Positions 1-64,000 of a stretch of DNA of 64,000 nucleotides are shown here, in pieces. Every line of letters starts with the position of its first letter. Position 1 is the first letter of the stretch. Location of the stretch: the NCBI RefSeq assembly GCF_900177245.1, contig NZ_FXBM01000002.1, forward strand, positions 682,001-746,000, read 5' to 3'. The DNA is from Rathayibacter oskolensis (GTDB taxonomy: Bacteria; Actinomycetota; Actinomycetes; Actinomycetales; Microbacteriaceae). The notes under the pieces are model-generated. The model searched no databases. It was not told the origin of the DNA and was given only the letters and a program-made list of their open reading frames with translations. Both the position numbers and the translations under genes were made by a program.

Positions 1-183
1 CTCCCGGGCGAGGTCGGTGCGGGCCCGGGTCGCGGGCCCCAGGACCAGCACCGCGTCGACGTGCGCCGGCACCTCGTCGACGGCGGGGAACACGTAGACG
101 GGCAGACCGGCACCCACCACGACGACGAGGGCGACCACGGCTCCGACCAAGAGGCGGTGCACCCAACGCAGCACTCCGCGCAC
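1..183 (-). CDS. YdcF/SanA-like (DUF218) membrane protein, cut by window edge
   Basis: Only the first 61 codons are present; the gene runs off the left edge. I start it at a GTG at 181-183, because an in-frame TGA lies 11 codons upstream and an AGGG sits just ahead. Residues 8-25 form a hydrophobic N-terminal anchor after Arg/His residues. The segment VDAVLVLGP (residues 42-50) is the typical opening strand of the DUF218 fold. Family members (YdcF, SanA) are membrane-tethered proteins linked to envelope integrity, with no settled substrate. The assignment rests on this short N-terminus. Confidence 0.6.
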   Translation of the reverse strand, partial: MRGVLRWVHRLLVGAVVALVVVVGAGLPVYVFPAVDEVPAHVDAVLVLGPATRARTDLARE

Positions 184-297
184 CAGCCCTCCGATCTCCG
201 GCGGTCACGGTACCGCAGTCGTGTGACAGCGACGTGTCGGCGAGCGTTGCCGATCGGGGAGCGCGCATCGAGATCCGCCTCCCGCAGTGACGCGTGA

Positions 298-1128
298 TCA
301 GCCGAGGAGCGTCCGCGCCCCCGCCACCACGTCGGCGCCGCTCCGGCCGAGGAGCCATGCGAGCCGCACGGCGACCGAGCGGTGCGGCTTCAGCAGTCGC
401 CGCGCCGCCGTGCACGGCAGCGCGAGCACCTCGGCGATCCCCGCGTCGATGCCCTCGAGCCCGCCGTCGTCTCGGCCGTGCACCAGCTCGCGCCCCTCGT
501 GCGCGAGCGGCGCGGGCAGAGTGCCCTCCCCGAGCGGGAGGCGCAGTGTCGCGAGGAGGGCGGCCGCCGCGATCCTCCCCGGGAGGGGCCGGCCGAGCCG
601 GTCTTCGGCGAGCTCGCCGAAGAAGTCCGCGTGCCGCTCCAGGATCGCGATCGCCGCCTCCGCGAGGCGCTCCATCTCGGGGTGCAGCGACAGTCGGGCG
701 AGGCGCCGGTAGGCCTGCATCGAGACCCGGGCGTCGACCTCGAGGGCGAGCGCCAGCGGCCCGGCCAGCAGCGCCGCCGTCCGGTCGCGGACGAGGTGCC
801 GCACCGCCGCCGGCTCCGGCGGCCGGGTATCCACTCCGCGGATCTGCGGAGAGGCGGCCAGCACGTCGCCGAGCGCATCGGCGATCCGGTGCCGCTCCGC
901 CGCCCAGGCCGGCGCGAAGATCCGCACCCGGGGGTCGGCGTGGGTGCGCGCGACCGGCAGCACGCGGGCGATGACGGCGTGCTCGACGGCGCGCAGGTAG
1001 GCGGTGGCGACGATCGCCTCCCGGTCGAGAGGCACCTCCTCGAACTCGCGGATCGAGAACCGCGATCGGAGGGTGCCGTGCGCGCTGCGGCTGTAGCTCT
1101 CGACGTCGAACGGTTCCGCGATGCCCAT
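298..1128 (-). CDS. Hypothetical all-helical protein, possibly ferritin-like
   Basis: A 276-residue protein I do not recognise. It has no signal peptide or membrane helix and looks almost entirely helical. Two segments recall ferritin-like di-iron proteins: LRAVEHAVIARVL followed about 30 residues later by WAAERHRIADAL, and in the middle EMERLAEAAIAILERHADFF. An E...ExxH pattern repeated twice is what acyl-ACP desaturase and ferritin-like folds use to bind iron, but the spacing here is not canonical, so this is inference. The ATG at 1128 is preceded by GAAGGG and, further up, TACGGT. It diverges from the EamA gene. Confidence 0.55.
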   Translation of the reverse strand: MGIAEPFDVESYSRSAHGTLRSRFSIREFEEVPLDREAIVATAYLRAVEHAVIARVLPVARTHADPRVRIFAPAWAAERHRIADALGDVLAASPQIRGVDTRPPEPAAVRHLVRDRTAALLAGPLALALEVDARVSMQAYRRLARLSLHPEMERLAEAAIAILERHADFFGELAEDRLGRPLPGRIAAAALLATLRLPLGEGTLPAPLAHEGRELVHGRDDGGLEGIDAGIAEVLALPCTAARRLLKPHRSVAVRLAWLLGRSGADVVAGARTLLG

Positions 1129-1265
1129 GCTGCCCGCCCTTCGCCTCGACCGTACCGCTCATCCTGCGCTCCGGGGCCCTCGGGGGGAAGTCTTGCCTGA
1201 TCGAGCCGGCCGACGGCGCTGCCAGACTGGGTCGGCAGCGCCCCCCGGCGCGGGAGAGGGGCGGC

Positions 1266-2189
1266 ATGACGGCGCGGGGATCGGCGATCGGTGCGGTGGT
1301 GGTCGCCGCCGTCTGCTTCGGGACCACCGGGACCGCCCAGTCCCTCGGTGCCGCCGGTCTCGATCCGCTGCTGCTGGGCGCGGCCCGCATCGTCCTCGGC
1401 GGCGCCCTCCTCGCCGCCCTGCTCGGCGTCGAGGCCGTCCGCGCTCCGCGTTCGGCTCCCCGGCGTCCCGGCGCGGCGGCCGTCCTGCTCGTGCTGGTCG
1501 GCGCGGTCGGCGTGGTCGCCTACCAGCCCGCCTTCTTCACGGGCACGGCCGAGAACGGGGTCGCGGTGGGCACGATCGTCGCTCTCGGCTCGGCTCCGGC
1601 CTTCACCGGGCTGCTCGAGTGGCTGGTGCTGCGGAGCGTCCCCGGCGCCCGCTGGTTCGCCTCCACCGCCCTGGCCGCTGTCGGCGTCGTGCTGCTCGCC
1701 GGCCTCCTCACGGGCGGTGCGGCAGGAGGCGTCTCCCTTCCGGGTCTCGCCGCCTCGGCCGCAGCGGGCGCCTCCTACGCCGTCTACGCGGTCTGCGGGA
1801 AGCTGCTGCTCGAGCGGGGGTCGACGCCGGCCGCCGCGATGGGGTGGCAGTTCGGAGTCGCGGCGCTCCTCGCGCTGCCGATCGTCCTGGTGAGCGGTCC
1901 GCAGCAGCTCGCCGGCGCAGTGCCGGCCGTCCTCTGGCTCGGCGCCGTCACCGTCGCTGTCGCCTACACCTTCTTCGCGCGGGGCCTCCGCGTTCTGCCC
2001 GCCGCCACCGTCTCGACCCTGACGCTCGTCGAACCGGCGACCGCGACCCTCCTGGGCGTGGCCGTGCTGGGTGAGCGGCTGACGACGGAGGCGCTCGCCG
2101 GCGTCGCCGTCCTCGTCGCGGCCGTGCTCCTGCTCGCGCTCCCTGCGAGGCGCACCGATCCGGAGGCGGAGTCGAGCCTCGCGGAGTAG
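1266..2189 (+). CDS. EamA/DMT-family transporter
   Basis: A 307-residue integral membrane protein with about ten hydrophobic helices arranged as two EamA repeats. The opening (GAVVVAAVCFGTTGTAQSLG) is typical of drug/metabolite transporter (DMT) permeases. Family members export metabolites, often amino acids or amphipathic compounds, from the cytoplasm; the substrate cannot be told from sequence. A GAGAGGGG ribosome site precedes the ATG. The TGCCAGACT box about 45 nt upstream resembles the one ahead of the membrane-protein gene at 48510. It stands alone, divergent from the ferritin-like gene. Confidence 0.88.
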   Translation: MTARGSAIGAVVVAAVCFGTTGTAQSLGAAGLDPLLLGAARIVLGGALLAALLGVEAVRAPRSAPRRPGAAAVLLVLVGAVGVVAYQPAFFTGTAENGVAVGTIVALGSAPAFTGLLEWLVLRSVPGARWFASTALAAVGVVLLAGLLTGGAAGGVSLPGLAASAAAGASYAVYAVCGKLLLERGSTPAAAMGWQFGVAALLALPIVLVSGPQQLAGAVPAVLWLGAVTVAVAYTFFARGLRVLPAATVSTLTLVEPATATLLGVAVLGERLTTEALAGVAVLVAAVLLLALPARRTDPEAESSLAE

Positions 2190-2247
2190 CGTCGCTCGTG
2201 CCGCGGCGCCCTGGCGCCTCACCGATCGACGACGAGGGGCGGAGCGC

Positions 2248-3480
2248 ATGACCAACCCCTGGCTGGCTCGACCCGGCAGCGCGCGGCGGCGCCCCCTCGT
2301 CGAGGCGTCCTGGGAGCGTGCCCGCAGCCACCGCCTCGACCCCGAACGCCTCACCGCGCCGCTCACCTTCTCGAGCAGCGAGCTCCGGGAGTACCGGATG
2401 GGGCACCCGCTCGCCTCGGTCCTCCCCGTCATCCGGCGCCTCCTCGTGCGCGACGCCGACGAGGACAGCGGCGTGCTGGTCGCGGTCGGGGACGCGCTCG
2501 GCCGTCTGCTCTGGGTCGACGGCGATCAGCGGCTGAAGGGGCTCGCCGAGGGGATGTCGTTCGTCGAGGGCGCGGCGTGGGCCGAGCCCGACGTGGGCAC
2601 CTCCGCCCCGGGCACCGCGCTCGTCCTCGATCACGGCGTGCAGATCCACGGCGCCGAGCACTTCGCCACCCTGGTGCACCCGTGGAGCTGCACGGCGGTT
2701 CCCGTGCACGATCCCGAGACGCACGAGATCCTCGGCGTGATCGACATCACCGGAGGCGCCGACGTGGTCGCCCCGCAGACCCTCCCTCTGATGGAGGCGA
2801 CCGCCGCGGCCGTCGAGAGCGAGCTTCTCGTCCAGCGGCTGCGCTGCCCGCAGCGCAGCCGAGCGGCGCAGAGGCAGCCGGCGGCCAGGGCGCCGAGCCT
2901 GCGCGTCCTCGGCCGCGAGACCGGTCTGGTGACCGCCGGCGCAGTCGCGCTCGAGCTGAGCGCCCGGCACGCCGAGATCCTCACCCTGCTCGCCTGGCAT
3001 CGCCAGGGTCTGTCGGCCGAGCAGCTGGCACTCCTGGTGCACGGTCGCGAGGACGCCGTCGTCACGGTGCGCGCCGAGATGGTGCGGCTGCGCAAGGCTC
3101 TCGAGGTCTCGGTGCCGCGCCTCGTCCCGCTCTCGCGGCCCTACCGTCTCGGGAGCCCGGTCGACCTCGACGCTCGGCAGGTCCTCGGGCTCCTGGATCG
3201 CGGCTCGCACCGGCTCGCGCTCGACGCCTACGTCGGCGCGCCGCTGCCCGGCTCCGAGGCTCCGGGCATCCGCGCGATCGCGGATGAGCTGCGTGCACGG
3301 GTGCGCGAGAGCGTCGTGACCAGTGCGGCCGCCGAGACGCTGCTGGCCTACGCGAACGGTCCCGACGGCTCCGACGACGCCGAGGTGTGGGCCGAGCTGC
3401 TGCGGATCCTCCCGCGACGCTCGCCGCGCCGGGCCGGGATCGTCGCGCACCTCGAGGCGCTCGGAACCGCGCCGAGCTGA
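2248..3480 (+). CDS. GAF-domain transcriptional regulator (AcoR-like, no sigma-54 domain)
   Basis: A 410-residue regulator beside the aldehyde dehydrogenase it probably controls. Residues about 65-195 form a GAF-type sensor (LLWVDGDQRLKGLAEG, WAEPDVGTSAPGTAL, ILGVIDITGGAD), the arrangement found in the N-terminus of AcoR-type activators. There is no AAA+ ATPase or GAFTGA segment. The C-terminal part (about 225-290, LELSARHAEILTLLAWHRQG) looks like a winged-helix unit. It ends 99 nt before the dehydrogenase. The gap holds CGACG-tag-CGTCG (3514-3526) and two GCAACC direct repeats, which are possible binding sites. Regulation of ALDH by this protein is inferred from adjacency. Confidence 0.82.
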   Translation: MTNPWLARPGSARRRPLVEASWERARSHRLDPERLTAPLTFSSSELREYRMGHPLASVLPVIRRLLVRDADEDSGVLVAVGDALGRLLWVDGDQRLKGLAEGMSFVEGAAWAEPDVGTSAPGTALVLDHGVQIHGAEHFATLVHPWSCTAVPVHDPETHEILGVIDITGGADVVAPQTLPLMEATAAAVESELLVQRLRCPQRSRAAQRQPAARAPSLRVLGRETGLVTAGAVALELSARHAEILTLLAWHRQGLSAEQLALLVHGREDAVVTVRAEMVRLRKALEVSVPRLVPLSRPYRLGSPVDLDARQVLGLLDRGSHRLALDAYVGAPLPGSEAPGIRAIADELRARVRESVVTSAAAETLLAYANGPDGSDDAEVWAELLRILPRRSPRRAGIVAHLEALGTAPS

Positions 3481-3579
3481 CCGCGACCCGGTGCAACCTG
3501 CCGCAACCCCCCGCGACGTAGCGTCGACTCGGGCGCGCGATCCCCGCGTCCGCCGACAACGATGTCGATGGAGGTCCCC

Positions 3580-5154
<1,575 letters not shown>

Positions 5155-5249
5155 GTTGGTCTGCACGTGCTCCTCGTTCCTCGTCACACGTGGCGCAGTC
5201 GGCTCACCGAGGTGGTTGCGGTGGGAGGAGCGGGGAGCGTCGGGCCTAC

Positions 5250-5275
5250 GGGGATCCGCTGAGACGCGGATCCCC
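5250..5275 (+). terminator. Perfect 10-bp hairpin between ALDH and DUF779 genes
   Basis: GGGGATCCGC and its exact reverse complement GCGGATCCCC enclose a 6-nt loop (TGAGAC). No T-run follows. It may end or weaken the dehydrogenase transcript before the DUF779 gene 135 nt downstream, or stabilise the 3' end. The 255-nt gap around it has no gene. Confidence 0.45.
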
Positions 5276-5322
5276 GGTTCGGCCCTCGTTCCTGTGCGGC
5301 GCCTGCGGCGGCCGACCGCTCC

Positions 5323-5357
5323 GATCGAGTGGGCCGCGGAGCGGGCCTATCGAGATC
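5323..5357. repeat. Dispersed palindromic intergenic element, copy 1
   Basis: Begins GATCGAGTGGGCC, has the core GCGGAGCGGGCC and ends TATCGAGATC. It matches the element at 52163-52201 in the same orientation and those at 14993 and 25747 in the opposite one. The core can fold into a GC-rich stem with one mismatch. It lies 53 nt ahead of the DUF779 start. Confidence 0.6.
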
Positions 5358-5409
5358 ACGTCCGCCATCAGTCGGGGGCTCCGCGCCCCCACCGAGAGGA
5401 GATACGCAC

Positions 5410-5808
5410 ATGACGTCCACCAGGGTCGACGTGACCGAGGAGGCGGCAGAGATGCTGCGCCGCATGACGGCGCTGCACGGGCCGCTGATGTTCCACCAGT
5501 CGGGTGGCTGCTGCGACGGCAGCTCGCCGATGTGCTTCCCCGTCGGCATGTTCCGCACCGGGGCGTCCGACGTGCTGCTCGAGCGCCTGCAGGTCGAGAG
5601 GCTCGACCCGATCGACTTCTTAATGTCTCGGTCGCAGTTCGAGTACTGGAAGCACACCCACCTCACGGTCGACCTCGTCGACGGCCGGGGCAGCGGCTTC
5701 AGCGTCGAGGCACCGGAGGGCAAGCGGTTCATGATCCGCAGCCGACTCCTCACCGATGAGGAGCTGGTCGAGTTCGGCCTGCTGCCCGCCGCCGCCGTGC
5801 AGCTCTGA
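5410..5808 (+). CDS. DUF779 family protein
   Basis: A 132-residue soluble protein of the DUF779 family, typically encoded next to acetaldehyde dehydrogenases; its biochemical role is unknown. The family mark FHQSGGCCDGSSPMC (residues about 30-45) is present. Its cysteine cluster could suggest metal or thiol chemistry, though that is not demonstrated. The ATG follows GAGAGGAGATACGCAC, a good ribosome site. A longer in-frame ATG at 5329 would read through the palindromic element and is unlikely. It is convergent with the PBP gene, 21 nt away. Confidence 0.88.
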   Translation: MTSTRVDVTEEAAEMLRRMTALHGPLMFHQSGGCCDGSSPMCFPVGMFRTGASDVLLERLQVERLDPIDFLMSRSQFEYWKHTHLTVDLVDGRGSGFSVEAPEGKRFMIRSRLLTDEELVEFGLLPAAAVQL

Positions 5809-5829
5809 GGCCGGGGAGGCGCGCCCCGC

Positions 5830-8235
5830 TCAGACGCTCGGCTGGGGCGGACTCGTCGCCGCGCTGCCGGTGCTGATCTGCACGCCCACCTCCGAGCCGC
5901 GCACGACCGAGGTGCCGGCCGCGGGGTCGGTCCCGGCGACCTGACCGGTGGGTACCGCCGAGTCGACCTGCGTCGACGCGCCGACCATGAGGCCGGCGGC
6001 CCTCAGCGCGCTCGTCGCAGCATCGACGCTCCGGCCCGTCACATCGGGAACCGTGACCATCGGGGCGGTCACGAACGACGCATCGGGCGGCGTGAAGGCC
6101 GCGCCGCCGTACTCCCGGTCGAACGCCGCCATCACCGGGTTCCAGATCCGGTGGCGGGCGAGGATCGCCGAGCCGCTCTCGAAGTCGATGGAGTCGAGCG
6201 CCATCCGCCTCCCCGAGTCGTCGAGCGCCGAGATGCTGCCCACCCAGACCGCGAGAGCCACCTCCGAGGAGGCGCCGAGCGTCCAGCCGTCGGCCGCGGC
6301 GTCCGTGGTCCCGGTCTTCGTGATGTGCTCGGTCCCGTCGCCGGGGCTCGCCGCGGCTCCGGTGCCCTGCGCCGTCACCTGGAGCAGGGCGTACTGGGTC
6401 GCCCGAGCGACCGCCGGCGTCATCGACCGCGTGCAGTCCGACTCCGGCGCCGGGATCGCCTCGCCGGTCGGCCCCACGATGGAGTCGATCGCGACGGCCG
6501 AGCAGGTGGTGCCGTCGTTCGCGATGCCCGCGTACGCGACCGCCATCGTGAGCGGTGCGATCTCGTTCGTGCCCAGCACGGTCGCGGGGGTCTGCAGGAG
6601 CGTCGTCGCGTCGGCCCGGTGCACGCCGAACGCCTCGGCCGTCTCGCGGATGGCGCACAGGTCGAGCAGGTGCGCCATGCCGATGAAGCCGGTGTTGATC
6701 GACTCGATCGTCGACTCGAGCGCGTTCAGGGAGTCGGGGAAGATCTGGCCGCCGTTGTTCTGCGGATTGAACGCGGCGTAGTTCTGCGTGCCGTTGCAGC
6801 TGTCGGTGAACCCCGTCCAGTTCTTGTTCTTCGCGTCGAACTGCTCGAGCAGCGAGTGGCCGTCCTGCAGCCACTCGATCAGCGTGAAGACCTTGTACGT
6901 CGAGCCGGTCTGGAACCCGTTGCCACCGCCGTACGCGGCGTCGACGTTCAGGTTGATCGCGGAGTACTCGCCGCCGTCGGCGGAGGCGATCTGGTCGGGA
7001 TCCTGGCTGTAGCGCTTGTTCTGCACCATCGTGAGGATCCGCCCCGTGCCGGTCTCGACTCCCACGGCCGCGGCTCCGACGTCGAAGCGCGGGTCGGACG
7101 CGGGCACCTGCTCCGACATCACCTCGGCCGAGCGCTCCTGCATCGAGAGGTCGATGGTCGTGTAGACCTTGAGCCCGCCGCGCTTCATCGTCGCGTACCG
7201 CTCGTCGTCCGTCTCGCCGAGGGCGGGGTCGTTGCGCAGCACGTGCGAGACGTAGTCGCAGAAGTAGGCCGCATCGCCGGCCGTCTGGCATCCCGTCGAC
7301 GGCTGGGTGATGTCGGGCGCGATCGGCTCGGCGACCGCGGCGTCGCGCGTCGCGGCGTCGATCTTGCCGTACTCGAGCATGCGGTCGAGGATGTAGTCGC
7401 GCCGGGCGGTGGTCAGGGCGTAGCCGTTCGCCTCGCCGTTGTCGGGGTCGTCCGGCCGGTCGAAGCGGAACTTCTCGGGATTGTTCACGATGGCCAGCAG
7501 CGCGGCCGACTGCGCGACCGAGAGATCGGCGGCCGAGATCCCGTAGTAGTACTCGGCGGCGGCCTCGATGCCGTAGACGGTGCCGCCGAAGAGGGCGATG
7601 TTGAGGTAGCCGAGCAGGATGTCGTCCTTCGAGTACTCCTTCTCGACGCCGATCGCGAGGCGCATCTCTTTGAGCTTGCGCTCGGGAGTGGTCGCCGTCG
7701 CCTCGGCGTAGGCGGCGTCGCGCTCGGCCTCGTCGGTGATCGACTCGGCCTTCTGCACGAGCACGTTCTTGACGTACTGCTGGGTGATCGACGAGCCGCC
7801 CTGCGTGTCGCTGTTCAGGATGTAGGTGCTCGCGATGGCGCGGAGCGTGCCCTGGATGTCGATGCCGCCGTGGTCGTAGAAGCGCGGATCCTCGCTCGCG
7901 ACGAGCGCGTCCTTCACCGGGTCGGCGATCTGGTCGGCCGAGACCTCGATGCGGTTCTGGTCGTAGAAGGAGGCGAGCAGCGTCGGGTCGTCGGGGTCGC
8001 CCGCGTAGACGTCGGTCTTCTGCATGAGCTCGCCGACCTCGAGGTAGCTGGGCAGCGACTGGAACGCCGAGATCGTGCCCGTCGTCGCGGCCCCCGTGAG
8101 CGCGACCGCCGGAGCGACCGCGACGGTCGCCAGCAGCCCGGCGAGGACGCTGATGATCACGAATCCGAACAGCGCGCCGAGAGCTCCGTGGACGGTTCGA
8201 CGGGGCTGGAAGACGGGGACGTTCGGTCGCTTCAG
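5830..8235 (-). CDS. Class A penicillin-binding protein with PASTA domain (copy 1)
   Basis: Bifunctional peptidoglycan synthase outside the membrane. A GT51 glycosyltransferase (SEDPRFYDHGG around residue 114; GGSSITQQYVKN) is followed by a penicillin-binding transpeptidase (Ser445 and Lys448 in TGSTYK; SINTGF; ITKTGTTD) and a C-terminal PASTA domain (VTVPDVTGRSVDAATSALR). I start it at a CTG at 8233-8235: GAGAGGA lies 6 nt upstream, and the start adds a basic stretch (KRPNVPVFQPRR) ahead of the membrane helix. The next start, GTG at 8160, has no ribosome site and cuts into the helix. With CTG the protein has 801 residues. It is a close paralogue of the next gene. Confidence 0.9.
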   Translation of the reverse strand: MKRPNVPVFQPRRTVHGALGALFGFVIISVLAGLLATVAVAPAVALTGAATTGTISAFQSLPSYLEVGELMQKTDVYAGDPDDPTLLASFYDQNRIEVSADQIADPVKDALVASEDPRFYDHGGIDIQGTLRAIASTYILNSDTQGGSSITQQYVKNVLVQKAESITDEAERDAAYAEATATTPERKLKEMRLAIGVEKEYSKDDILLGYLNIALFGGTVYGIEAAAEYYYGISAADLSVAQSAALLAIVNNPEKFRFDRPDDPDNGEANGYALTTARRDYILDRMLEYGKIDAATRDAAVAEPIAPDITQPSTGCQTAGDAAYFCDYVSHVLRNDPALGETDDERYATMKRGGLKVYTTIDLSMQERSAEVMSEQVPASDPRFDVGAAAVGVETGTGRILTMVQNKRYSQDPDQIASADGGEYSAINLNVDAAYGGGNGFQTGSTYKVFTLIEWLQDGHSLLEQFDAKNKNWTGFTDSCNGTQNYAAFNPQNNGGQIFPDSLNALESTIESINTGFIGMAHLLDLCAIRETAEAFGVHRADATTLLQTPATVLGTNEIAPLTMAVAYAGIANDGTTCSAVAIDSIVGPTGEAIPAPESDCTRSMTPAVARATQYALLQVTAQGTGAAASPGDGTEHITKTGTTDAAADGWTLGASSEVALAVWVGSISALDDSGRRMALDSIDFESGSAILARHRIWNPVMAAFDREYGGAAFTPPDASFVTAPMVTVPDVTGRSVDAATSALRAAGLMVGASTQVDSAVPTGQVAGTDPAAGTSVVRGSEVGVQISTGSAATSPPQPSV

Positions 8236-8337
8236 GATGTATCCTCTCGCTGCATCAGCACCCTAGGCGAGGCCCCCGACATCCTCGCCCAGGCGCGCCA
8301 GGACCGTCGGCGAGCGCTCAGGACGGCGCGCGGAGCG

Positions 8338-10791
8338 CTACTGGTCGAGCAGATCGCCGTTGAGATCCGAGATGTCGCTCGTGTTCAGCGGCGCCTCCCC
8401 GGTGCTCACCTGGAGGGGGATCACCGTCCCGCGGAGCACCTCCTCGTCGGCGCTCGGCGTCGTCGACACGACCGAGCCGGCGGGGACCGCCGTGGACGCG
8501 ACCCGCTCGTTCAGGCCGACGCTGAAGCCCGCGGCGGTCAGCGTCGCGGTCGCGGCCTCGACGGTCTGACCCGAGACGTCGGGGACCGTCGTCACCGTGG
8601 CGCTGCGCGACGAGGAGGCGAGCATCGAGGCGGGCGGGTCGATGAAGTCGTCGCCGCCGTACTTGGCGTCGATCGCGGCCATGATCGGTCGGAAGATCAC
8701 GTGGCGGGCGTCGGAGGCGCGGACGGTGCCCTCGTCTCCGGTGATGCGCAGCTGACGGAGGCTGACCTTCGTACCGGTGCCGTCGAGGCTGTTGATGCTG
8801 CCGACCCAGACCGCGAGCGACACCGCACGGCTCGCACCCGCCGTCCAGACATCGGCCGCGTCGTCGGTGGTACCGGTCTTGCCGATGTGCTCGATGCCGT
8901 CGTCGGGATCGGACTGCCGGCCGGTGCCCGCGGTCATGACGCGCTGCATCGCGTACTGCATCCCGTGGGCGACGTCGGCCGACACCGAGGAGGAGCAGTT
9001 CGCCGAGGGCACGGCGACCGCGGCGCCCGAGGAGTCGGTGATGCGGTCGATGACGACCGCGGAGCAGGTCGTCCCGTCGTTGGCGATGCCGGCGTAGGCG
9101 ACCGCCATCGTCAGCGGGGCGATCTCGTTCGTCCCCAGCACGAACGCGGGGCCGTTCCGCGGCTCGGTGCCGTCGGCGCGGTGGACGCCGAACGACTCGG
9201 CGGTGGTGCGGATGTCGCAGAGGTCGAGCTCGTGGGCCATGCCCATGAAGCCCGTGTTGATCGAGTTCGTCGTCGCGGCCAGCGCCGTCATCGACTCGCT
9301 GTTCTCGGAGGCGACGTCGTTGCGCGGGGCGAAGCGCGACCCGGCGTAGTAGCCGTCGTTCGAGACGTTGCACTTCTGCGAGTACGAGGGGAAGCCGGAG
9401 GTCGGGGAGGCGAAGGACTCGTTGACCGTGTGCCCGGTGCGCAGCCACTCCGCGAGGGTGAACACCTTGAAGGTCGACCCGGTCTGCACGCCGGAGCCGC
9501 CGCCCATGCTCGCATCGACGTTGAGGTTGATCGCCGAGTAGTCGGGGCTGGTCGCGATCACCTCGGGGTCCTGGCTGTAGCGGGTGTTCTGCACCATCGA
9601 CAGCACCCTGCCCGTTCCGGCCTGCACGGAGGCGGCGGTCGCCCCGACGTCGAAGCGCGTGTCCGTCGCCGGCACGTAGGCGCTCAGGGCCTCCTGCGAG
9701 GTGCTCTGGAGGTCGAGGTCGAGGGTGGTGACGACGTCGAACCCGCCCTGCCGGATCCTCTGGTAGCGCTCGTCGTCCGTCGCTCCGAAGACCTCGTCGT
9801 TGCGCAGCACGTTGAGCACGTAGTCGCAGAAGTAGGCGGCGTTGCCGGCCGTGGCGCAGCCGGTGGAGGGCTGGGTGATGTTCGGGGTGATCGGCTCGGC
9901 GACGGCGGCGTCGTGCTGCTCCTGCGTGATCTTCGCGTACTTCAGCTCCTCGCCGAGGATGTAGTCGCGCCGCTCCTTGGTCTCGGCGTAGCCGTTCGCG
10001 GCGCCGTTCACCTCGTCGCCCGGGTTGTCGAACCGGAACTTCTCGGGGTTGTTGACGATCGCGATCAGCGCGGCCGCCTGCGAGGTCGAGAGGGCGCTCG
10101 CCGGGATGCCGTAGTAGTAGTTCGCGGCGGCCTCGATGCCGTAGACCGTGCCGCCGAAGAGGGCGATGTTGAGGTAGCCGAGCAGGATGTCGTCCTTCGA
10201 CGACTCCTTCTCGAGGCCGATCGCGAGCCGCATCTCCTTGAGCTTGCGCTCGGGAGTCGGGTCGGTCGCCTCCTTGTAGGCCTCGTCGCGCTCGGCCTCG
10301 TCGGTGATCGACTCGGCCTTCTGCACGAGCACGTTCTTGACGTACTGCTGGGTGATCGACGAGCCGCCCTGGAGGTCGTCGCCCGAGAGGGTCACGGCGA
10401 GCGCGCGGAGGGTGCCCTGGAGGTCGATGCCGCCGTGCTCGTAGAAGCGCGGGTCCTCGCCGGCGACCGCCGCATCCTTCGCGGTCTGGGCGATGTCGTC
10501 CCAGCCGACCTCGACGCGGTTCTGGTCGTAGACCGACGCGAGCAGGGTGGTGCCGTCGCCCGCGTAGATGTTGGTGCGCTGCATCAGCTGGCCGACGTCG
10601 AGGTAGCCGGGCAGGTTCTGGAACATGCCGATCGTGTTGCTCGTCGCCAGCCCCGTGAGGGCGAGGGCCGGAGTCACGCCGACCGTGATCAGCACCCCCG
10701 CGACGACGCTCATCCCGATGAATCCCACGATCGCCCGCAGCGACATCCCGAGCGGCCGGGCGGAGCGGCGGGATGCGGTGGGGAGAGCCAT
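8338..10791 (-). CDS. Class A penicillin-binding protein with PASTA domain (copy 2)
   Basis: An 817-residue bifunctional peptidoglycan synthase. N-terminal basic stretch and one membrane helix (about residues 16-45), GT51 glycosyltransferase (GEDPRFYEHGG, GGSSITQQYVKN), transpeptidase (Ser439 in TGSTFK; SINTGF; IGKTGTTD) and a PASTA domain (VTTVPDVSGQTVEAATATL). The ATG at 10791 follows AAAGGA with 9 nt spacing; an ATG at 11166 would extend through the region opposite the cysK leader and is improbable. It lies upstream of copy 1 on the same strand with a 102-nt gap, so both may be co-transcribed. Long blocks such as QQYVKNVLVQKAESITDEAE are identical in both. Confidence 0.93.
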   Translation of the reverse strand: MALPTASRRSARPLGMSLRAIVGFIGMSVVAGVLITVGVTPALALTGLATSNTIGMFQNLPGYLDVGQLMQRTNIYAGDGTTLLASVYDQNRVEVGWDDIAQTAKDAAVAGEDPRFYEHGGIDLQGTLRALAVTLSGDDLQGGSSITQQYVKNVLVQKAESITDEAERDEAYKEATDPTPERKLKEMRLAIGLEKESSKDDILLGYLNIALFGGTVYGIEAAANYYYGIPASALSTSQAAALIAIVNNPEKFRFDNPGDEVNGAANGYAETKERRDYILGEELKYAKITQEQHDAAVAEPITPNITQPSTGCATAGNAAYFCDYVLNVLRNDEVFGATDDERYQRIRQGGFDVVTTLDLDLQSTSQEALSAYVPATDTRFDVGATAASVQAGTGRVLSMVQNTRYSQDPEVIATSPDYSAINLNVDASMGGGSGVQTGSTFKVFTLAEWLRTGHTVNESFASPTSGFPSYSQKCNVSNDGYYAGSRFAPRNDVASENSESMTALAATTNSINTGFMGMAHELDLCDIRTTAESFGVHRADGTEPRNGPAFVLGTNEIAPLTMAVAYAGIANDGTTCSAVVIDRITDSSGAAVAVPSANCSSSVSADVAHGMQYAMQRVMTAGTGRQSDPDDGIEHIGKTGTTDDAADVWTAGASRAVSLAVWVGSINSLDGTGTKVSLRQLRITGDEGTVRASDARHVIFRPIMAAIDAKYGGDDFIDPPASMLASSSRSATVTTVPDVSGQTVEAATATLTAAGFSVGLNERVASTAVPAGSVVSTTPSADEEVLRGTVIPLQVSTGEAPLNTSDISDLNGDLLDQ

Positions 10792-11155
10792 GGAGCGGTC
10801 GTCCTTTCGGCACGGCGGGGCCGTGGCGGTGCAGTGGGGGAGGGTGGCGAGAGCCTCGCGACGAGCGCGCGATCCCCTGGTGCATGGTACGTGACGCACC
10901 CCCTCCCGAGGCGTCCTCCCGCAGGACGAGATGCGAGGTGGCGGAGGATGCACAGCTGCTCGGGCCGGGCGTCGGAGGCGGCGTGTCGCGAGCCGGATCC
11001 GGCGCTGTGCGAAGACCGAGACGGGGCTCCGCCACGGACGATGCATCCGTATCGTGGGGGATGCGTCCCTCGCGCAGGACGCGGCAACGCACCCCGCACC
11101 ATGCGCCGGTCCCGGGGCCCCCGGGACGGTCGGATCCGGCAGAAAGCACACCACC
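10792..11155. other. 364-bp divergent intergenic region between PBP copy 2 and cysK
   Basis: No gene is visible. Weak -10-like boxes are TACCAT on the minus strand (10884-10889) and TATCGT on the plus strand (11050-11055), neither with a convincing -35. An inverted repeat GGTGC...GCACC spans 10879-10900. An 8-bp stem GTCCCGGG/CCCGGGAC (11109-11127) lies in the probable cysK leader. The ribosome site ahead of cysK (AGAAAG) is weak. Confidence 0.35.
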
Positions 11156-12091
11156 ATGGCACGCATCTACGACGACGTGACGCAGCTCGTCGGCAACACC
11201 CCTCTCGTCCGCATCAACCGCCTCGAGGGCGCCGAGTCCGCGACGGTGCTCGCGAAGCTCGAGTTCTACAACCCCGCGAACAGCGTGAAGGACCGCATCG
11301 GCGTCGCGATCATCGACGCCGCCGAGGCCTCGGGCGAGCTGCCGCCGGGCGGCACGATCGTCGAGGGGACCAGCGGCAACACGGGGATCGCGCTCGCTCT
11401 GGTCGGTGCGGCCCGCGGCTACAAGGTCGTGCTGACCATGCCCGAGTCGATGTCCGTGGAGCGGCGGGTCCTGCTGCGCGCCTACGGAGCCGAGATCGTG
11501 CTGACGCCGCCCGGCGAGGGCATGCGCGGCGCGGTCGAGAGGGCGCAGGCCATCGTCGCCGAGACTCCGGGCGCGATCCTCGCCCGCCAGTTCGAGAACG
11601 CCGCGAACCCCGAGGTCCACCGCCGGACGACGGCGGAGGAGATCTGGAACGACACCGACGGTGAGGTCGACGTCTTCGTCGCCGGCATCGGCACGGGAGG
11701 AACCATCACCGGCGTCGGGCAGGTCCTCAAGGACCGCAAGCCCGGTGTGCAGATCATCGGCGTCGAGCCGATCGACTCGCCGCTGCTCACGCAGGGGACC
11801 GCCGGACCGCACAAGATCCAGGGGATCGGCGCGAACTTCGTGCCCGCCATCCTCGATCGCGACGTCTACGACGAGATCATCGACGTGACGCTCGACGACT
11901 CGGTGCGCGTGGCCCGCGATCTCGCGGCCCGGGAGGGGATCCTCGGAGGCATCTCCTCCGGCTCGATCATGTGGGCGGCCCTCGAGGTGGCCAAGCGCCC
12001 CGAGAACGCCGGCAAGACCATCGTCGCGATCGTCTGCGACTTCGGCGAGCGCTACATCTCGACCGTCCTCTACGAGGACCTCCGCAGCTGA
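11156..12091 (+). CDS. cysK: Cysteine synthase A (O-acetylserine sulfhydrylase)
   Basis: A 311-residue PLP enzyme making L-cysteine from O-acetylserine and sulfide in the cytoplasm. The N-terminus ([16 protein letters not shown]), the PLP lysine Lys45 in NSVKDR, the substrate loop EGTSGNTG and the phosphate-binding GTGGTITG are all in place, and the length is standard. The ATG at 11156 is chosen because everything upstream in frame is unlike the family. cysE, which supplies the O-acetylserine, follows directly; their products form the cysteine synthase complex in other bacteria. Confidence 0.96.
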
Positions 12092-12126
12092 GCGCCGCGA
12101 CACCCGCTCCCGGCGTCCTCGCCCGG

Positions 12127-12690
12127 ATGCGGGAGGACGTCCGCACCGCGCGCCGACGCGACCCGGCGGCGCGCGGTGCGGCCGAGGTCGTGCTCGCCTA
12201 CCCGGGCCTGCACGCCGTCTGGGTGCACCGCGTCGCGCACGCCTGGTGGCGTCGCGGTCTGCACCTGCCCGCCCGGCTCCTCGCTCAGGCGGCGCGCGCG
12301 GCCACGGGGGTCGAGATCCACCCGGGAGCCGTCATCGGCCGGCGCCTCTTCATCGACCACGGCATGGGAGTCGTGATCGGAGAGACGGCGCGCATCGGCG
12401 ACGACTGCATGCTGTACCACGGCGTCACCCTGGGCGGGAAGTCGACCCGGCGCGAGCGGAGGCACCCGACGATCGGCGATCGCGTGGTCATCGGAGCGGG
12501 CGCCGTCGTCCTCGGGCCGGTCGTCCTCGGCTCCGACGTCAGCGTCGGCGCCAACGCGGTCGTCGTCAAGGACGCACCCGATGGCGCTGTGCTCGTCGGC
12601 ATCCCGGCGCGCGACCTGCGAGCGCTCGGTCGTGCGGACAGCGCGCTCGCCGATCCCGACTTCTGGATCGACCCCGCGATCCACATCTAG
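12127..12690 (+). CDS. cysE: Serine O-acetyltransferase
   Basis: Acetylates serine with acetyl-CoA, the first step of cysteine synthesis. N-terminal helices ([16 protein letters not shown]) precede a left-handed beta-helix of hexapeptide repeats ([26 protein letters not shown]), as in short bacterial CysE proteins. The ATG at 12127 gives 187 residues but has no ribosome site. A CTG at 12088, overlapping the cysK stop as CTGA and preceded 8 nt upstream by GAGGA, would add 13 residues including GVLAR, which fits the family N-terminus. Coupling to cysK is therefore plausible. Confidence 0.92.
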
Positions 12691-12709
12691 GGCGGGCCGG
12701 GATCGATCC

Positions 12710-14170
12710 CTACGAGCCGTGCGCGATGGTGCGCGGCGCGCTCTTGATCGTCGCGAAGGCGTCGAGCGCGTGCGCGCGCGTCTCCTTCAGATCGAGGATC
12801 GGCGCCGGGTAGTCCCCGCCCTCAGGAGTCAGCGTGTCGCCGAGCGTCCACGGCTCGTGGACGGCGGAGCCGCCGACAGCGCCGAGCTCGGGGACGTTCA
12901 GGCGGATGTAGTCGCCGTCGGGATCGAACTTCTTCGACTGCGTCACCGGATTGAACACCCGGAAGTAGGGGGAGGCGTCGGCTCCCGATCCGGCCACCCA
13001 CTGCCAGTTCGCGGCGTTGCTCGCCGGGTCCGCGTCCACCAGCGTGTCCCAGAACCAGCTCTCGCCGATCCGCCAGTCGACCAGCATGTTCTTGATGAGG
13101 AACGACGCCGTGACCATGCGCACCCGGTTGTGCATGTAGCCGGTTCGCCAGAGCTCGCGCATCCCGGCGTCGACGAGCGGATAGCCGGTGCGTCCCTGGT
13201 GCCACGCCTCGAGCTCCTCCTCGTGCGGCTCACCCCACGGGAACGAGTCGAAGCGCGTGTCGAAGTTCGCGGTCGCGAGGTCGGGCCAGTGGAAGAGCAG
13301 GTGGTAGCAGAACTCGCGCCACAGCACCTCGGAGGCGAAGCGCTCGCCTCCCTCGCCGCGGTGCGTGCCGTCCCTGTGCGCCTCCTCGACCGCGTGCCAC
13401 ACCTGGAACGGGCTGATCTCGCCCCAGCGCAGGTGCGCCGAGAGGTTCGAGGTCGCGTCCTGGGCCGGGCGGTCCCGGCCGTCGGCGTACTCGTCGAGCT
13501 GCTCGGCGATGAAGGCGCGCAGGCGCTTCGCGGCGGCCTTCTCGCCCGGCTCCCAGCGCTCGCGGAGCCCGCCCGCCCAGTCGGGTCGCGTCGGCAGCAG
13601 CTCCCAGTCGGCCAGGTCGTCGGAGGCGGCTCGCCCGGTCCAGCCGTCGATCGTGCGCGGGCGGGGGAGCGGCGCCCGCGGAGCGTCGCGGTTCCGGCAC
13701 GCTCGGGCGAAGGGCGTGTAGACCGAGTAGGGGCCACCGCTGCCGGTCTGGACGGTCCACGGCTCGAAGAGCAGCGAACCCTGGTGGCTCTCGGCCTCGA
13801 TGCCGCGCGCCCGGAGCTGCTCCTTGACCGCGGTGTCCACGGCCCTCTCCGCCCCCCCGTACCGGCGGTTCCAGTGCACGGCACCGGCGCCGATCTCCTC
13901 GGCGAGCTGCAGGACCACGGCCTCGCCCGGCCCGCGGCGCAGGAGGAGCGACGCCCCGTGGTCCTCGAGGTCGGCCGCGAGGGCCGTGAGGCTCCCGTGC
14001 AGCCACCAGCGCGCTGCGGCCCCGAGCGGTCGGATGCCCGCCGACTCGTCGTCGAGGACGTAGCAGACGGCGACCGGGCCGTCCCGGTCGATCGCGGCGC
14101 GGAGGGCGGGGTTGTCGGCCAGTCGCAGATCGTCGCGGAGCCAGACGAGAGTGGGGGAGGAGGAGCTCAT
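12710..14170 (-). CDS. phr: Deoxyribodipyrimidine photolyase (class I CPD type)
   Basis: A 486-residue light-driven repair enzyme that splits cyclobutane pyrimidine dimers using FADH and an antenna chromophore. The N-terminal alpha/beta antenna domain starts LVWLRDDLRLADNPAL. The helical FAD domain carries WREFCYHLLFHWP, GYPLVDAGMRELWRTGYMHN and the signature ASNAANWQWVAGSG. These fit class I CPD photolyase better than a cryptochrome, though function is not proven. It is convergent with cysE (19 nt apart) and lies 78 nt downstream of the marR gene on the same strand, so the two could share a transcript. Confidence 0.93.
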   Translation of the reverse strand: MSSSSPTLVWLRDDLRLADNPALRAAIDRDGPVAVCYVLDDESAGIRPLGAAARWWLHGSLTALAADLEDHGASLLLRRGPGEAVVLQLAEEIGAGAVHWNRRYGGAERAVDTAVKEQLRARGIEAESHQGSLLFEPWTVQTGSGGPYSVYTPFARACRNRDAPRAPLPRPRTIDGWTGRAASDDLADWELLPTRPDWAGGLRERWEPGEKAAAKRLRAFIAEQLDEYADGRDRPAQDATSNLSAHLRWGEISPFQVWHAVEEAHRDGTHRGEGGERFASEVLWREFCYHLLFHWPDLATANFDTRFDSFPWGEPHEEELEAWHQGRTGYPLVDAGMRELWRTGYMHNRVRMVTASFLIKNMLVDWRIGESWFWDTLVDADPASNAANWQWVAGSGADASPYFRVFNPVTQSKKFDPDGDYIRLNVPELGAVGGSAVHEPWTLGDTLTPEGGDYPAPILDLKETRAHALDAFATIKSAPRTIAHGS

Positions 14171-14248
14171 GGTCCGTCCATGATCCGCGAGGGCCGCGCC
14201 GGGGCGAAGACCTGGCCGCGACGGCCGGTGCGTGCTAGCGGAGGCGGG

Positions 14249-14689
14249 TCACTCCGGCCCGACGCGCTCGCGCAGCTTGTCGCAGAGGGCGGTGAGCTGG
14301 GCGAGCTCGTCGTCGTCCAGGGCCGAGCCCACCTGCTCCGAGATCGTCTCCATGTGGGTGAGGGCCACGCGGCGGAAGAGGTCGTAGCCCTCGTCGGTGA
14401 TCGCGATCACTGTGCCCCGCGCGTCGGAGGGGTCCTCGCTCTTGACCACGAAGCCACGGCTGACGAGCCGGTCGATCAGGCGGCTCACGCTGGGCTGCGT
14501 GAGGAGCACGTGCTTGTTGAGGTCGCGGAGGCGGGCGCGACGGTCGGGCTGCCGCGTCAGGTTGAAGAGCACGTCGTACTCGTTGAGCGAGATCTCCTTC
14601 GAGGGGAACTCGGTGCTCAGCGTCCTCATGATGTGGACCTGGGCGCGGAAGAGCGACTCCCAGGCGGCCACCGCACGTCTCGACGCCAC
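14249..14689 (-). CDS. MarR family transcriptional regulator
   Basis: A 146-residue winged-helix protein. RDLNKHVLLTQPSVSRLIDRLVSRGFV is the recognition region, followed by the wing (SDARGTVIAITDEGYDLF) and the dimer helices. Its GTG start has a strong GGAGGAGG 4 nt upstream. The effector and targets are unknown; photolyase downstream and its own promoter are candidates. A promoter-like sequence lies about 205 nt upstream, which implies a long leader containing the hairpin at 14789-14820. Confidence 0.9.
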   Translation of the reverse strand: MASRRAVAAWESLFRAQVHIMRTLSTEFPSKEISLNEYDVLFNLTRQPDRRARLRDLNKHVLLTQPSVSRLIDRLVSRGFVVKSEDPSDARGTVIAITDEGYDLFRRVALTHMETISEQVGSALDDDELAQLTALCDKLRERVGPE

Positions 14690-14788
14690 GCGTCCTCCTC
14701 CGTCCCGTCCGGGACTGTCCCGTTCAGGATAGGGCGTCCTTCAGCTCGGGGTTCGCGCATCGGAGGTGTCGCCTCCTGGAAACGACAG

Positions 14789-14820
14789 AAGGCCGGCCGC
14801 TGAGGCGAGCGGCCGGCCTT
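14789..14820. terminator. Perfect 13-bp hairpin in the marR leader region
   Basis: AAGGCCGGCCGCT and AGCGGCCGGCCTT pair exactly around a 6-nt loop (GAGGCG). On the minus strand it lies between the promoter-like site at 14895-14922 and marR, followed by CTGTCGTTTCC, so it could be an attenuator. On the plus strand no gene feeds into it. Confidence 0.6.
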
Positions 14821-14894
14821 CATTCCCTTGCACCAAGAGTGTCCTGCAATCACATTCGCGCTTCGTCGCCACAGCAAACGACTAACGCTCTAGA

Positions 14895-14922
14895 ACTATA
14901 TAACGGATGGGTAACGCCGCAA
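14895..14922 (-). promoter_or_regulatory. Putative promoter/operator for marR
   Basis: On the minus strand: -35 TTGCGG (14917-14922), 16-nt spacer, -10 TATAGT (14895-14900). The segment is unusually AT-rich for this window. TCTAGA (14890-14895) overlaps the -10 and is itself palindromic, so it could be an autoregulatory MarR site. Confidence 0.4.
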
Positions 14923-14992
14923 GCCCCGATTTCCTGGGACCTCCCTGAGCGCCCTCCGGTGCTCTCTGCGACCCCGACTTCGAAGGGGGATC

Positions 14993-15033
14993 GGTCCCGA
15001 TACGCCGCCCGCGGCCGCTACTCGACCAGCAGG
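14993..15033. repeat. Dispersed palindromic intergenic element, copy 2
   Basis: Starts GGTCCCGATACGCC, has a GCCCGCGGC core and ends CTACTCGACCAGCAGG. This is the reverse-orientation counterpart of the copies at 5323 and 52163 and parallels the one at 25747. Confidence 0.65.
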
Positions 15034-15088
15034 AACGTGCCGGCGCAGCCGCACCTACAGCAGGGAACGTGCCGGCGGAGCCGCACCT
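15027..15088. repeat. 30/31-bp direct tandem repeat
   Basis: Two adjacent units (15027-15056 and 15058-15088) share CAGCAGG, then ACGTGCCGGCG and AGCCGCACCT, differing by one inserted G and one substitution. The unit begins with the last bases of the palindromic element, as if its edge had been duplicated. Confidence 0.7.
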
Positions 15089-15123
15089 TTTCCCGAGCGC
15101 GGTGCGGACGACTCCCCACCCTG

Positions 15124-15369
15124 CGGAAGGCGATCAGGTGAAAACGCGTGCCAGCGTTTTCACCGAGCCGAACGCACCCCGCTCTGCGAGACGCGCCCCC
15201 GTTTCCGAGCCGACCGCGGCGGAGCGAGCGCGAGCGCTCGCGCACCCCGCGGAAGGCGATCAGGTGAAAACGCGTGCCAGCGTTTTCACCGAGCCGAACG
15301 CACCCCGCTCTGCGAAACCCGACCCCGTTCCGAGCCGACCGCGGCGGAGCGAGCGCAAGCGCTCGCGCA
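15124..15369. repeat. 126-bp tandem duplication with two identical 11-bp hairpins
   Basis: Units start at 15124 and 15250 (both CGGAAGGCGATCAGG). Each holds a perfect stem GGTGAAAACGC/GCGTTTTCACC with loop GTGCCA (15137-15164 and 15263-15290), and each ends with a GCGAGCGC...GCGCTCGC inverted repeat. They differ by a few substitutions and a 1-nt indel. No coding sequence is credible here. The hairpins could end transcription from the regulator gene at 15380-16087. With the two features above, they fill most of the 690-bp gap between genes. Confidence 0.75.
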
Positions 15370-15379
15370 GCAATTCAAC

Positions 15380-16087
15380 TCAGAACAGGTCCGGGCTCGG
15401 CGTCGACGCGTAGCGGATCGCGACGTCGGCGTGGCGGTCGAAGCGGTAGCCGACTCCGCGGACGGTGCGGACGATGTCCTCGTAGCGGCCGAGCTTGGCG
15501 CGGAGGCGGCGGACGTGGACGTCGATGGTGCGCTCGTTGGGCGCGTCGTCGTCGGCGGCTCCCCAGAGGGAGGCGATCAGCTCGGCGCGCTCGATCGTGC
15601 GGCCCTCGCGGAGCACGAGGTACTGCAGGAGCTCGAACTCCTTGTAGGTGAGCGCGGTGGTCTCGTCGTCGAGGATGACGCGCTTGCGCGAGATGTCGAT
15701 GACGACTCCTCCGGGGGCGCTGTCGAGGTCGGGCTCGGAGTCGGCGCGGCGTCGGGCGACGGCGGCCGGGTCCTGGAGGGCGAGGCGGACGACGTCGACG
15801 TCGCGCCCGCCGGCGCCCTGGGGGGCGAGGGCGACCGAGGCGTAGGTCTCGGCGTCGGGGGCGAGGAGAGCCGTGACGCGCTTGAGCTCCTCGACGAGCC
15901 GGCCGAGGTCGACTCCGGCGGCGCGGGCCTTGGCCTCGTCGATGCCGACGTAGAGGGCGAAGCCGCGGGCCTCGGTGCCCTGCGGCACGGCGCGCAGGCG
16001 CGGGGCGGCGGGGGCAGGCTGCGGTGCGGCCTGGAGGCGGGGGGTCTCGTGGGCGGTGGGTGCGGTGCGGGCGTGGAGGAGGGTCAT
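15380..16087 (-). CDS. OmpR-type winged-helix regulator lacking a receiver domain
   Basis: A 235-residue DNA-binding protein. The C-terminal 100 residues are a clear OmpR/PhoB winged helix (LTYKEFELLQYLVLREGRTI, NERTIDVHVRRLRAKLG, IVRTVRGVGYRF). The N-terminal half has an Ala/Pro-rich start and a small alpha/beta segment (FALYVGIDEAKARAAGVDLG) with no phosphorylatable Asp pocket. It is therefore not a classical response regulator, and its signal is unknown. AAGGA precedes the ATG at 16087 by 8 nt. A 33-codon leaderless ORF lies 212 nt upstream on the same strand and may control it. Confidence 0.88.
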   Translation of the reverse strand: MTLLHARTAPTAHETPRLQAAPQPAPAAPRLRAVPQGTEARGFALYVGIDEAKARAAGVDLGRLVEELKRVTALLAPDAETYASVALAPQGAGGRDVDVVRLALQDPAAVARRRADSEPDLDSAPGGVVIDISRKRVILDDETTALTYKEFELLQYLVLREGRTIERAELIASLWGAADDDAPNERTIDVHVRRLRAKLGRYEDIVRTVRGVGYRFDRHADVAIRYASTPSPDLF

Positions 16088-16299
16088 GACGAATCCTTGG
16101 GGTGTTCGGATCCGGGACGGGTGTCCGGGGAGCGGATCCGGGTGTGCGCGAGTGCGGTCCGCACGAGGCGGTCCGGCGGTGTCGGACGGAGTGTCCGAGG
16201 GATCCGTCGCGCCTGCGACGCCCGTCCGATCACGGGGATCGGTCCAATCAGGAGGATCGGGGGGCGGAGGCTGTGCGGGGATCCGGCGAGGTCAGTGCC

Positions 16300-16401
16300 T
16301 CAAGCACACATTCGACAACACATGACGAGGCCACGGGCCATCATCATGTCGGCATTCCCGGAAGCCTCGAAGGAGGTCAGGGCGTGCAGGTTGTCAGTCA
16401 T
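16300..16401 (-). CDS. Leaderless 33-residue ORF with C-terminal Cys cluster (putative leader peptide)
   Basis: A short ORF starting MTDNLHAL and ending VMCCRMCA, with TGA at 16300-16302. Its ATG lies 5 nt behind a TACTAT box, so the mRNA would begin at or near the A of ATG with no ribosome site. The run MMM and the CC..C cluster just before the stop recall cysteine-responsive attenuation peptides described in actinobacteria. It is not adjacent to a known sulfur gene; the next gene downstream is the winged-helix regulator. Translation and an attenuator role are inferred; small stems (CCGAT...ATCGG, CGTCGC...GCGACG) follow in the 212-nt spacer. Confidence 0.55.
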   Translation of the reverse strand: MTDNLHALTSFEASGNADMMMARGLVMCCRMCA

Positions 16402-16406
16402 GATCG

Positions 16407-16438
16407 ATAGTAAAGCCGACCGGAGCGGAGCACGTCAA
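16407..16438 (-). promoter_or_regulatory. Promoter for the leaderless leader ORF
   Basis: Minus strand: -35 TTGACG (16433-16438) and -10 TACTAT (16407-16412, 20-nt spacer) or TTTACT (16409-16414, 18-nt spacer). It drives toward the ATG at 16401 and then the winged-helix gene. Confidence 0.6.
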
Positions 16439-16501
16439 CCGATTTCCGCGCACCGGGGGAGGATGCGCGGTCTCGGCGGTCGGCGGACGGCGTCCGCCGG
16501 C

Positions 16502-17137
16502 TCAGCCCGCGAGCCCGTACAGGCGGTCGCCGGCGTCGCCCAGTCCGGGCACGATGTAGCCGAGCTCGTTGAGCCGCTCGTCGAGCGAACCGAGCACGAT
16601 CGTGACGTCGCGGTCGCCGAACGCCTTCTCGACGGCGGCGAGTCCCTCGGGGGCCGCCAGGAGGCAGACGGCCGTGACGTCGACGGCTCCGCGGTCGAAG
16701 AGGAACTGGATCGCCGCGATGAGGGAGCCTCCGGTGGCGAGCATCGGGTCGAGCACGAAGCACTGGCGGTTCGAGAGGTCCTCGGGGAGGCGCTCGGCGT
16801 AGGTGGTCGGCTCGAGGGTCTCCTCGTTGCGCGCCATCCCGAGGAATCCGACCTCGGCGGTGGGGATCAGCTTGACCATGCCCTCGAGCATCCCGAGACC
16901 GGCGCGGAGGATCGGGACGACGAGCGGCTGCGGGTCGCTGAGCGCCAGCCCGGTGGTCGTCGTCACCGGCGTCTCGATCGTGACGGGCCTCGTGCGGACC
17001 CCGCGGGTCGCCTCGTACGCGAGCAGGGTCATCAGCTCCTCGGCGAGCTGACGGAACGTGGGGGAGGGGGTGCGCTTGTCGCGCAGCACGGTGAGCTTGT
17101 GCGTGATCAGCGGGTGGTCGGCTACGTGGACGCGCAT
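16502..17137 (-). CDS. upp: Uracil phosphoribosyltransferase
   Basis: A 211-residue pyrimidine-salvage enzyme joining uracil and PRPP to give UMP. It starts [20 protein letters not shown], has [12 protein letters not shown], the PRPP loop [14 protein letters not shown] and the uracil-binding end [19 protein letters not shown], all standard. The ATG lies 6 nt after TAGATT with no ribosome site, so the gene is probably leaderless. It diverges from tadA, 54 nt away. Confidence 0.97.
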
Positions 17138-17191
17138 AAGCTCAATCTACTTGCTGGCCGGAGGGCGGCCGGAGCCGGGAGGAGTGGCGCG

Positions 17192-17668
17192 ATGCGCGAG
17201 AGCGACCTGCGCCTCCCCGCCGGATCGGACGGCTGGATGCGGTCGGCGCTCGAGGAGGCGCGGCGCGCCGAGGAGTGGGGCGACGTGCCGGTCGGCGCGG
17301 TGGTCGTCGACGCCGACGGAGTCGTCATCGGCCGCGGCCGCAACGAGCGCGAGCTGCACCGCGACCCGACGGCGCACGCCGAGATCGTGGCCCTGCGCGA
17401 GGCCGCCGCGGCTCGAGCCGACTGGCAGCTGAACGGCTGCACCCTCGTCGTCACCCTCGAGCCCTGCCCGATGTGCGCGGGCGCGATCCTCGCCGCGCGG
17501 ATCGAGCGCGTCGTCTTCGGAGCGTGGGACGAGAAGGCGGGGGCGGCCGGATCGGTGCACGACCTCCTCCGCGATCGCCGGCACAACCACGTGGTCGAGG
17601 TCTACCCCGGGGTGCGGGCCGAGGAGAGCACGCGTCTGCTCGTCGACTTCTTCGCGGCGCGGCGCTGA
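17192..17668 (+). CDS. tadA: tRNA-specific adenosine deaminase
   Basis: A 158-residue zinc deaminase that converts A34 to inosine in the tRNA-Arg(ACG) anticodon. Zinc ligands and the proton shuttle are visible: His62 and Glu64 in AHAEIVAL, Cys92 and Cys95 in EPCPMCAGAI. The C-terminal SVHDLLRDRRHNHVVEV segment is typical. The ATG at 17192 follows GGGAGGAG. A shared hairpin separates it from the convergent amidotransferase gene. Confidence 0.94.
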   Translation: MRESDLRLPAGSDGWMRSALEEARRAEEWGDVPVGAVVVDADGVVIGRGRNERELHRDPTAHAEIVALREAAAARADWQLNGCTLVVTLEPCPMCAGAILAARIERVVFGAWDEKAGAAGSVHDLLRDRRHNHVVEVYPGVRAEESTRLLVDFFAARR

Positions 17669-17690
17669 CGGTCGGGTCGCTCCCCGACCG
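17669..17690. terminator. Hairpin between convergent tadA and amidotransferase genes
   Basis: An 8-bp perfect stem CGGTCGGG/CCCGACCG with a 6-nt loop fills most of the 27-nt gap between the two stop codons. There is no T-run; it is probably bidirectional. Confidence 0.55.
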
Positions 17691-17695
17691 GGAGG

Positions 17696-18388
17696 TCAGT
17701 GCTGAGCGCGGACCCACTCCGCCAGCGCGAGCTCGGTCGCGTCGCGCATGCGCGCGAACCGACCCTCGCGGACGTCCTCCTCGAGCGTCTCGGGCCGGTA
17801 GCCCGCCTCGGCGGCGTACTCGGCGTCACCCTCGAGCCAGCGCGACGCCATGGCGCCGGTGAGCTCGGGATGGAACTGCACTCCGAGCAGCCAGTCGCCG
17901 ACCGCGAACGCCTCGACGGCGTACGACTCGGAGGAGGCGAGCAGGGTGGCGCCCCCGGGGAGGGCGAACGTGTCGCCGTGCCACTGCATGACCTCGACGT
18001 CGGCGAAGTGGCGGAGCGGAGAGCGCATCCCCTCCTCCGTCGGCCGGATCGTGCGGAACCCGACCTCTCTGGTGGGCCCCGCGTAGACGCGCTCGCCGAG
18101 GGCGGAGGCGAGCAGCTGCGCCCCGAAGCAGACACCGAGCGTCGGCCGGCGCAGGTGCAGCCGATCCTGGAGCAGGGCGATCTCGGGCGAGATGAAGGGG
18201 TGGTGGACGGTCTCGTAGACGCCGGCGCTCGAGCCGAGGGTGACGACGAGGTCGGGATCGACGATGTCGACGGCGCCGAGGTCCGTTCCGGCCACGACCT
18301 CCACGTCGAAGCCCAGCGCTCGCAGGATCGGGTCGAGGACGCCGAGTCCGGCGCCCCGCTCGTTGACGATCGCGAGTGCGCGCGGCAC
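17696..18388 (-). CDS. Class I glutamine amidotransferase-like protein
   Basis: A 230-residue stand-alone GATase resembling the amidotransferase half of GMP synthase. Nucleophile Cys87 sits in GVCFGAQ, with His173 and Glu175 in VQFHPE completing the triad. Members of this stand-alone group transfer glutamine nitrogen or hydrolyse gamma-glutamyl compounds; the acceptor is not evident. The GTG start comes 1 nt after the stop of the CDF transporter gene, so the two are translationally coupled. Confidence 0.88.
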   Translation of the reverse strand: MPRALAIVNERGAGLGVLDPILRALGFDVEVVAGTDLGAVDIVDPDLVVTLGSSAGVYETVHHPFISPEIALLQDRLHLRRPTLGVCFGAQLLASALGERVYAGPTREVGFRTIRPTEEGMRSPLRHFADVEVMQWHGDTFALPGGATLLASSESYAVEAFAVGDWLLGVQFHPELTGAMASRWLEGDAEYAAEAGYRPETLEEDVREGRFARMRDATELALAEWVRAQH

Positions 18389-18389
18389 G

Positions 18390-19337
18390 TCAGCCTGCGC
18401 TCTCGGCGTCGGCCGTCAGGGGCGCGGCTGCGCGGTCGACGTCGGGCTCGAGGTAGATGACGCGGGCGGCCGGGACCGCTGCGCGGATCCGCTGCTCGGT
18501 GGCGTCGATCCCGGCGGCGAGGTGCTCGACCGTCTCAGCGGCCGGGAAGGCGAGCTTGGCGGCGACGAGGATCTCGTCGGGGCCGAGGTAGAGGGTCTTC
18601 ATGTGGATGATCCGCTCGACGTCGTCGCCCGCCTCGATCGCCGAGCGGATCGCCGCGGCGTCGGCCGGAGTCGCGCCCTCGCCGACGAGGAGGCTCTTGG
18701 TCTCGATGCCGAGCACGACGGCGACGACGATCAGCAGGGTGCCGATCAGGATCGTGCCGATGGCGTCGAAGATCGAGTCGCCCGTGATGACCGAGAGGCC
18801 GACTCCGAGGAGCGCGAAGACGAGACCGGTGAGCGCGGCGACGTCCTCGAGCAGCACGACGGGCAGCTCCGGCGCCTTGGCGCGGCGGATGAACTGCAGC
18901 CAGGACTGCGTGCCGCGGGTGTGGTTCGACTCCTTGACGGCGGTGCGGAGCGAGTAGCCCTCGAGCCCGATGGAGACGAGGAGGACCAGGATCGGGAGCC
19001 AGGCGTTCTCGAGCTCGTGCGGATGCGTGATCTTGTCGATGCCCTCGTAGAGCGAGAAGACCCCGCCGACCGAGAACAGGATGATCGCGACGACGAAGGC
19101 GTAGACGTAGCGCTCGCGGCCGTAGCCGAAGGGGTGCTCCTCGTCGGCCTCCTTGCGCGACTTGCGGCCTCCGAGCAGCAGCAGGAGCTGGTTGCCGGAG
19201 TCGGCGAGCGAGTGCACGCCCTCGGCGAGCATCGACGCCGAGCCCGAGAAGAACCAGGCGACGAACTTCGTCAGCGCGATGCCGAGATTGGCGGACAGCG
19301 CCGCGATGATCGCCCTGCTGCCTCCGGATGCGCTCAC
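18390..19337 (-). CDS. Cation diffusion facilitator (CDF) family transporter
   Basis: A 315-residue membrane transporter with about six helices, exporting divalent metal ions (Zn, Mn, Fe or Co) against protons. CDF marks: ANLGIALTKFVAWFFSGSASMLAEGVHSLADSGNQ with the metal-site Ser/Asp pattern, HPFGYGRERY, and the second site in LLEDVAALTGLVFALLG. A cytoplasmic C-terminal domain follows (VERIIHMKTLYLGPDEILVA). GAGGAG precedes the GTG start by 5 nt. It overlaps no other gene and is followed immediately by the amidotransferase. Confidence 0.92.
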   Translation of the reverse strand: MSASGGSRAIIAALSANLGIALTKFVAWFFSGSASMLAEGVHSLADSGNQLLLLLGGRKSRKEADEEHPFGYGRERYVYAFVVAIILFSVGGVFSLYEGIDKITHPHELENAWLPILVLLVSIGLEGYSLRTAVKESNHTRGTQSWLQFIRRAKAPELPVVLLEDVAALTGLVFALLGVGLSVITGDSIFDAIGTILIGTLLIVVAVVLGIETKSLLVGEGATPADAAAIRSAIEAGDDVERIIHMKTLYLGPDEILVAAKLAFPAAETVEHLAAGIDATEQRIRAAVPAARVIYLEPDVDRAAAPLTADAESAG

Positions 19338-19442
19338 GTGGTCTCCTCGAGGATCCTTCTGCGGGTGGGACGGTCGGCCCATCCTAGGGAGTCCGTTGCA
19401 GAGGAGCCCCTCCCCGCCCCGCGCGGTTCGTAGGATGTGCGG

Positions 19443-20288
19443 GTGACCGACGCTCCCGTGCTCCTCCCGCCCATCGCCGTCCTCGGCCTCGGCTCGATGG
19501 GCGGTGCGATCCTCACGGGGCTCCTCGCGCCCGGCGTGCACGTCGAGGGCGGCGTCCGCGTCACCAACCGCGAGGCCTCGAAGGCGGCGCTCTGGCACGA
19601 CCACCCCGTCGTCACCGCGTTCGCGACGGCCGACGATCCGGAGGCGAACCGCCGGGCCGTCGAGGGAGCCTCCGTCGTGCTCGTGGCCGTGAAGCCGCAC
19701 ATGGTCCCCGACGTGCTCGACGAGATCGCCGAGGCGCTCGCTCCGGGGACGGTCGTCGTGAGCGTGGCCGCCGGAGTCACGGTCGAGACGTTCGAGCGCC
19801 ACCTGCCAGAGTCGGTCGCCGTCCTGCGCTCGATGCCCAACACCCCCGCGGTCGTCGGCCGCGCCGTCACCGGGCTCAGCGCGGGGACCCGCTCGAGCGC
19901 CGACGACCTCGACCTGGTGCGCCGCCTGTTCCGGACGGTGGGCGAGGTGGTCGAGGTTCCGGAGTCGCAGCTCGACGCGCTCTCGACCATCTCGGGCTCG
20001 GGGCCGGCCTACGTCTTCCTGCTGATCGAGCAGCTGACGAGGGCGGCGATCGACAAGGGCTTCACGCCCGAGCAGGCCGCGACGATGGTGAACGGCACGT
20101 TCCTCGGGGCGGCCGAGCTGCTCGTCGACTCCGGAGAGGACCCCGCAGAGCTGCGCCGCCGCGTGACGAGCCCGAACGGCACGACCGAGCGCGCGATCGC
20201 GGTGCTGCAGGAGGCGGACCTCGCGTCGCTCTTCACCCGCGCGACCGACGCGGCCCTGGCCCGCGCCCGCGAGCTCGCCGCCTCCTGA
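19443..20288 (+). CDS. proC: Pyrroline-5-carboxylate reductase
   Basis: A 281-residue enzyme for the last step of proline synthesis (P5C plus NAD(P)H). Rossmann motif VLGLGSMGGAIL, then RSMPNTPAVVGRAVTGL and the signature SGSGPAYVFLLIEQL; C-terminal VTSPNGTTERAI. TAGGAT (19431-19436) is 6 nt before the GTG at 19443, so the transcript is probably leaderless. A GTG at 19437 lies too close to that box to be the start. Confidence 0.95.
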   Translation: MTDAPVLLPPIAVLGLGSMGGAILTGLLAPGVHVEGGVRVTNREASKAALWHDHPVVTAFATADDPEANRRAVEGASVVLVAVKPHMVPDVLDEIAEALAPGTVVVSVAAGVTVETFERHLPESVAVLRSMPNTPAVVGRAVTGLSAGTRSSADDLDLVRRLFRTVGEVVEVPESQLDALSTISGSGPAYVFLLIEQLTRAAIDKGFTPEQAATMVNGTFLGAAELLVDSGEDPAELRRRVTSPNGTTERAIAVLQEADLASLFTRATDAALARARELAAS

Positions 20289-20307
20289 GCCCCCGGCGGG
20301 TCAGGAG
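20282..20307. terminator. Hairpin spanning stops of convergent proC and ktrA
   Basis: CTCCTGA and TCAGGAG (7 bp, containing both stop codons) can pair across a GC-rich 12-nt centre that itself can form three more pairs. Confidence 0.4.
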
Positions 20308-20972
20308 CCGAGGGCCGCGAAGCGCTCGATGTCGCTGGGGGTGCCGCTGACGACGATGAGGTCGTGGTTCGAGACCACGGTCTGCTCGGTCGCGTAGGTG
20401 AAGGGCTTGCCGGGGCTCTTCACACCGACGACGGTGACGCGGTGCTTGCGCCGCACCCCCGACTCCGTGAGGGTGAGGCCCCGGATCGGCTTCGGCGGGT
20501 ACATCTTCGCGAGCACGAAGTCGTCGTCGAACTCGATGAAGTCGAGCATCCGCCCCGAGACGAGGTGGGCGACGCGCTCGCCGGCCTCCGCCTCCGGGTA
20601 GATCACGTGATTCGCCCCGATGCGCTCGAGGATCTTGCCGTGCGAGCGCGAGATGGCCTTGGCCCAGATCTGCGGGATCTTGAGGTCGACGAGGTTCGCG
20701 GTGATCAGCACCGAGGCCTCGATCGACGAGCCGACCGCGACGACCGCGACCTGGAAGTCCTGCGCGCCGATCTGCGCGAGGGCGTCGAGCGAGCGCGCGT
20801 CGGCCTGCACCGCGTGGGTGACGCGCTCCGACCACTTCTGCACGAGCCCGGCGTCGGCGTCGACGGCGAGCACCTCGCGATCGAGGCGGTCGAGCTGGCC
20901 GGCCGTGGCGGCACCGAAGCGACCGAGGCCGATCACCAGCACCGGGGCGTCGTACCTGATGCGGTCAACCAA
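20301..20972 (-). CDS. ktrA: Potassium uptake regulatory subunit KtrA/TrkA (RCK)
   Basis: A 223-residue cytoplasmic gating subunit. The N-terminal RCK domain has VIGLGRFGAATAGQLDRLDREVLAVDAD, with GxGxxG and the acidic end of strand 2 that binds nucleotide. The C-terminal RCK_C domain ends VVSNHDLIVVSGTPSDIERF. The start is TTG at 20970-20972, 7 nt after AGAGG; it overlaps the ktrB stop by 8 nt (TTGGTTGA), so the two are coupled. Length fits KtrA rather than double-domain TrkA. Confidence 0.92.
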   Translation of the reverse strand: MVDRIRYDAPVLVIGLGRFGAATAGQLDRLDREVLAVDADAGLVQKWSERVTHAVQADARSLDALAQIGAQDFQVAVVAVGSSIEASVLITANLVDLKIPQIWAKAISRSHGKILERIGANHVIYPEAEAGERVAHLVSGRMLDFIEFDDDFVLAKMYPPKPIRGLTLTESGVRRKHRVTVVGVKSPGKPFTYATEQTVVSNHDLIVVSGTPSDIERFAALGS

Positions 20973-22446
20973 CGATGGGCCTCTCTTCCGGTCGTCTGAA
21001 CAACTGCCTCCGCTGACTCGCGGCGAGCGCGGCGGCGAGAGTCACGGTACCAACGCGGCCCATGAACATGGTCAGCGCCAGCACGTAGACCCCGGAGGGA
21101 GGCAGCTCGGCGGTGAGCCCCGTCGACAGTCCCGAGGTGGCGAAGGCCGAGATGACGTCGAACAGCACGTGGTCGAGGGAGGCCTTCGTGATCTGGAGGA
21201 TGATCACCGACGAGACGGCGACGGTGGTCGCCCCCCACAGCACGACGGAGACCCCGAGTCGCAGCACGTCGTTGGGGATGCGGCGGCCGAACGCCTCCAT
21301 GTCGTTGGTGCCACGCGCCTCCGCGAAGGCCGCCAGGAAGAGGATGGCGAGCGTCGTGACCTTGATGCCGCCCGCGGTCGACGCCGAGCCTCCGCCGATG
21401 AACATCAGCATGTCGGTGACGAGCAGGCTCGAGCCGTTCAGATCGGGGATCGTGATCGTCGAGAACCCGCCGGAGCGGGTCATGGTCGACAGGAAGAACG
21501 ACTGGAAGACCGTGTCTCCCGCATCGAGGACGCCGAAGGTCTTGGGGTTGTCGAACTCGAGCACGATGTAGAGCGCCGCGCCCGCGACGAGGAGGATCAG
21601 CGAGGTGACGAGGGTCAGCTTCACGTGGACGGACCACTTGCTGGGTCGGCGCCAGCCCCGCGACAGGGCGTAGATGACGGGGAAGCCGATGGAGCCGAGG
21701 AACACGCCGATCATGAGGATGCCGAGGAACCAGTAGTCGTCCTCGAACGGCGTGAGCCCGGCGGCGTTCGGCGCGAACCCGGTGTTGGTGAACGCCATCG
21801 CCGAGTAGTAGAACGAGTGCCAGACCGCTTCGCCGATCGGGATGCCGTCGATGAGCATCCGCGGGAACAGCAGCAGGGCGACCACGATCTCGATCACCGC
21901 GGCGCTGATCGCGACCGTGGTCAGGAGGCCGCCGATCTCGCCGAGGCGGACGGCCTGCCCCTCCGCGACGGGTCCGGAGTGGATCCGGAGCGGGTTGGAG
22001 TCGCTCGCCACCATGAGCTTCGCGCGGAGGCCGAGGCGGCGCGACACCGCCAGCCCCATGATCGACGCCAGCGTCAGCACGCCGAGTGCGCCGATGTTCA
22101 CGCCGATGAAGATGATCGAGTGACCGAACGCCGACCAGTGGGTCGCCATGTCGACGGTCGCGAGCCCGGTGACGCAGATGACCGACATCGCCGTGAAGAA
22201 CGCGTCGTGCAGCGGAGTGACGGTGCCCGTGGTGCTCGAGACCGGCAGCGAGAAGAGCAGCGTGAACACCAGGATCAGCGCCGAGAAGATGAGGATCGCG
22301 AAGCGGGAGGGCGACCGGCCCGCGAAGTCGTCGATGAGGTCGCGCGCCCGCTCGAAGCCCGACCAGGGCGAGACGGGGGAGACCCCCATGGGGCTTCGGA
22401 ACTGCTGCCGAACCACCACGGCGATCCTCCACTCGATCGCGGCCAT
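20965..22446 (-). CDS. ktrB: Potassium transporter membrane subunit KtrB/TrkH
   Basis: A 493-residue K+ translocating subunit with four M1-P-M2 repeats. Selectivity-filter segments are visible: VICVTGLATVD, AMAFTNTGFAPN, STMTRSGGFSTI and SAFATSGLSTGL. The C-terminus (MFMGRVGTVTLAAAL) is characteristic of TrkH/KtrB. I take the ATG at 22446; an ATG 19 codons later is possible, and neither has a clear ribosome site. Works with KtrA, encoded immediately downstream. Confidence 0.92.
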   Translation of the reverse strand: MAAIEWRIAVVVRQQFRSPMGVSPVSPWSGFERARDLIDDFAGRSPSRFAILIFSALILVFTLLFSLPVSSTTGTVTPLHDAFFTAMSVICVTGLATVDMATHWSAFGHSIIFIGVNIGALGVLTLASIMGLAVSRRLGLRAKLMVASDSNPLRIHSGPVAEGQAVRLGEIGGLLTTVAISAAVIEIVVALLLFPRMLIDGIPIGEAVWHSFYYSAMAFTNTGFAPNAAGLTPFEDDYWFLGILMIGVFLGSIGFPVIYALSRGWRRPSKWSVHVKLTLVTSLILLVAGAALYIVLEFDNPKTFGVLDAGDTVFQSFFLSTMTRSGGFSTITIPDLNGSSLLVTDMLMFIGGGSASTAGGIKVTTLAILFLAAFAEARGTNDMEAFGRRIPNDVLRLGVSVVLWGATTVAVSSVIILQITKASLDHVLFDVISAFATSGLSTGLTAELPPSGVYVLALTMFMGRVGTVTLAAALAASQRRQLFRRPEERPIVG

Positions 22447-22555
22447 GCTACCGCCCGCAGCAGCCCGGGCCCGGCGGCCGCGTGGCGAGCGGACGGCTGC
22501 GCGCGGCACAGCGGACGCCCGGCTCGGGCCCGGCCGTGCTGACTACCCTGGGTTC

Positions 22556-23014
22556 ATGGCAGACATCTTCGCGGTGATCGCGGACGGCACTCGCCGCGAC
22601 ATCCTCTCGATCCTGCTGGAGGAGCGGATCGAGGGGACCGCGCCGGGCGGCGGGATCAGCGTCTCGCGGATCGTCGCCCGCCTCGAGCTCAGCCAGCCGA
22701 CCGTCTCGAAGCACCTGAAGGTGCTGCGCGAGGCGGGGCTGGTGACCGTCCGCGAGAGCGGGCAGCACCGCTACTACGCGCTGCAGTACGGCCCGCTCGA
22801 GGCGGTCGAGGACTGGCTGCTGCCGTTCCTCGCCGCGGACGACTCCGAGGCCGGCCCCGCGCTGCTCGATGCGACGGCGGCCGCCAGGGCGGAGTCGCTC
22901 GGGCGCGCGCTCGCGGAGCGGACCCACCAGGTCAGCACGGTGGTGCAGGACATCCAGCGCGGGGTGAGCGAGGGGGCGACGAAGGTCGCCGAGGTGCTCC
23001 GGATCCGCAAGTGA
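22556..23014 (+). CDS. ArsR-type winged-helix regulator
   Basis: A 152-residue regulator. FAVIADGTRRDILSILLEE and LELSQPTVSKHLKVLREAGLVTVRESGQHRYYAL are the ArsR winged helix; no metal-binding Cys box is present. A helical C-terminal tail of about 50 residues follows, which might bind a ligand or self-associate. TACCCT ends 6 nt before the ATG at 22556 and no ribosome site is seen, so it is probably leaderless. Targets are unknown; it diverges from ktrBA. Confidence 0.88.
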   Translation: MADIFAVIADGTRRDILSILLEERIEGTAPGGGISVSRIVARLELSQPTVSKHLKVLREAGLVTVRESGQHRYYALQYGPLEAVEDWLLPFLAADDSEAGPALLDATAAARAESLGRALAERTHQVSTVVQDIQRGVSEGATKVAEVLRIRK

Positions 23015-23133
23015 GCCACGGAGGCCGCAGCGCGATTCTCGTCGTCCGCCGCGTCGTGTAAGCTCGCGGGAGCCAGTTTTTCGTAAGCGGCCGTCCGTCG
23101 GGCGGCCGACCCCCTGAACGTTGTGAGGTCTTC

Positions 23134-23232
23134 GTGGGTTCTGTCATCAAGAAGCGTCGCAAGCGTATGGCGAAGAAGAAGCACCGCAAGCTGCTTCGCA
23201 AGACTCGTCACCAGCGTCGCAACAAGAAGTAG
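23134..23232 (+). CDS. Ribosomal mini-protein bS22 (AURKAIP1/COX24 domain)
   Basis: A 32-residue, extremely basic peptide starting MGSVIKKRRKRMAKKK and ending HQRRNKK. This matches the AURKAIP1/COX24-domain family found throughout actinobacteria and seen as bS22 in mycobacterial small subunits. The GTG start has GTGAGG 5 nt ahead. A TAAGCT box at 23059-23064 suggests a leader of about 65 nt with a GCGGCCG/CGGCCG stem. A strong hairpin follows the stop. Confidence 0.9.
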   Translation: MGSVIKKRRKRMAKKKHRKLLRKTRHQRRNKK

Positions 23233-23251
23233 GCTCGCGCCTCTTCCCTCT

Positions 23252-23285
23252 CGAGCGTCCGCCCCTCTCCGGGGTCGGGCGCTCG
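23252..23285 (+). terminator. Terminator hairpin after bS22
   Basis: CGAGCGTCCGCCCC pairs with GGGGTCGGGCGCTCG across a 5-nt loop, about 13 pairs including one wobble and one mismatch. It is followed by TCTGCGTTCC rather than a true T-run. Confidence 0.6.
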
Positions 23286-23377
23286 TCTGCGTTCCAGCCG
23301 CTCTCGTGCGCGGGTCGGGGCCCGCCGCCCGGCGACCGCGACCGGGAGTGCCTCGAGCGCTCCTCTACACTGTGGGC

Positions 23378-23647
23378 GTGGTGGACGTGCGGCTGACTCT
23401 CGTGGGCAAGCCGGGCTGCCACCTGTGCGACGACGCCCTGACGGTCGTCCAGCAGGTCCTCGCAGAACTCGACGGCGATCCCGCGGCTCCGGCCGTCTCG
23501 CTGGTGGAGGCCTCGATCCTCGACGACGCCGAGCTCCACGAGCGCTTCGTCGAGGAGATCCCGGTCCTCCTGATCGAGGGACGCGTCCACACCTACTGGC
23601 GGGTCGACCCGATCCGCCTCCGCCGAGCCCTCCTGGAGCAGCCATGA
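23378..23647 (+). CDS. Glutaredoxin-like protein (DUF836)
   Basis: An 89-residue thioredoxin-fold protein with the redox motif Cys14-His-Leu-Cys17 (KPGCHLCDDA) and the cis-Pro segment EEIPVLLIEGR. Such proteins are common in actinobacteria; the partner is unknown. TACACT ends 6 nt before the GTG start and no ribosome site is present, so it is probably leaderless. Its stop overlaps the ATG of the next gene as ATGA, so the two should be coupled. Confidence 0.88.
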   Translation: MVDVRLTLVGKPGCHLCDDALTVVQQVLAELDGDPAAPAVSLVEASILDDAELHERFVEEIPVLLIEGRVHTYWRVDPIRLRRALLEQP

Positions 23648-23946
23648 CCGTCCGGCACGTCGTCGCCTGAAAGCTGAACGCCGTCGATCCCGCTCAGCGG
23701 TCCGAGCACACGGAGCAGATCTCGGAGGCGCTGCGCAGCCTCCTGCCGATCATCCCCGAGATCGAGTCGATGACGATCGGGAAGAACTCGCTGTTCCCGA
23801 AGGACAACTTCGACATGGTGCTGATCGCGGACTACGCCGACGCCGATGCGCTGAACGCCTACGTCGAGCACCCCGACCACCGCCGGGTCGCCGGCTTCAT
23901 CCGGCCGCTGGTCCGCGAGCGGGCCTGCGTCGACTTCGAGGTCTGA
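23644..23946 (+). pseudogene. Dabb-domain (stress-responsive A/B barrel) protein interrupted by in-frame TGA
   Basis: Reading from the ATG at 23644 gives MTVRHVVA, then TGA at 23668-23670, then KLNAVDPAQRSEHTEQISE and an open frame to TGA at 23944-23946 (100 codons in all). The frame encodes an apparently intact Dabb ferredoxin-like domain, including IESMTIGKNSLF, FDMVLIADYAD, YVEHPDHRRVA and ACVDFEV. In this family the residue before KL is usually an aromatic one such as Trp, so a TGG-to-TGA change is the simple reading. No credible start lies just after the TGA. It may be a recent pseudogene, a sequencing error or read-through. Confidence 0.75.
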
Positions 23947-24113
23947 GCGGCGCGGAGGTCGGCCCGCCGTCGTGATCCGAATGTTGTAGAAGTCCCCTCG
24001 ATGGGGGACCGCATTTCCTTCGAGCGTTCTTCGAACAGCCCTAGTCTCTTCACGGGGAGGACCGCTCCCCGTGTCCGGGGCGCGCGCCGCGTGCCGGCGG
24101 GGGAGGAACGTCC

Positions 24114-25730
24114 ATGTCACGTCAGCGTCGCCGTACAGCGGCCTCCGCAGTCGCGCTCGCGGTGCTCGTCGCCGGACTCGCGCTGCCGGCCGCGGCCCAG
24201 GCCGGTGAGATCGTCCCGACCGGCGCCGCCACCTCCGTCGTCATCGAGCCGGTGACCGATCCCGAGGTCCCGTCCCTTCCCGAGGAGCCCGTCGAACCGG
24301 AGGTGCCCTCGATCCCCGAGGTGCCGCCGGAGCCGGAGCCCACGGTCGCCCCCGAGCCGGAGCCGGAACCCGAGGTGCCCGGTGTGCCTCAGGAGCCGGA
24401 GCCCGAGCCTCCTGTCGAGGTGCCGGGAGTGCCGCAGGAGCCGACGGAGCCCGAGCCCGAGCCGCAGCCGACGCAGCCGCAACCTCAGCCGTCGAGCCCC
24501 GGGACCGGCGGCGGGACGGGTGGGACTGGCGGGTCCGGTGGCAGCGGCGGGACCGGCGGCACAGGTGGCTCCGGCGGAACGGGCGGCACCGGTGGGAACG
24601 GCGGGACGTCCGGCGGGAACTCCGGCGGGACCGGCGGCTCCGGGACGACCGGCGGCACCACCGGCGGCACCACCGGAGGGAACTCGGGCGGGAACTCGGG
24701 CGGGAACTCGGGCGGATCCTCCGGCGGCACGGCGACGACCGAGGCCGGCGCGACTCCGCCCCGCTCCTCGGCTCCCGGCCGCACCCTGCTCTCGACGTCG
24801 GCCGGCGATCCGGCCGCGGCACCGGCTCCCGACGCGAGCGGCGCCGAGGCGACCACGCCCGCCGTGTCCGTCTACCTCACCCGTGACGCCGGAGTCGACC
24901 CCGGCGCTCTGACCGTCGATCTCGCTCGCTTCTACGGTGTCGGCGTCGCCTACGCCGGCTTCCAGCGCGAGGAGGTCGCCACCGCCACGCTCCGCGCCCC
25001 CGCGGGAATCGAGACGGCGCTGACCGTCGAGGGCCGCCAGGACGGCGAGACCACGAGCTCCGGGTCGGCGCTCGTGCCGACCGCGGCGCTCGCGGCGATC
25101 GGCACCTACACCGTCACGACGACGGGCGATCGCGGATCCTCGGCCACGACCACCTTCTCGCTCCTCGCCTCCTCCGGACCCGGCGTGCTCGTCGAGCCCC
25201 GAGAGGCGACCAGCGCCGAGGCGGCCTCGCCGCGCGGCGCCGTCTGGGGCTTCGGCCCGGTCGAGAGCGTGAGCGTCGGCGCCTACACGACGGCGGGCAA
25301 GAGCGCCGACCTCGCCGCCGGGGAGCTCGCCGTCCGTGTCGACGCGCTGGGCTGGTCCGACCTCGAGCTCGGAGACGCGATCGTGAAGGAGCCGACGGCC
25401 GCGGTCTACTGCATCGTCGCGGTCGGCTCGGTCTCGGGCCGGACGGCCGCCGTCACGGTCGCGTACCCCGAGGGCGACTCGGCCGCCGACGTGCCGGAGG
25501 CGTCGCAGGTCTGCGGCATCGCGATCACCGCCGCGAAGACCGGCCTCGTCGCCGCGGCGACCGCGGGCGGCACCGGCGGGCTCTCGGCCGGGGTCGGCCT
25601 GACCATCGGCGCGGGAGTCCTCGTCGCGGTGCTCGTGGCCGGGCTCGTCACCGCCGTGGTGCTCCGTCGCCGCCGCGAGAACGACGACCTGCTGATCGGC
25701 GGACCGCTGCCTCACCCCACGGAGGAGTGA
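24114..25730 (+). CDS. Secreted, membrane-anchored Pro/Glu- and Gly/Thr-repeat protein
   Basis: A 538-residue surface protein of unknown function. A signal peptide (basic MSRQRRR, then a hydrophobic stretch to about residue 32) is followed by a Pro/Glu-rich stalk of about 85 residues (EPEPEPEVPGVPQEPE), a Gly/Thr/Ser/Asn low-complexity tract (about 127-205), a folded region (about 240-480) and a membrane helix (about 490-515) ending RRRR with a 20-residue cytoplasmic tail. There is no LPXTG, so sortase anchoring is unlikely. GGAGG lies 7 nt ahead of the ATG. It is convergent with the beta-galactosidase gene. Confidence 0.85.
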   Translation: MSRQRRRTAASAVALAVLVAGLALPAAAQAGEIVPTGAATSVVIEPVTDPEVPSLPEEPVEPEVPSIPEVPPEPEPTVAPEPEPEPEVPGVPQEPEPEPPVEVPGVPQEPTEPEPEPQPTQPQPQPSSPGTGGGTGGTGGSGGSGGTGGTGGSGGTGGTGGNGGTSGGNSGGTGGSGTTGGTTGGTTGGNSGGNSGGNSGGSSGGTATTEAGATPPRSSAPGRTLLSTSAGDPAAAPAPDASGAEATTPAVSVYLTRDAGVDPGALTVDLARFYGVGVAYAGFQREEVATATLRAPAGIETALTVEGRQDGETTSSGSALVPTAALAAIGTYTVTTTGDRGSSATTTFSLLASSGPGVLVEPREATSAEAASPRGAVWGFGPVESVSVGAYTTAGKSADLAAGELAVRVDALGWSDLELGDAIVKEPTAAVYCIVAVGSVSGRTAAVTVAYPEGDSAADVPEASQVCGIAITAAKTGLVAAATAGGTGGLSAGVGLTIGAGVLVAVLVAGLVTAVVLRRRRENDDLLIGGPLPHPTEE

Positions 25731-25746
25731 GGGCGAGCGGTCCGCG

Positions 25747-25785
25747 GGTATCGAAACGCCGCTCCGCGGCTACACGACCAGCAGG
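25747..25785. repeat. Dispersed palindromic intergenic element, copy 3
   Basis: Begins GGTATCGAAACGCC, has the stem GCCGC-tcc-GCGGC and ends CTACACGACCAGCAGG. It sits in the 67-bp gap between two convergent genes and may double as a terminator. Confidence 0.65.
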
Positions 25786-25797
25786 GTGCGGGCGGGT

Positions 25798-30702
<4,905 letters not shown>

Positions 30703-30706
<4 letters not shown>

Positions 30707-32037
30707 GCCGATGCCTTCCTGATGCTGAGGCCCTTGTTCTCGAAGACCGTGATGATCTGGTTCTCGGCCTCGGCGACCGCGTCGACCAGGGTCACTCCGG
30801 ACGCCTTCTTGCGGAAGCCGTCGCTCAGGATGTTGAACGACTGCTGGGTGACCGGCCACCACGACCAGTCGGGGTTCTGCTCCTCGGAGGCGGGCACGAG
30901 GACCTCCTCGTTGTAGTTCTCACCGCTGAAGAACTCGCTCGGGCCCTTGCGGGCCGTGCCGATCTCGCCGACGGCGGGCGACCAGCCGATGCCGCTGTTC
31001 GCGATCATCGCGTCGATCCCCTCCTGCGACGTGGTCATCCAGACCGCGAACTCGAGCGCCTCCTGGGGGTGCTTGCTGCTGGCGAACACCGCGGCGGTCG
31101 AGCCGCCGAGGAAGCTCGAGCCGAAGCCGGTGTCGCCCCAGACCGGCATCGGCGCGACGCGCCACTTGCCCGAGCCGCCGCTGACGCCCTGGATCAGCGC
31201 GTCGCCCCAGCTGCCGGTGGTGCAGGAGGCGATCCCGCCGTTCGCGGCGGCCGCGAACCAGGCGGGGGAGTAGGCGCCGTAGCCGGTCTGCACGAGGTCC
31301 TGATCGATGGCGATGTCGAAGAACTGCGCGACCTGCGTCGTGGCGTCGTCGGTCATGTCGATGACCCAGCCGTCCTCCTCCGCCGTCAGCCACTGCGCGC
31401 CCGCCTGGGTGGCGAACGCCGCGAAGACCGAGGCGTCGGCGAGCGGGAAGCAGTCGATGTAGGAGTCGACCCCGCGCAGCTCCGCGGCGACCGCGGCCCA
31501 GTCGTCCCAGGTCGTCGGAGGCTCGGCGCCGACCTGGCCGAGCACCTCCGGCTGGTAGAAGAACGCCATCGGGCCGCTGTCCTGCGGGATCCCGTAGACG
31601 CCTCCGGTGTAGCTGACCTGACCCCAGAGAGTGGGGTCGTAGCGGTCGGCGTACTGCTCGGCGCCGTAGCGGTTGAGGTCGACGAGCCCGTTGACGAGCA
31701 TGAACTCGGGCAGCGAGCGCATCTCGACCTGGCCGATGTCGGGCCCGCCGCCGGCCGCGAGGGCCGAGTAGAGCTTCTGGTAGCCGCCCGCGTTGCCGCC
31801 GGGGATCCAGACCGCGTCGACCTGCACCTCGGGGTGCGAGGCGTTCCAGACGTCGCAGACCTTCTGCAGATCCTTGAGCCATGCCCAGTACTGGAGCCGG
31901 ATCGGGCCGCTCGCGGCCGGGATCGCCGGGCCCGCGTTGACCGAGACGGTGCCGGGCGTGGCGCAGGCCGTGAGGCCTCCGAGTGCCGCGGTCCCCAGAC
32001 CGGCGGCGATGAGCTGTCTCCGTGTGAACGGTGTCAC
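30703..32037 (-). CDS. Extracellular sugar-binding lipoprotein
   Basis: A 444-residue family 1 solute-binding protein. The leader MTPFTRRQLIAAGLG has a twin-arginine pair and a lipobox LTACA, so it is probably a Tat-exported lipoprotein anchored outside the membrane. Binding-protein features include WNASHPEVQVDAVWIPGG, FYQPEVLGQVGAEPPTTWDD and WMTTSQEGIDA. The partner permeases and beta-galactosidase suggest a galactoside ligand, which is inference. The GTG start has GAGGGA close by. Confidence 0.92.
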
Positions 32038-32106
32038 TGTCCCTCACTTCATCGTGGTGGATGTCCGGGCCTCAGCGCCGCGGATGTTCCGGACGCTATC
32101 ACAATG

Positions 32107-32122
32107 TCGAGTAGCTGCTCGA
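32107..32122. promoter_or_regulatory. Putative operator for the TetR-family regulator
   Basis: TCGAGTAGCTGCTCGA is a 16-bp palindrome with one mismatched pair. It lies in the 179-bp divergent gap between the sugar operon and the TetR gene, 69 nt ahead of the binding-protein start and 94 nt ahead of the regulator start, well placed to control both. Confidence 0.5.
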
Positions 32123-32216
32123 AATTCGTTTCTCCACCCCGGTCGCGGGGGTCGACCGCGCGCTACGCTGAGCGATCCGAGGAGTGGTCGACTCTTCCGC
32201 GGCACGAGGAGCAGTG

Positions 32217-32882
32217 ATGACGGAGGCGGTCCCCACCCGCAGCGCGCGCCGCGGCCCCTATGCGAAGTCGGCCGAGCGCAGGCGCAGCATCATCGAGGCG
32301 GCGCACGCGGTCTTCGCGGCGCGCGGCTACGCCCGCGGCTCGCTGCAGGACGTCGCCGACCGCGTCGGGCTCAGCCAGACGAGCCTGCTGCACTACTTCC
32401 CGACCAAGAACGAGCTGCTGCTCGCCGTGCTGCAGCACCGCGACCTGATCACGGGCGACGGCTCGTCACCGCCCGATCCCCAGGAGGGTCTCGTCGCGGG
32501 AATCCTCCGCCAGACCCGCTACAACGAGAGCGCGCCCGGAGTGATCGAGCTCTACGCGGTGCTGTGCGGCGAGTCGACGACCGACGAGCATCCGGGGCGC
32601 GACTTCTTCGCCCAGCGCTTCGGGAGGCTCCGCGGCGAGTACGCGCTCGAGCTGCGCGCGCTGCGCGACGCCGGTCGCCTCCGCGAGGGCACCGACCCCG
32701 AGCGGGTGGCGGCGTCGATCATCGCGCTGTGGGACGGCATCCAGCTGCAGTGGGTGCTCGACCACGATGCCGTCGACATGGTCGCGTGCCTGGCCGACTA
32801 CCTCGACCTGGTGATCCTGCCCGCCCCGCCGCGCAGCTCGCCCGGTCGATCCGTCACGGACGGCCCGTCCGACCCGCTGTGA
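32217..32882 (+). CDS. TetR family regulator of the beta-galactoside operon
   Basis: A 221-residue regulator. The N-terminal helix-turn-helix is RRRSIIEAAHAVFAARGYAR with DVADRVGLSQTSLLHYFPTK; the C-terminal helical ligand domain includes IALWDGIQLQWVLD. GAGGAG precedes the ATG at 32217; the in-frame ATG 11 codons upstream lacks one. A TetR protein next to a sugar operon is less usual than LacI. Its position and the palindrome argue that it represses that operon. The ligand is presumably a sugar. Confidence 0.9.
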   Translation: MTEAVPTRSARRGPYAKSAERRRSIIEAAHAVFAARGYARGSLQDVADRVGLSQTSLLHYFPTKNELLLAVLQHRDLITGDGSSPPDPQEGLVAGILRQTRYNESAPGVIELYAVLCGESTTDEHPGRDFFAQRFGRLRGEYALELRALRDAGRLREGTDPERVAASIIALWDGIQLQWVLDHDAVDMVACLADYLDLVILPAPPRSSPGRSVTDGPSDPL

Positions 32883-32940
32883 GGGGCCGTTCGCGACGGA
32901 TCGACCGGGCGGTGCCGCGGGGGTTCCCTCGGTGCGGCGA

Positions 32941-34296
32941 CTACGGCAGGAGGCGCGTCGGGCCGCGGAAGAGGTAGGTGACCTCGCGCAGGTTGGCCTG
33001 GTGCAGCATCAGCATGACGACCCGCGACAGGCCCATGCCGAAGCCACCGTGCGGCGGGACCCCGTAGCGGAAGAAGTCGAGGTAGAACCCGAGCTCCTCG
33101 GGGTCGAGGCCCTTGTCGCGCGCCTGCTCGGTGAGCACGTCGATGCGGTGCTCGCGCTGCGCGCCCGTCGAGATCTCGACTCCGTTGTAGATGAGGTCGT
33201 AGCTGTTGGTGATCGACCCGTCGCCCTCGCGTCGCATGTGGTAGAACGGCCGGATGCTCGAGGCGTAGTCGGTCAGGAACACGAAGTCGTGGCCGAACTC
33301 CTCCTTGACGTACGCCGCGATGCGGCGCTCGCCCTCGGGGTCCATGTCGTCGTCGGCGCGGGGCACCTCGTAGCCGCGCTCGGCGACGATGCGCTTCGCC
33401 TCGGCCAGCGGGATGCGCGGGAACGGGGTGCTGGGCACCTCCAGGTCGATGTCGAAGAGCGCCTTCACCTCGGCGCCGTGCTTCTCGACGACGGCGGTGA
33501 GCCCCGCGACCATCAGCTGCTCGTGCAGCTCCATCACGTCCTCGTGCGAGTCGATCCACGAGACCTCGGAGTCGACGCTCGTGAACTCGGTCGCGTGCCG
33601 CGAGGTGAAGCTCGGGTCGGCGCGGAAGGCAGGCCCGACCTCGAACACCTTGCCGAAGCCTGCGGGCTGCGCCATCTGCTTGAAGAACTGCGGGCTCTGC
33701 GCGAGGTAGGCCTTGGTCTCGAAGTACTCGACCTCGAAGAGCTCGGCGCGCGACTCCGAGGCGCTCGCCATCAGCTTCGGGGTGTGGATCTCGATGAAGT
33801 CGTGCTCGACCCAGTAGGTGCGCAGGGCGTGCTCGAACGTGGTCTGCACGCGGGCGATCAGGTTCTGCTCGGGGCGGCGGAGGTCGAGGAAGCGCCAGTC
33901 CATTCGCTTGTCGATGCCGGAGTCGGGCGCGATGGGCGCCTCGGGGATCGACTCGGACACGATCTCGAGCGTCTCGAGCTTGACCTCGATGCCGCCGAGC
34001 TTCACGCGCTCGTCGTGCTTGAGCGCTCCGGTCACGGTGATGAAGGAGCCCTGCGCGAGGCCGGAGATCGCCTCGGTGATCGCGAGCTTCGCTGCCGAGG
34101 CGTCGTCGCCCTCGACGGCCTCGCGGACCGCGGGGTTCACCAGCTGCACGGCGCCCGACTCGTCGCGGAGGACGACGAACTGCACCTTCTTCTGGTCGCG
34201 CACGGTCTCGACCCAGCCGGAGACGCGCACCGGCCCGTCTTCGAGGGCGGCGAGCTTCTTGACGGTGGTTCGGGGGAGGCGGGTCTCGTCGGTCAC
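32941..34296 (-). CDS. aspS: Aspartyl-tRNA synthetase, archaeal-type (likely non-discriminating)
   Basis: A 451-residue class IIb synthetase. The OB-fold anticodon domain (VRVSGWVETVRDQKKVQFVVLRD) precedes the catalytic core with motif 2 (FEVGPAFRADPSFTSRHATEFTSVDSE) and motif 3 (GGFGMGLSRVVMLML). It lacks the bacterial insertion domain, marking the short archaeal/eukaryotic-like type, which often also charges tRNA-Asn and relies on GatCAB; no gat gene is in this window. Start GTG at 34296; TAGACT lies 8 nt ahead, so possibly leaderless. Confidence 0.93.
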   Translation of the reverse strand: MTDETRLPRTTVKKLAALEDGPVRVSGWVETVRDQKKVQFVVLRDESGAVQLVNPAVREAVEGDDASAAKLAITEAISGLAQGSFITVTGALKHDERVKLGGIEVKLETLEIVSESIPEAPIAPDSGIDKRMDWRFLDLRRPEQNLIARVQTTFEHALRTYWVEHDFIEIHTPKLMASASESRAELFEVEYFETKAYLAQSPQFFKQMAQPAGFGKVFEVGPAFRADPSFTSRHATEFTSVDSEVSWIDSHEDVMELHEQLMVAGLTAVVEKHGAEVKALFDIDLEVPSTPFPRIPLAEAKRIVAERGYEVPRADDDMDPEGERRIAAYVKEEFGHDFVFLTDYASSIRPFYHMRREGDGSITNSYDLIYNGVEISTGAQREHRIDVLTEQARDKGLDPEELGFYLDFFRYGVPPHGGFGMGLSRVVMLMLHQANLREVTYLFRGPTRLLP

Positions 34297-34388
34297 GGTA
34301 GGGGAGTCTACTCGCGGGCTGTCCGCGGGCGTTCGGTCTCGAGGCTCGGGCCGGCGTCGACGTCCCACCTCGGAACTAGGGTCGTGCC

Positions 34389-35096
34389 GTGACTCGCACC
34401 GACAGGCTGTACGCGCTCGTGGAGGAGCTTCGGGCCGTCGCGCCCCGTCCCCGGAGTGCTCGGTGGCTCGCCGAGAGGTTCGGCGTCAGCTCCCGGACCA
34501 TCGAGCGGGACCTGTCGGCGCTGCAGCAGAGCGGAGTCCCGATCTGGGCCGAACCCGGTCGCACCGGTGGCTACTGCCTCGACACGGCGCACACCCTGGC
34601 GCCCCTGGGGTTCACGGTCGACGAGGCCCTCGCCGTGACGGTCGCTCTGGGCTCGCTGGCGACGAGCCCGTTCCGCGAAGCAGCCGCATCGGCCCTCCGC
34701 AAGGTCGTCGCGGTCACGGAGGATCGCAGCCTGAGGCAGACCGCGGACCTCGCCACCCGTATCCACCTCCTCAGTGGAGCGAGGTCGGACGAGGCGCCCC
34801 CGGGTCTCGCCCAGGCGCTGCGGACCGGCAACGTCCTCCGGATCTCCTACCTCGACCGCACGGGAGCAGCGACCGAGCGGGACGTCGAACCGATGGGATT
34901 CGTCGGCAAGGGCGACGACTGGTACCTGATCGCGTGGTGCCGTCTCCGCGACGGCCTCCGCGCGTTCAGGGGGGACCGCATCGCGCGGGCGGAGCCCTCG
35001 GGCGAGCGACCACCGCGGCGACCGCTCCGCGCGGAGGATCTCGGCATCGTCGAGGGGACGCTGCGTGCGATCGGCCCGATCGCGGATCGGCGCTGA
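34389..35096 (+). CDS. WYL-domain transcriptional regulator (HTH_11)
   Basis: A 235-residue regulator of the YafY/DeoR-like group. N-terminal HTH (ARWLAERFGVSSRTIERDLSALQQSGVPI) then a WYL ligand domain (ISYLDRTGAATERDVEPMGFVGKGDDWYLIAWCRLR). TAGGGT (34377-34382) ends 6 nt before the GTG start, hence probably leaderless. It may act on the VOC gene 76 nt downstream. Confidence 0.9.
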   Translation: MTRTDRLYALVEELRAVAPRPRSARWLAERFGVSSRTIERDLSALQQSGVPIWAEPGRTGGYCLDTAHTLAPLGFTVDEALAVTVALGSLATSPFREAAASALRKVVAVTEDRSLRQTADLATRIHLLSGARSDEAPPGLAQALRTGNVLRISYLDRTGAATERDVEPMGFVGKGDDWYLIAWCRLRDGLRAFRGDRIARAEPSGERPPRRPLRAEDLGIVEGTLRAIGPIADRR

Positions 35097-35172
35097 ACAC
35101 CGACAGGACGGTGTCGCCGGGGGAGTGGACGATGACGACGTCGAGCCGGACGGCGCGACGGGAAGGAACACC

Positions 35173-35547
35173 ATGGACCTCGCCTCGATCCGCATCATCA
35201 CCCACGACGTCGACCGGCTCACCCGCTTCTACGAGGCGGTGACGGGAACGAGCGCCGCACGGCCCGCCCCGGTCTTCGCCGAGGTCCGAACCGGCTCCGG
35301 CACCCTGGCGCTGGCGAGCCCCGCGACTGTCGCGATGCTGGGCGACGACGCGCCGCGACCGGGCGGCGACGGCTCGATCATCATCGAGTTCCTCGTCGAC
35401 GACGTCGACGCGGAGTTCGCCCGGCTGCACCCCGTGCTCGAGGACGTCGTCCTCGAGCCGACCAGCATGCCGTGGGGCAACAGGTCCGCCCTCTTCCGCG
35501 ATCCCGACGGCAACCTCGTCAACCTCTTCTCGCGTCCGACGCCGTGA
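35173..35547 (+). CDS. VOC-family (glyoxalase/bleomycin-resistance fold) protein
   Basis: A 124-residue single-module protein with the paired beta-alpha-beta-beta-beta fold: IRIITHDVDRLTRFYEAVTG at the start and NRSALFRDPDGNLVNLFSR at the end. The terminal Asp/Glu-type metal ligand pattern is only partly kept, so no reaction can be named. GGAAGGAACACC precedes the ATG. It follows the WYL regulator on the same strand, and regulator-VOC pairs of this kind are common. Confidence 0.88.
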   Translation: MDLASIRIITHDVDRLTRFYEAVTGTSAARPAPVFAEVRTGSGTLALASPATVAMLGDDAPRPGGDGSIIIEFLVDDVDAEFARLHPVLEDVVLEPTSMPWGNRSALFRDPDGNLVNLFSRPTP

Positions 35548-35634
35548 TGCCCGGCCCGTCGGCCTCAGTGCGAGGGCAGACTCGACGGTGACGCGGCACG
35601 AGACGCCGCGGCAGGCGCACGCAGAGGAGCAGAC

Positions 35635-36399
35635 ATGAGCACCGCACTGATCACCGGCGCGTCCAGCGGCATCGGCGCCGCCTTCGCGCGTGCCTTAGCC
35701 CGCCGGGGCTGGAGCCTCGTTCTGGTCGCGCGGAACGAGCAGCGACTCGAGGAGGCGGCGCGCACCTTCCAGGAGCTCGGCGCTCCGCACGTCGAGGTCC
35801 TCCCCGCCGACCTGTCCGACCGCGAGCAGGTCGAGCGGGTGCGGGCCAGGGTCGCCGACCCCGCGCGTCCCGTCCGCGTGCTCGTCAACAACGCCGGCTT
35901 CGGCATCGACGGGAGCTTCTCCGAGCCCGACGTCGCGGCGCAGGACGAGGCGTTCGAGGTGATGATCCGCTCCGTCTCCGTCCTCTCGGGCGCGGCGGCG
36001 GAGGCGATGATCGCCCGGCGGGACGGCGCGATCCTCACGGTCTCGAGCGTCGCGGGGTTCGTGCACCTCGGCCCGTACTCCGCGGTGAAGGCGTGGGCGA
36101 CGGCGTTCACGCAGTCGCTCGCGGTCGAGCTGCGCGGCACGGGAGTGCGGGCGGCGGCGCTGTGCCCGGGCTGGGTGCGGACCGAGTTCCACGAGCGCGC
36201 GGCGATGGACACCTCCTCGATCCCCGAGGCGCTCTGGCTCGACGCCGACGCGGTGGTCGAGGAGTTCCTCCGTGACGTCGCGCGCGGTCGGGTGGTCTCG
36301 GTGCCGTCGTGGCGGTTCGGCGTGCCCGTGGCCGTGGCGCGGTACCTCCCGGACGCGCTCGTCCGGCGGATCTCGGCGGCCGTCCTCTCCCGCCGCTGA
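35635..36399 (+). CDS. Short-chain dehydrogenase/reductase
   Basis: A 254-residue SDR of the DltE/YqjQ-like type. It has the NAD(P) motif TGASSGIGAAFARALARRGW, NNAGFGIDG, the catalytic Ser in VSSVAGF and YSAVK (Tyr and Lys), and a C-terminal region after PGWVRTEFHERA. An Arg after the second strand (LVARN) favours NADP. The substrate is unknown. GAGGAG precedes the ATG; a hairpin follows the stop. Confidence 0.92.
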   Translation: MSTALITGASSGIGAAFARALARRGWSLVLVARNEQRLEEAARTFQELGAPHVEVLPADLSDREQVERVRARVADPARPVRVLVNNAGFGIDGSFSEPDVAAQDEAFEVMIRSVSVLSGAAAEAMIARRDGAILTVSSVAGFVHLGPYSAVKAWATAFTQSLAVELRGTGVRAAALCPGWVRTEFHERAAMDTSSIPEALWLDADAVVEEFLRDVARGRVVSVPSWRFGVPVAVARYLPDALVRRISAAVLSRR

Positions 36400-36432
36400 G
36401 GGCCCGCACAGGTGCGGCCCAGGCAGGCCTTT

Positions 36433-36450
36433 GCCGGGTTTCGACCCGGC
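36433..36450 (+). terminator. UUCG-tetraloop hairpin after the SDR gene
   Basis: GCCGGGT-ttcg-ACCCGGC: a perfect 7-bp stem on a stable tetraloop, between the SDR stop and the promoter-like TACACT of the next operon. No T-run. Confidence 0.55.
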
Positions 36451-36473
36451 CGCGTTCCGTACACTTGACGCTC

Positions 36474-37118
36474 GTGGTTGCCGATCAGATCCATCTCGTG
36501 CGGCACGGCGAGGTGTTCAACCCCGACCGGGTCCTCTACGGGCGACTCCCGAACTTCCGGCTCTCCGAGCTCGGCCACCGGATGGCCCGCGCGGCGGCCG
36601 ACGACCTGCTCGAGCGCCGACGCCACGTGACGGCCCTCATCGCCTCCCCTCTGCAGCGCACCCGGGAGTCGGCGCAGCCGCTCTCGCAGGCGTTCGAGCT
36701 CGAGATCGGCATCGACGAGCGGATCATCGAGCCCACCAACCGCTTCGAGGGCAAGCGCATGGAGGCGCGCGCCTCGGCGCTGCGGGACCCGCGCAGCTGG
36801 CCGTGGCTGCGCAATCCCTTCGAGCCGAGCTGGGGCGAGCCCTACCTCTCGATCTCGGCGCGCATGTACGCGGCGATGCAGTCGGCGTGGGAGAGCACGG
36901 CGGAGGGTGACGTGGCCCTCGTCAGCCACCAGCTGCCGATCTGGACAGCGCACCGCGCGATCGCGGGCGAGCGCCTGTTCCACGACCCGCGCAAGCGCCG
37001 CTGCGCGCTCTCGAGCATCACCACGTTCGAGCGCCGCGGCGACGGCTTCGTCGAGGTCGGCTACTCCGACCCCGCAGCGGGGCTGCAGGGACTCGCGACC
37101 GACGTCGGGGCCGTCTGA
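36474..37118 (+). CDS. Histidine phosphatase family protein
   Basis: A 214-residue phosphoglycerate-mutase-like phosphatase: catalytic His in HLVRHGEVFNPDRVLYG, then ASPLQRTRESAQPL and the second His in VALVSHQLPIWT. The substrate is unknown. The GTG at 36474 lies 8 nt after TACACT without a ribosome site, so probably leaderless. Its stop overlaps the next ATG (TGATG), making it the first gene of the cytochrome c maturation operon. This placement is usual in actinobacteria, though its role there is unclear. Confidence 0.9.
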   Translation: MVADQIHLVRHGEVFNPDRVLYGRLPNFRLSELGHRMARAAADDLLERRRHVTALIASPLQRTRESAQPLSQAFELEIGIDERIIEPTNRFEGKRMEARASALRDPRSWPWLRNPFEPSWGEPYLSISARMYAAMQSAWESTAEGDVALVSHQLPIWTAHRAIAGERLFHDPRKRRCALSSITTFERRGDGFVEVGYSDPAAGLQGLATDVGAV

Positions 37119-37711
37119 TGGCGCGACTGCGCGCCGTGTCCGGCCTGGCGCTCGCGGCTCTGCTCGCGCTCACCGGCTGCACCGAGGACGGCGGGCTCGC
37201 CGGCCAGTACCGCAACGGCGACAACAAGGGCTACATCTCGGGTGACGGCACCGTCACCGAGGTCGCCTCCGACGGCCGGGACGACCCGATCGTGTTCTCG
37301 GGGACCGACGAGGACGGCGCGACCGTCGACTCCGCCGACCTGGCCGGCCGGGTCGTGGTCGTGAACTTCTGGTACGCCAGCTGCGCGCCGTGCCGTGCGG
37401 AGGCGCCCGACCTCGAGTCGGTCAACGCGGAGTTCGCCGATCAGGACGTCTCGTTCGTCGGCGTGAACGTGCGCGATCAGGCGCCGACGGCCGCCGCGTT
37501 CGCCGAGACCTACGGCATCAGCTATCCGTCGATCGTCGACGTCGACTCCTCGGTGCAGCTCGCGTTCACCGGCGAGGTCCCGCCGAACGCCGTACCCACC
37601 ACCATCGTCCTCGACCGGGAGGGGCGGGTCGCCTCGCGCATCCTCGGCCAGCTGCAGGAGGCGTCGATCCTGTCGACGCTCGTGAGCGACACGCTCGCGG
37701 AGTCGGAGTAG
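37118..37711 (+). CDS. TlpA/ResA-like thioredoxin lipoprotein
   Basis: A 197-residue lipoprotein: signal peptide with lipobox LTGC, then a thioredoxin domain with WYASCAPCRAEAPDLESV (CxxC) and the cis-Pro region NAVPTTIVLDREGRV. It sits outside the membrane and should keep apocytochrome c cysteines reduced, receiving electrons from CcdA encoded next. It is coupled to the phosphatase by TGATG. Confidence 0.93.
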   Translation: MARLRAVSGLALAALLALTGCTEDGGLAGQYRNGDNKGYISGDGTVTEVASDGRDDPIVFSGTDEDGATVDSADLAGRVVVVNFWYASCAPCRAEAPDLESVNAEFADQDVSFVGVNVRDQAPTAAAFAETYGISYPSIVDVDSSVQLAFTGEVPPNAVPTTIVLDREGRVASRILGQLQEASILSTLVSDTLAESE

Positions 37712-37715
37712 CCGC

Positions 37716-38456
37716 GTGGGCGACATCGTCATCAGCGGTCAGCTCCTCCTCGCCGTGCCGATCGCGCTGCTCGCGGGGCTCGTCTCGTTCGCGTCGCCGT
37801 GCGTCCTGCCGCTGGTGCCCGGCTATCTCGCCTACGTCGGCGGCTTCACCGACGCCGACGAGCGCGCCGCCCGCGGCCGCCGGCGGGTGGTGCTCGGCGT
37901 GCTGCTGTTCGTGCTGGGCTTCTCGCTCGTGTTCGTGCTCTACGGGGCCGCAGCCGGCTCGGTCGGCTTCTGGATGCAGCGCTACAGCGACGTCATCACC
38001 CGCGTGCTCGGCGCCGTGGTCATCGTGATGGGCCTGGTCTTCATCGGCCAGTTCTCGTTCCTCCAGCGCACCCTCCGGCCGAGCATCCGCCCCGCGACCG
38101 GCCTGATCGGCGCGCCGCTGCTGGGCATCGTCTTCGGCATCGGCTGGACCCCGTGCCTCGGCCCGACCCTCAGCTCGATCCTCGCGCTGGGGCTGGGCGC
38201 CGGCTCGCCGTGGCGGGGGGCGCTCCTCGCCCTGATGTACTGCCTCGGGCTGGGGCTGCCCTTCCTCCTCGTCGCCTTCGGCTTCAGCTGGGTGACCACG
38301 ACGCTCGCCTTCGTGAAGCGCCACATCCGCGCGATCAACGTCGCGGGCGGCGTCGCGCTCGTGATCATCGGAGTGCTGATGGTGACCGGGATCTGGAACA
38401 CCCTCGTCTACGGAGCCCTCGGCGAGGTGATCTATGGCTTCCAGCCCGCGATCTGA
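37716..38456 (+). CDS. ccdA: Cytochrome c biogenesis protein CcdA
   Basis: A 246-residue, six-helix protein passing electrons from cytoplasmic thioredoxin to the extracellular TlpA-like protein. The two membrane cysteines lie in FASPCVLPLVPGY and GWTPCLGPTLSS, both with the typical Pro neighbours. GTG start, 4 nt after the preceding stop; its 3' end overlaps resB by 23 nt. Confidence 0.94.
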   Translation: MGDIVISGQLLLAVPIALLAGLVSFASPCVLPLVPGYLAYVGGFTDADERAARGRRRVVLGVLLFVLGFSLVFVLYGAAAGSVGFWMQRYSDVITRVLGAVVIVMGLVFIGQFSFLQRTLRPSIRPATGLIGAPLLGIVFGIGWTPCLGPTLSSILALGLGAGSPWRGALLALMYCLGLGLPFLLVAFGFSWVTTTLAFVKRHIRAINVAGGVALVIIGVLMVTGIWNTLVYGALGEVIYGFQPAI

Positions 38457-40149
38457 CTCCGGAGTGCCGGACGCGCCCGTCGACCGCGAGGAGGCGACGC
38501 AGAAGCGCGCCGACGCGAGCTTCCGCCCGGCCGACCACCACGACTCCGACGCCGAGACGATCACGCAGCCCACGCTCGGCCTCGTCGGCTGGCTGCGCTG
38601 GATGTGGCGGCAGCTCACCAGCATGCGCACGGCGCTGTTCCTGCTGCTGCTGCTGGCCATCGCGGCGGTGCCGGGCTCGCTCGTGCCGCAGCGCTCCTCC
38701 GACCCCAACGGCGTCACGCAGTACTTCGTCGACAACCCCGATCTCGCGCCGCTGCTCGACAAGGTGCAGGCGTTCGACACCTACACCTCGGCCTGGTTCT
38801 CGAGCATCTACCTGCTGCTGTTCGTGTCGCTGATCGGCTGCATCATCCCGCGCACGAAGCACCACTTCGAGGCGATGCGCTCGCGGCCGCCGCGCACGCC
38901 CGCGCGCCTGCAGCGTCTCGCCGGGTACACCGTGCGCGAGGTCGACGGGGCGAGCGAGGAGGAGGCGATCACCTCCGCCCACGCCGTGCTGCGCCGCGCC
39001 GGCTACCGCGTCGAGCGCTACGAAGACCCGCGCGGGCGCTGGACGAGCGTGTCGGCCGAGCGCGGCTACCTCCGCGAGACCGGCAACCTGGTGTTCCACT
39101 CCGCACTCGTCGGCATCCTCGTGGCGGTCGGAGTCGGCGGCGGCTTCGGCTACAGCGGCCAGCGCGTGCTGGTCGAGGGCGGGCAGGGCTTCGCGAACAA
39201 CCTCGCGGCCTACGACTCGTTCAACCCCGGACGCTTCTTCGACAGCGGTCAGCTCGATCCCTACCAGCTCAGGCTCGACGGACTCGATGTCGAGTACGAG
39301 GAGCAGAACCAGCAGGCGCTGGGCCAGGCGATCGACTACACGGCCCGGGTGACCACGACCCAGCGCGGAGGCGGCACCGAGGACGCCACGATCAAGGTCA
39401 ACGAGCCCCTGTCGATCGGGGGCACCAACGTGTACCTGCTCGGCAACGGCTACGCGCCGACGATCACCGTCCGCGACCCGTCGGGAACCGCGATCTTCAC
39501 CGACTCCGTGCCGTTCCTCCCGCAGGACGCCAACCTCACCTCGGTCGGAGTCGTGAAGGTGCCCGACGGTCTCGCCGAGCAGATCGGCATGACCGGGTTC
39601 TTCTACCCCACGCAGGACGAGCTTCCGTCGGGCGCATCGACCTCGATCTTCCCCGACCTGCAGTACCCGGTGCTCTCGCTCAACGTCTTCGCGGGCGACC
39701 TCGGCCTCGACGAGGGAGTGCCCACCTCGGTCTACGTGCTCAACACCGACTCGCTGACGCGCCTCACCGGCGGCGACACCGGGGTGGCCTCGATCACGCT
39801 CAAGCCGGGGGACAGCGCCGAGCTGCCGGACGGGCTGGGCACGGTGACGTTCGAGAACGTCGGAGCCGACCCCTCCGTCGTCGGGACCGACAGCGTCAAG
39901 CGCTTCGCCTCGTTCGACATCCACCACGACGCGACCCAGGGCTGGGTGCTGCTGTTCGCGATCCTCGTGCTGGCGGGGCTCCTGACCTCCCTCTTCGTCC
40001 CGCGCCGCCGCGTGTGGGTGAAGGCGGCATCCGGCCCCGACGGCGGGCTGACCCTCGAGTACGCGGGACTCGCGCGCGGCGAGGACCCGCAGCTCGTGCG
40101 CGCGGTCCGCGAGATCGCCGACCGCCACGCCCCGCTCGACGGGTCCTGA
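38434..40149 (+). CDS. resB: Cytochrome c synthase subunit ResB
   Basis: A 571-residue membrane protein of System II cytochrome c maturation; with CcsB it exports and attaches haem. A cytoplasmic N-terminus of about 45 residues, then helices with MRTALFLLLLLAIAAVPGSL (residues about 67-86) and NLVFHSALVGILVAVGVG, a large extracellular domain, and a final helix (VLLFAILVLAGLLTSLFVPRRR). It starts inside ccdA and is clearly co-translated. Confidence 0.94.
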   Translation: MASSPRSDSGVPDAPVDREEATQKRADASFRPADHHDSDAETITQPTLGLVGWLRWMWRQLTSMRTALFLLLLLAIAAVPGSLVPQRSSDPNGVTQYFVDNPDLAPLLDKVQAFDTYTSAWFSSIYLLLFVSLIGCIIPRTKHHFEAMRSRPPRTPARLQRLAGYTVREVDGASEEEAITSAHAVLRRAGYRVERYEDPRGRWTSVSAERGYLRETGNLVFHSALVGILVAVGVGGGFGYSGQRVLVEGGQGFANNLAAYDSFNPGRFFDSGQLDPYQLRLDGLDVEYEEQNQQALGQAIDYTARVTTTQRGGGTEDATIKVNEPLSIGGTNVYLLGNGYAPTITVRDPSGTAIFTDSVPFLPQDANLTSVGVVKVPDGLAEQIGMTGFFYPTQDELPSGASTSIFPDLQYPVLSLNVFAGDLGLDEGVPTSVYVLNTDSLTRLTGGDTGVASITLKPGDSAELPDGLGTVTFENVGADPSVVGTDSVKRFASFDIHHDATQGWVLLFAILVLAGLLTSLFVPRRRVWVKAASGPDGGLTLEYAGLARGEDPQLVRAVREIADRHAPLDGS

Positions 40150-40249
40150 CGCGCACGGTCTCCGCGTCCGGCGGAGGCGGAGCGAAGGGTGGCCTTATCT
40201 GTGAGGGTGCGCAGGGGCGGCTCGCGGCCGCAGCGATTACCCTGAGGGG

Positions 40250-41305
40250 GTGATCGAGACCCTCTCGCAGTACTCCGTGCTGTGCCTCTACTCCGCCATG
40301 GGCATCTATGCGCTGGCCTTCATCTTCTTCGCGGTCGACCTCGCCCGCCGCTCCTCGATCGCCGACGGCGAGTCGATCGAGGTCGTGCAGGAGGCGGAGC
40401 GCGTCGCCACCGCCGCCGCCGCCGACCGCGCCGCGAGCGGCAGGGCCACCGTCGCCGCCGCGGGCACGGGCCGCCCCACCGCGACGCTCTCGCGCCTGGG
40501 CAGTCGCGTCGAGGACGAGGTCTACAACGCGCCCTCGCGCTCGAAGGCGATGCGCATCGGGTTCTCGCTCACGCTGCTCGCCTTCGTGCTGCACCTCGGC
40601 GCGACGGTCCTCCGCGGAGTCGCCGCGGGTCGCGTGCCGTGGGCCAACATGTACGAGTTCTCGATCACCGGGACGCTGATCATCATCGGAGTGTTCCTCG
40701 CGGTGCAGCTGCGCTGGGACCTCCGCTTCCTGGGCGCCTTCATCACCGGGCTCGTCCTCGTGCTCCTCGGGGTCGCGACGGTCAACTACTACGTCGACGT
40801 CGTGCCCCTCCCGCCGGCTCTGCAGTCGTACTGGCTCGTGATCCACGTGCTCGTGGCGATCCTCGGCACGGCGTTCTTCGCCCTCGGCTTCGCGCTCTCC
40901 GTCACGCAGCTGCTCCAGTCGCGCCGGGAGGCGGAGGGGGACAGCCCGCGCTCGGTCCTGCGGTTCCTGCGGACCCTCCCGAGCGCGCTGACCCTCGAGA
41001 ACCTCGCCTACCGCGTGACGATCATCGGCTTCATCCTGTGGACCTTCACGCTCATCGCCGGCGCGGTCTGGGCCGAGAAGGCCTGGGGCCGCTACTGGGG
41101 CTGGGACACCAAGGAGGTGTGGACGTTCATCATCTGGACGATCTACGCCGGCTACATCCACGCACGCGCGACCCGCGGCTGGCGCGGGACGCCCTCGGCC
41201 TGGCTCGCGATCATCGGCTTCGCGGCGGTCATGTTCAACTTCGGAGTCGTGAACGTGTTCTTCAAGGGGCTCCACGCCTACTCGGGGCTCGACACCGGCA
41301 TGTAG
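40250..41305 (+). CDS. ccsB: Cytochrome c synthase subunit CcsB/ResC
   Basis: A 351-residue haem-handling membrane protein with eight or so helices. The haem-binding WWD segment reads WGRYWGWDTKEVWTFIIW, flanked by conserved His in YWLVIHVLVA and YIHARA. TACCCT (40238-40243) ends 6 nt before the GTG, so although it follows resB by 100 nt it may have its own leaderless transcript; the GAGGGG between could also act as a ribosome site. Confidence 0.94.
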   Translation: MIETLSQYSVLCLYSAMGIYALAFIFFAVDLARRSSIADGESIEVVQEAERVATAAAADRAASGRATVAAAGTGRPTATLSRLGSRVEDEVYNAPSRSKAMRIGFSLTLLAFVLHLGATVLRGVAAGRVPWANMYEFSITGTLIIIGVFLAVQLRWDLRFLGAFITGLVLVLLGVATVNYYVDVVPLPPALQSYWLVIHVLVAILGTAFFALGFALSVTQLLQSRREAEGDSPRSVLRFLRTLPSALTLENLAYRVTIIGFILWTFTLIAGAVWAEKAWGRYWGWDTKEVWTFIIWTIYAGYIHARATRGWRGTPSAWLAIIGFAAVMFNFGVVNVFFKGLHAYSGLDTGM

Positions 41306-41323
41306 GTCGGCGCGCGCTCCCCC

Positions 41324-41365
41324 CGGAGCTCGGAGCTCGGAGCTCGGAGCTCGGAGCACGGAGTT
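41324..41365. repeat. Heptanucleotide tandem repeat
   Basis: CGGAGCT is repeated four times exactly and then twice with changes (CGGAGCA, CGGAGTT), in the 75-bp gap between the convergent ccsB and nucleoside hydrolase genes. The copy number may vary between strains. Confidence 0.85.
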
Positions 41366-41380
41366 CGGTCCCCGGGCGGG

Positions 41381-42337
41381 TCAGGCGCCGCCCGTGATCA
41401 CGTCGATCAGGTGCGGTGCGAACGGCTCCTCGAGCCCCAGCACGAAGCGGGTGCGCGACCCCTCCGGGTGCACGTCGCGGTAGATGCCGCGCAGGTCGGG
41501 GAGCGTCTGGCCCCGGCCGGGGCCCGAGGTCGCGTCGACCTCGACCGGCACGCGCGGGGCCGAGGAGAGGGCGATCGCGTCGACCGCGATCGCGGCGGCC
41601 ATCGGATCGTGCAGCGCCGCCGTGCGCTCGCCGAAGTGGCCGACGTAGAAGTCGAAGTAGTAGTCGAGCGCCCGTCCGATCGCCTCGGCGAGCGCGTCGC
41701 CCGACTCGAGCAGGACCGCGCGGTTCTCCTCGGTCATCAGATGCCGCATCGTGACGTCGAGCGGGACGAGGGTGAGGTCCCAGTCGGCGGCGACCACCTC
41801 GGCCGCCGCAGCGGGGTCGTGCCAGATGTTCGCCTCGGCGACGGCGCTCACGTTGCCCGGAGCCAGCGCGGCGCCGCCCATGACGGTCACCGAGTGCAGG
41901 AGGGTCGTCAGCTCCGGGTGCCTGCGCAGCGCGAGGGCGACGTTCGTCAGCGGCCCGATCGCCACCAGCCGCAGCTCGCCCTCGTGCAGGCGGGCGAGGC
42001 GGAGGAGGAGGTCGGCGGGGTCCTCGTCGACCGGCTCGCCGCCGGACGGGAGGTCGACGCCTCCGATGCCGTTGTCGCCGTGCACGTGCGGAGAGCCGCC
42101 CGCGTACTCCTCTTCGAGGAAGTGGTGGGCGCCGACGGCGACCGGGACCTCGGTGCGGCCCGCGAGGGCGAGCAGCCCGAGGCTGTTCACCGCGGCCTGT
42201 CTCGCGTCGGTGTTGCCGCTGACGGTGCTGATGCCGACGAGCTCGGCGCGGGGGGAGCGCAGCAGGTAGGCGAGGGCGAGCGAGTCGTCGATGCCGGTGT
42301 CGCAGTCGAGGAAGACGGGGACGGTCGGTGCGGTCAC
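41381..42337 (-). CDS. Nucleoside hydrolase (IunH-type)
   Basis: A 318-residue enzyme cleaving the N-glycosidic bond of nucleosides to base and ribose. The calcium-binding motif DCDTGIDDSLALAYLL is at the N-terminus, followed by GNTDARQAAVNSL, IGPLTNVALAL and ANIWHDPAAAAEV; the active-site HDPMAAA is near residue 260. I start at the GTG at 42337, after GGAG; an ATG 13 codons upstream (42376) is possible. It diverges from the FadR-type regulator gene, which may control it. Confidence 0.92.
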   Translation of the reverse strand: MTAPTVPVFLDCDTGIDDSLALAYLLRSPRAELVGISTVSGNTDARQAAVNSLGLLALAGRTEVPVAVGAHHFLEEEYAGGSPHVHGDNGIGGVDLPSGGEPVDEDPADLLLRLARLHEGELRLVAIGPLTNVALALRRHPELTTLLHSVTVMGGAALAPGNVSAVAEANIWHDPAAAAEVVAADWDLTLVPLDVTMRHLMTEENRAVLLESGDALAEAIGRALDYYFDFYVGHFGERTAALHDPMAAAIAVDAIALSSAPRVPVEVDATSGPGRGQTLPDLRGIYRDVHPEGSRTRFVLGLEEPFAPHLIDVITGGA

Positions 42338-42512
42338 GGGACTCCGATCAGCGGCGGGGAAGGGGGCGACGGGCATCGGCGACCGGCAGGCTCCATTCTG
42401 GCGCACCTGCACCACTCGGTTCACCGCGCCGGCCCGCGCTCGGGCCGCCGGTCTCGAGAGCCGCGGGTAGCCTGAGCGGGCGCGGTCCGCGCACCCGAGG
42501 CGAGGAGGAGCC

Positions 42513-43217
42513 GTGCCGCGTCCGTCGCTCGTCTCCACCGTCGCCGACGCCCTGCTCGACGACATCGTCGCCGGCCGCATCCCGGTCGGCTCCGAGCTGC
42601 CCAGCGAGGCGGAGCTCGCGCTCGCGCACGACGTCAGCCGCGCGACCATGCGCGAGGCCCTGGGGCGCCTCCAGGGTCTGAATGTGATCGACGCCCGGCG
42701 CGGCAAGCGCGGGTCGGTGAACCCCGTGGAGCGCTGGGCCGATCTGGAGCCCATCCTCCGGGCGACCGCCTCCGGTGTCGACTCCGAGGCGGCGTCGCTG
42801 CACCTGATCGAGGTGCGCGAGATGATCGAGACCGGCGCGTCGGCGCTCGCCGCCACCCGCCGCTCCGACTCCGATCTCGAGCGGATGGAGGAGGAGCTCG
42901 CCCGGATGCACGCGGCGCACGCCGACGGCGACCTCGCCGCATTCGTCGCCGCCGACATCGCCTTCCACGACGTGATCCTCGCGGCGACGGGCAACGTGTT
43001 CGTCGCCGCCGTCTTCGCGCCTCTCGCGAAGGTGATGCGGGCCAAGCGCGAGCAGACCTCGGCCCTCGTGCAGATCCAGCAGAACGCGCTCGTCAAGCAC
43101 CGCGCGGTGCTCGACGCGATCCGCTCAGGAGACGCCGACGCCTCCCGTGCCGCGATGGCCGATCACATCAGCCAGACCGCCGAGGACCTCCACCGCTACG
43201 TCCTCCCGCGGGAGTGA
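42513..43217 (+). CDS. FadR/GntR family regulator with FCD domain
   Basis: A 234-residue regulator: N-terminal winged helix (LPSEAELALAHDVSRATMREALGRLQGLNVI) and a helical FCD effector domain with likely metal-binding His/Asp (DIAFHDVILAATGN). Strong GAGGAGGAG before the GTG. FadR-type regulators typically sense organic acids, fitting the DUF1537 kinase and dehydrogenase genes just downstream. Its coding end overlaps the opposite-strand TfoX-like gene by 50 nt. Confidence 0.92.
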   Translation: MPRPSLVSTVADALLDDIVAGRIPVGSELPSEAELALAHDVSRATMREALGRLQGLNVIDARRGKRGSVNPVERWADLEPILRATASGVDSEAASLHLIEVREMIETGASALAATRRSDSDLERMEEELARMHAAHADGDLAAFVAADIAFHDVILAATGNVFVAAVFAPLAKVMRAKREQTSALVQIQQNALVKHRAVLDAIRSGDADASRAAMADHISQTAEDLHRYVLPRE

Positions 43218-43566
43218 CGGGCGAGGAGGCGTTCGCCCTCGCGTAGCCCAGCGCGGTCAGCACGTGCGGGGTCCAGTGCTCGAGTGCGGCCCGGTCGTCG
43301 TCGAGTCGCGGCACGCTCACCCACTCCCGGAGGGTCCGCGCGCCCATGACGACCGGCTCGGCGCGGCCCTCGCCGATCAGTCCGAGCGTGTCCTCGCGGG
43401 TCAGCTTCACGATGAGCTGAGCGTCGTGACTGAGGAAGCAGACGACCTTGCCGCGGTGGCGGATCGCCGGTGAGCCGAACATGGTCGCGATGTCGACGTC
43501 GTCGATCGCGCTGTGCTCGATCAGCTCCTCGAGCAGCCGTCGCCTGTCCTCGATCGGGATCGCCAT
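43168..43566 (-). CDS. TfoX N-terminal-domain-like small protein
   Basis: A 132-residue protein resembling the TfoX N-terminal domain (ATMFGSPAIRHRGKVVCFL, LIVKLTREDTLGLIGEG, MGARTLREWVSVP), a fold also seen in short YdhG/MmcQ-like proteins. The last 25 residues are low-complexity and lie opposite the end of the FadR gene. The ATG is 6 nt after TAGCAT, so probably leaderless. No function can be assigned; competence involvement is not implied. Confidence 0.8.
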   Translation of the reverse strand: MAIPIEDRRRLLEELIEHSAIDDVDIATMFGSPAIRHRGKVVCFLSHDAQLIVKLTREDTLGLIGEGRAEPVVMGARTLREWVSVPRLDDDRAALEHWTPHVLTALGYARANASSPVTPAGGRSGGGPRRSG

Positions 43567-43617
43567 GCCCGGATGCTACTCGCGCACCCGGTCGCGCGAC
43601 GGGCCGGTTTCGACCTC

Positions 43618-43656
43618 TTGACGAGCGGATCGCAACTTGTATGATATCTGATACCT
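43618..43656 (+). promoter_or_regulatory. Promoter and candidate FadR-type operator for the DUF1537 operon
   Basis: -35 TTGACG (43618-43623), 16-nt spacer, -10 TATGAT (43640-43645). The -10 lies inside GTATGATATCTGATAC (43639-43654), an AT-rich imperfect inverted repeat of the size GntR/FadR regulators bind. Binding there would block polymerase. Confidence 0.6.
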
Positions 43657-43673
43657 AGGACGAAGGAGTACCG

Positions 43674-45098
43674 GTGATCTCGGAATCGACGCTGCTGGAG
43701 CAGTACCCGGCGGACGTGCCCGTCGAGGCGGCGGCGGTCGCCCGCACCCGGACCTCCCGCACGCCCGTGCTGATCGTGCTCGACGACGATCCGACCGGCA
43801 CCCAGTCGGTCGCCGACCTCCCCGTGCTCACGGCCTGGAGCGAGGACGACCTGCGCTGGGCGCTCGGCACCGGGGCACCCGCGGTCTACGTGCTGACCAA
43901 CACCCGGAGCCTCGCGCCCGAGACCGCCGCCGCGCGCACCCGCGAGATCGTCGGGAACGCGCTCGCCGCCTCCGGTGCCCTCGATCTGCCGGTGGCGTTC
44001 GTCAGCCGCGGGGACTCGACGCTGCGCGGCCACTTCCCCCTCGAGACCGACGAGATCACAGCGGCGGTGGGAGCGGCGGTCGACGCCGTGCTGCTCGTGC
44101 CCGCGTTCCCCGACGCCGGTCGCGTCACCCTCGGCGGCGTGCACTACATGCGCGCGCCCGAGGGTCTGCAGCCGGTCGCCGAGACCGAGTTCGCCCGCGA
44201 CTCGACCTTCGGCTACGCGCACTCCGACCTGCGCGAGTGGGTGCAGGAGAAGACCGGCGGCCGCTGGAGTGCCGAGCAGGTCGTCACTCTCGACCTGTCG
44301 ACCATCCGCGCCGGTGCCGAGGCGATCGCCGCTGTCCTCGCGCCGCTGACCGGGGGAGTGCCCGTCGTCGTGGACGCCGTCACCGAGGACGACCTCCGCC
44401 TGCTCGCCCTCGGACTCGCGGCGGCCGAGGAGGCGGGCGCCCGCCTGCTCTACCGGGTCGGGCCGCCCTTCGTCCGCGCCCGCATCGGGCAGGCGGTGCA
44501 CCCTCCGCTCACGTCCGCCGAGATCTTCCCGGAGGCATCGCCCGCCGACTCCGTGCGCGGCGGCCTCGTGGTGGTCGGCTCGCACGTCGGCCTCACGTCG
44601 CGGCAGCTCGCGCGCCTCGCCGACACCGGCACCCTCGGCGCCACCCTCGAGATCGACGTCGATGCCGCGGTCGACCCGGCGCGCGCCGGAGCCCATCTCG
44701 CCGAGGTCGTCGAGCAGGCCGTGGCCGCGCTCGCCGACGGCGACGTCGCCGTGCACACGAGCCGCTCGCTGCGCCGCGCCCTCGACCCGCAGGAGAGCCT
44801 CGACATCTCGCGTCGCGTCTCGGCCGCGGTCGTCGCCGTGGTGCAGGGGGTGCTGGCCCGGGTCCGCCCGCGGTTCGTGATCGCGAAGGGCGGCATCACC
44901 TCGAGCGACGTCGCCTCCGAGGGGCTCCGCATCCGCCGCGCGATCGTCCGCGGCCCGATGCTCCCCGGCATCGTCTCGCTCTGGGAGCCCGTCGAGGGCC
45001 CGGCAGCGGGCATCCCCTACATCGTGTTCGCCGGCAACGTCGGCGACGACGACTCGCTGGCGCAGGTCGCCGCGACCCTCCGCGCACCCGCCCGCTGA
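43674..45098 (+). CDS. Four-carbon acid sugar kinase family protein (DUF1537)
   Basis: A 474-residue kinase of the OtnK/DtnK type that phosphorylates four-carbon sugar acids such as threonate or erythronate derivatives. The N-terminal sugar-binding domain opens LDDDPTGTQSVADLPVLT; the C-terminal nucleotide domain holds FVIAKGGITSSDVASEGL and GIVSLWEPVEGPAAGIPY. AGGAG lies before the GTG start. With the dehydrogenase that follows it resembles the Otn/Ltn pathway, but no aldolase or isomerase partner is adjacent. Confidence 0.9.
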   Translation: MISESTLLEQYPADVPVEAAAVARTRTSRTPVLIVLDDDPTGTQSVADLPVLTAWSEDDLRWALGTGAPAVYVLTNTRSLAPETAAARTREIVGNALAASGALDLPVAFVSRGDSTLRGHFPLETDEITAAVGAAVDAVLLVPAFPDAGRVTLGGVHYMRAPEGLQPVAETEFARDSTFGYAHSDLREWVQEKTGGRWSAEQVVTLDLSTIRAGAEAIAAVLAPLTGGVPVVVDAVTEDDLRLLALGLAAAEEAGARLLYRVGPPFVRARIGQAVHPPLTSAEIFPEASPADSVRGGLVVVGSHVGLTSRQLARLADTGTLGATLEIDVDAAVDPARAGAHLAEVVEQAVAALADGDVAVHTSRSLRRALDPQESLDISRRVSAAVVAVVQGVLARVRPRFVIAKGGITSSDVASEGLRIRRAIVRGPMLPGIVSLWEPVEGPAAGIPYIVFAGNVGDDDSLAQVAATLRAPAR

Positions 45099-45119
45099 CC
45101 CCGACCCCTGGAGAACCCC

Positions 45120-46010
45120 ATGACCCCCTACACCGTCGCCGTCCTCGGACTCGGCGCCATGGGCCTGCCGATGGCCACGCGCCTCGCCGGCTCGCTGACC
45201 GTCCACGGCTTCGACATCGCCGAGCCGCGCCTCGAGCTCGCGCGGGAGGCGGGCATCCGGCCGTTCGGCTCCGCCCGCGAGGCGGTGTCCGGCGCCGACG
45301 CGACCCTCCTCGCGGTCCGCAACAGCGCTCAGCTGCGCGAGGTCCTCTTCGGCGGCGCGGAGGCGGAGGGGATCGCGTCGGCGCTCCTCCCCGGCTCGGT
45401 CGTCATCATGACCAGCACCGTCGGCATCACCGACGTCGTCGAGGTGGCGGCGGCGCTCGCCGAGCACGGCGTCGAACTGGTCGACGCGCCCCTCAGCGGC
45501 GGGCCGGTCCGCGCCGGAGAGGGCGACCTGCTGATCGTCGTCGGCGCCACTCCCGAGGCGCGCGAGAAGGCGCAGCCGGTGCTCGACCTGCTCGCCTCGA
45601 CCCTCAGCGTGATCGGGGACCGCCCGGGCGACGGCCAGGCCTTCAAGACGGTCAACCAGCTGCTGTGCGGGGTGCACATCGCGGCGGGTGCCGAGGCGCT
45701 GGCGCTCGCCTCCGCCCTCGGGCTCGACCCCGCGGCGACGCTCGAGACGCTCTCGGCCGGCGCCGCCGGATCGTTCATGCTCGCCAACCGAGGGCCGCGG
45801 ATGCTCCAGGCGGAGGAGGGCGCCGAGGTGCTCAGCCGCCTCGACATCTTCGTGAAGGACATGGGCATCGTCACGACCGCCGCCCGCGGGGCGGGCCTCG
45901 CGACCCCGGTCGCTGCGGCGGCGGAGCAGCTCTTCCTCCTGGGCGCCGCCCACGGACTGGCCGCCGCGGACGACTCCGCGGTCATCTCGGTGATCGCCCC
46001 CAGGGGCTGA
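45120..46010 (+). CDS. 3-hydroxyisobutyrate-dehydrogenase-like oxidoreductase (LtnD-like)
   Basis: A 296-residue beta-hydroxyacid dehydrogenase: Rossmann motif VLGLGAMGLPMATRLA, substrate-binding DAPLSGGPVRAGEGDLLIVVG and the catalytic Lys in GQAFKTVNQLLCGVHIAAGAE. In DUF1537 clusters this family oxidises threonate-type acids (LtnD), the inferred role here. GGAGA precedes the ATG; the gap to the kinase gene is 21 nt, so one operon. Convergent with menC, 3 nt apart. Confidence 0.9.
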   Translation: MTPYTVAVLGLGAMGLPMATRLAGSLTVHGFDIAEPRLELAREAGIRPFGSAREAVSGADATLLAVRNSAQLREVLFGGAEAEGIASALLPGSVVIMTSTVGITDVVEVAAALAEHGVELVDAPLSGGPVRAGEGDLLIVVGATPEAREKAQPVLDLLASTLSVIGDRPGDGQAFKTVNQLLCGVHIAAGAEALALASALGLDPAATLETLSAGAAGSFMLANRGPRMLQAEEGAEVLSRLDIFVKDMGIVTTAARGAGLATPVAAAAEQLFLLGAAHGLAAADDSAVISVIAPRG

Positions 46011-46013
46011 GGG

Positions 46014-47012
46014 TCAGAGCAGGGCGTACGCCGCGCTCAGCCGCGCGCGCCACCACGCGAGACGCTCGGGCGACACGGCGTGCCGGGCGAGCAGCTCCTC
46101 CGACACCTCGACGCGCCCCACCGGGATGGAGCCGTCGACCGGGCGGAGCGGTCGGTCGGTCACATCGACGGCGAGCAGCGAGGCCGTGCCGAGACCGCAG
46201 TCGTAGGGCAGCTCGGGCAGGGCCGCGGCGAGAGCCGCCCCCATCGCGAGCCCGACCGAGCTGTCGAGAGCGCTCGAGACGACGGCGGGGAGACCCGCCT
46301 CCGCCGTGATCGCGAGGGCACGGCGCACCCCGCCGAGGGGCTGCGCCTTCACGACCAGAAGGTCGGCCGCTCCCGCCCGGGCGACGGCGAGCGGATCGGA
46401 CGCCTTGCGGACGCTCTCGTCGGCCGCGATCGGGATGCCCATGTACTTCACGCGGTAGCGGAGCTCGACGAGGTCGTCGATGCTCGCGCACGGCTGCTCG
46501 ACGTACTCGAGATCGCAGGCGGCCATCGCGTGGAACGCGTGCTCGGCCTCGTCGACGTTCCAGGCCGCGTTCGCGTCGATGCGGATCCGACCCTCCGGCC
46601 CGAGCGCCCGGCGCACCTCCTCGACACGCGCGACGTCGTCGGCGAGGGTCTGCCCGCGCTCGGCGACCTTGACCTTCGCGGTCCGGCAGCCGTGGAAGCT
46701 CTCGAGGATCCCGGCGACCAGCTCGGGCGCCACCGCGGGGACCGTGGCGTTCACCGGGATCCGGTCGCGGAGCACCTCGGGCTGCGGGTTCCAGCCGTAG
46801 TCGAGGGCGGCGTGGAGCCAGGCGGCCGACTCCTCGGCGCCGTACTCGAGGAACGGCGAGAACTCCGTCCAGCCCTCGGGCCCGCGCACCAGCGCGATCT
46901 CGCGGTGGTCCACTCCGCGAAAGCGCGTGCGCAACGGCAGTGAGACGACGCGCAGGCCGGCGTCGACCTCGTCGAGGGAGGGGAGGGGGGAGCCGGGCAC
47001 GTCGTCGTCCAT
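46014..47012 (-). CDS. menC: o-Succinylbenzoate synthase
   Basis: A 332-residue enolase-superfamily enzyme dehydrating SHCHC to o-succinylbenzoate in menaquinone synthesis. Catalytic features: Lys in TAKVKVAERG, metal-binding Asp in RIDANAAWN, Glu in LEYVEQPCAS, Asp in IPIAADESV, and second-side Lys in LLVVKAQPLGG. GACAAT lies 6 nt before the ATG (47012), suggesting a leaderless transcript. It is separated from the other men genes by four unrelated ones. Confidence 0.94.
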   Translation of the reverse strand: MDDDVPGSPLPSLDEVDAGLRVVSLPLRTRFRGVDHREIALVRGPEGWTEFSPFLEYGAEESAAWLHAALDYGWNPQPEVLRDRIPVNATVPAVAPELVAGILESFHGCRTAKVKVAERGQTLADDVARVEEVRRALGPEGRIRIDANAAWNVDEAEHAFHAMAACDLEYVEQPCASIDDLVELRYRVKYMGIPIAADESVRKASDPLAVARAGAADLLVVKAQPLGGVRRALAITAEAGLPAVVSSALDSSVGLAMGAALAAALPELPYDCGLGTASLLAVDVTDRPLRPVDGSIPVGRVEVSEELLARHAVSPERLAWWRARLSAAYALL

Positions 47013-47216
47013 GCGGCCATTGTCCTCCGGGCCGCGGGTCGGCAGGACCGCGCGGCGGCCGACCAGCGGCGGGAGAGCGCTCCCCGATGTACCTCGACAA
47101 CACGTCCGAACGGTCCTAGCTTGTGCCCATCGGCATCCCGCCGCCGCGGTCGGAGCCCCGGACCGGTCGACCCGGCGACGGCTCCGCTCGCACACTCGAG
47201 TGCAAAGGAGCACCTC

Positions 47217-48374
47217 GTGAACAGACGCCTCGTCGTCGTGGCGGCAGCAGCCGCCGCGGTCACCGCCCTCGGAGTCGCGCCGGCCGCTCAGGCCGCCCCC
47301 TCCCCGCTGTCGTTCGTCTCGGTCACCGACCGCGCAACGGGCCTCTTCTCCCCCCTCAGCTTCGCGGTCGACGGCGGAGGCACCGCCTACGTCGCGCAGA
47401 ACTTCGCCGGCCTGCTCACCAGGGTCGCCCCCGACGGCACCACCTCGGTCGCGGCGAGCGCTCCCGGCTCCGAGATCGGCTCGGTGTCGGTCCGCGGGTC
47501 GACGGTCTACTACAGCGAGGGCGTCCAGGAGGAGGGCACCGCGCTGCTGAAGTCCGTGTCGACCTCCGGCGGCGCGCCGGTGACCCTCGCCGATCTCGGC
47601 GCGTACGAGGCGAGCGCGAACCCCGACTCCGTCAACACCTACGGCTTCGTCGGCCTGCCCTCGGAGTGCGCCGCCCTGGTCGATCCCGCCGTCGCGGGTC
47701 CCGCCTCCTACAGCGGAGTCGTCGACGTGCACCCCTACGCCTCGGCGGCGACCAGCGCGGGCGTCTACGTCGCCGACGCCGCGGGCAACGCGATCCTCAA
47801 GGTGGCTCCGGGCGGCGCGGTCTCGACCGTCGCGGTCCTGCCGGCGACCGCTCCGGTCACCATCACGGCAGACCTCGCCGCGGCGTTCGGGTTCCCGTCC
47901 TGCACCGCCGGTTACGGCTACTCCTTCGAGCCGGTCCCGACCGACATCGAGGTCGGCCCCGGCGGCTGGCTCTACGTGACGTCGCTCCCCGGCGGGCCGG
48001 AGGACGCGAGTCTCGGTGCCCGCGGCTCGGTCGTGAAGGTGAACCCCGCCACGGGCGAGGTGCGCACCGTCGCGACCGGGCTGATCAGCGCCACCGGCCT
48101 CGCCGTCGACCGCTACACCGGCACGATCGCGGTCACAGAGCTGTACGGCGGCCCCCAGGGCACCGGCCGGGTCGCCCTGGTGCTCCCGGGTGCCTCGACG
48201 CCGATCACGGGTCTCGCGGTCACGTCCCCCGCGGCGATCGAGCTGCGCAGCGGCGCGCTCTACGTCGCGCGCAACGCGTTCGTCCTCTCGCCGGAGGGAG
48301 CGCCGCAGGCCGTCGGAACGCTGACGGTCGCGCGCCTGAAGGGCTTTGGAGCCGCGATGAACGCGATCGACTGA
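47217..48374 (+). CDS. Secreted ScyD/ScyE-like beta-propeller protein
   Basis: A 385-residue exported protein: signal peptide ending AAQA, then repeated propeller-like blades (SFAVDGGGTAYVAQNFAGLLTRV, GVYVADAAGNAILKVAPGG, GLAVDRYTGTIAVTELYGG). It resembles the ScyD/ScyE family named from cyanobacterial scytonemin clusters, but in actinobacteria these proteins have no known function. There is no anchor, so it is probably released. AAAGGAG precedes the GTG start at 47217. Confidence 0.85.
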   Translation: MNRRLVVVAAAAAAVTALGVAPAAQAAPSPLSFVSVTDRATGLFSPLSFAVDGGGTAYVAQNFAGLLTRVAPDGTTSVAASAPGSEIGSVSVRGSTVYYSEGVQEEGTALLKSVSTSGGAPVTLADLGAYEASANPDSVNTYGFVGLPSECAALVDPAVAGPASYSGVVDVHPYASAATSAGVYVADAAGNAILKVAPGGAVSTVAVLPATAPVTITADLAAAFGFPSCTAGYGYSFEPVPTDIEVGPGGWLYVTSLPGGPEDASLGARGSVVKVNPATGEVRTVATGLISATGLAVDRYTGTIAVTELYGGPQGTGRVALVLPGASTPITGLAVTSPAAIELRSGALYVARNAFVLSPEGAPQAVGTLTVARLKGFGAAMNAID

Positions 48375-48509
48375 CCGGGTCCCGCGGCGGCGGGAGGGGC
48401 CGGTACGACTCGGCCCTCCCGCTGCCCCGGGGAGGTCTCCCGCCCACGCCACCCGGGCGCCCCTCCGTGCCAGACTGGCGAGGCTGCCGCTCGACACCGG
48501 AGGAACGCG

Positions 48510-49454
48510 ATGAGTCAGATCCCGATGGGCCCGCCGACGACGCCCCCGGCCACTCCTCCCGGACAGCCCGGACAGCCCGCCTCCGGACGCCGTCCTCTCG
48601 GCACCGGCGGCTGGATCGCGATCGCCTCGAGCGCCGTCGTCGGCCTGCTCTACACGGCGGTCCTCGGCGGCCTGCTCGCGCTGAGCGTGGGCGCGGCGGT
48701 CGACGTCGCCGCCGACGCCGTGCCGACGGACGTGCCCGGATTCACGGACGACCCCTTCGGCTCGACCGACGACCCCTTCGGCTCCACCGACGACCCCTTC
48801 GCCGAGGGCGACTCCAGCGACCCGTACTTCGACTACCCCGGCTACGAGGACGGCGACGCCGCGGTCGTGCTCGATCAGCCCTCGGCCGAGGCCGCGATCG
48901 CCGTGTCGACGGCCGCGGTCGCCGCGGTCGAGGCCGCCGTCATCGGCGAGTGGGAGTCGGCCGACGACGAGTACTACGAGCGCACCGACAACGTCTACGG
49001 CGGCCCCTCCCTCCTCTACAACTACATCTCGGCCACCGACTACGCCGTGGCCGATCTGAGCACCGCCGCCGACAAGCAGGCGGTCGTCGACCTCTTCACC
49101 GCCGCCGTCGCGCCGCTCGGGTTCGACGAGATCGACATCGCCGACACTCCCGGCGAGTGGTCGCAGGTGGGCTACGACTTCCGCGGCGACCTCACCGACG
49201 AGGAGGCCTCCGCCAGCCTCTGGGTGGTGACCGCCTACTCGACGACGCAGTCCGTCCCCGCCATCGAGCTCGGCCTGGTCGACCTCGACTCCGACCCCTC
49301 GGGCGAGGTGCAGGCGATGCTCGACGACGTCGGAGTCACGCCGTCGGAGCAGGGCGCGTTCCTCGCCGGATACGCGAACAGCATCCTCGAGGAGGGCGAC
49401 CGCGCCGAGTTCACCGACCGCATGGAGGAGTTCGGCGGAGTCGCCGCGACCTGA
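48510..49454 (+). CDS. Hypothetical membrane-anchored protein with DDPFGST repeats
   Basis: A 314-residue protein I do not recognise. A Pro/Gly-rich cytoplasmic N-terminus (about 30 residues) and one membrane helix (about 36-60) are followed by an acidic linker in which an 18-bp unit (coding for TDDPFGS) is repeated three times (about 48744-48803), then a folded extracellular domain of about 200 residues rich in Asp/Glu/Tyr. GGAGG lies before the ATG. The promoter-like TGCCAGACT about 40 nt upstream matches that of the EamA gene. Confidence 0.8.
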   Translation: MSQIPMGPPTTPPATPPGQPGQPASGRRPLGTGGWIAIASSAVVGLLYTAVLGGLLALSVGAAVDVAADAVPTDVPGFTDDPFGSTDDPFGSTDDPFAEGDSSDPYFDYPGYEDGDAAVVLDQPSAEAAIAVSTAAVAAVEAAVIGEWESADDEYYERTDNVYGGPSLLYNYISATDYAVADLSTAADKQAVVDLFTAAVAPLGFDEIDIADTPGEWSQVGYDFRGDLTDEEASASLWVVTAYSTTQSVPAIELGLVDLDSDPSGEVQAMLDDVGVTPSEQGAFLAGYANSILEEGDRAEFTDRMEEFGGVAAT

Positions 49455-49533
49455 TCGGCCGCGGCCCGGTACCGGCATCCGGTCGAGGTCGCAAGCCCGC
49501 GCCCGGGCGGTCGCTCCCGCCTAGCGTGAGGGC

Positions 49534-51351
49534 ATGGCGGAACCCCGAGCGACGAGACCCTTGCGCGACTACGCGGCGATCGGCGACGGGAGGACGGTGG
49601 CGCTGATCGCGCGCGACGGCAGCGTCGACTGGATGCCCGTGCCCGACCTCGGCTCGACTCCCGCCTTCGCCGCGCTGGTCGACGGCCGCTCCGGCGGCTG
49701 CGTCGAGCTCTCGCCCGAGGACCCGGCGGAGGTGTCGCGCGCGTACCTCCGCAACACGAACGTGCTGCAGACGACCTTCACCACTGCCTCTGGAACCGTG
49801 CGCGTCACCGACGCGCTCGTCACCGGGATCGCCGGACGCCTGCCGTGGGCCGAGCTCGCCCGGCGGATCGACGGCATCGACGGCGAGGTGCGCATGCGCT
49901 GGGCGGTCCGGCCGGGCACCGGGCTCGGCACGATGTCGCCGTGGATCCAGAACGCCGACGGCCGCTCGCTCATCCGCGCCGGTGACATCACCATCGGGGT
50001 CACCGGCGAGGGTCACGGTCCCGACGGCGACCACGCCCCCTCCGGAGCCGGCGACGAGCTCACCGGGTCGTTCGTCGTCTCGGCCGCGAAGGAGGAGAGC
50101 CGCCACGTCCTGGTCGTGTCGGCCACGCACGACGAACCGCTGCACTTCCCCGACGCGCACAACGTCGACCGCGGCATCGACCGCACCATCCGGAGCTGGC
50201 AGGACTGGTCGGAGGAGTTCTCGTACGACGGACCGTGGGCCGAGGCGGTGCAGCGCAGCGCGCTCGCGCTCAAGCTGCTGATCTACTCGCCGACGGGCGC
50301 GATCGCGGCCGCGGCGACCACCTCCCTCCCGGAGTCGCCCAACGGCGGCAAGAACTGGGACTACCGCTTCGCCTGGGTGCGCGACGCCGCCTACACCGCC
50401 CACGCGCTGGTGCGCTTCGGGCTGCGCGAGGAGACGCACGCCGCGCTGTCGTGGCTCCTGCGCACCATCAAGGAGCACGGCCCCGACCTGCACATCTTCT
50501 ATGCGCTCGACGGCTCGCTGCCCACCGGAGTGGTCGAGTACGACGTGCCGGGCTGGGACGGGATCGGGCCGGTGGTCTCGGGCAACGGCGCGCAGAGCCA
50601 GCTGCAGCTCGGCGTCTTCGGCGACCTCTTCGACATCTGCCGCATCTACGTCGACGAGGGCAACGTTCTCGACATCCAGACCGGGCGCCTTCTCTCGCGC
50701 GTGGCCGACACGACCTGCGACCTCTGGCGCAACCGCGACGCCGGCATGTGGGAGCTCGAGGAGGAGCAGCACTACACCTCGTCGAAGATGGGCTGCTGGC
50801 AGGCGCTGAACGACGCCGTCCACCTCGCCGAGCTCGGCCAGGTCGCGGGCAGCACCGACCGCTGGCGCTTCGAGCGCGACCGCATCCGCGACTGGATCGA
50901 GGAGAACTGCTGGTCCGAGGCCCTCGGCTCCTACGTGATGTACCCGGGCAGCGAGGAGCTGGACGCCTCCGTCCTGCTGCACGCTCCGAGCGGCTACGAG
51001 CGCGGCGAGCGGATGATCTCGACGATCGACGCCCTCGTCGCGGAGCTCGGCCGCGGGTCGCTGATGTTCCGCTACTCCGGGATGGAGGGGGAGGAGCACC
51101 CCTTCGTCGCCTGCTCGTTCTGGCTCGCGTCGGCGCTCGCGTGCGTCGGCCGGCAGGAGGAGGCGGTCGCCCTGATGGACGACCTCGTCGCGACGATCCC
51201 GAACGACGTCGGCATCATGTCCGAGATGATCGCGGTCGACGACCTCGCGTTCTGGGGCAACCTGCCGCAGGGGCTCAGCCATCTGGCCCTCATCAACGCC
51301 GCGATCACGATCGAGGAGCTCGCTCCCGAGAAGGCGGGCGGGAAGGACTGA
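49534..51351 (+). CDS. Glycoside hydrolase family 15 protein (trehalase/glucoamylase-like)
   Basis: A 605-residue cytoplasmic hydrolase with an N-terminal beta-sandwich domain (RDYAAIGDGRTVALIARDGSVDWMPVPDL) and an alpha/alpha barrel (NWDYRFAWVRDAAYTAHALVRFG, MWELEEEQHYTSSKMGCWQALN). This architecture is shared by actinobacterial GH15 trehalases and glucoamylases; trehalose is the likelier substrate but cannot be proven. TAGCGT ends 6 nt before the ATG, with no ribosome site, so it is leaderless. Confidence 0.92.
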   Translation: MAEPRATRPLRDYAAIGDGRTVALIARDGSVDWMPVPDLGSTPAFAALVDGRSGGCVELSPEDPAEVSRAYLRNTNVLQTTFTTASGTVRVTDALVTGIAGRLPWAELARRIDGIDGEVRMRWAVRPGTGLGTMSPWIQNADGRSLIRAGDITIGVTGEGHGPDGDHAPSGAGDELTGSFVVSAAKEESRHVLVVSATHDEPLHFPDAHNVDRGIDRTIRSWQDWSEEFSYDGPWAEAVQRSALALKLLIYSPTGAIAAAATTSLPESPNGGKNWDYRFAWVRDAAYTAHALVRFGLREETHAALSWLLRTIKEHGPDLHIFYALDGSLPTGVVEYDVPGWDGIGPVVSGNGAQSQLQLGVFGDLFDICRIYVDEGNVLDIQTGRLLSRVADTTCDLWRNRDAGMWELEEEQHYTSSKMGCWQALNDAVHLAELGQVAGSTDRWRFERDRIRDWIEENCWSEALGSYVMYPGSEELDASVLLHAPSGYERGERMISTIDALVAELGRGSLMFRYSGMEGEEHPFVACSFWLASALACVGRQEEAVALMDDLVATIPNDVGIMSEMIAVDDLAFWGNLPQGLSHLALINAAITIEELAPEKAGGKD

Positions 51352-51549
51352 AGCGGGCTAGACCCGCCGAGGCGTTCGCGCAAGCCGCTTGAGGCCCTCG
51401 AGCCGGGCGCGTAGACCGGAGGCATCCCCCGGACGGCCCCGTCGACCACCACGGTGCGCGGCTCGACGCCCGGGAGGCACCCAGCCGAGCACGCCACACT
51501 CGGAGTCGGGGTTTCCGCACCCCGGCACTGTCAGAGAAAGGATCGGTCC

Positions 51550-52095
51550 ATGACCACCACCCTCGAACGCCACACCGAAGCCCCCGCCGGCTCCGGCGCC
51601 AAGACCAGCCGCCGCCAGAACGCCGAGAAGGGCTTCAAGGCCTCCAAGGAGCTGCTCGACAGCCTCCAGATCGTCCTCGTCGACCTGATCGAGCTGCACG
51701 TCCAGGGCAAGCAGGCCCACTGGAACGTCGTCGGCAAGAACTTCCGCGACCTCCACCTCCAGCTCGACGAGATCATCGAGGCGGCCCGCGAGTTCAGCGA
51801 CGACATCGCCGAGCGCATGCGCGCCCTGCACGGCATCCCGGACGGACGCAGCGACACCGTCGCGGCGACCACCACGCTGCCCGAGTACCCGCACGGCGAG
51901 ATCGACACCGCCGAGACGGTCGACCTCGTCACCATCCGCCTCGAGAACACCGCGGCGACCATGCGCGAGGTCCACGACCAGGTCGACGAGGAGGACCCGA
52001 CCAGCGCGGATCTCCTCCACGCGATCATCCAGAGCCTCGAGCAGTACGCCTGGATGGTGTCGGCCGAGAACCGCCGCACCTCCACCGCGAAGTAG
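51550..52095 (+). CDS. dps: Dps ferritin-like DNA-protection protein
   Basis: A 181-residue Dps protein: ferroxidase ligands in HVQGKQAHWNVVGKNFRDLHLQLDE, typical of the dodecamer interface site, and the C-terminal helix ending in a short tail. The N-terminal extension (about 28 residues, with Lys/Arg) could contact DNA. It oxidises and stores iron using peroxide. GAAAGGA precedes the ATG; a classic terminator follows. Confidence 0.95.
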   Translation: MTTTLERHTEAPAGSGAKTSRRQNAEKGFKASKELLDSLQIVLVDLIELHVQGKQAHWNVVGKNFRDLHLQLDEIIEAAREFSDDIAERMRALHGIPDGRSDTVAATTTLPEYPHGEIDTAETVDLVTIRLENTAATMREVHDQVDEEDPTSADLLHAIIQSLEQYAWMVSAENRRTSTAK

Positions 52096-52112
52096 CACCG
52101 AGCACGCGACGA

Positions 52113-52134
52113 GGGCCCCGCGAGAGCGGGGCCC
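52113..52134 (+). terminator. Rho-independent terminator after dps
   Basis: GGGCCCCGC-gaga-GCGGGGCCC, a perfect 9-bp stem followed by TTCGTCGTT, 17 nt after the dps stop. Confidence 0.8.
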
Positions 52135-52162
52135 TTCGTCGTTCCCGCCCGCGGAGCGGGCC

Positions 52163-52201
52163 CTGCCTACTGATCGAGTAGCCCGCGGAGCGGGAGTATC
52201 G
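52163..52201. repeat. Dispersed palindromic intergenic element, copy 4
   Basis: CTGCCTACTGATCGAGTAG, core CCCGCGGAGCGGG, end AGTATCG. This is the best match to the copy at 5323. A partial duplicate of the core (GCCCGCGGAGCGGGCC) lies just before it at 52148. Confidence 0.7.
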
Positions 52202-52215
52202 CCCCGGATGACGTG

Positions 52216-52253
52216 GGTCTCGGTACACCCCTGCGGGCTGCTCGACCAGTGGG
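52216..52253. repeat. Dispersed palindromic intergenic element, copy 5 (inverted)
   Basis: GGTCTCGGTACACCC, then GCGGGCTGCTCGACCAGTGGG: a divergent copy in the opposite orientation to copy 4, 14 nt away. The two together form an inverted pair between dps and menB. Confidence 0.6.
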
Positions 52254-52281
52254 AACCGTCACCGCAAGTAGGGTCGAGGCC

Positions 52282-53193
52282 ATGAGCACGCAGGTTTCCG
52301 AGCTGTTCGACGCGCGCCGCTGGGCGCCGGTCGACGGCTTCGACGGTCTCGAGGACATCACCTACCACCACGACCGCACGGGTCGCGTCGCCCGGGTGGC
52401 GTTCGACCGCCCCGAGGTGCGCAACGCCTTCCGCCCGCGGACGGTCGACGAGCTGTTCCGCGCCCTCGAGGACGCCCGGACGAACCCCAGGATCGGCGTC
52501 GTGATCCTCACCGGGAACGGGCCGAGCCCCCGCGACGGCGGCTGGGCGTTCTGCTCCGGAGGCGACCAGCGCATCAGGGGCCGCGACGGCTACCGCTACT
52601 CCGACGGCGAGACCGCCGAGGGCATCGACGCCGCGCGCAACGGCCGCCTGCACATCCTCGAGGTGCAGCGCCTCATCCGCTTCATGCCGAAGGTCGTCAT
52701 CGCCGCCGTTCCCGGTTGGGCGGCGGGAGGCGGCCACTCCCTCCACGTCGTCTGCGACCTCACCATCGCCTCGGCCGAGCACGGGCGCTTCAAGCAGACC
52801 GACGCCGATGTCGGCTCGTTCGACGCGGGCTACGGCTCGGCCTACTTCGCCCGGCAGATCGGGCAGAAGGCGGCCCGCGAGGTGTTCTTCCTCGCCCGGG
52901 AGTACTCGGCCCAGCGCGCCTACGAGATGGGGGCGGTCAACGCCGTCGTCCCGCACGCCGAGCTCGAGGCGACGGCCCTCGAGTGGGCCGAGACGATCCT
53001 GACCAAGTCGCCGACGGCGATCCGGATGCTCAAGTACGCCTTCAACGCCGTCGACGACGGCCTGGTCGGCCAGCAGCTCTTCGCCGGCGAGACCACCCGT
53101 CTCGCCTACGGCACCGATGAGGCCGTCGAGGGGCGCGACTCGTTCCTCGAGAAGCGGCAGCCCGACTGGTCGCCGTTCCCGTGGCAGTTCTGA
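52282..53193 (+). CDS. menB: 1,4-Dihydroxy-2-naphthoyl-CoA synthase
   Basis: A 303-residue crotonase-fold enzyme that closes the naphthoate ring from o-succinylbenzoyl-CoA. MenB marks: GGWAFCSGGDQRIRG (oxyanion loop and CoA site), GWAAGGGHSLHVVCDL and FDAGYGSAYFARQIGQKAARE; it ends in the typical KRQPDWSPFPWQF. TAGGGT ends 7 nt before the ATG, so probably leaderless. menE follows after 16 nt. Confidence 0.96.
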   Translation: MSTQVSELFDARRWAPVDGFDGLEDITYHHDRTGRVARVAFDRPEVRNAFRPRTVDELFRALEDARTNPRIGVVILTGNGPSPRDGGWAFCSGGDQRIRGRDGYRYSDGETAEGIDAARNGRLHILEVQRLIRFMPKVVIAAVPGWAAGGGHSLHVVCDLTIASAEHGRFKQTDADVGSFDAGYGSAYFARQIGQKAAREVFFLAREYSAQRAYEMGAVNAVVPHAELEATALEWAETILTKSPTAIRMLKYAFNAVDDGLVGQQLFAGETTRLAYGTDEAVEGRDSFLEKRQPDWSPFPWQF

Positions 53194-53209
53194 GCGGCAC
53201 GGTGCGGAG

Positions 53210-54367
53210 GTGACCCGCCCGCTCGTCGCGGTCGATCCCGCCCCCGAGGCGGTGCTGATCGCCCTGCGCGCCGCGCTCGACGGGAGCGGACCCGCCGTGC
53301 GGATCGCTGCTCCGGGCGCCCCGGGCCCCGCTGCGGAGCAGGCCGAGGCGAGGGTTCCCCAGCGGGTCGCCGTCGTCGTCGAGACCTCCGGATCCTCCGG
53401 CCCTCCCAAGCGCGTCGCCCTGGCCACGTCGGCGCTGCTCACGAGTGCCGCCGCCGCTCTGGCCGAGCTCGGCGGCCCCGGGCGCTGGCTGCTCTGCCTG
53501 CCGACGCACTACGTCGCGGGCGTGCAGGTGCTGGTGCGCTCCCTGACCGCGGATGCCGACCCCGCCGTGCTGGCTCCGGCGAGCTTCGACGCGGCCGACT
53601 TCCTCGATCTCGCCCGCACGATGCCCGCGGGGGAGCGGCGCTACTCCTCCCTCGTGCCGGTGCAGCTCGCGCGGCTCCTCGATCGGGCCGAGGGGGACGC
53701 CGCCGGCGCCGAGACGCTGCGCTCCTTCGACGCGCTCCTGATCGGCGGGCAGGCGACCCCGCTCCAGCTGCGCGAGCGGGCCGCGGCGCTCGGCGTGCGC
53801 ATCCGGCTGACCTACGGCTCGAGCGAGACCGCCGGCGGCTGCGTCTACGATGGGGCTCCGCTGCGCGACGTGCGGATGCGCGTCGAGGACGGTCAGGTGC
53901 TCCTCGGCGGGCCGACGCTCGCCGACGGCTACCTCGATGCGAGCGGAGCCCTCGACCCCGAGCGGACCGACTCCGCCTTCGTCTCGCTCGACGGCGCACG
54001 CTGGTACCGCACCGGCGATGCCGGGTCGATCGTCGACGGTCGCTTGAGCGTCACGGGCCGGCTCGACCGCGTCATCGTCTCGGGGGGAGAGAAGGTGTCA
54101 CTCGACGCGGTCGAGCGGGTGCTCCGCGAAGCGGGGGTGCCCGACGCCGTGGTCGTGCGCCGCGCCGACGAGCGCTGGGGAGAGGTGCCCGTCGTCGTCA
54201 CGGCCGGCGAGCCCCCGGAGCTCGCCGAGCTGCGCGCCACCGCTGCCGAGGCGCTCGGTCGGGCGGCGGCCCCGGCCGCGATCCTCCGGGTCGCGTCCAT
54301 CCCGCTGCTCGCGTCGGGCAAACCCGACCGGCGAGCGCTCGAGAGGGCGGCCGTCGAGGGCACCTGA
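53210..54367 (+). CDS. menE: o-Succinylbenzoate-CoA ligase
   Basis: A 385-residue AMP-forming ligase activating o-succinylbenzoate with CoA. It has the P-loop-like TSGSSGPPKRVAL, the adenine motif LTYGSSETAGGCVYDG, the hinge GRLDRVIVSGGEKVSL and the catalytic Lys in ASGKPDRRAL. It is shorter than E. coli MenE at the N-terminus, as is usual in actinobacteria. GTG start 16 nt after menB; no strong ribosome site, so translation may depend on menB. Confidence 0.92.
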   Translation: MTRPLVAVDPAPEAVLIALRAALDGSGPAVRIAAPGAPGPAAEQAEARVPQRVAVVVETSGSSGPPKRVALATSALLTSAAAALAELGGPGRWLLCLPTHYVAGVQVLVRSLTADADPAVLAPASFDAADFLDLARTMPAGERRYSSLVPVQLARLLDRAEGDAAGAETLRSFDALLIGGQATPLQLRERAAALGVRIRLTYGSSETAGGCVYDGAPLRDVRMRVEDGQVLLGGPTLADGYLDASGALDPERTDSAFVSLDGARWYRTGDAGSIVDGRLSVTGRLDRVIVSGGEKVSLDAVERVLREAGVPDAVVVRRADERWGEVPVVVTAGEPPELAELRATAAEALGRAAAPAAILRVASIPLLASGKPDRRALERAAVEGT

Positions 54368-54442
54368 GCGCTCGGGCGACCTCTCGGCTCGCTCACGTCC
54401 GGGCGCCAGGCGGCTCCCGGGCCACTCGGTAGGATTCCCTCC

Positions 54443-55402
54443 GTGTCGAGTACGAGTCGCAAGAAGAAGCCGTCGGTGAAGCCTCGGAGCGGCCGCCCCG
54501 GCGGCAACCCGCAGAAGGTCCAGGTGAAGCCCGCCGGTCCCCGCGAGTGGATCGCCGGAGCACGACTGCGGACCCTCCCGCTGGCCATCGCGCCCGTGCT
54601 GATCGGCACCGGAGCGACCCAGGTGACCGACGAGGGCTGGCACTGGGTGCGCGCCCTGCTCTGCCTCGCCGTGTCGCTCGCGCTCCAGATCGGCGTGAAC
54701 TACGCCAACGACTACTCCGACGGCGTCCGCGGCACCGACGCCAACCGCGTCGGTCCGTCGCGCCTGACCGGCTCCGGAGCCGCGAAGCCGAAGCACGTGC
54801 TCACCGTCGCGCTCGTCTTCTTCGGCCTGGCCGGTGCGGCGGGGCTCGCCCTCACGATCCTCTCCGGCTACTGGTGGTTCCTCATCGTGGGCGCCGCCGC
54901 CATCGCCGCGGCGTGGTTCTACACCGGTGGCCGCCGCCCCTACGGCTACCTCGGGCTGGGCGAGCTGTTCGTGTTCGTCTTCTTCGGTCTCGTGGCCACC
55001 GTCGGCACCACGTTCGTGCAGATCGGGCGCGCCAATCAGGAGTCGTGGCTCGGCGGAGTCGCCGCGGGCCTGTTCGCCTGCGCGGTCCTGATGGTCAACA
55101 ACATCCGCGACATCCCGACCGACCGCCTCTCGGGCAAGCGCACGCTCGCCGTCCTGACCGGTCCGACCGTCTCGCGGGCGATCTACAGCGCTTTCGTGCT
55201 CGTGCCGTTCGGGATCGCCGTGGTCCTCGCGCTGTTCTACCCGCTGGCCTGGCTGACGCTGTTCGTGCTGCTGGCGGTCCTGCCGGCGATCCTGATCACC
55301 CTCACCGCGCGCACCGCGAAGGAGCTGATCCTCGCGCTCCAGCTGACGAGCCTCGGCGGGCTCGCCTACGCGGCGATCCTGGGCGCGGCGCTCGCGTTCT
55401 GA
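54443..55402 (+). CDS. menA: 1,4-Dihydroxy-2-naphthoate polyprenyltransferase
   Basis: A 319-residue membrane prenyltransferase joining DHNA to the polyprenyl tail. After a basic, unstructured N-terminus (about 30 residues, KKKPSVKPRSGRPGG) come about nine helices; Asp-rich motifs are NYANDYSDGVRGTD and NNIRDIPTD. TAGGAT (54430-54435) lies 7 nt before the GTG with no ribosome site, so it is probably leaderless. Confidence 0.95.
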   Translation: MSSTSRKKKPSVKPRSGRPGGNPQKVQVKPAGPREWIAGARLRTLPLAIAPVLIGTGATQVTDEGWHWVRALLCLAVSLALQIGVNYANDYSDGVRGTDANRVGPSRLTGSGAAKPKHVLTVALVFFGLAGAAGLALTILSGYWWFLIVGAAAIAAAWFYTGGRRPYGYLGLGELFVFVFFGLVATVGTTFVQIGRANQESWLGGVAAGLFACAVLMVNNIRDIPTDRLSGKRTLAVLTGPTVSRAIYSAFVLVPFGIAVVLALFYPLAWLTLFVLLAVLPAILITLTARTAKELILALQLTSLGGLAYAAILGAALAF

Positions 55403-55407
55403 GCCGC

Positions 55408-55425
55408 CAGCAGGCTCGATACCGC
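55408..55425. repeat. Fragment of the dispersed palindromic element
   Basis: CAGCAGGCTCGATACCGC joins the CAGCAGG end and the TCGATAC segment of the family without the stem, in the 22-bp gap between convergent genes. Confidence 0.35.
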
Positions 55426-55721
55426 TAGCGCTCGTCGCGGGCAGCGTCGACCGCGGCGTCCTCGACGTCGTCGTCGGTGGGGGCGCGCGGCACATTCTTG
55501 CGGCGCTCGTAGATCGCCTCCGCGATGCGCTCGCGGGGCCCCCGCAGCACGATGTACGACAGCGACATGCTCGCGATCGCCGCCACGAAGCCGGCGGTGA
55601 CCGCCGCAGTGAGCTCGGAGTCGACGAAGTTGCGCGCCGGCAGGTACACCAGCACGAAGACGCCGGCGAACATGGCCAGGCGCAGGAGCGAGTAGACGAC
55701 GACCGCGCGGCTCAGTTTCAC
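55425..55721 (-). CDS. DUF4229 small membrane protein
   Basis: A 98-residue protein with two hydrophobic helices (about 8-26 and 38-60) and an acidic tail (DDDVEDAAVDAARDE). It matches the DUF4229 proteins that sit beside menA in actinobacteria; function is unknown. TACACT ends 6 nt before the GTG start (55721), so probably leaderless. Confidence 0.85.
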   Translation of the reverse strand: MKLSRAVVVYSLLRLAMFAGVFVLVYLPARNFVDSELTAAVTAGFVAAIASMSLSYIVLRGPRERIAEAIYERRKNVPRAPTDDDVEDAAVDAARDER

Positions 55722-55832
55722 CGGCTCAGTGTACGTCGGCCCTCGCGCACCGGCCCGAGAGCACGCCTGGAGCTCCCTGTCCAGCGACCGTGCGCCGGGT
55801 CCACGAGAGCGCGCCGGACGTAGACTCAGTTC

Positions 55833-56204
55833 ATGATCCGCCTTGTCATCGGCCTGCTCGTGGCCCTCGCCGTCTTCACGGTCTACACCGTGATCGACGT
55901 GGCTCTGAGCAACCGCCGCGGCGTGCGGGCGATCCCCAAGTGGTCCTGGCTGCTCGTGGTGCTCCTGCTGCCCCTCATCGGAGCCGGGCTGTGGTTCTGG
56001 ATCGGCCGTCCGCGCAAGCAGCGCGCCGAGAACCGCCGCTTCACCGCTCCCGACGACGACCCCGACTTCCTCGGCACCCTCCGCCGTGAGCGCGACCCCG
56101 AGAAGGAGCGCGAGCAGGCGGAGCGCATCGCCCAGCTCGAGCGCGACCTCGCCGACCTGGACGAGCCGGGAGAGGCCGACGGCTCCGGCCGACGGGATGC
56201 CTGA
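55833..56204 (+). CDS. PLDc_N-domain membrane protein
   Basis: A 123-residue protein with two helices and the motif IPKWSWLLVVLLLPLIGAGLWFWIGR, typical of the phospholipase D N-terminal (PLDc_N) membrane hairpin, here without any catalytic HKD domain. A charged coiled-coil-like tail follows (EKEREQAERIAQLERDLADL). TAGACT ends 6 nt before the ATG. It overlaps menD by 8 nt, so menD is co-translated. Confidence 0.88.
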   Translation: MIRLVIGLLVALAVFTVYTVIDVALSNRRGVRAIPKWSWLLVVLLLPLIGAGLWFWIGRPRKQRAENRRFTAPDDDPDFLGTLRRERDPEKEREQAERIAQLERDLADLDEPGEADGSGRRDA

Positions 56205-57915
56205 CCACCTCCCGGTCGCCCCCTCCACACGCTTCGCGGTCGACCTCCTCCTCCGCTTCGTCGCGCTCGGCGTCCGCGACGTCGTCGTGGCCCCGGGCTC
56301 CCGCTCGCAGGCGCTCGCGCTCGTCGCGGCCGAGCTCGAGACGCGGGGGAGCGTCCGTCTGCACGTGCGTGTCGACGAGCGCTCGGCAGGGTTCCTCGCG
56401 CTCGGGCTCGCCCTCGAGTCCGGGCGTCCCGCCGTCGTGGTGACGACCTCGGGCACGGCGACCGCGAACCTCCACCCGGCGGTGCTCGAGGCCGATGCGT
56501 CCGACGTCCCGCTGATCGTCCTGACGGCCGACCGCCCGGAGGAGCTGCGGGGAATCCGCTCCAACCAGACGACCGACCAGCTCGAGCTCTTCGGACGCGC
56601 CGTGCGTCTGTTCGAGGACGTGCCGGCGGCGGACGCCGGATCGCTGCCCGAGCGGGCCTCCGACCTGGCCGACCGTGCGGTGGCCGCCGCCCTTCGTCCC
56701 GGCGGCCCGGTGCACCTCAACCTCGCGTTCCGCGATCCGCTCTCCTCACGCCTCCCGCCGTTCGAGGTCCCCGTCGCGGGCTCGGTCTCCCTCGCGGCGT
56801 CGACGCCGCCGGAGGCGGTGCTCGAGACGGTGACCGCGGGTCCCGACGAGCCGCTGACGGTGGTCATCGCGGGCGACAAGGCGGGTGCCGGGGCCGAGGC
56901 GATCGCCCGCTCCGGTGACTGGCCGCTGCTGGCCGAGGTCTCCTCCGGCGCGCGCTTCGGCCCGCAGCTGGTGGTGGCCTGGCGTCGACTGCTCGGCGAG
57001 GCCGAGTTCGGCGGGCGCATCCGACGCGCGATCGTCCTCGGCCACCCCACGCTCTCGCGGGAGGTGCCCGAGCTGCTCCGCCGCGACGACGTCGAGGTGA
57101 TCGTGGTCGACCACGGGCGCCGCGAGTTCTACAACCCGGGTCGCCGCGCGCGGCGGGTCGGGGGCGTCGAGGTGGTCCGTGCCGAGGGGGCGCCGCGTCC
57201 CGAGCGCAGCGAGCGGGCATGGGCGGGATCGTGGGTCTTCGCGAGCCGCACCCTGCTCGAGGCGTCCGATCCCGATGCGATCGAGGAGGCTCCCGACGGC
57301 GGCACCATGTCGGTCGAGGACCGCCGCGGGTACGCCCGCAACGCTCTCGCCGCCGTGCGCGCGCCGCTGACGCGCGAGTTCGTCGTCTCGGCGGTGTGGC
57401 GCGTGACCTGGCCGCACGACCGCCTCCTCTTCGGCGCCTCCCGGCTCATCCGCATCGCCGACGGCACGCTGCCGGGCAAGAAGGTGACCGTGCACTCCAA
57501 TCGCGGTCTCGCCGGCATCGACGGCACGGTCTCGACCGCCCTCGGCATCGCGACGGTGTCGCAGTCGACCGAGCGCGGGGCCGGAGGCGTCACCCGCGTG
57601 GTCCTCGGCGATCTGACCCTGCTCCACGAGGCGGGCGGGCTGCTGCTGGCCCCCGGCGAGCGGAGACCGCGGGTGCAGCTCGTGGTGGTCAACGACGGAG
57701 GCGGCACCATCTTCGACGGTCTCGAGGTCAAGTCGACCTCGCACCCGGACGCGTTCGACCGGGTGCAGTTCACTCCGCAGGCGGTCGATCTCGAAGCGCT
57801 CGCGCGCGCCTACGGCTGGAGCCACCGCCGGGTGACCACGCGCGGCGAGCTCGAGCAGGCGCTCACGTCACCGGGCGACGGGCCGGGCATCGTCGAGATC
57901 CCGCTGCCGCGCTGA
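56197..57915 (+). CDS. menD: SEPHCHC synthase (2-succinyl-5-enolpyruvyl-6-hydroxy-3-cyclohexene-1-carboxylate synthase)
   Basis: A 572-residue ThDP enzyme adding 2-oxoglutarate-derived succinic semialdehyde to isochorismate. N-terminal VVVAPGSRSQALAL, the catalytic Glu in LHVRVDERSAGFLALG, GTATANLHPAVLEAD, and the C-terminal ThDP motif LGDLTLLHEAGGLLL with VVNDGGGTIF. The ATG at 56197 overlaps the upstream stop (ATGCCTGA). Confidence 0.95.
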   Translation: MPDHLPVAPSTRFAVDLLLRFVALGVRDVVVAPGSRSQALALVAAELETRGSVRLHVRVDERSAGFLALGLALESGRPAVVVTTSGTATANLHPAVLEADASDVPLIVLTADRPEELRGIRSNQTTDQLELFGRAVRLFEDVPAADAGSLPERASDLADRAVAAALRPGGPVHLNLAFRDPLSSRLPPFEVPVAGSVSLAASTPPEAVLETVTAGPDEPLTVVIAGDKAGAGAEAIARSGDWPLLAEVSSGARFGPQLVVAWRRLLGEAEFGGRIRRAIVLGHPTLSREVPELLRRDDVEVIVVDHGRREFYNPGRRARRVGGVEVVRAEGAPRPERSERAWAGSWVFASRTLLEASDPDAIEEAPDGGTMSVEDRRGYARNALAAVRAPLTREFVVSAVWRVTWPHDRLLFGASRLIRIADGTLPGKKVTVHSNRGLAGIDGTVSTALGIATVSQSTERGAGGVTRVVLGDLTLLHEAGGLLLAPGERRPRVQLVVVNDGGGTIFDGLEVKSTSHPDAFDRVQFTPQAVDLEALARAYGWSHRRVTTRGELEQALTSPGDGPGIVEIPLPR

Positions 57916-57928
57916 GCCCGCCGAACCG

Positions 57929-59179
57929 TCAGCCCAGGGCGTCGAGGACGGGGCGGAACTTCATCCGCGTCTCGGCGAGCTCGGAGTCGGGGTCGCTGTC
58001 GGCGACGATGCCCGCTCCGGCCCAGGCCGTGACCGCGCCGTCGCCGGAGACCTCGGCGCTGCGCAGGCCCACCGCCCACTCGCCGTCGCCGTTGCCGTCG
58101 ATCCAGCCGACCGGACCCGCGTACCGGCCGCGGTCGAAGGGCTCGAGCTCCTCGAGCAGCGCGATGGCCCGGTCGGTGGGGGTGCCCGCGACGGCGGCGG
58201 TCGGGTGCAGGGCGTCGACGAGGTCGAGGGCGGTGGAGGCGTCGTCGAGCGTCCCGCGGACGTCGGTCGCGAGGTGGAAGAGGTTGGGCAGCTCCAGCGC
58301 GAAGGGCTCGGCGCTCGTCGTCAGCGAGCCGGTGTGCGGCCGGAGCGCGCGCAGCAGGCTCTCGATCGCGAAGGCGTGCTCCGAGCGGTCCTTGGCGCTG
58401 CCGAGGAGCTCCTGCACGACGGCGGCGTCCTCGGCGGCGTCTCCTCCGCGCGCGCTGGTGCCCGCGAGCACGCGCGCCGTGACGGCGCCGTGATCGACGC
58501 CCACGAGCGTCTCGGGGCTCGCGCCGAGGAACCCGTCGACCGCGAACGTCCAGCAGTCGGGGTACCCGCTCGCGAAGTCGTGCAGGATGCGGCGGAGGTC
58601 GGCGTCGCGGGGGAGGCGGCCCACCAGATCGCGGGCGAGCACCACCTTCTCGAGGGCACCGGAGCGGATGGTGCCGACCGCGGAGGCGACCGCCTCGCGG
58701 TAGGCCTCGGGGGTCATCGTGCCGGGCGCGAGAGCGGCGCCGAACGCGTCGCCGAGGGGCGGAGCCGACGGGGCGGGCGGGAGCTGCGCCTCCTCGGCGG
58801 TCGCCGAGATGCGGGTGAGCCACGAGCGGCCGCCCCGGGTGCCGATGACGGTGTGCGGCACGATCAGGACGCTGCGCGACTCCGACCGGCCGGAGAACGC
58901 GAAGGCGCCGAAGGCGACAAGGCCCGTGCCGGGCAGGCCCAGCGGGTCCTCGACGACGGCGGAGGCGGACAGGGCGCGCCACGCGTCGGCCGCCTCGCGC
59001 AGGCGGTGCGGCCCCGAGAACTCGAGGCGCAGGGCTTCGCCGATGCCCGCGAGCCCCGTTCCGCGCCGCTGCCACAGCAGCGGGTGGTGCGGGTCGATCA
59101 GCGGGATCAGCTCCTGCGGGGTGTCCAGCGGGATCGTCCCCACGTGGAGAGGAGGGGCCCCGGCGCCGATGAGCGTCAC
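57929..59179 (-). CDS. menF: Isochorismate synthase
   Basis: A 416-residue chorismate-using enzyme, first step of menaquinone synthesis. It has the conserved ALEKVVLARDL with the water-activating Lys, GASPETLVGV, LAGTSARGGD, HLATDVRG, LHPTAAVAGTP and the closing GPVGWIDGNGDGEWAVGLR with metal-binding acidic residues. TACTCT ends 6 nt before the GTG, so probably leaderless. It is convergent with menD, 13 nt apart. Confidence 0.93.
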   Translation of the reverse strand: MTLIGAGAPPLHVGTIPLDTPQELIPLIDPHHPLLWQRRGTGLAGIGEALRLEFSGPHRLREAADAWRALSASAVVEDPLGLPGTGLVAFGAFAFSGRSESRSVLIVPHTVIGTRGGRSWLTRISATAEEAQLPPAPSAPPLGDAFGAALAPGTMTPEAYREAVASAVGTIRSGALEKVVLARDLVGRLPRDADLRRILHDFASGYPDCWTFAVDGFLGASPETLVGVDHGAVTARVLAGTSARGGDAAEDAAVVQELLGSAKDRSEHAFAIESLLRALRPHTGSLTTSAEPFALELPNLFHLATDVRGTLDDASTALDLVDALHPTAAVAGTPTDRAIALLEELEPFDRGRYAGPVGWIDGNGDGEWAVGLRSAEVSGDGAVTAWAGAGIVADSDPDSELAETRMKFRPVLDALG

Positions 59180-59394
59180 TCCTTCAGAGTACGCCTGCGT
59201 CGGAAGATGAGCGGTTCTACGCCGTGGAGCCCCTCGCGCGGGGGTGCACTGCTAGCGTGATCCGGCCGGGGCCGCCGGGCTAGGCGGAGCAGGGCGGTCC
59301 CGGCACTCGCACAGACGCGCCACGACCTCGATCGACGCCGTGAGAGGGCGGATGCACAGCCGCCGCGACGCCCCGCCGCCTAGACTTGACGATC

Positions 59395-60108
59395 GTGACT
59401 AAGGCAGACCTCACCAAGCGACCCGACGAGGTCGCAGCCATGTTCGACACGGTGGCGCCCGCCTACGACCTGACGAACACCGTCCTCTCCGTCGGCAACG
59501 ATCACCTCTGGCGCATCGCGACGACGCGCGCGGTCAACCCGGTCGCCGGCGAGCGGATCCTCGACGTCGCCGCCGGAACCGGCACATCGAGCGCGTCGCT
59601 GGCCCGGTCGGGCGCGCAGGTCGTCGCCGCCGACTTCTCCCGCGGGATGATCTCGGTCGGCCGCCGCCGCCACGCCGACGACGAGCGCATCGAGTTCGTG
59701 CACGCCGACGCGATGGACCTGCCGTTCGAGGACGACTCCTTCGACGCCGTCACGATCTCGTTCGGTCTGCGCAACGTCGCAGAACCGCGCACGGCGCTCG
59801 CCGAGTTCCACCGCGTGGTCAAGCCGGGCGGGCGCGTCGTGATCTGCGAGTTCTCGACGCCTCCGCTGGCGCCGCTCGCCCTCGCCTACGACCTGTACCT
59901 CTCGAGGGTGATGCCCGCGATCGTGCGGCTGGCGTCGTCGAACGACCCCGCCTACGACTACCTCGGAGAGTCGATCAGGGCCTGGCCCGAGCAGAAGGTC
60001 GTCGCGGCCTGGCTCCGCGAGGCCGGCTTCGAGCGCGTCGCGTACAAGAACCTGACCGCGGGGATCGTCGCGCTGCACCGCGGGATCAAGCCGATCGCGG
60101 CCGGCTGA
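59395..60108 (+). CDS. menG: Demethylmenaquinone methyltransferase
   Basis: A 237-residue SAM-dependent C-methyltransferase (UbiE/MenG) making menaquinone from demethylmenaquinone. It has FDTVAPAYDLTNTVLS, SAM motif ILDVAAGTGTSSASLA, ISFGLRNVAEPRTAL and EFSTPPLAPL. TAGACT ends 8 nt before the GTG at 59395; a TTG at 59386 overlaps that box and is unlikely to be used. Confidence 0.95.
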   Translation: MTKADLTKRPDEVAAMFDTVAPAYDLTNTVLSVGNDHLWRIATTRAVNPVAGERILDVAAGTGTSSASLARSGAQVVAADFSRGMISVGRRRHADDERIEFVHADAMDLPFEDDSFDAVTISFGLRNVAEPRTALAEFHRVVKPGGRVVICEFSTPPLAPLALAYDLYLSRVMPAIVRLASSNDPAYDYLGESIRAWPEQKVVAAWLREAGFERVAYKNLTAGIVALHRGIKPIAAG

Positions 60109-60151
60109 TGCGCGCGGGAGGCCCCTCGGGGCGAGACGTTAGGGTTTCAGT

Positions 60152-61240
60152 GTGAACGCCAGTGCGCCCGTCGCCCGCCGCAGTCCGTCGTTGACGGCGC
60201 AGCTCGGCCTCTCCGAGCGCATCTTCTCATCGGCCACCGATCGCGCCCTCGCGCGCACGATCGACGACGGGCTGGAGCAGGTCGAAGCGGGGATGATCCA
60301 CCAGCTGTCCTTCGCCGACGCGGTCGCCGACGTCTCCACGCGGTACCTCCTCGAGGCCGGCGGCAAGCGGGTCCGTCCGATGCTCACCCTGCTCGCCGCG
60401 CAGCTGGGCCGAGGCAACACTCCCGAGGTTCTCAGCGCCGCGCAGGCCATCGAGATCACCCACCTCGGCTCCCTCTACCACGACGACGTGATGGACGAGG
60501 CGGAGAAGCGCCGCGGCGTCCCCTCGGCGCAGACGGTCTGGGGCAACAACGTCGCGATCCTCACGGGCGACCTGCTCTTCGCCCGCGCCAACCAGTTGAT
60601 GACCGAGCTCGGCGAGCGCGCGATCCGACTCCAGACCGACACCTTCGAGCGGCTGGTCCTCGGTCAGCTGCACGAGACGGTCGGCCCCAGCGCCGGTGAG
60701 GACCCGGTCGAGCACTACCTGGCCGTCCTCGCCGACAAGACCGGCTCGCTGATCGCGGCCGCCGCCCGAACCGGCGTCGTGTTCTCGGAGGCGCCCGCCG
60801 AGTTCGAGGAGGCGGTGCGGGTCTTCGGTGAGAAGATCGGCGTCGCCTTCCAGATCGTCGACGACGTCATCGACCTCTCGCCGCAGCCGGAGGAGACCGG
60901 GAAGAACCCGGGGACGGACATCCGCGCGGGTGTGTCGACCCTCCCGATCCTGCGCCTGCGCGAGCGCGCGGCCTCGGACGGGCGGGCCTCGGCACTGCTC
61001 GCGCGCATCGAGAGCTACGTGAGCCGCTCGCACGACGAGATCGCGCACACCGACGAGCAGAGCGCCGACATCACCGAGGCCATCGCCGAGCTGCGCGACC
61101 ACGAGGTGACGGCGCAGACCCTCGCCGAGGCCCACCGCTGGGCCGACGAGGCCGTCGCCGCCCTCGCCCCGCTGCCCGACGGCTCCGTCCGCAAGGCGCT
61201 CACGCGCTTCGCGGACACGGTCGTCGACCGCAACGGCTGA
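60152..61240 (+). CDS. Polyprenyl diphosphate synthase (menaquinone side chain)
   Basis: A 362-residue trans-isoprenyl diphosphate synthase that extends FPP/GGPP with IPP. First Asp-rich motif in LYHDDVMDEAEKRRG, second in FQIVDDVIDLS, and GGKRVRPMLTLL for IPP binding. Product length is not readable, but the neighbourhood implies the menaquinone tail. TAGGGT ends 6 nt before the GTG, so leaderless. Confidence 0.93.
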   Translation: MNASAPVARRSPSLTAQLGLSERIFSSATDRALARTIDDGLEQVEAGMIHQLSFADAVADVSTRYLLEAGGKRVRPMLTLLAAQLGRGNTPEVLSAAQAIEITHLGSLYHDDVMDEAEKRRGVPSAQTVWGNNVAILTGDLLFARANQLMTELGERAIRLQTDTFERLVLGQLHETVGPSAGEDPVEHYLAVLADKTGSLIAAAARTGVVFSEAPAEFEEAVRVFGEKIGVAFQIVDDVIDLSPQPEETGKNPGTDIRAGVSTLPILRLRERAASDGRASALLARIESYVSRSHDEIAHTDEQSADITEAIAELRDHEVTAQTLAEAHRWADEAVAALAPLPDGSVRKALTRFADTVVDRNG

Positions 61241-61319
61241 CACCGATCGTCGCGGCGCACTCCAGCGCCGCAGGAATGAGACCGGACGCGCGCCACGGCG
61301 CCCCGGCAGGAGGAACGCA

Positions 61320-62687
61320 ATGACCAAGCTCAGGCTGGCCATCGTCGGCGCGGGGCCCGCGGGCATCTACGCCGCCGACCTCATGATCAAGGCCGAGAAG
61401 AAGTTCGACGTCTCGATCGACCTGTTCGAGCAGCTTCCGGCGCCCTACGGTCTCGTGCGCTACGGCGTCGCGCCCGACCACCCGAGGATCAAGGGCATCG
61501 TCACGGCGCTGCGCGAGGTCCTCGATCGCGGTGACATCCGGATCTTCGGCAACGTGCACTTCGGCTCCGACATCACGCTCGAGGACCTGAAGCGGCACTA
61601 CCACGCCGTGATCTTCTCGACGGGAGCCATCCGCGACGCCCCGCTCGACATCCCGGGCATCGATCTCGAGGGCTCCTACGGCGCTGCCGAGTTCGTCAGC
61701 TGGTTCGACGGCCACCCCGACGTGCCGCGCACCTGGCCGCTCGAGGCCGCCTCCGTCGCGGTGATCGGCAACGGCAACGTGGCGCTCGACGTGTCGCGGA
61801 TGCTGGCGAAGCACGCCGACGACCTCCTCCCCACCGAGGTGCCGCCGAACGTCTACGAGGGCCTCAAGGCCTCGCCCGTGACCGACGTGCACGTGTTCGG
61901 GCGCCGGGGGCCGGCCCAGGTGAAGTTCACGCCGCTGGAGCTCCGCGAGCTCGGCGAGCTGCGCGACGTCGACATGATCGTCGCCGACGAGGACTTCGTG
62001 ATGGACCCGGCGTCGCAGGCGGCGATCGAGACCAACAAGCAGGTCATGGTCATCAACCGGGTGCTGAACCAGTGGCGCACCCGCGAGACGGGGACGGCGT
62101 CGCGACGCCTCCACCTGCACTTCTGGGCCAAGCCGCTCGAGCTCGTCGGCGACGACGAGGGGCGGGTCGCGGCGATCCGCTACGAGCGCACCGAGCCGGA
62201 CGGCGAGGGCGGCGTGCGCGGCACGGGCGAGATCCGCGAGATCGCGGTCCAGGCCGTCTACCGCGCGGTGGGGTACTTCGGCTCCCCGCTCGACGGGCTG
62301 CCGTTCGACGAGCGCCGCGGAGTGATCCCGAACCGCGAGGGCATGGTCCTGGACGACGAGGACCAGCCGGTCCACGGCGTCTACGCGACCGGCTGGATCA
62401 AGCGTGGACCGGTCGGCCTCATCGGCCACACGAAGTCCGATGCGATGGAGACCGTGGCGCACGTGCTCAACGACCAGGCGTCGTGGTGGACCCCGGTGCA
62501 CCCGGAGGAGTCGGCGGTCGTGGCGCTCCTCGAGGAGCGCGAGATCGCCTACACCGACCTCGACGGCTGGCACCGCCTCGACGAGCACGAGATGGCGCTC
62601 GGCGCCCCCGAGGGGCGCGTCCGCGTGAAGGTCGTGCCGCGCGAGGACATGATCGCGATCTCCAGGTCCGAGACCGTCCCGAGCTGA
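61320..62687 (+). CDS. FprA-type ferredoxin/adrenodoxin-NADP reductase
   Basis: A 455-residue FAD- and NADP-binding oxidoreductase like mycobacterial FprA. It has FAD motif IVGAGPAGIYAADLMIKAE, EQLPAPYGLVRYGVAPDHP, the NADP Rossmann motif VIGNGNVALDVSRML, and ATGWIKRGPVGLIGHTKSDA at the C-terminus. It passes electrons between NADPH and ferredoxin. GGAGGAACGCA precedes the ATG at 61320; a terminator follows. Confidence 0.94.
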   Translation: MTKLRLAIVGAGPAGIYAADLMIKAEKKFDVSIDLFEQLPAPYGLVRYGVAPDHPRIKGIVTALREVLDRGDIRIFGNVHFGSDITLEDLKRHYHAVIFSTGAIRDAPLDIPGIDLEGSYGAAEFVSWFDGHPDVPRTWPLEAASVAVIGNGNVALDVSRMLAKHADDLLPTEVPPNVYEGLKASPVTDVHVFGRRGPAQVKFTPLELRELGELRDVDMIVADEDFVMDPASQAAIETNKQVMVINRVLNQWRTRETGTASRRLHLHFWAKPLELVGDDEGRVAAIRYERTEPDGEGGVRGTGEIREIAVQAVYRAVGYFGSPLDGLPFDERRGVIPNREGMVLDDEDQPVHGVYATGWIKRGPVGLIGHTKSDAMETVAHVLNDQASWWTPVHPEESAVVALLEEREIAYTDLDGWHRLDEHEMALGAPEGRVRVKVVPREDMIAISRSETVPS

Positions 62688-62700
62688 CGCTCCTCCATCA

Positions 62701-62726
62701 GGGCCCTCCGGAGATCCGGGGGGCCC
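62701..62726 (+). terminator. Rho-independent terminator after the FprA-type gene
   Basis: GGGCCCTCCGG-agat-CCGGGGGGCCC: 11 pairs with one T-G wobble, followed by TTCGTCGTCG, 13 nt after the stop. Confidence 0.8.
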
Positions 62727-62761
62727 TTCGTCGTCGTCGCGCGCATGTCGGAGGCCTCCCG

Positions 62762-62767
62762 TATCAT
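62762..62767 (+). promoter_or_regulatory. -10 box for the UvrA-like gene
   Basis: TATCAT lies 27 nt ahead of the ATG, implying a leader of about 20 nt that contains AGGACAGGGA as ribosome site. No clear -35 is visible. Confidence 0.4.
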
Positions 62768-62794
62768 GCGGGCAACCACGAGGACAGGGACGCC

Positions 62795-64000
62795 ATGACC
62801 ACTGCAGGCCCGCACGACGTCATCCGGGTGCGCGGCGCCCGCCAGAACAATCTGCGCGGAGTCGACGTCGACATCCCCAAGCGCCGCATCACGGTCTTCA
62901 CCGGCGTCTCGGGCTCCGGCAAGTCGTCGCTCGTGTTCGGCACCATCGCCGCCGAGTCGCAGCGCCTGATCAACGAGACCTACTCCGCGTTCCTCCAGCA
63001 GTTCATGGGGTCGCCCGCCCGGCCCGACGTCGAGTCGCTCGACGGCCTGTCCGCGACGATCGTCGTCGACCAGGAGCGGATGGGCGCGAACGCCCGCTCG
63101 ACCGTGGGCACCGCCACCGACGCCTACACGATGCTGCGCATCCTCTTCAGCCGCATCGGCGACCCCCACGTCGGCACGAGCGGAGCCTTCTCGTTCAACC
63201 TGCCCGAGGGGATGTGCCCTCGGTGCGAGGGCACGGGCCGCGTCTCCGACATCGACCTCGACGCGCTGTTCGACCGGTCGAAGTCGCTCGACGACGGCGC
63301 CCTCGACGCCATCCCCAACTTCGTCGTCGGCGGCTGGTACTGGAAGAGCCTCGCCGAGTCGGGCCTCTACCCCTCCGATGTGCCGATCGCCGAGTTCACC
63401 CCCGAGCAGCTCGACGACTTCCTCTACCGGCCCGCCACGAAGATGGCGATCGCGGGGATGAACCTGACCTACGAGGGCCTCGTGGTCAAGGTCACCCGGC
63501 TCTACCTCGCGAAGGAGGCGGCGCAGGCGCACATCCGGGCGTTCGCCGAGCGCGTGGCCACCTTCGCGGCCTGCCCCGAGTGCGGCGGCGCCCGGCTGAC
63601 GCGGGCGGCGCTCTCCTCCCTCATCGAGGGCCGCAACATCGCCGAGTGCTCATCGATGCAGGCGACGGACCTGGCCGAGTGGCTGCGGGGCGTGCGCGAT
63701 CCCTCCGTCGCCCCGATCGTCGAGACGCTGCTCGGCACCCTCGACTCGCTCGTGCAGGTGGGGCTCGGCTACCTCTCGCTCGATCGCGAGTCGGGCACGC
63801 TCTCGGGCGGCGAGGCGCAGAGGGTCAAGATGGTGCGGCACCTCGGCTCGAGCCTCACCGACATCACCTACGTCTTCGACGAGCCGACGGCGGGGCTCCA
63901 TCCGCACGACGTGTCGCGGGTCGTCGAGCTGCTGCGGCAGCTCCGCGACAAGGGCAACACGGTGCTGGTCGTCGAGCACAAGCCCGAGATCATCCGGGTC
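62795..64000 (+). CDS. UvrA-like ABC ATPase, cut by window edge
   Basis: The first 402 codons of an ABC ATPase of the UvrA family. It has RQNNLRGVDVDIPKRRI, Walker A GVSGSGKSS, a zinc CxxC pair (MCPRCEGTGRV, then ACPECGGARL), signature LSGGEAQRVKMVRHLG and Walker B VFDEPTAGLH. The opening differs from canonical UvrA, and the zinc and signature regions arrive early, because the insertion domains are shorter. This fits the compact UvrA-like group sometimes linked to drug resistance. Repair activity with UvrB is uncertain. ATG at 62795 after AGGGA. Confidence 0.9.
   Translation, partial: MTTAGPHDVIRVRGARQNNLRGVDVDIPKRRITVFTGVSGSGKSSLVFGTIAAESQRLINETYSAFLQQFMGSPARPDVESLDGLSATIVVDQERMGANARSTVGTATDAYTMLRILFSRIGDPHVGTSGAFSFNLPEGMCPRCEGTGRVSDIDLDALFDRSKSLDDGALDAIPNFVVGGWYWKSLAESGLYPSDVPIAEFTPEQLDDFLYRPATKMAIAGMNLTYEGLVVKVTRLYLAKEAAQAHIRAFAERVATFAACPECGGARLTRAALSSLIEGRNIAECSSMQATDLAEWLRGVRDPSVAPIVETLLGTLDSLVQVGLGYLSLDRESGTLSGGEAQRVKMVRHLGSSLTDITYVFDEPTAGLHPHDVSRVVELLRQLRDKGNTVLVVEHKPEIIRV

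Follow-up and report, generated by a model that had tools for sequence, protein, structure and literature searches.

Leader reading frame and gene organization

The window, meaning the whole stretch of 64,000 nucleotides of Rathayibacter oskolensis DNA that was analysed, contains on its minus strand a short ORF situated between upp and a gene for an OmpR-type winged-helix regulator (Table 1). Its translation, read from the window sequence, is MTDNLHALTSFEASGNADMMMARGLVMCCRMCA (33 aa). The sequence-only reading had proposed an ORF at this place, and the frame is indeed real, with an ATG start and 33 residues on the minus strand; both motifs that had been cited with it, TACTAT 5 nt ahead of the ATG and TTGACG further upstream, are present in the sequence. 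The promoter assignment stood in part: TTGACG is retained, but TACTAT as the -10 element gives way to the conserved TTTACT, two bases earlier. At the -10 offset of 100 leader promoters (those carrying TTGAC among 105 distinct ones), TTTACT is the commonest hexamer (33), with CATAAT at 13 and GATAGT at 11. A generic promoter scan reported no promoter at the leader, a silence that follows from its rules, since position 2 of TTTACT is not A and the distance of TACTAT from TTGACG is 20 nt. The leader ORF had no match in Pfam or NCBIfam at E up to 10, and no Rfam family reached the gathering score within window positions 15300-17200.

Table 1. Features of the leader-regulator locus (positions in the window)
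Feature	Position	Strand	Details
Leader ORF	16300..16401	minus	ATG start, 33 codons, probably leaderless
-35 element TTGACG	16433..16438	minus	TTGAC 36-37 nt before ATG in relatives
-10 element TTTACT	16409..16414	minus	18 nt after the -35 element
Position of the GTNAC-type repeat (10-bp period) overlapping the promoter in relatives	16409..16438	minus	degenerate in the window
TGT TGT CGA ATG TGT (Cys codons and CGA-ATG)	16306..16320	minus	CGA constancy, TGT bias
Predicted RNA hairpin	16321..16350	minus	pairing of the three Met codons (16339-16347) with a stretch whose end is GTC ATG (16321-16326), just before the Cys codons
Structured RNA, 212 nt, leader stop to regulator start	16088..16299	minus	predicted folds
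AAGGA, likely Shine-Dalgarno sequence of the regulator	16094..16098	minus	sequence; similar sites in relatives
Regulator (winged helix of OmpR type, DNA-binding domain GlnR-like)	15380..16087	minus	Pfam, Foldseek, phmmer
upp (uracil phosphoribosyltransferase), upstream neighbour	16502..17137	minus	

Conservation of the leader among relatives

Loci for comparison were the best 80 of at least 499 confirmed regulator relatives, taken from named genomes. An ORF ending in Cys-Arg-Met lies upstream of the regulator in 77 of the 78 evaluable Microbacteriaceae loci (77/80 of the best-80 set), L006 and L011 being truncated by contig ends and therefore not evaluable. At the locus of a Yonghaparkia sp. 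(L048), the leader start is kept and the Cys-CGA-ATG end is lost, together with most of the spacer as judged by eye. A profile search of the leader across 396 genomes of the order detected 32 genomes at E < 1e-8, and a search with the regulator across a second draw of 396 genomes gave 33 genomes with a match below 1e-80. The profile recovers the leader in 31 of these 33 (G001, the 32nd profile genome, lies outside the second draw), and the remaining two (G256 and G343; loci L197 and L198) have a leader, located through in-frame CGAATG, that ends Arg-Arg-Met-Cys-Ala. The regulator is present downstream in 28 of the 30 strong profile-found leader loci, the other two (L102 and L107) being contig ends. 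A search for further copies at E up to 10 yielded no second convincing leader in seven genomes; in that search the true, short-form leader of G007 ranked only third (E 1.56). Two genomes, G045 and G090, are taken for Microbacterium-like on the basis of gene content.

Leaders of 25, 26, 27, 31, 32, 33, 34 and 45 codons occur, and CGA-ATG is in frame with the initiating ATG throughout. In 95 of the 100 promoters, the distance from the beginning of TTGAC to the leader ATG is 36-37 nt, which is the spacing of a leaderless transcript. The reading frame was used in collecting the ORFs, whereas promoter spacing and the CGA codon were not. Comparison with relatives, the check that the sequence-only reading had recommended, found leaderless geometry, frame, Cys codons and stop conserved; the outcome that would have told against the reading, a frame or Cys codons not kept in relatives, did not occur. 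The leader ORF is real and conserved beyond chance, and sequence comparison also shows conserved codons and structure, linkage to the regulator and shared promoter repeats.

A second lineage, comprising the genus of G012 and the tier-2 genomes, is presumably Micrococcaceae/Arthrobacter, an assignment made from gene content. Its regulator orthologues show 46-54% identity. In the genus of G012, a regulator match was found in all 41 genomes searched (broken by a stop in G569), and the leader is of the VNKNSTAPAAAEYWPSTPAAADMRCCRMHA type at all 30 loci fetched, beginning with GTG and ending with TGTTG[TC]CGAATG; leaderless spacing was judged by eye here, and the leader search string was CGAATG itself. 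Another 27 tier-2 loci were fetched from the 35 tier-2 genomes. Fifteen carry a CGAATG leader with an open frame, L166 encodes Cys-Cys-Cys-Arg-Met with a longer tail (by eye), L175 has the CGAATG motif with no short frame found by the script, and ten (L160-L162, L164, L167, L169, L174, L177, L181 and L185) keep the regulator without a CGAATG leader. Several of those ten still show, by eye, a promoter stretch of the TTAC-TTG type. In a more distant lineage (L187, L189 and L191), leaders contain MLCVRD, and GTT CGC GA pairs by eye with the downstream TCGCGAAC; MLCVRD was seen in these three of five tier-3 loci read by eye (nine fetched), with none seen in L188 and L193.

Codon usage and substitution pattern

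The Arg codon near the leader end is CGA in all 70 distinct leaders. Since these leaders were collected via the peptide end CRM, the constancy of Arg-Met is partly by construction, which does not apply to the CGA codon itself. The Cys codons are likewise skewed: the codon preceding CGA is TGT in 50 leaders and TGC in 20, the second codon before CGA is TGT in 55, TGC in 6 and another codon in 9, and the codon following the ATG of CGA-ATG is TGT in 48, TGC in 13 and a Ser, Tyr or His codon in 9. Over whole leaders TGT:TGC amounts to 154:47. The background is very different: across 317 long coding-like ORFs, TGT makes up 13.4% of 538 Cys codons and CGA 8.5% of those for Arg, and the TGT:TGC ratio is 1:78 in the 33 long coding-like ORFs of the window (background ORFs were picked by codon-position GC, not annotation).

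The terminal Cys cluster that had first drawn attention to the ORF is borne out as a set of conserved codons, but it is not the most constant part of the leader, which is the Cys-Arg-Met end with its CGA. Cys-Cys stands directly before CGA in 36 of 43 leaders of 33 codons, and some lineages have one Cys there; the Cys count of the leader end ranges from 1 to 3, Clavibacter leaders end SCRMSA with a single Cys, and in some lineages a near-end Cys is replaced by Ser, His, Tyr or Arg with CGA kept. Cysteine may thus not be the signal, given that some leaders have only one Cys and that Arg precedes CGA in L197 and L198. If the account proposed below is true, it raises the question why CGA is kept more strictly than the Cys codons.

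This pattern bears on the idea of a general translation-stress leader resembling the whiB7/wblC uORF, in which slow decoding of CGA-ATG near the stop, rather than cysteine, would be read and any slowing of ribosomes would raise the regulator. Such a leader would account for the invariance of CGA (70/70) two codons ahead of the stop and for the single Cys of some leaders, and it has a precedent in the leader-ORF control of a regulator described for whiB7/wblC (PMC11550727). It accommodates poorly the strong over-use of TGT, the repeats resembling the leader promoter that precede sulfur genes (see below) and a scan of window positions 15900-16560 that gave 0 intrinsic terminators, and it is regarded here as unlikely, though well worth keeping in mind.

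Pairwise differences by codon position amount to 4864/4613/5137 over 626 non-independent pairs of 33-codon leaders, each with at most 30 differences, so that a third-position excess, and with it the synonymous bias expected in the sequence-only reading, is absent over the leader. This lack of protein-type constraint, together with strong RNA folding, points to a predicted cis-acting translated leader and not a functional peptide. A small thiol- or metal-binding peptide acting in trans, for example on the regulator, would explain the conserved peptide text and the linkage to the regulator gene; it is very improbable in view of a substitution pattern that is not of the protein type, the replacement of near-end Cys by Ser, His, Tyr or Arg while CGA is kept, and the coincidence of the conserved stretches with predicted hairpins.

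RNA structure and possible switching

Leader ORFs are predicted to fold better than dinucleotide shuffles (mean z -1.53, with 51 of 70 below -1) and better than synonymous permutations (mean z -1.13, 70 leaders). At the locus itself, positions 16058-16401 (344 nt, from the leader start into the regulator) give a fold z of -3.56, with none of 100 shuffles as stable. In the second lineage, GCATTCG, which is complementary to CGAATGC of the leader, lies about 40 nt before the regulator start in 31 of 32 aligned sequences (GCATTCGA in 27 of 32), and CGAATGC has a competing partner in GGCATTCG, which directly follows the leader. The pairing bases hardly vary, so they yield no covariation evidence. 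No universal CGAATG partner was found in Microbacteriaceae; pairing of CGAATG with the regulator start was considered and set aside there, as it occurs in L052, L080, L008 and L024 and is not family-wide.

Folding of this kind, the missing third-position excess and the complementarity in the second lineage would all suit a conserved RNA (or DNA) element in which the ORF is incidental and untranslated, control then being exerted by a ligand, by a protein that binds the RNA, or through binding to the DNA of the transcribed stretch. The placing of the ATG at leaderless distance in 95 of 100 promoters, the maintenance of CGA-ATG in frame through eight leader lengths and the stop two codons after the ATG of CGA-ATG argue instead for translation, and the leader regions of 13 loci gave no Rfam match at gathering score; an untranslated element is judged improbable. 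The leader end was also tried as a DNA operator and rejected: TGYTGYCGAATGYNNGC with one mismatch gave scattered matches in 13 genomes, and the exact sequence occurs in only 4 of the 13, once each, at the leader.

With a modelled stalled ribosome, the cost of opening the start region changes from 7.92 to 7.98 kcal/mol (mean change 0.05 across 105 leaders), 21 leaders becoming easier and 21 harder by more than 1; the corresponding costs in the second lineage are 9.62 and 8.96 (46 leaders). Opening of the regulator start by a stalled ribosome was accordingly dropped as a family mechanism, the mean effect being absent. The window itself shows a drop from 11.7 to 7.1 under the stall, which is weak evidence, as the family mean shows no effect. 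Kissing between the ATGATGATG loop and CATCATCA, which lies next to the Shine-Dalgarno sequence of the regulator, was likewise not supported. Runs of 7 or more are enriched near the start, occurring in 47 of the 93 leaders with ATGATG, whereas each of three control stretches gave 0 for these 93; yet 7 of 10 leaders lacking ATGATG have such runs as well. Overall, 54 of 103 Microbacteriaceae leaders (L008-L112) have a CATCATC-type run of at least 7 close to the Shine-Dalgarno sequence of the regulator, some 7-48 nt ahead of its start; in one clade the run forms the loop of a CCTC/GAGG hairpin.

The regulator

The protein encoded downstream comprises 235 residues, and the description of it as a receiver-less OmpR-type regulator agrees with its domain content, the winged helix Trans_reg_C (PF00486, 3.2e-22) being the sole Pfam match above the cut-off. 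Compared with two-component OmpR-type response regulators, it has the winged helix, whereas a receiver domain was not detected, with no Response_reg match at E up to 10. Among its relatives (at least 499), those of two Rathayibacter strains are 95% identical to it. Foldseek ranks 1-4 are GlnR DNA-binding domains at 46-49% identity, and in phmmer residues 104-219 match GlnR at E 4.3e-20. AlphaFold gave a moderate model (mean pLDDT 68.9, pTM 0.46), in which the N-terminal part has low to moderate confidence. The GlnR N-terminal domain (PF21695) was not found in the regulator above the Pfam cut-off. All 13 genomes tested encode elsewhere a separate GlnR with its own PF21695 domain, for which reason an identification of the regulator as GlnR itself was rejected and the protein is considered a GlnR paralogue.

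Tandem repeats and candidate targets

Microbacteriaceae leader promoters contain GACAC-N5-GTCAC with a 10-bp period. The repeat-unit score is 2.18 of 4, compared with 1.00 +/- 0.085 in 2000 spacer shuffles, and 48 of 100 promoters have 3 or 4 matches; once similar spacers are collapsed, it falls to 1.66, with 0.68-1.30 at other offsets, and 3 or 4 matches are seen in 16 of 53. Among 17 offsets scanned, the peak is offset 12, 10 bp after the GAC of the -35 element, and offset 10 gives 1.32 against 1.01 in shuffles. The second unit of the window, GCTCC, is degenerate with 2/4 matches, as are the units of L004 and L005, and a three-unit pattern with up to two mismatches found no match in the window. 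In the second lineage, 30 leader promoters contain GTTAC twice, 20 bp apart, with no clear 10-bp period (8.33 at 10, 8.37 at 9, shuffles 6.8).

Similar repeats precede several sulfur genes. The sir promoters read in seven genomes have three-unit scores of 9-11 of 12 at period 10, sir being named for its place before cysH/cysD (PF01507), with a ferredoxin-nitrite reductase model, below cut-off, as best NCBIfam match. A sir-derived pattern with two mismatches gave 28 matches across 16 genomes of the genus of G012 and 2 with the reversed control; 16 of the 28 are sir-like (five places read as sir), 8 lie before cysG and 4 are unassigned. The cysG sites were an unplanned find, with the family match checked on L277, and the cysG mean includes L282, anchored at a wrong ATG with a score of 7. 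TTGTTACTTGC was rejected as a regulon site in the same genus, its recurrent second match at the prs start/glmU end being coding sequence.

In 15 Rathayibacter genomes, GWNAC-N5-GTNAC-N5-GTNAC with no mismatch has matches in 5 genomes (reversed control, 1), located at metF in three, at an sfnB-like gene in two and at a DUF4870 gene in one. The metF places each carry PF02219, and metE after metF was checked in L288. Eleven Rathayibacter metF promoters (of 15 genomes) score 9-12, with a mean of 10.91/12 at period 10 against 7.54 in shuffles and 7.45-8.09 at periods 8, 9, 11 and 12; in the metF promoters of 10 other Microbacteriaceae the repeat is weak (8.6 vs 7.56). The metF scan covered 21 loci, L316 being left out as a partial match. 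At L286 and L294, an SfnB/DszC-like gene is divergent from a znuA-like gene (by eye), and GACAC-N5-GTCAC-N5-GTCAC lies between them; the oxidoreductase family match was obtained on L294, and the L286 gene was read by eye. The same three-unit repeat precedes the DUF4870 gene of one Rathayibacter genome (L289, 1501-1525). The NCBIfam models for MetF, SfnB/DszC, full-length CysG and sir were matched only below cut-off, Pfam MTHFR, TP_methylase and NIR_SIR above it, and cysN, prs, glmU and znuA-like identities were read from translations by eye.

On the strength of these sites, the regulator is probably itself a sulfur regulator. A rival possibility keeps the leader as described and assigns the repeats before sulfur genes to another OmpR-type protein such as GlnR, leaving the regulator with different targets. 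GlnR boxes are likewise tandem and of the GTNAC type (PMC10704036), a true GlnR is present in 13/13 genomes, cysG can also serve nitrite reduction, and the second-lineage leader promoters lack a clear 10-bp period. The boxes given in that source are, by contrast, mostly of n6 spacing, that is, of an 11-bp period (PMC10704036), whereas period 10 is prominent and period 11 near shuffle level in the sir, cysG and metF promoters; moreover, the Rathayibacter targets are methionine and sulfur genes, and the Microbacteriaceae repeat overlaps the promoter of the regulator's own leader. Another owner of the repeats is thus doubtful, yet it is the alternative to be taken most seriously. The regulator itself resembles GlnR in its closest solved DNA-binding domain and in its tandem GTNAC-type candidate sites, and differs from it in lacking the GlnR N-terminal domain and in the 10-bp rather than 11-bp period of those sites. 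PF01507 (PAPS reductase/CysD; cysH/cysD) had no match in 5 of 12 draft genomes, namely G001 (Rathayibacter), G002 (Leifsonia), G003, G005 and G028, and the regulator therefore appears to persist where the sulfate route seems to be missing.

Proposed mechanism

The best explanation, held at slightly better than an even chance, is that a cysteine-responsive leader controls a sulfur amino-acid regulator acting at GTNAC repeats. The promoter at 16409-16438 would start the transcript at or very near the leader ATG, and the 33 codons would be translated without a Shine-Dalgarno sequence. Ribosomes would then meet rare TGT Cys codons followed by a rare CGA, a Met codon and a nearby stop, all within structured RNA, and a shortage of charged Cys-tRNA may stall them there. 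The stalled ribosome would alter the folding, termination or decay of the 212-nt RNA, with translation, Rho-dependent termination and decay as candidate output routes, and more regulator would presumably be made. The regulator, in turn, would act at tandem GTNAC-type repeats of 10-bp period. These lie ahead of sulfite/sulfate reduction genes and of genes for siroheme, for making methionine and for scavenging sulfur; in Microbacteriaceae, they also lie ahead of the regulator's own leader. This arrangement suggests that cysteine supply is read via translation of the leader and not by a sensor domain of the regulator.

A fuller version, offered tentatively and with rather less than even confidence, holds that Microbacteriaceae and their relatives use this protein as their regulator of sulfur amino acids, that Cys-tRNA charging on TGT-CGA-ATG sets its amount, and that it drives sulfate, siroheme, methionine and scavenging genes via the repeats and feeds back on the leader promoter; the regulator would then lack a receiver domain because the sensor is the mRNA leader. 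The account is weakest as to the signal, which may be Cys or slow decoding of CGA, and as to which protein binds the repeats. If it is true, a sulfur regulon would have its input in one short leader and its output in one operator, with attenuation operating one level up, on a regulator rather than on each operon. No sulfur amino-acid regulator of this group is described among the literature matches listed, nor is this leader or regulator, those matches consisting of titles and abstract starts with subscription papers mostly outside.

Relation to known leader systems

Polycysteine leaderless short ORFs of mycobacteria were reportedly described by Canestrari et al. in 2020. Such ORFs are said to control the downstream gene by cysteine-dependent ribosome speed (PMC9031893, PMC9094748, PMC13236596). 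In the present case, too, a short ORF containing Cys codons precedes a gene, and its start is predicted to be leaderless. Unlike the mycobacterial leaders, this ORF precedes a transcription regulator and not a cysteine gene, so that the link to sulfur genes is indirect, and its Cys number varies while CGA-ATG is constant; sequence and families are different as well. Candidate Cys leader peptides of cys/cbs operons have been listed for Mycobacterium, P. acnes and B. longum (PMC1262725); they share with the present case Cys codons near the stop and no obvious terminator, but they precede biosynthetic operons, whereas here a regulator gene follows. The whiB7/wblC uORF, as outlined in PMC11550727, acts through a Rho-independent terminator and answers antibiotics. 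The likeness to it would lie in a leader ORF controlling an actinobacterial transcription factor, and the difference in another type of regulator and in the terminator, of which the scan of window positions 15900-16560 gave none.

The sequence-only reading regarded a Cys-rich leader before a regulator as an arrangement it did not recognise. On the whole its interpretation finds partial support. The regulator does lie downstream, yet the arrangement is less foreign than supposed, given the whiB7/wblC precedent (PMC11550727), and the case would come near the mycobacterial sulfur attenuators in that the regulator is probably itself a sulfur regulator. The leader does not qualify for either the polycysteine or the whiB7 class, since no sulfur enzyme lies downstream, the run of Cys varies and the scan gave no terminator. 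The simplest account uniting the observations would be a cysteine-responsive leader placed on a regulator of sulfur amino acids; it would work as the mycobacterial polycysteine leaders and the whiB7 uORF do, yet belong to neither.

Other features around the regulator

The stretch at 15117-15369, between the regulator and a MarR-type gene, contains two copies of an 87-nt repeat that are 95% identical, with starts 126 nt apart, each including the near-palindrome GGTGAAAACGCGTGCCAGCGTTTTCACC; a 47-nt repeat is likewise present twice in this stretch, at a distance of 125 nt. At the locus L183 (2894-3084), a c-di-AMP riboswitch scores above the gathering threshold on the opposite strand, upstream of the leader of the regulator.
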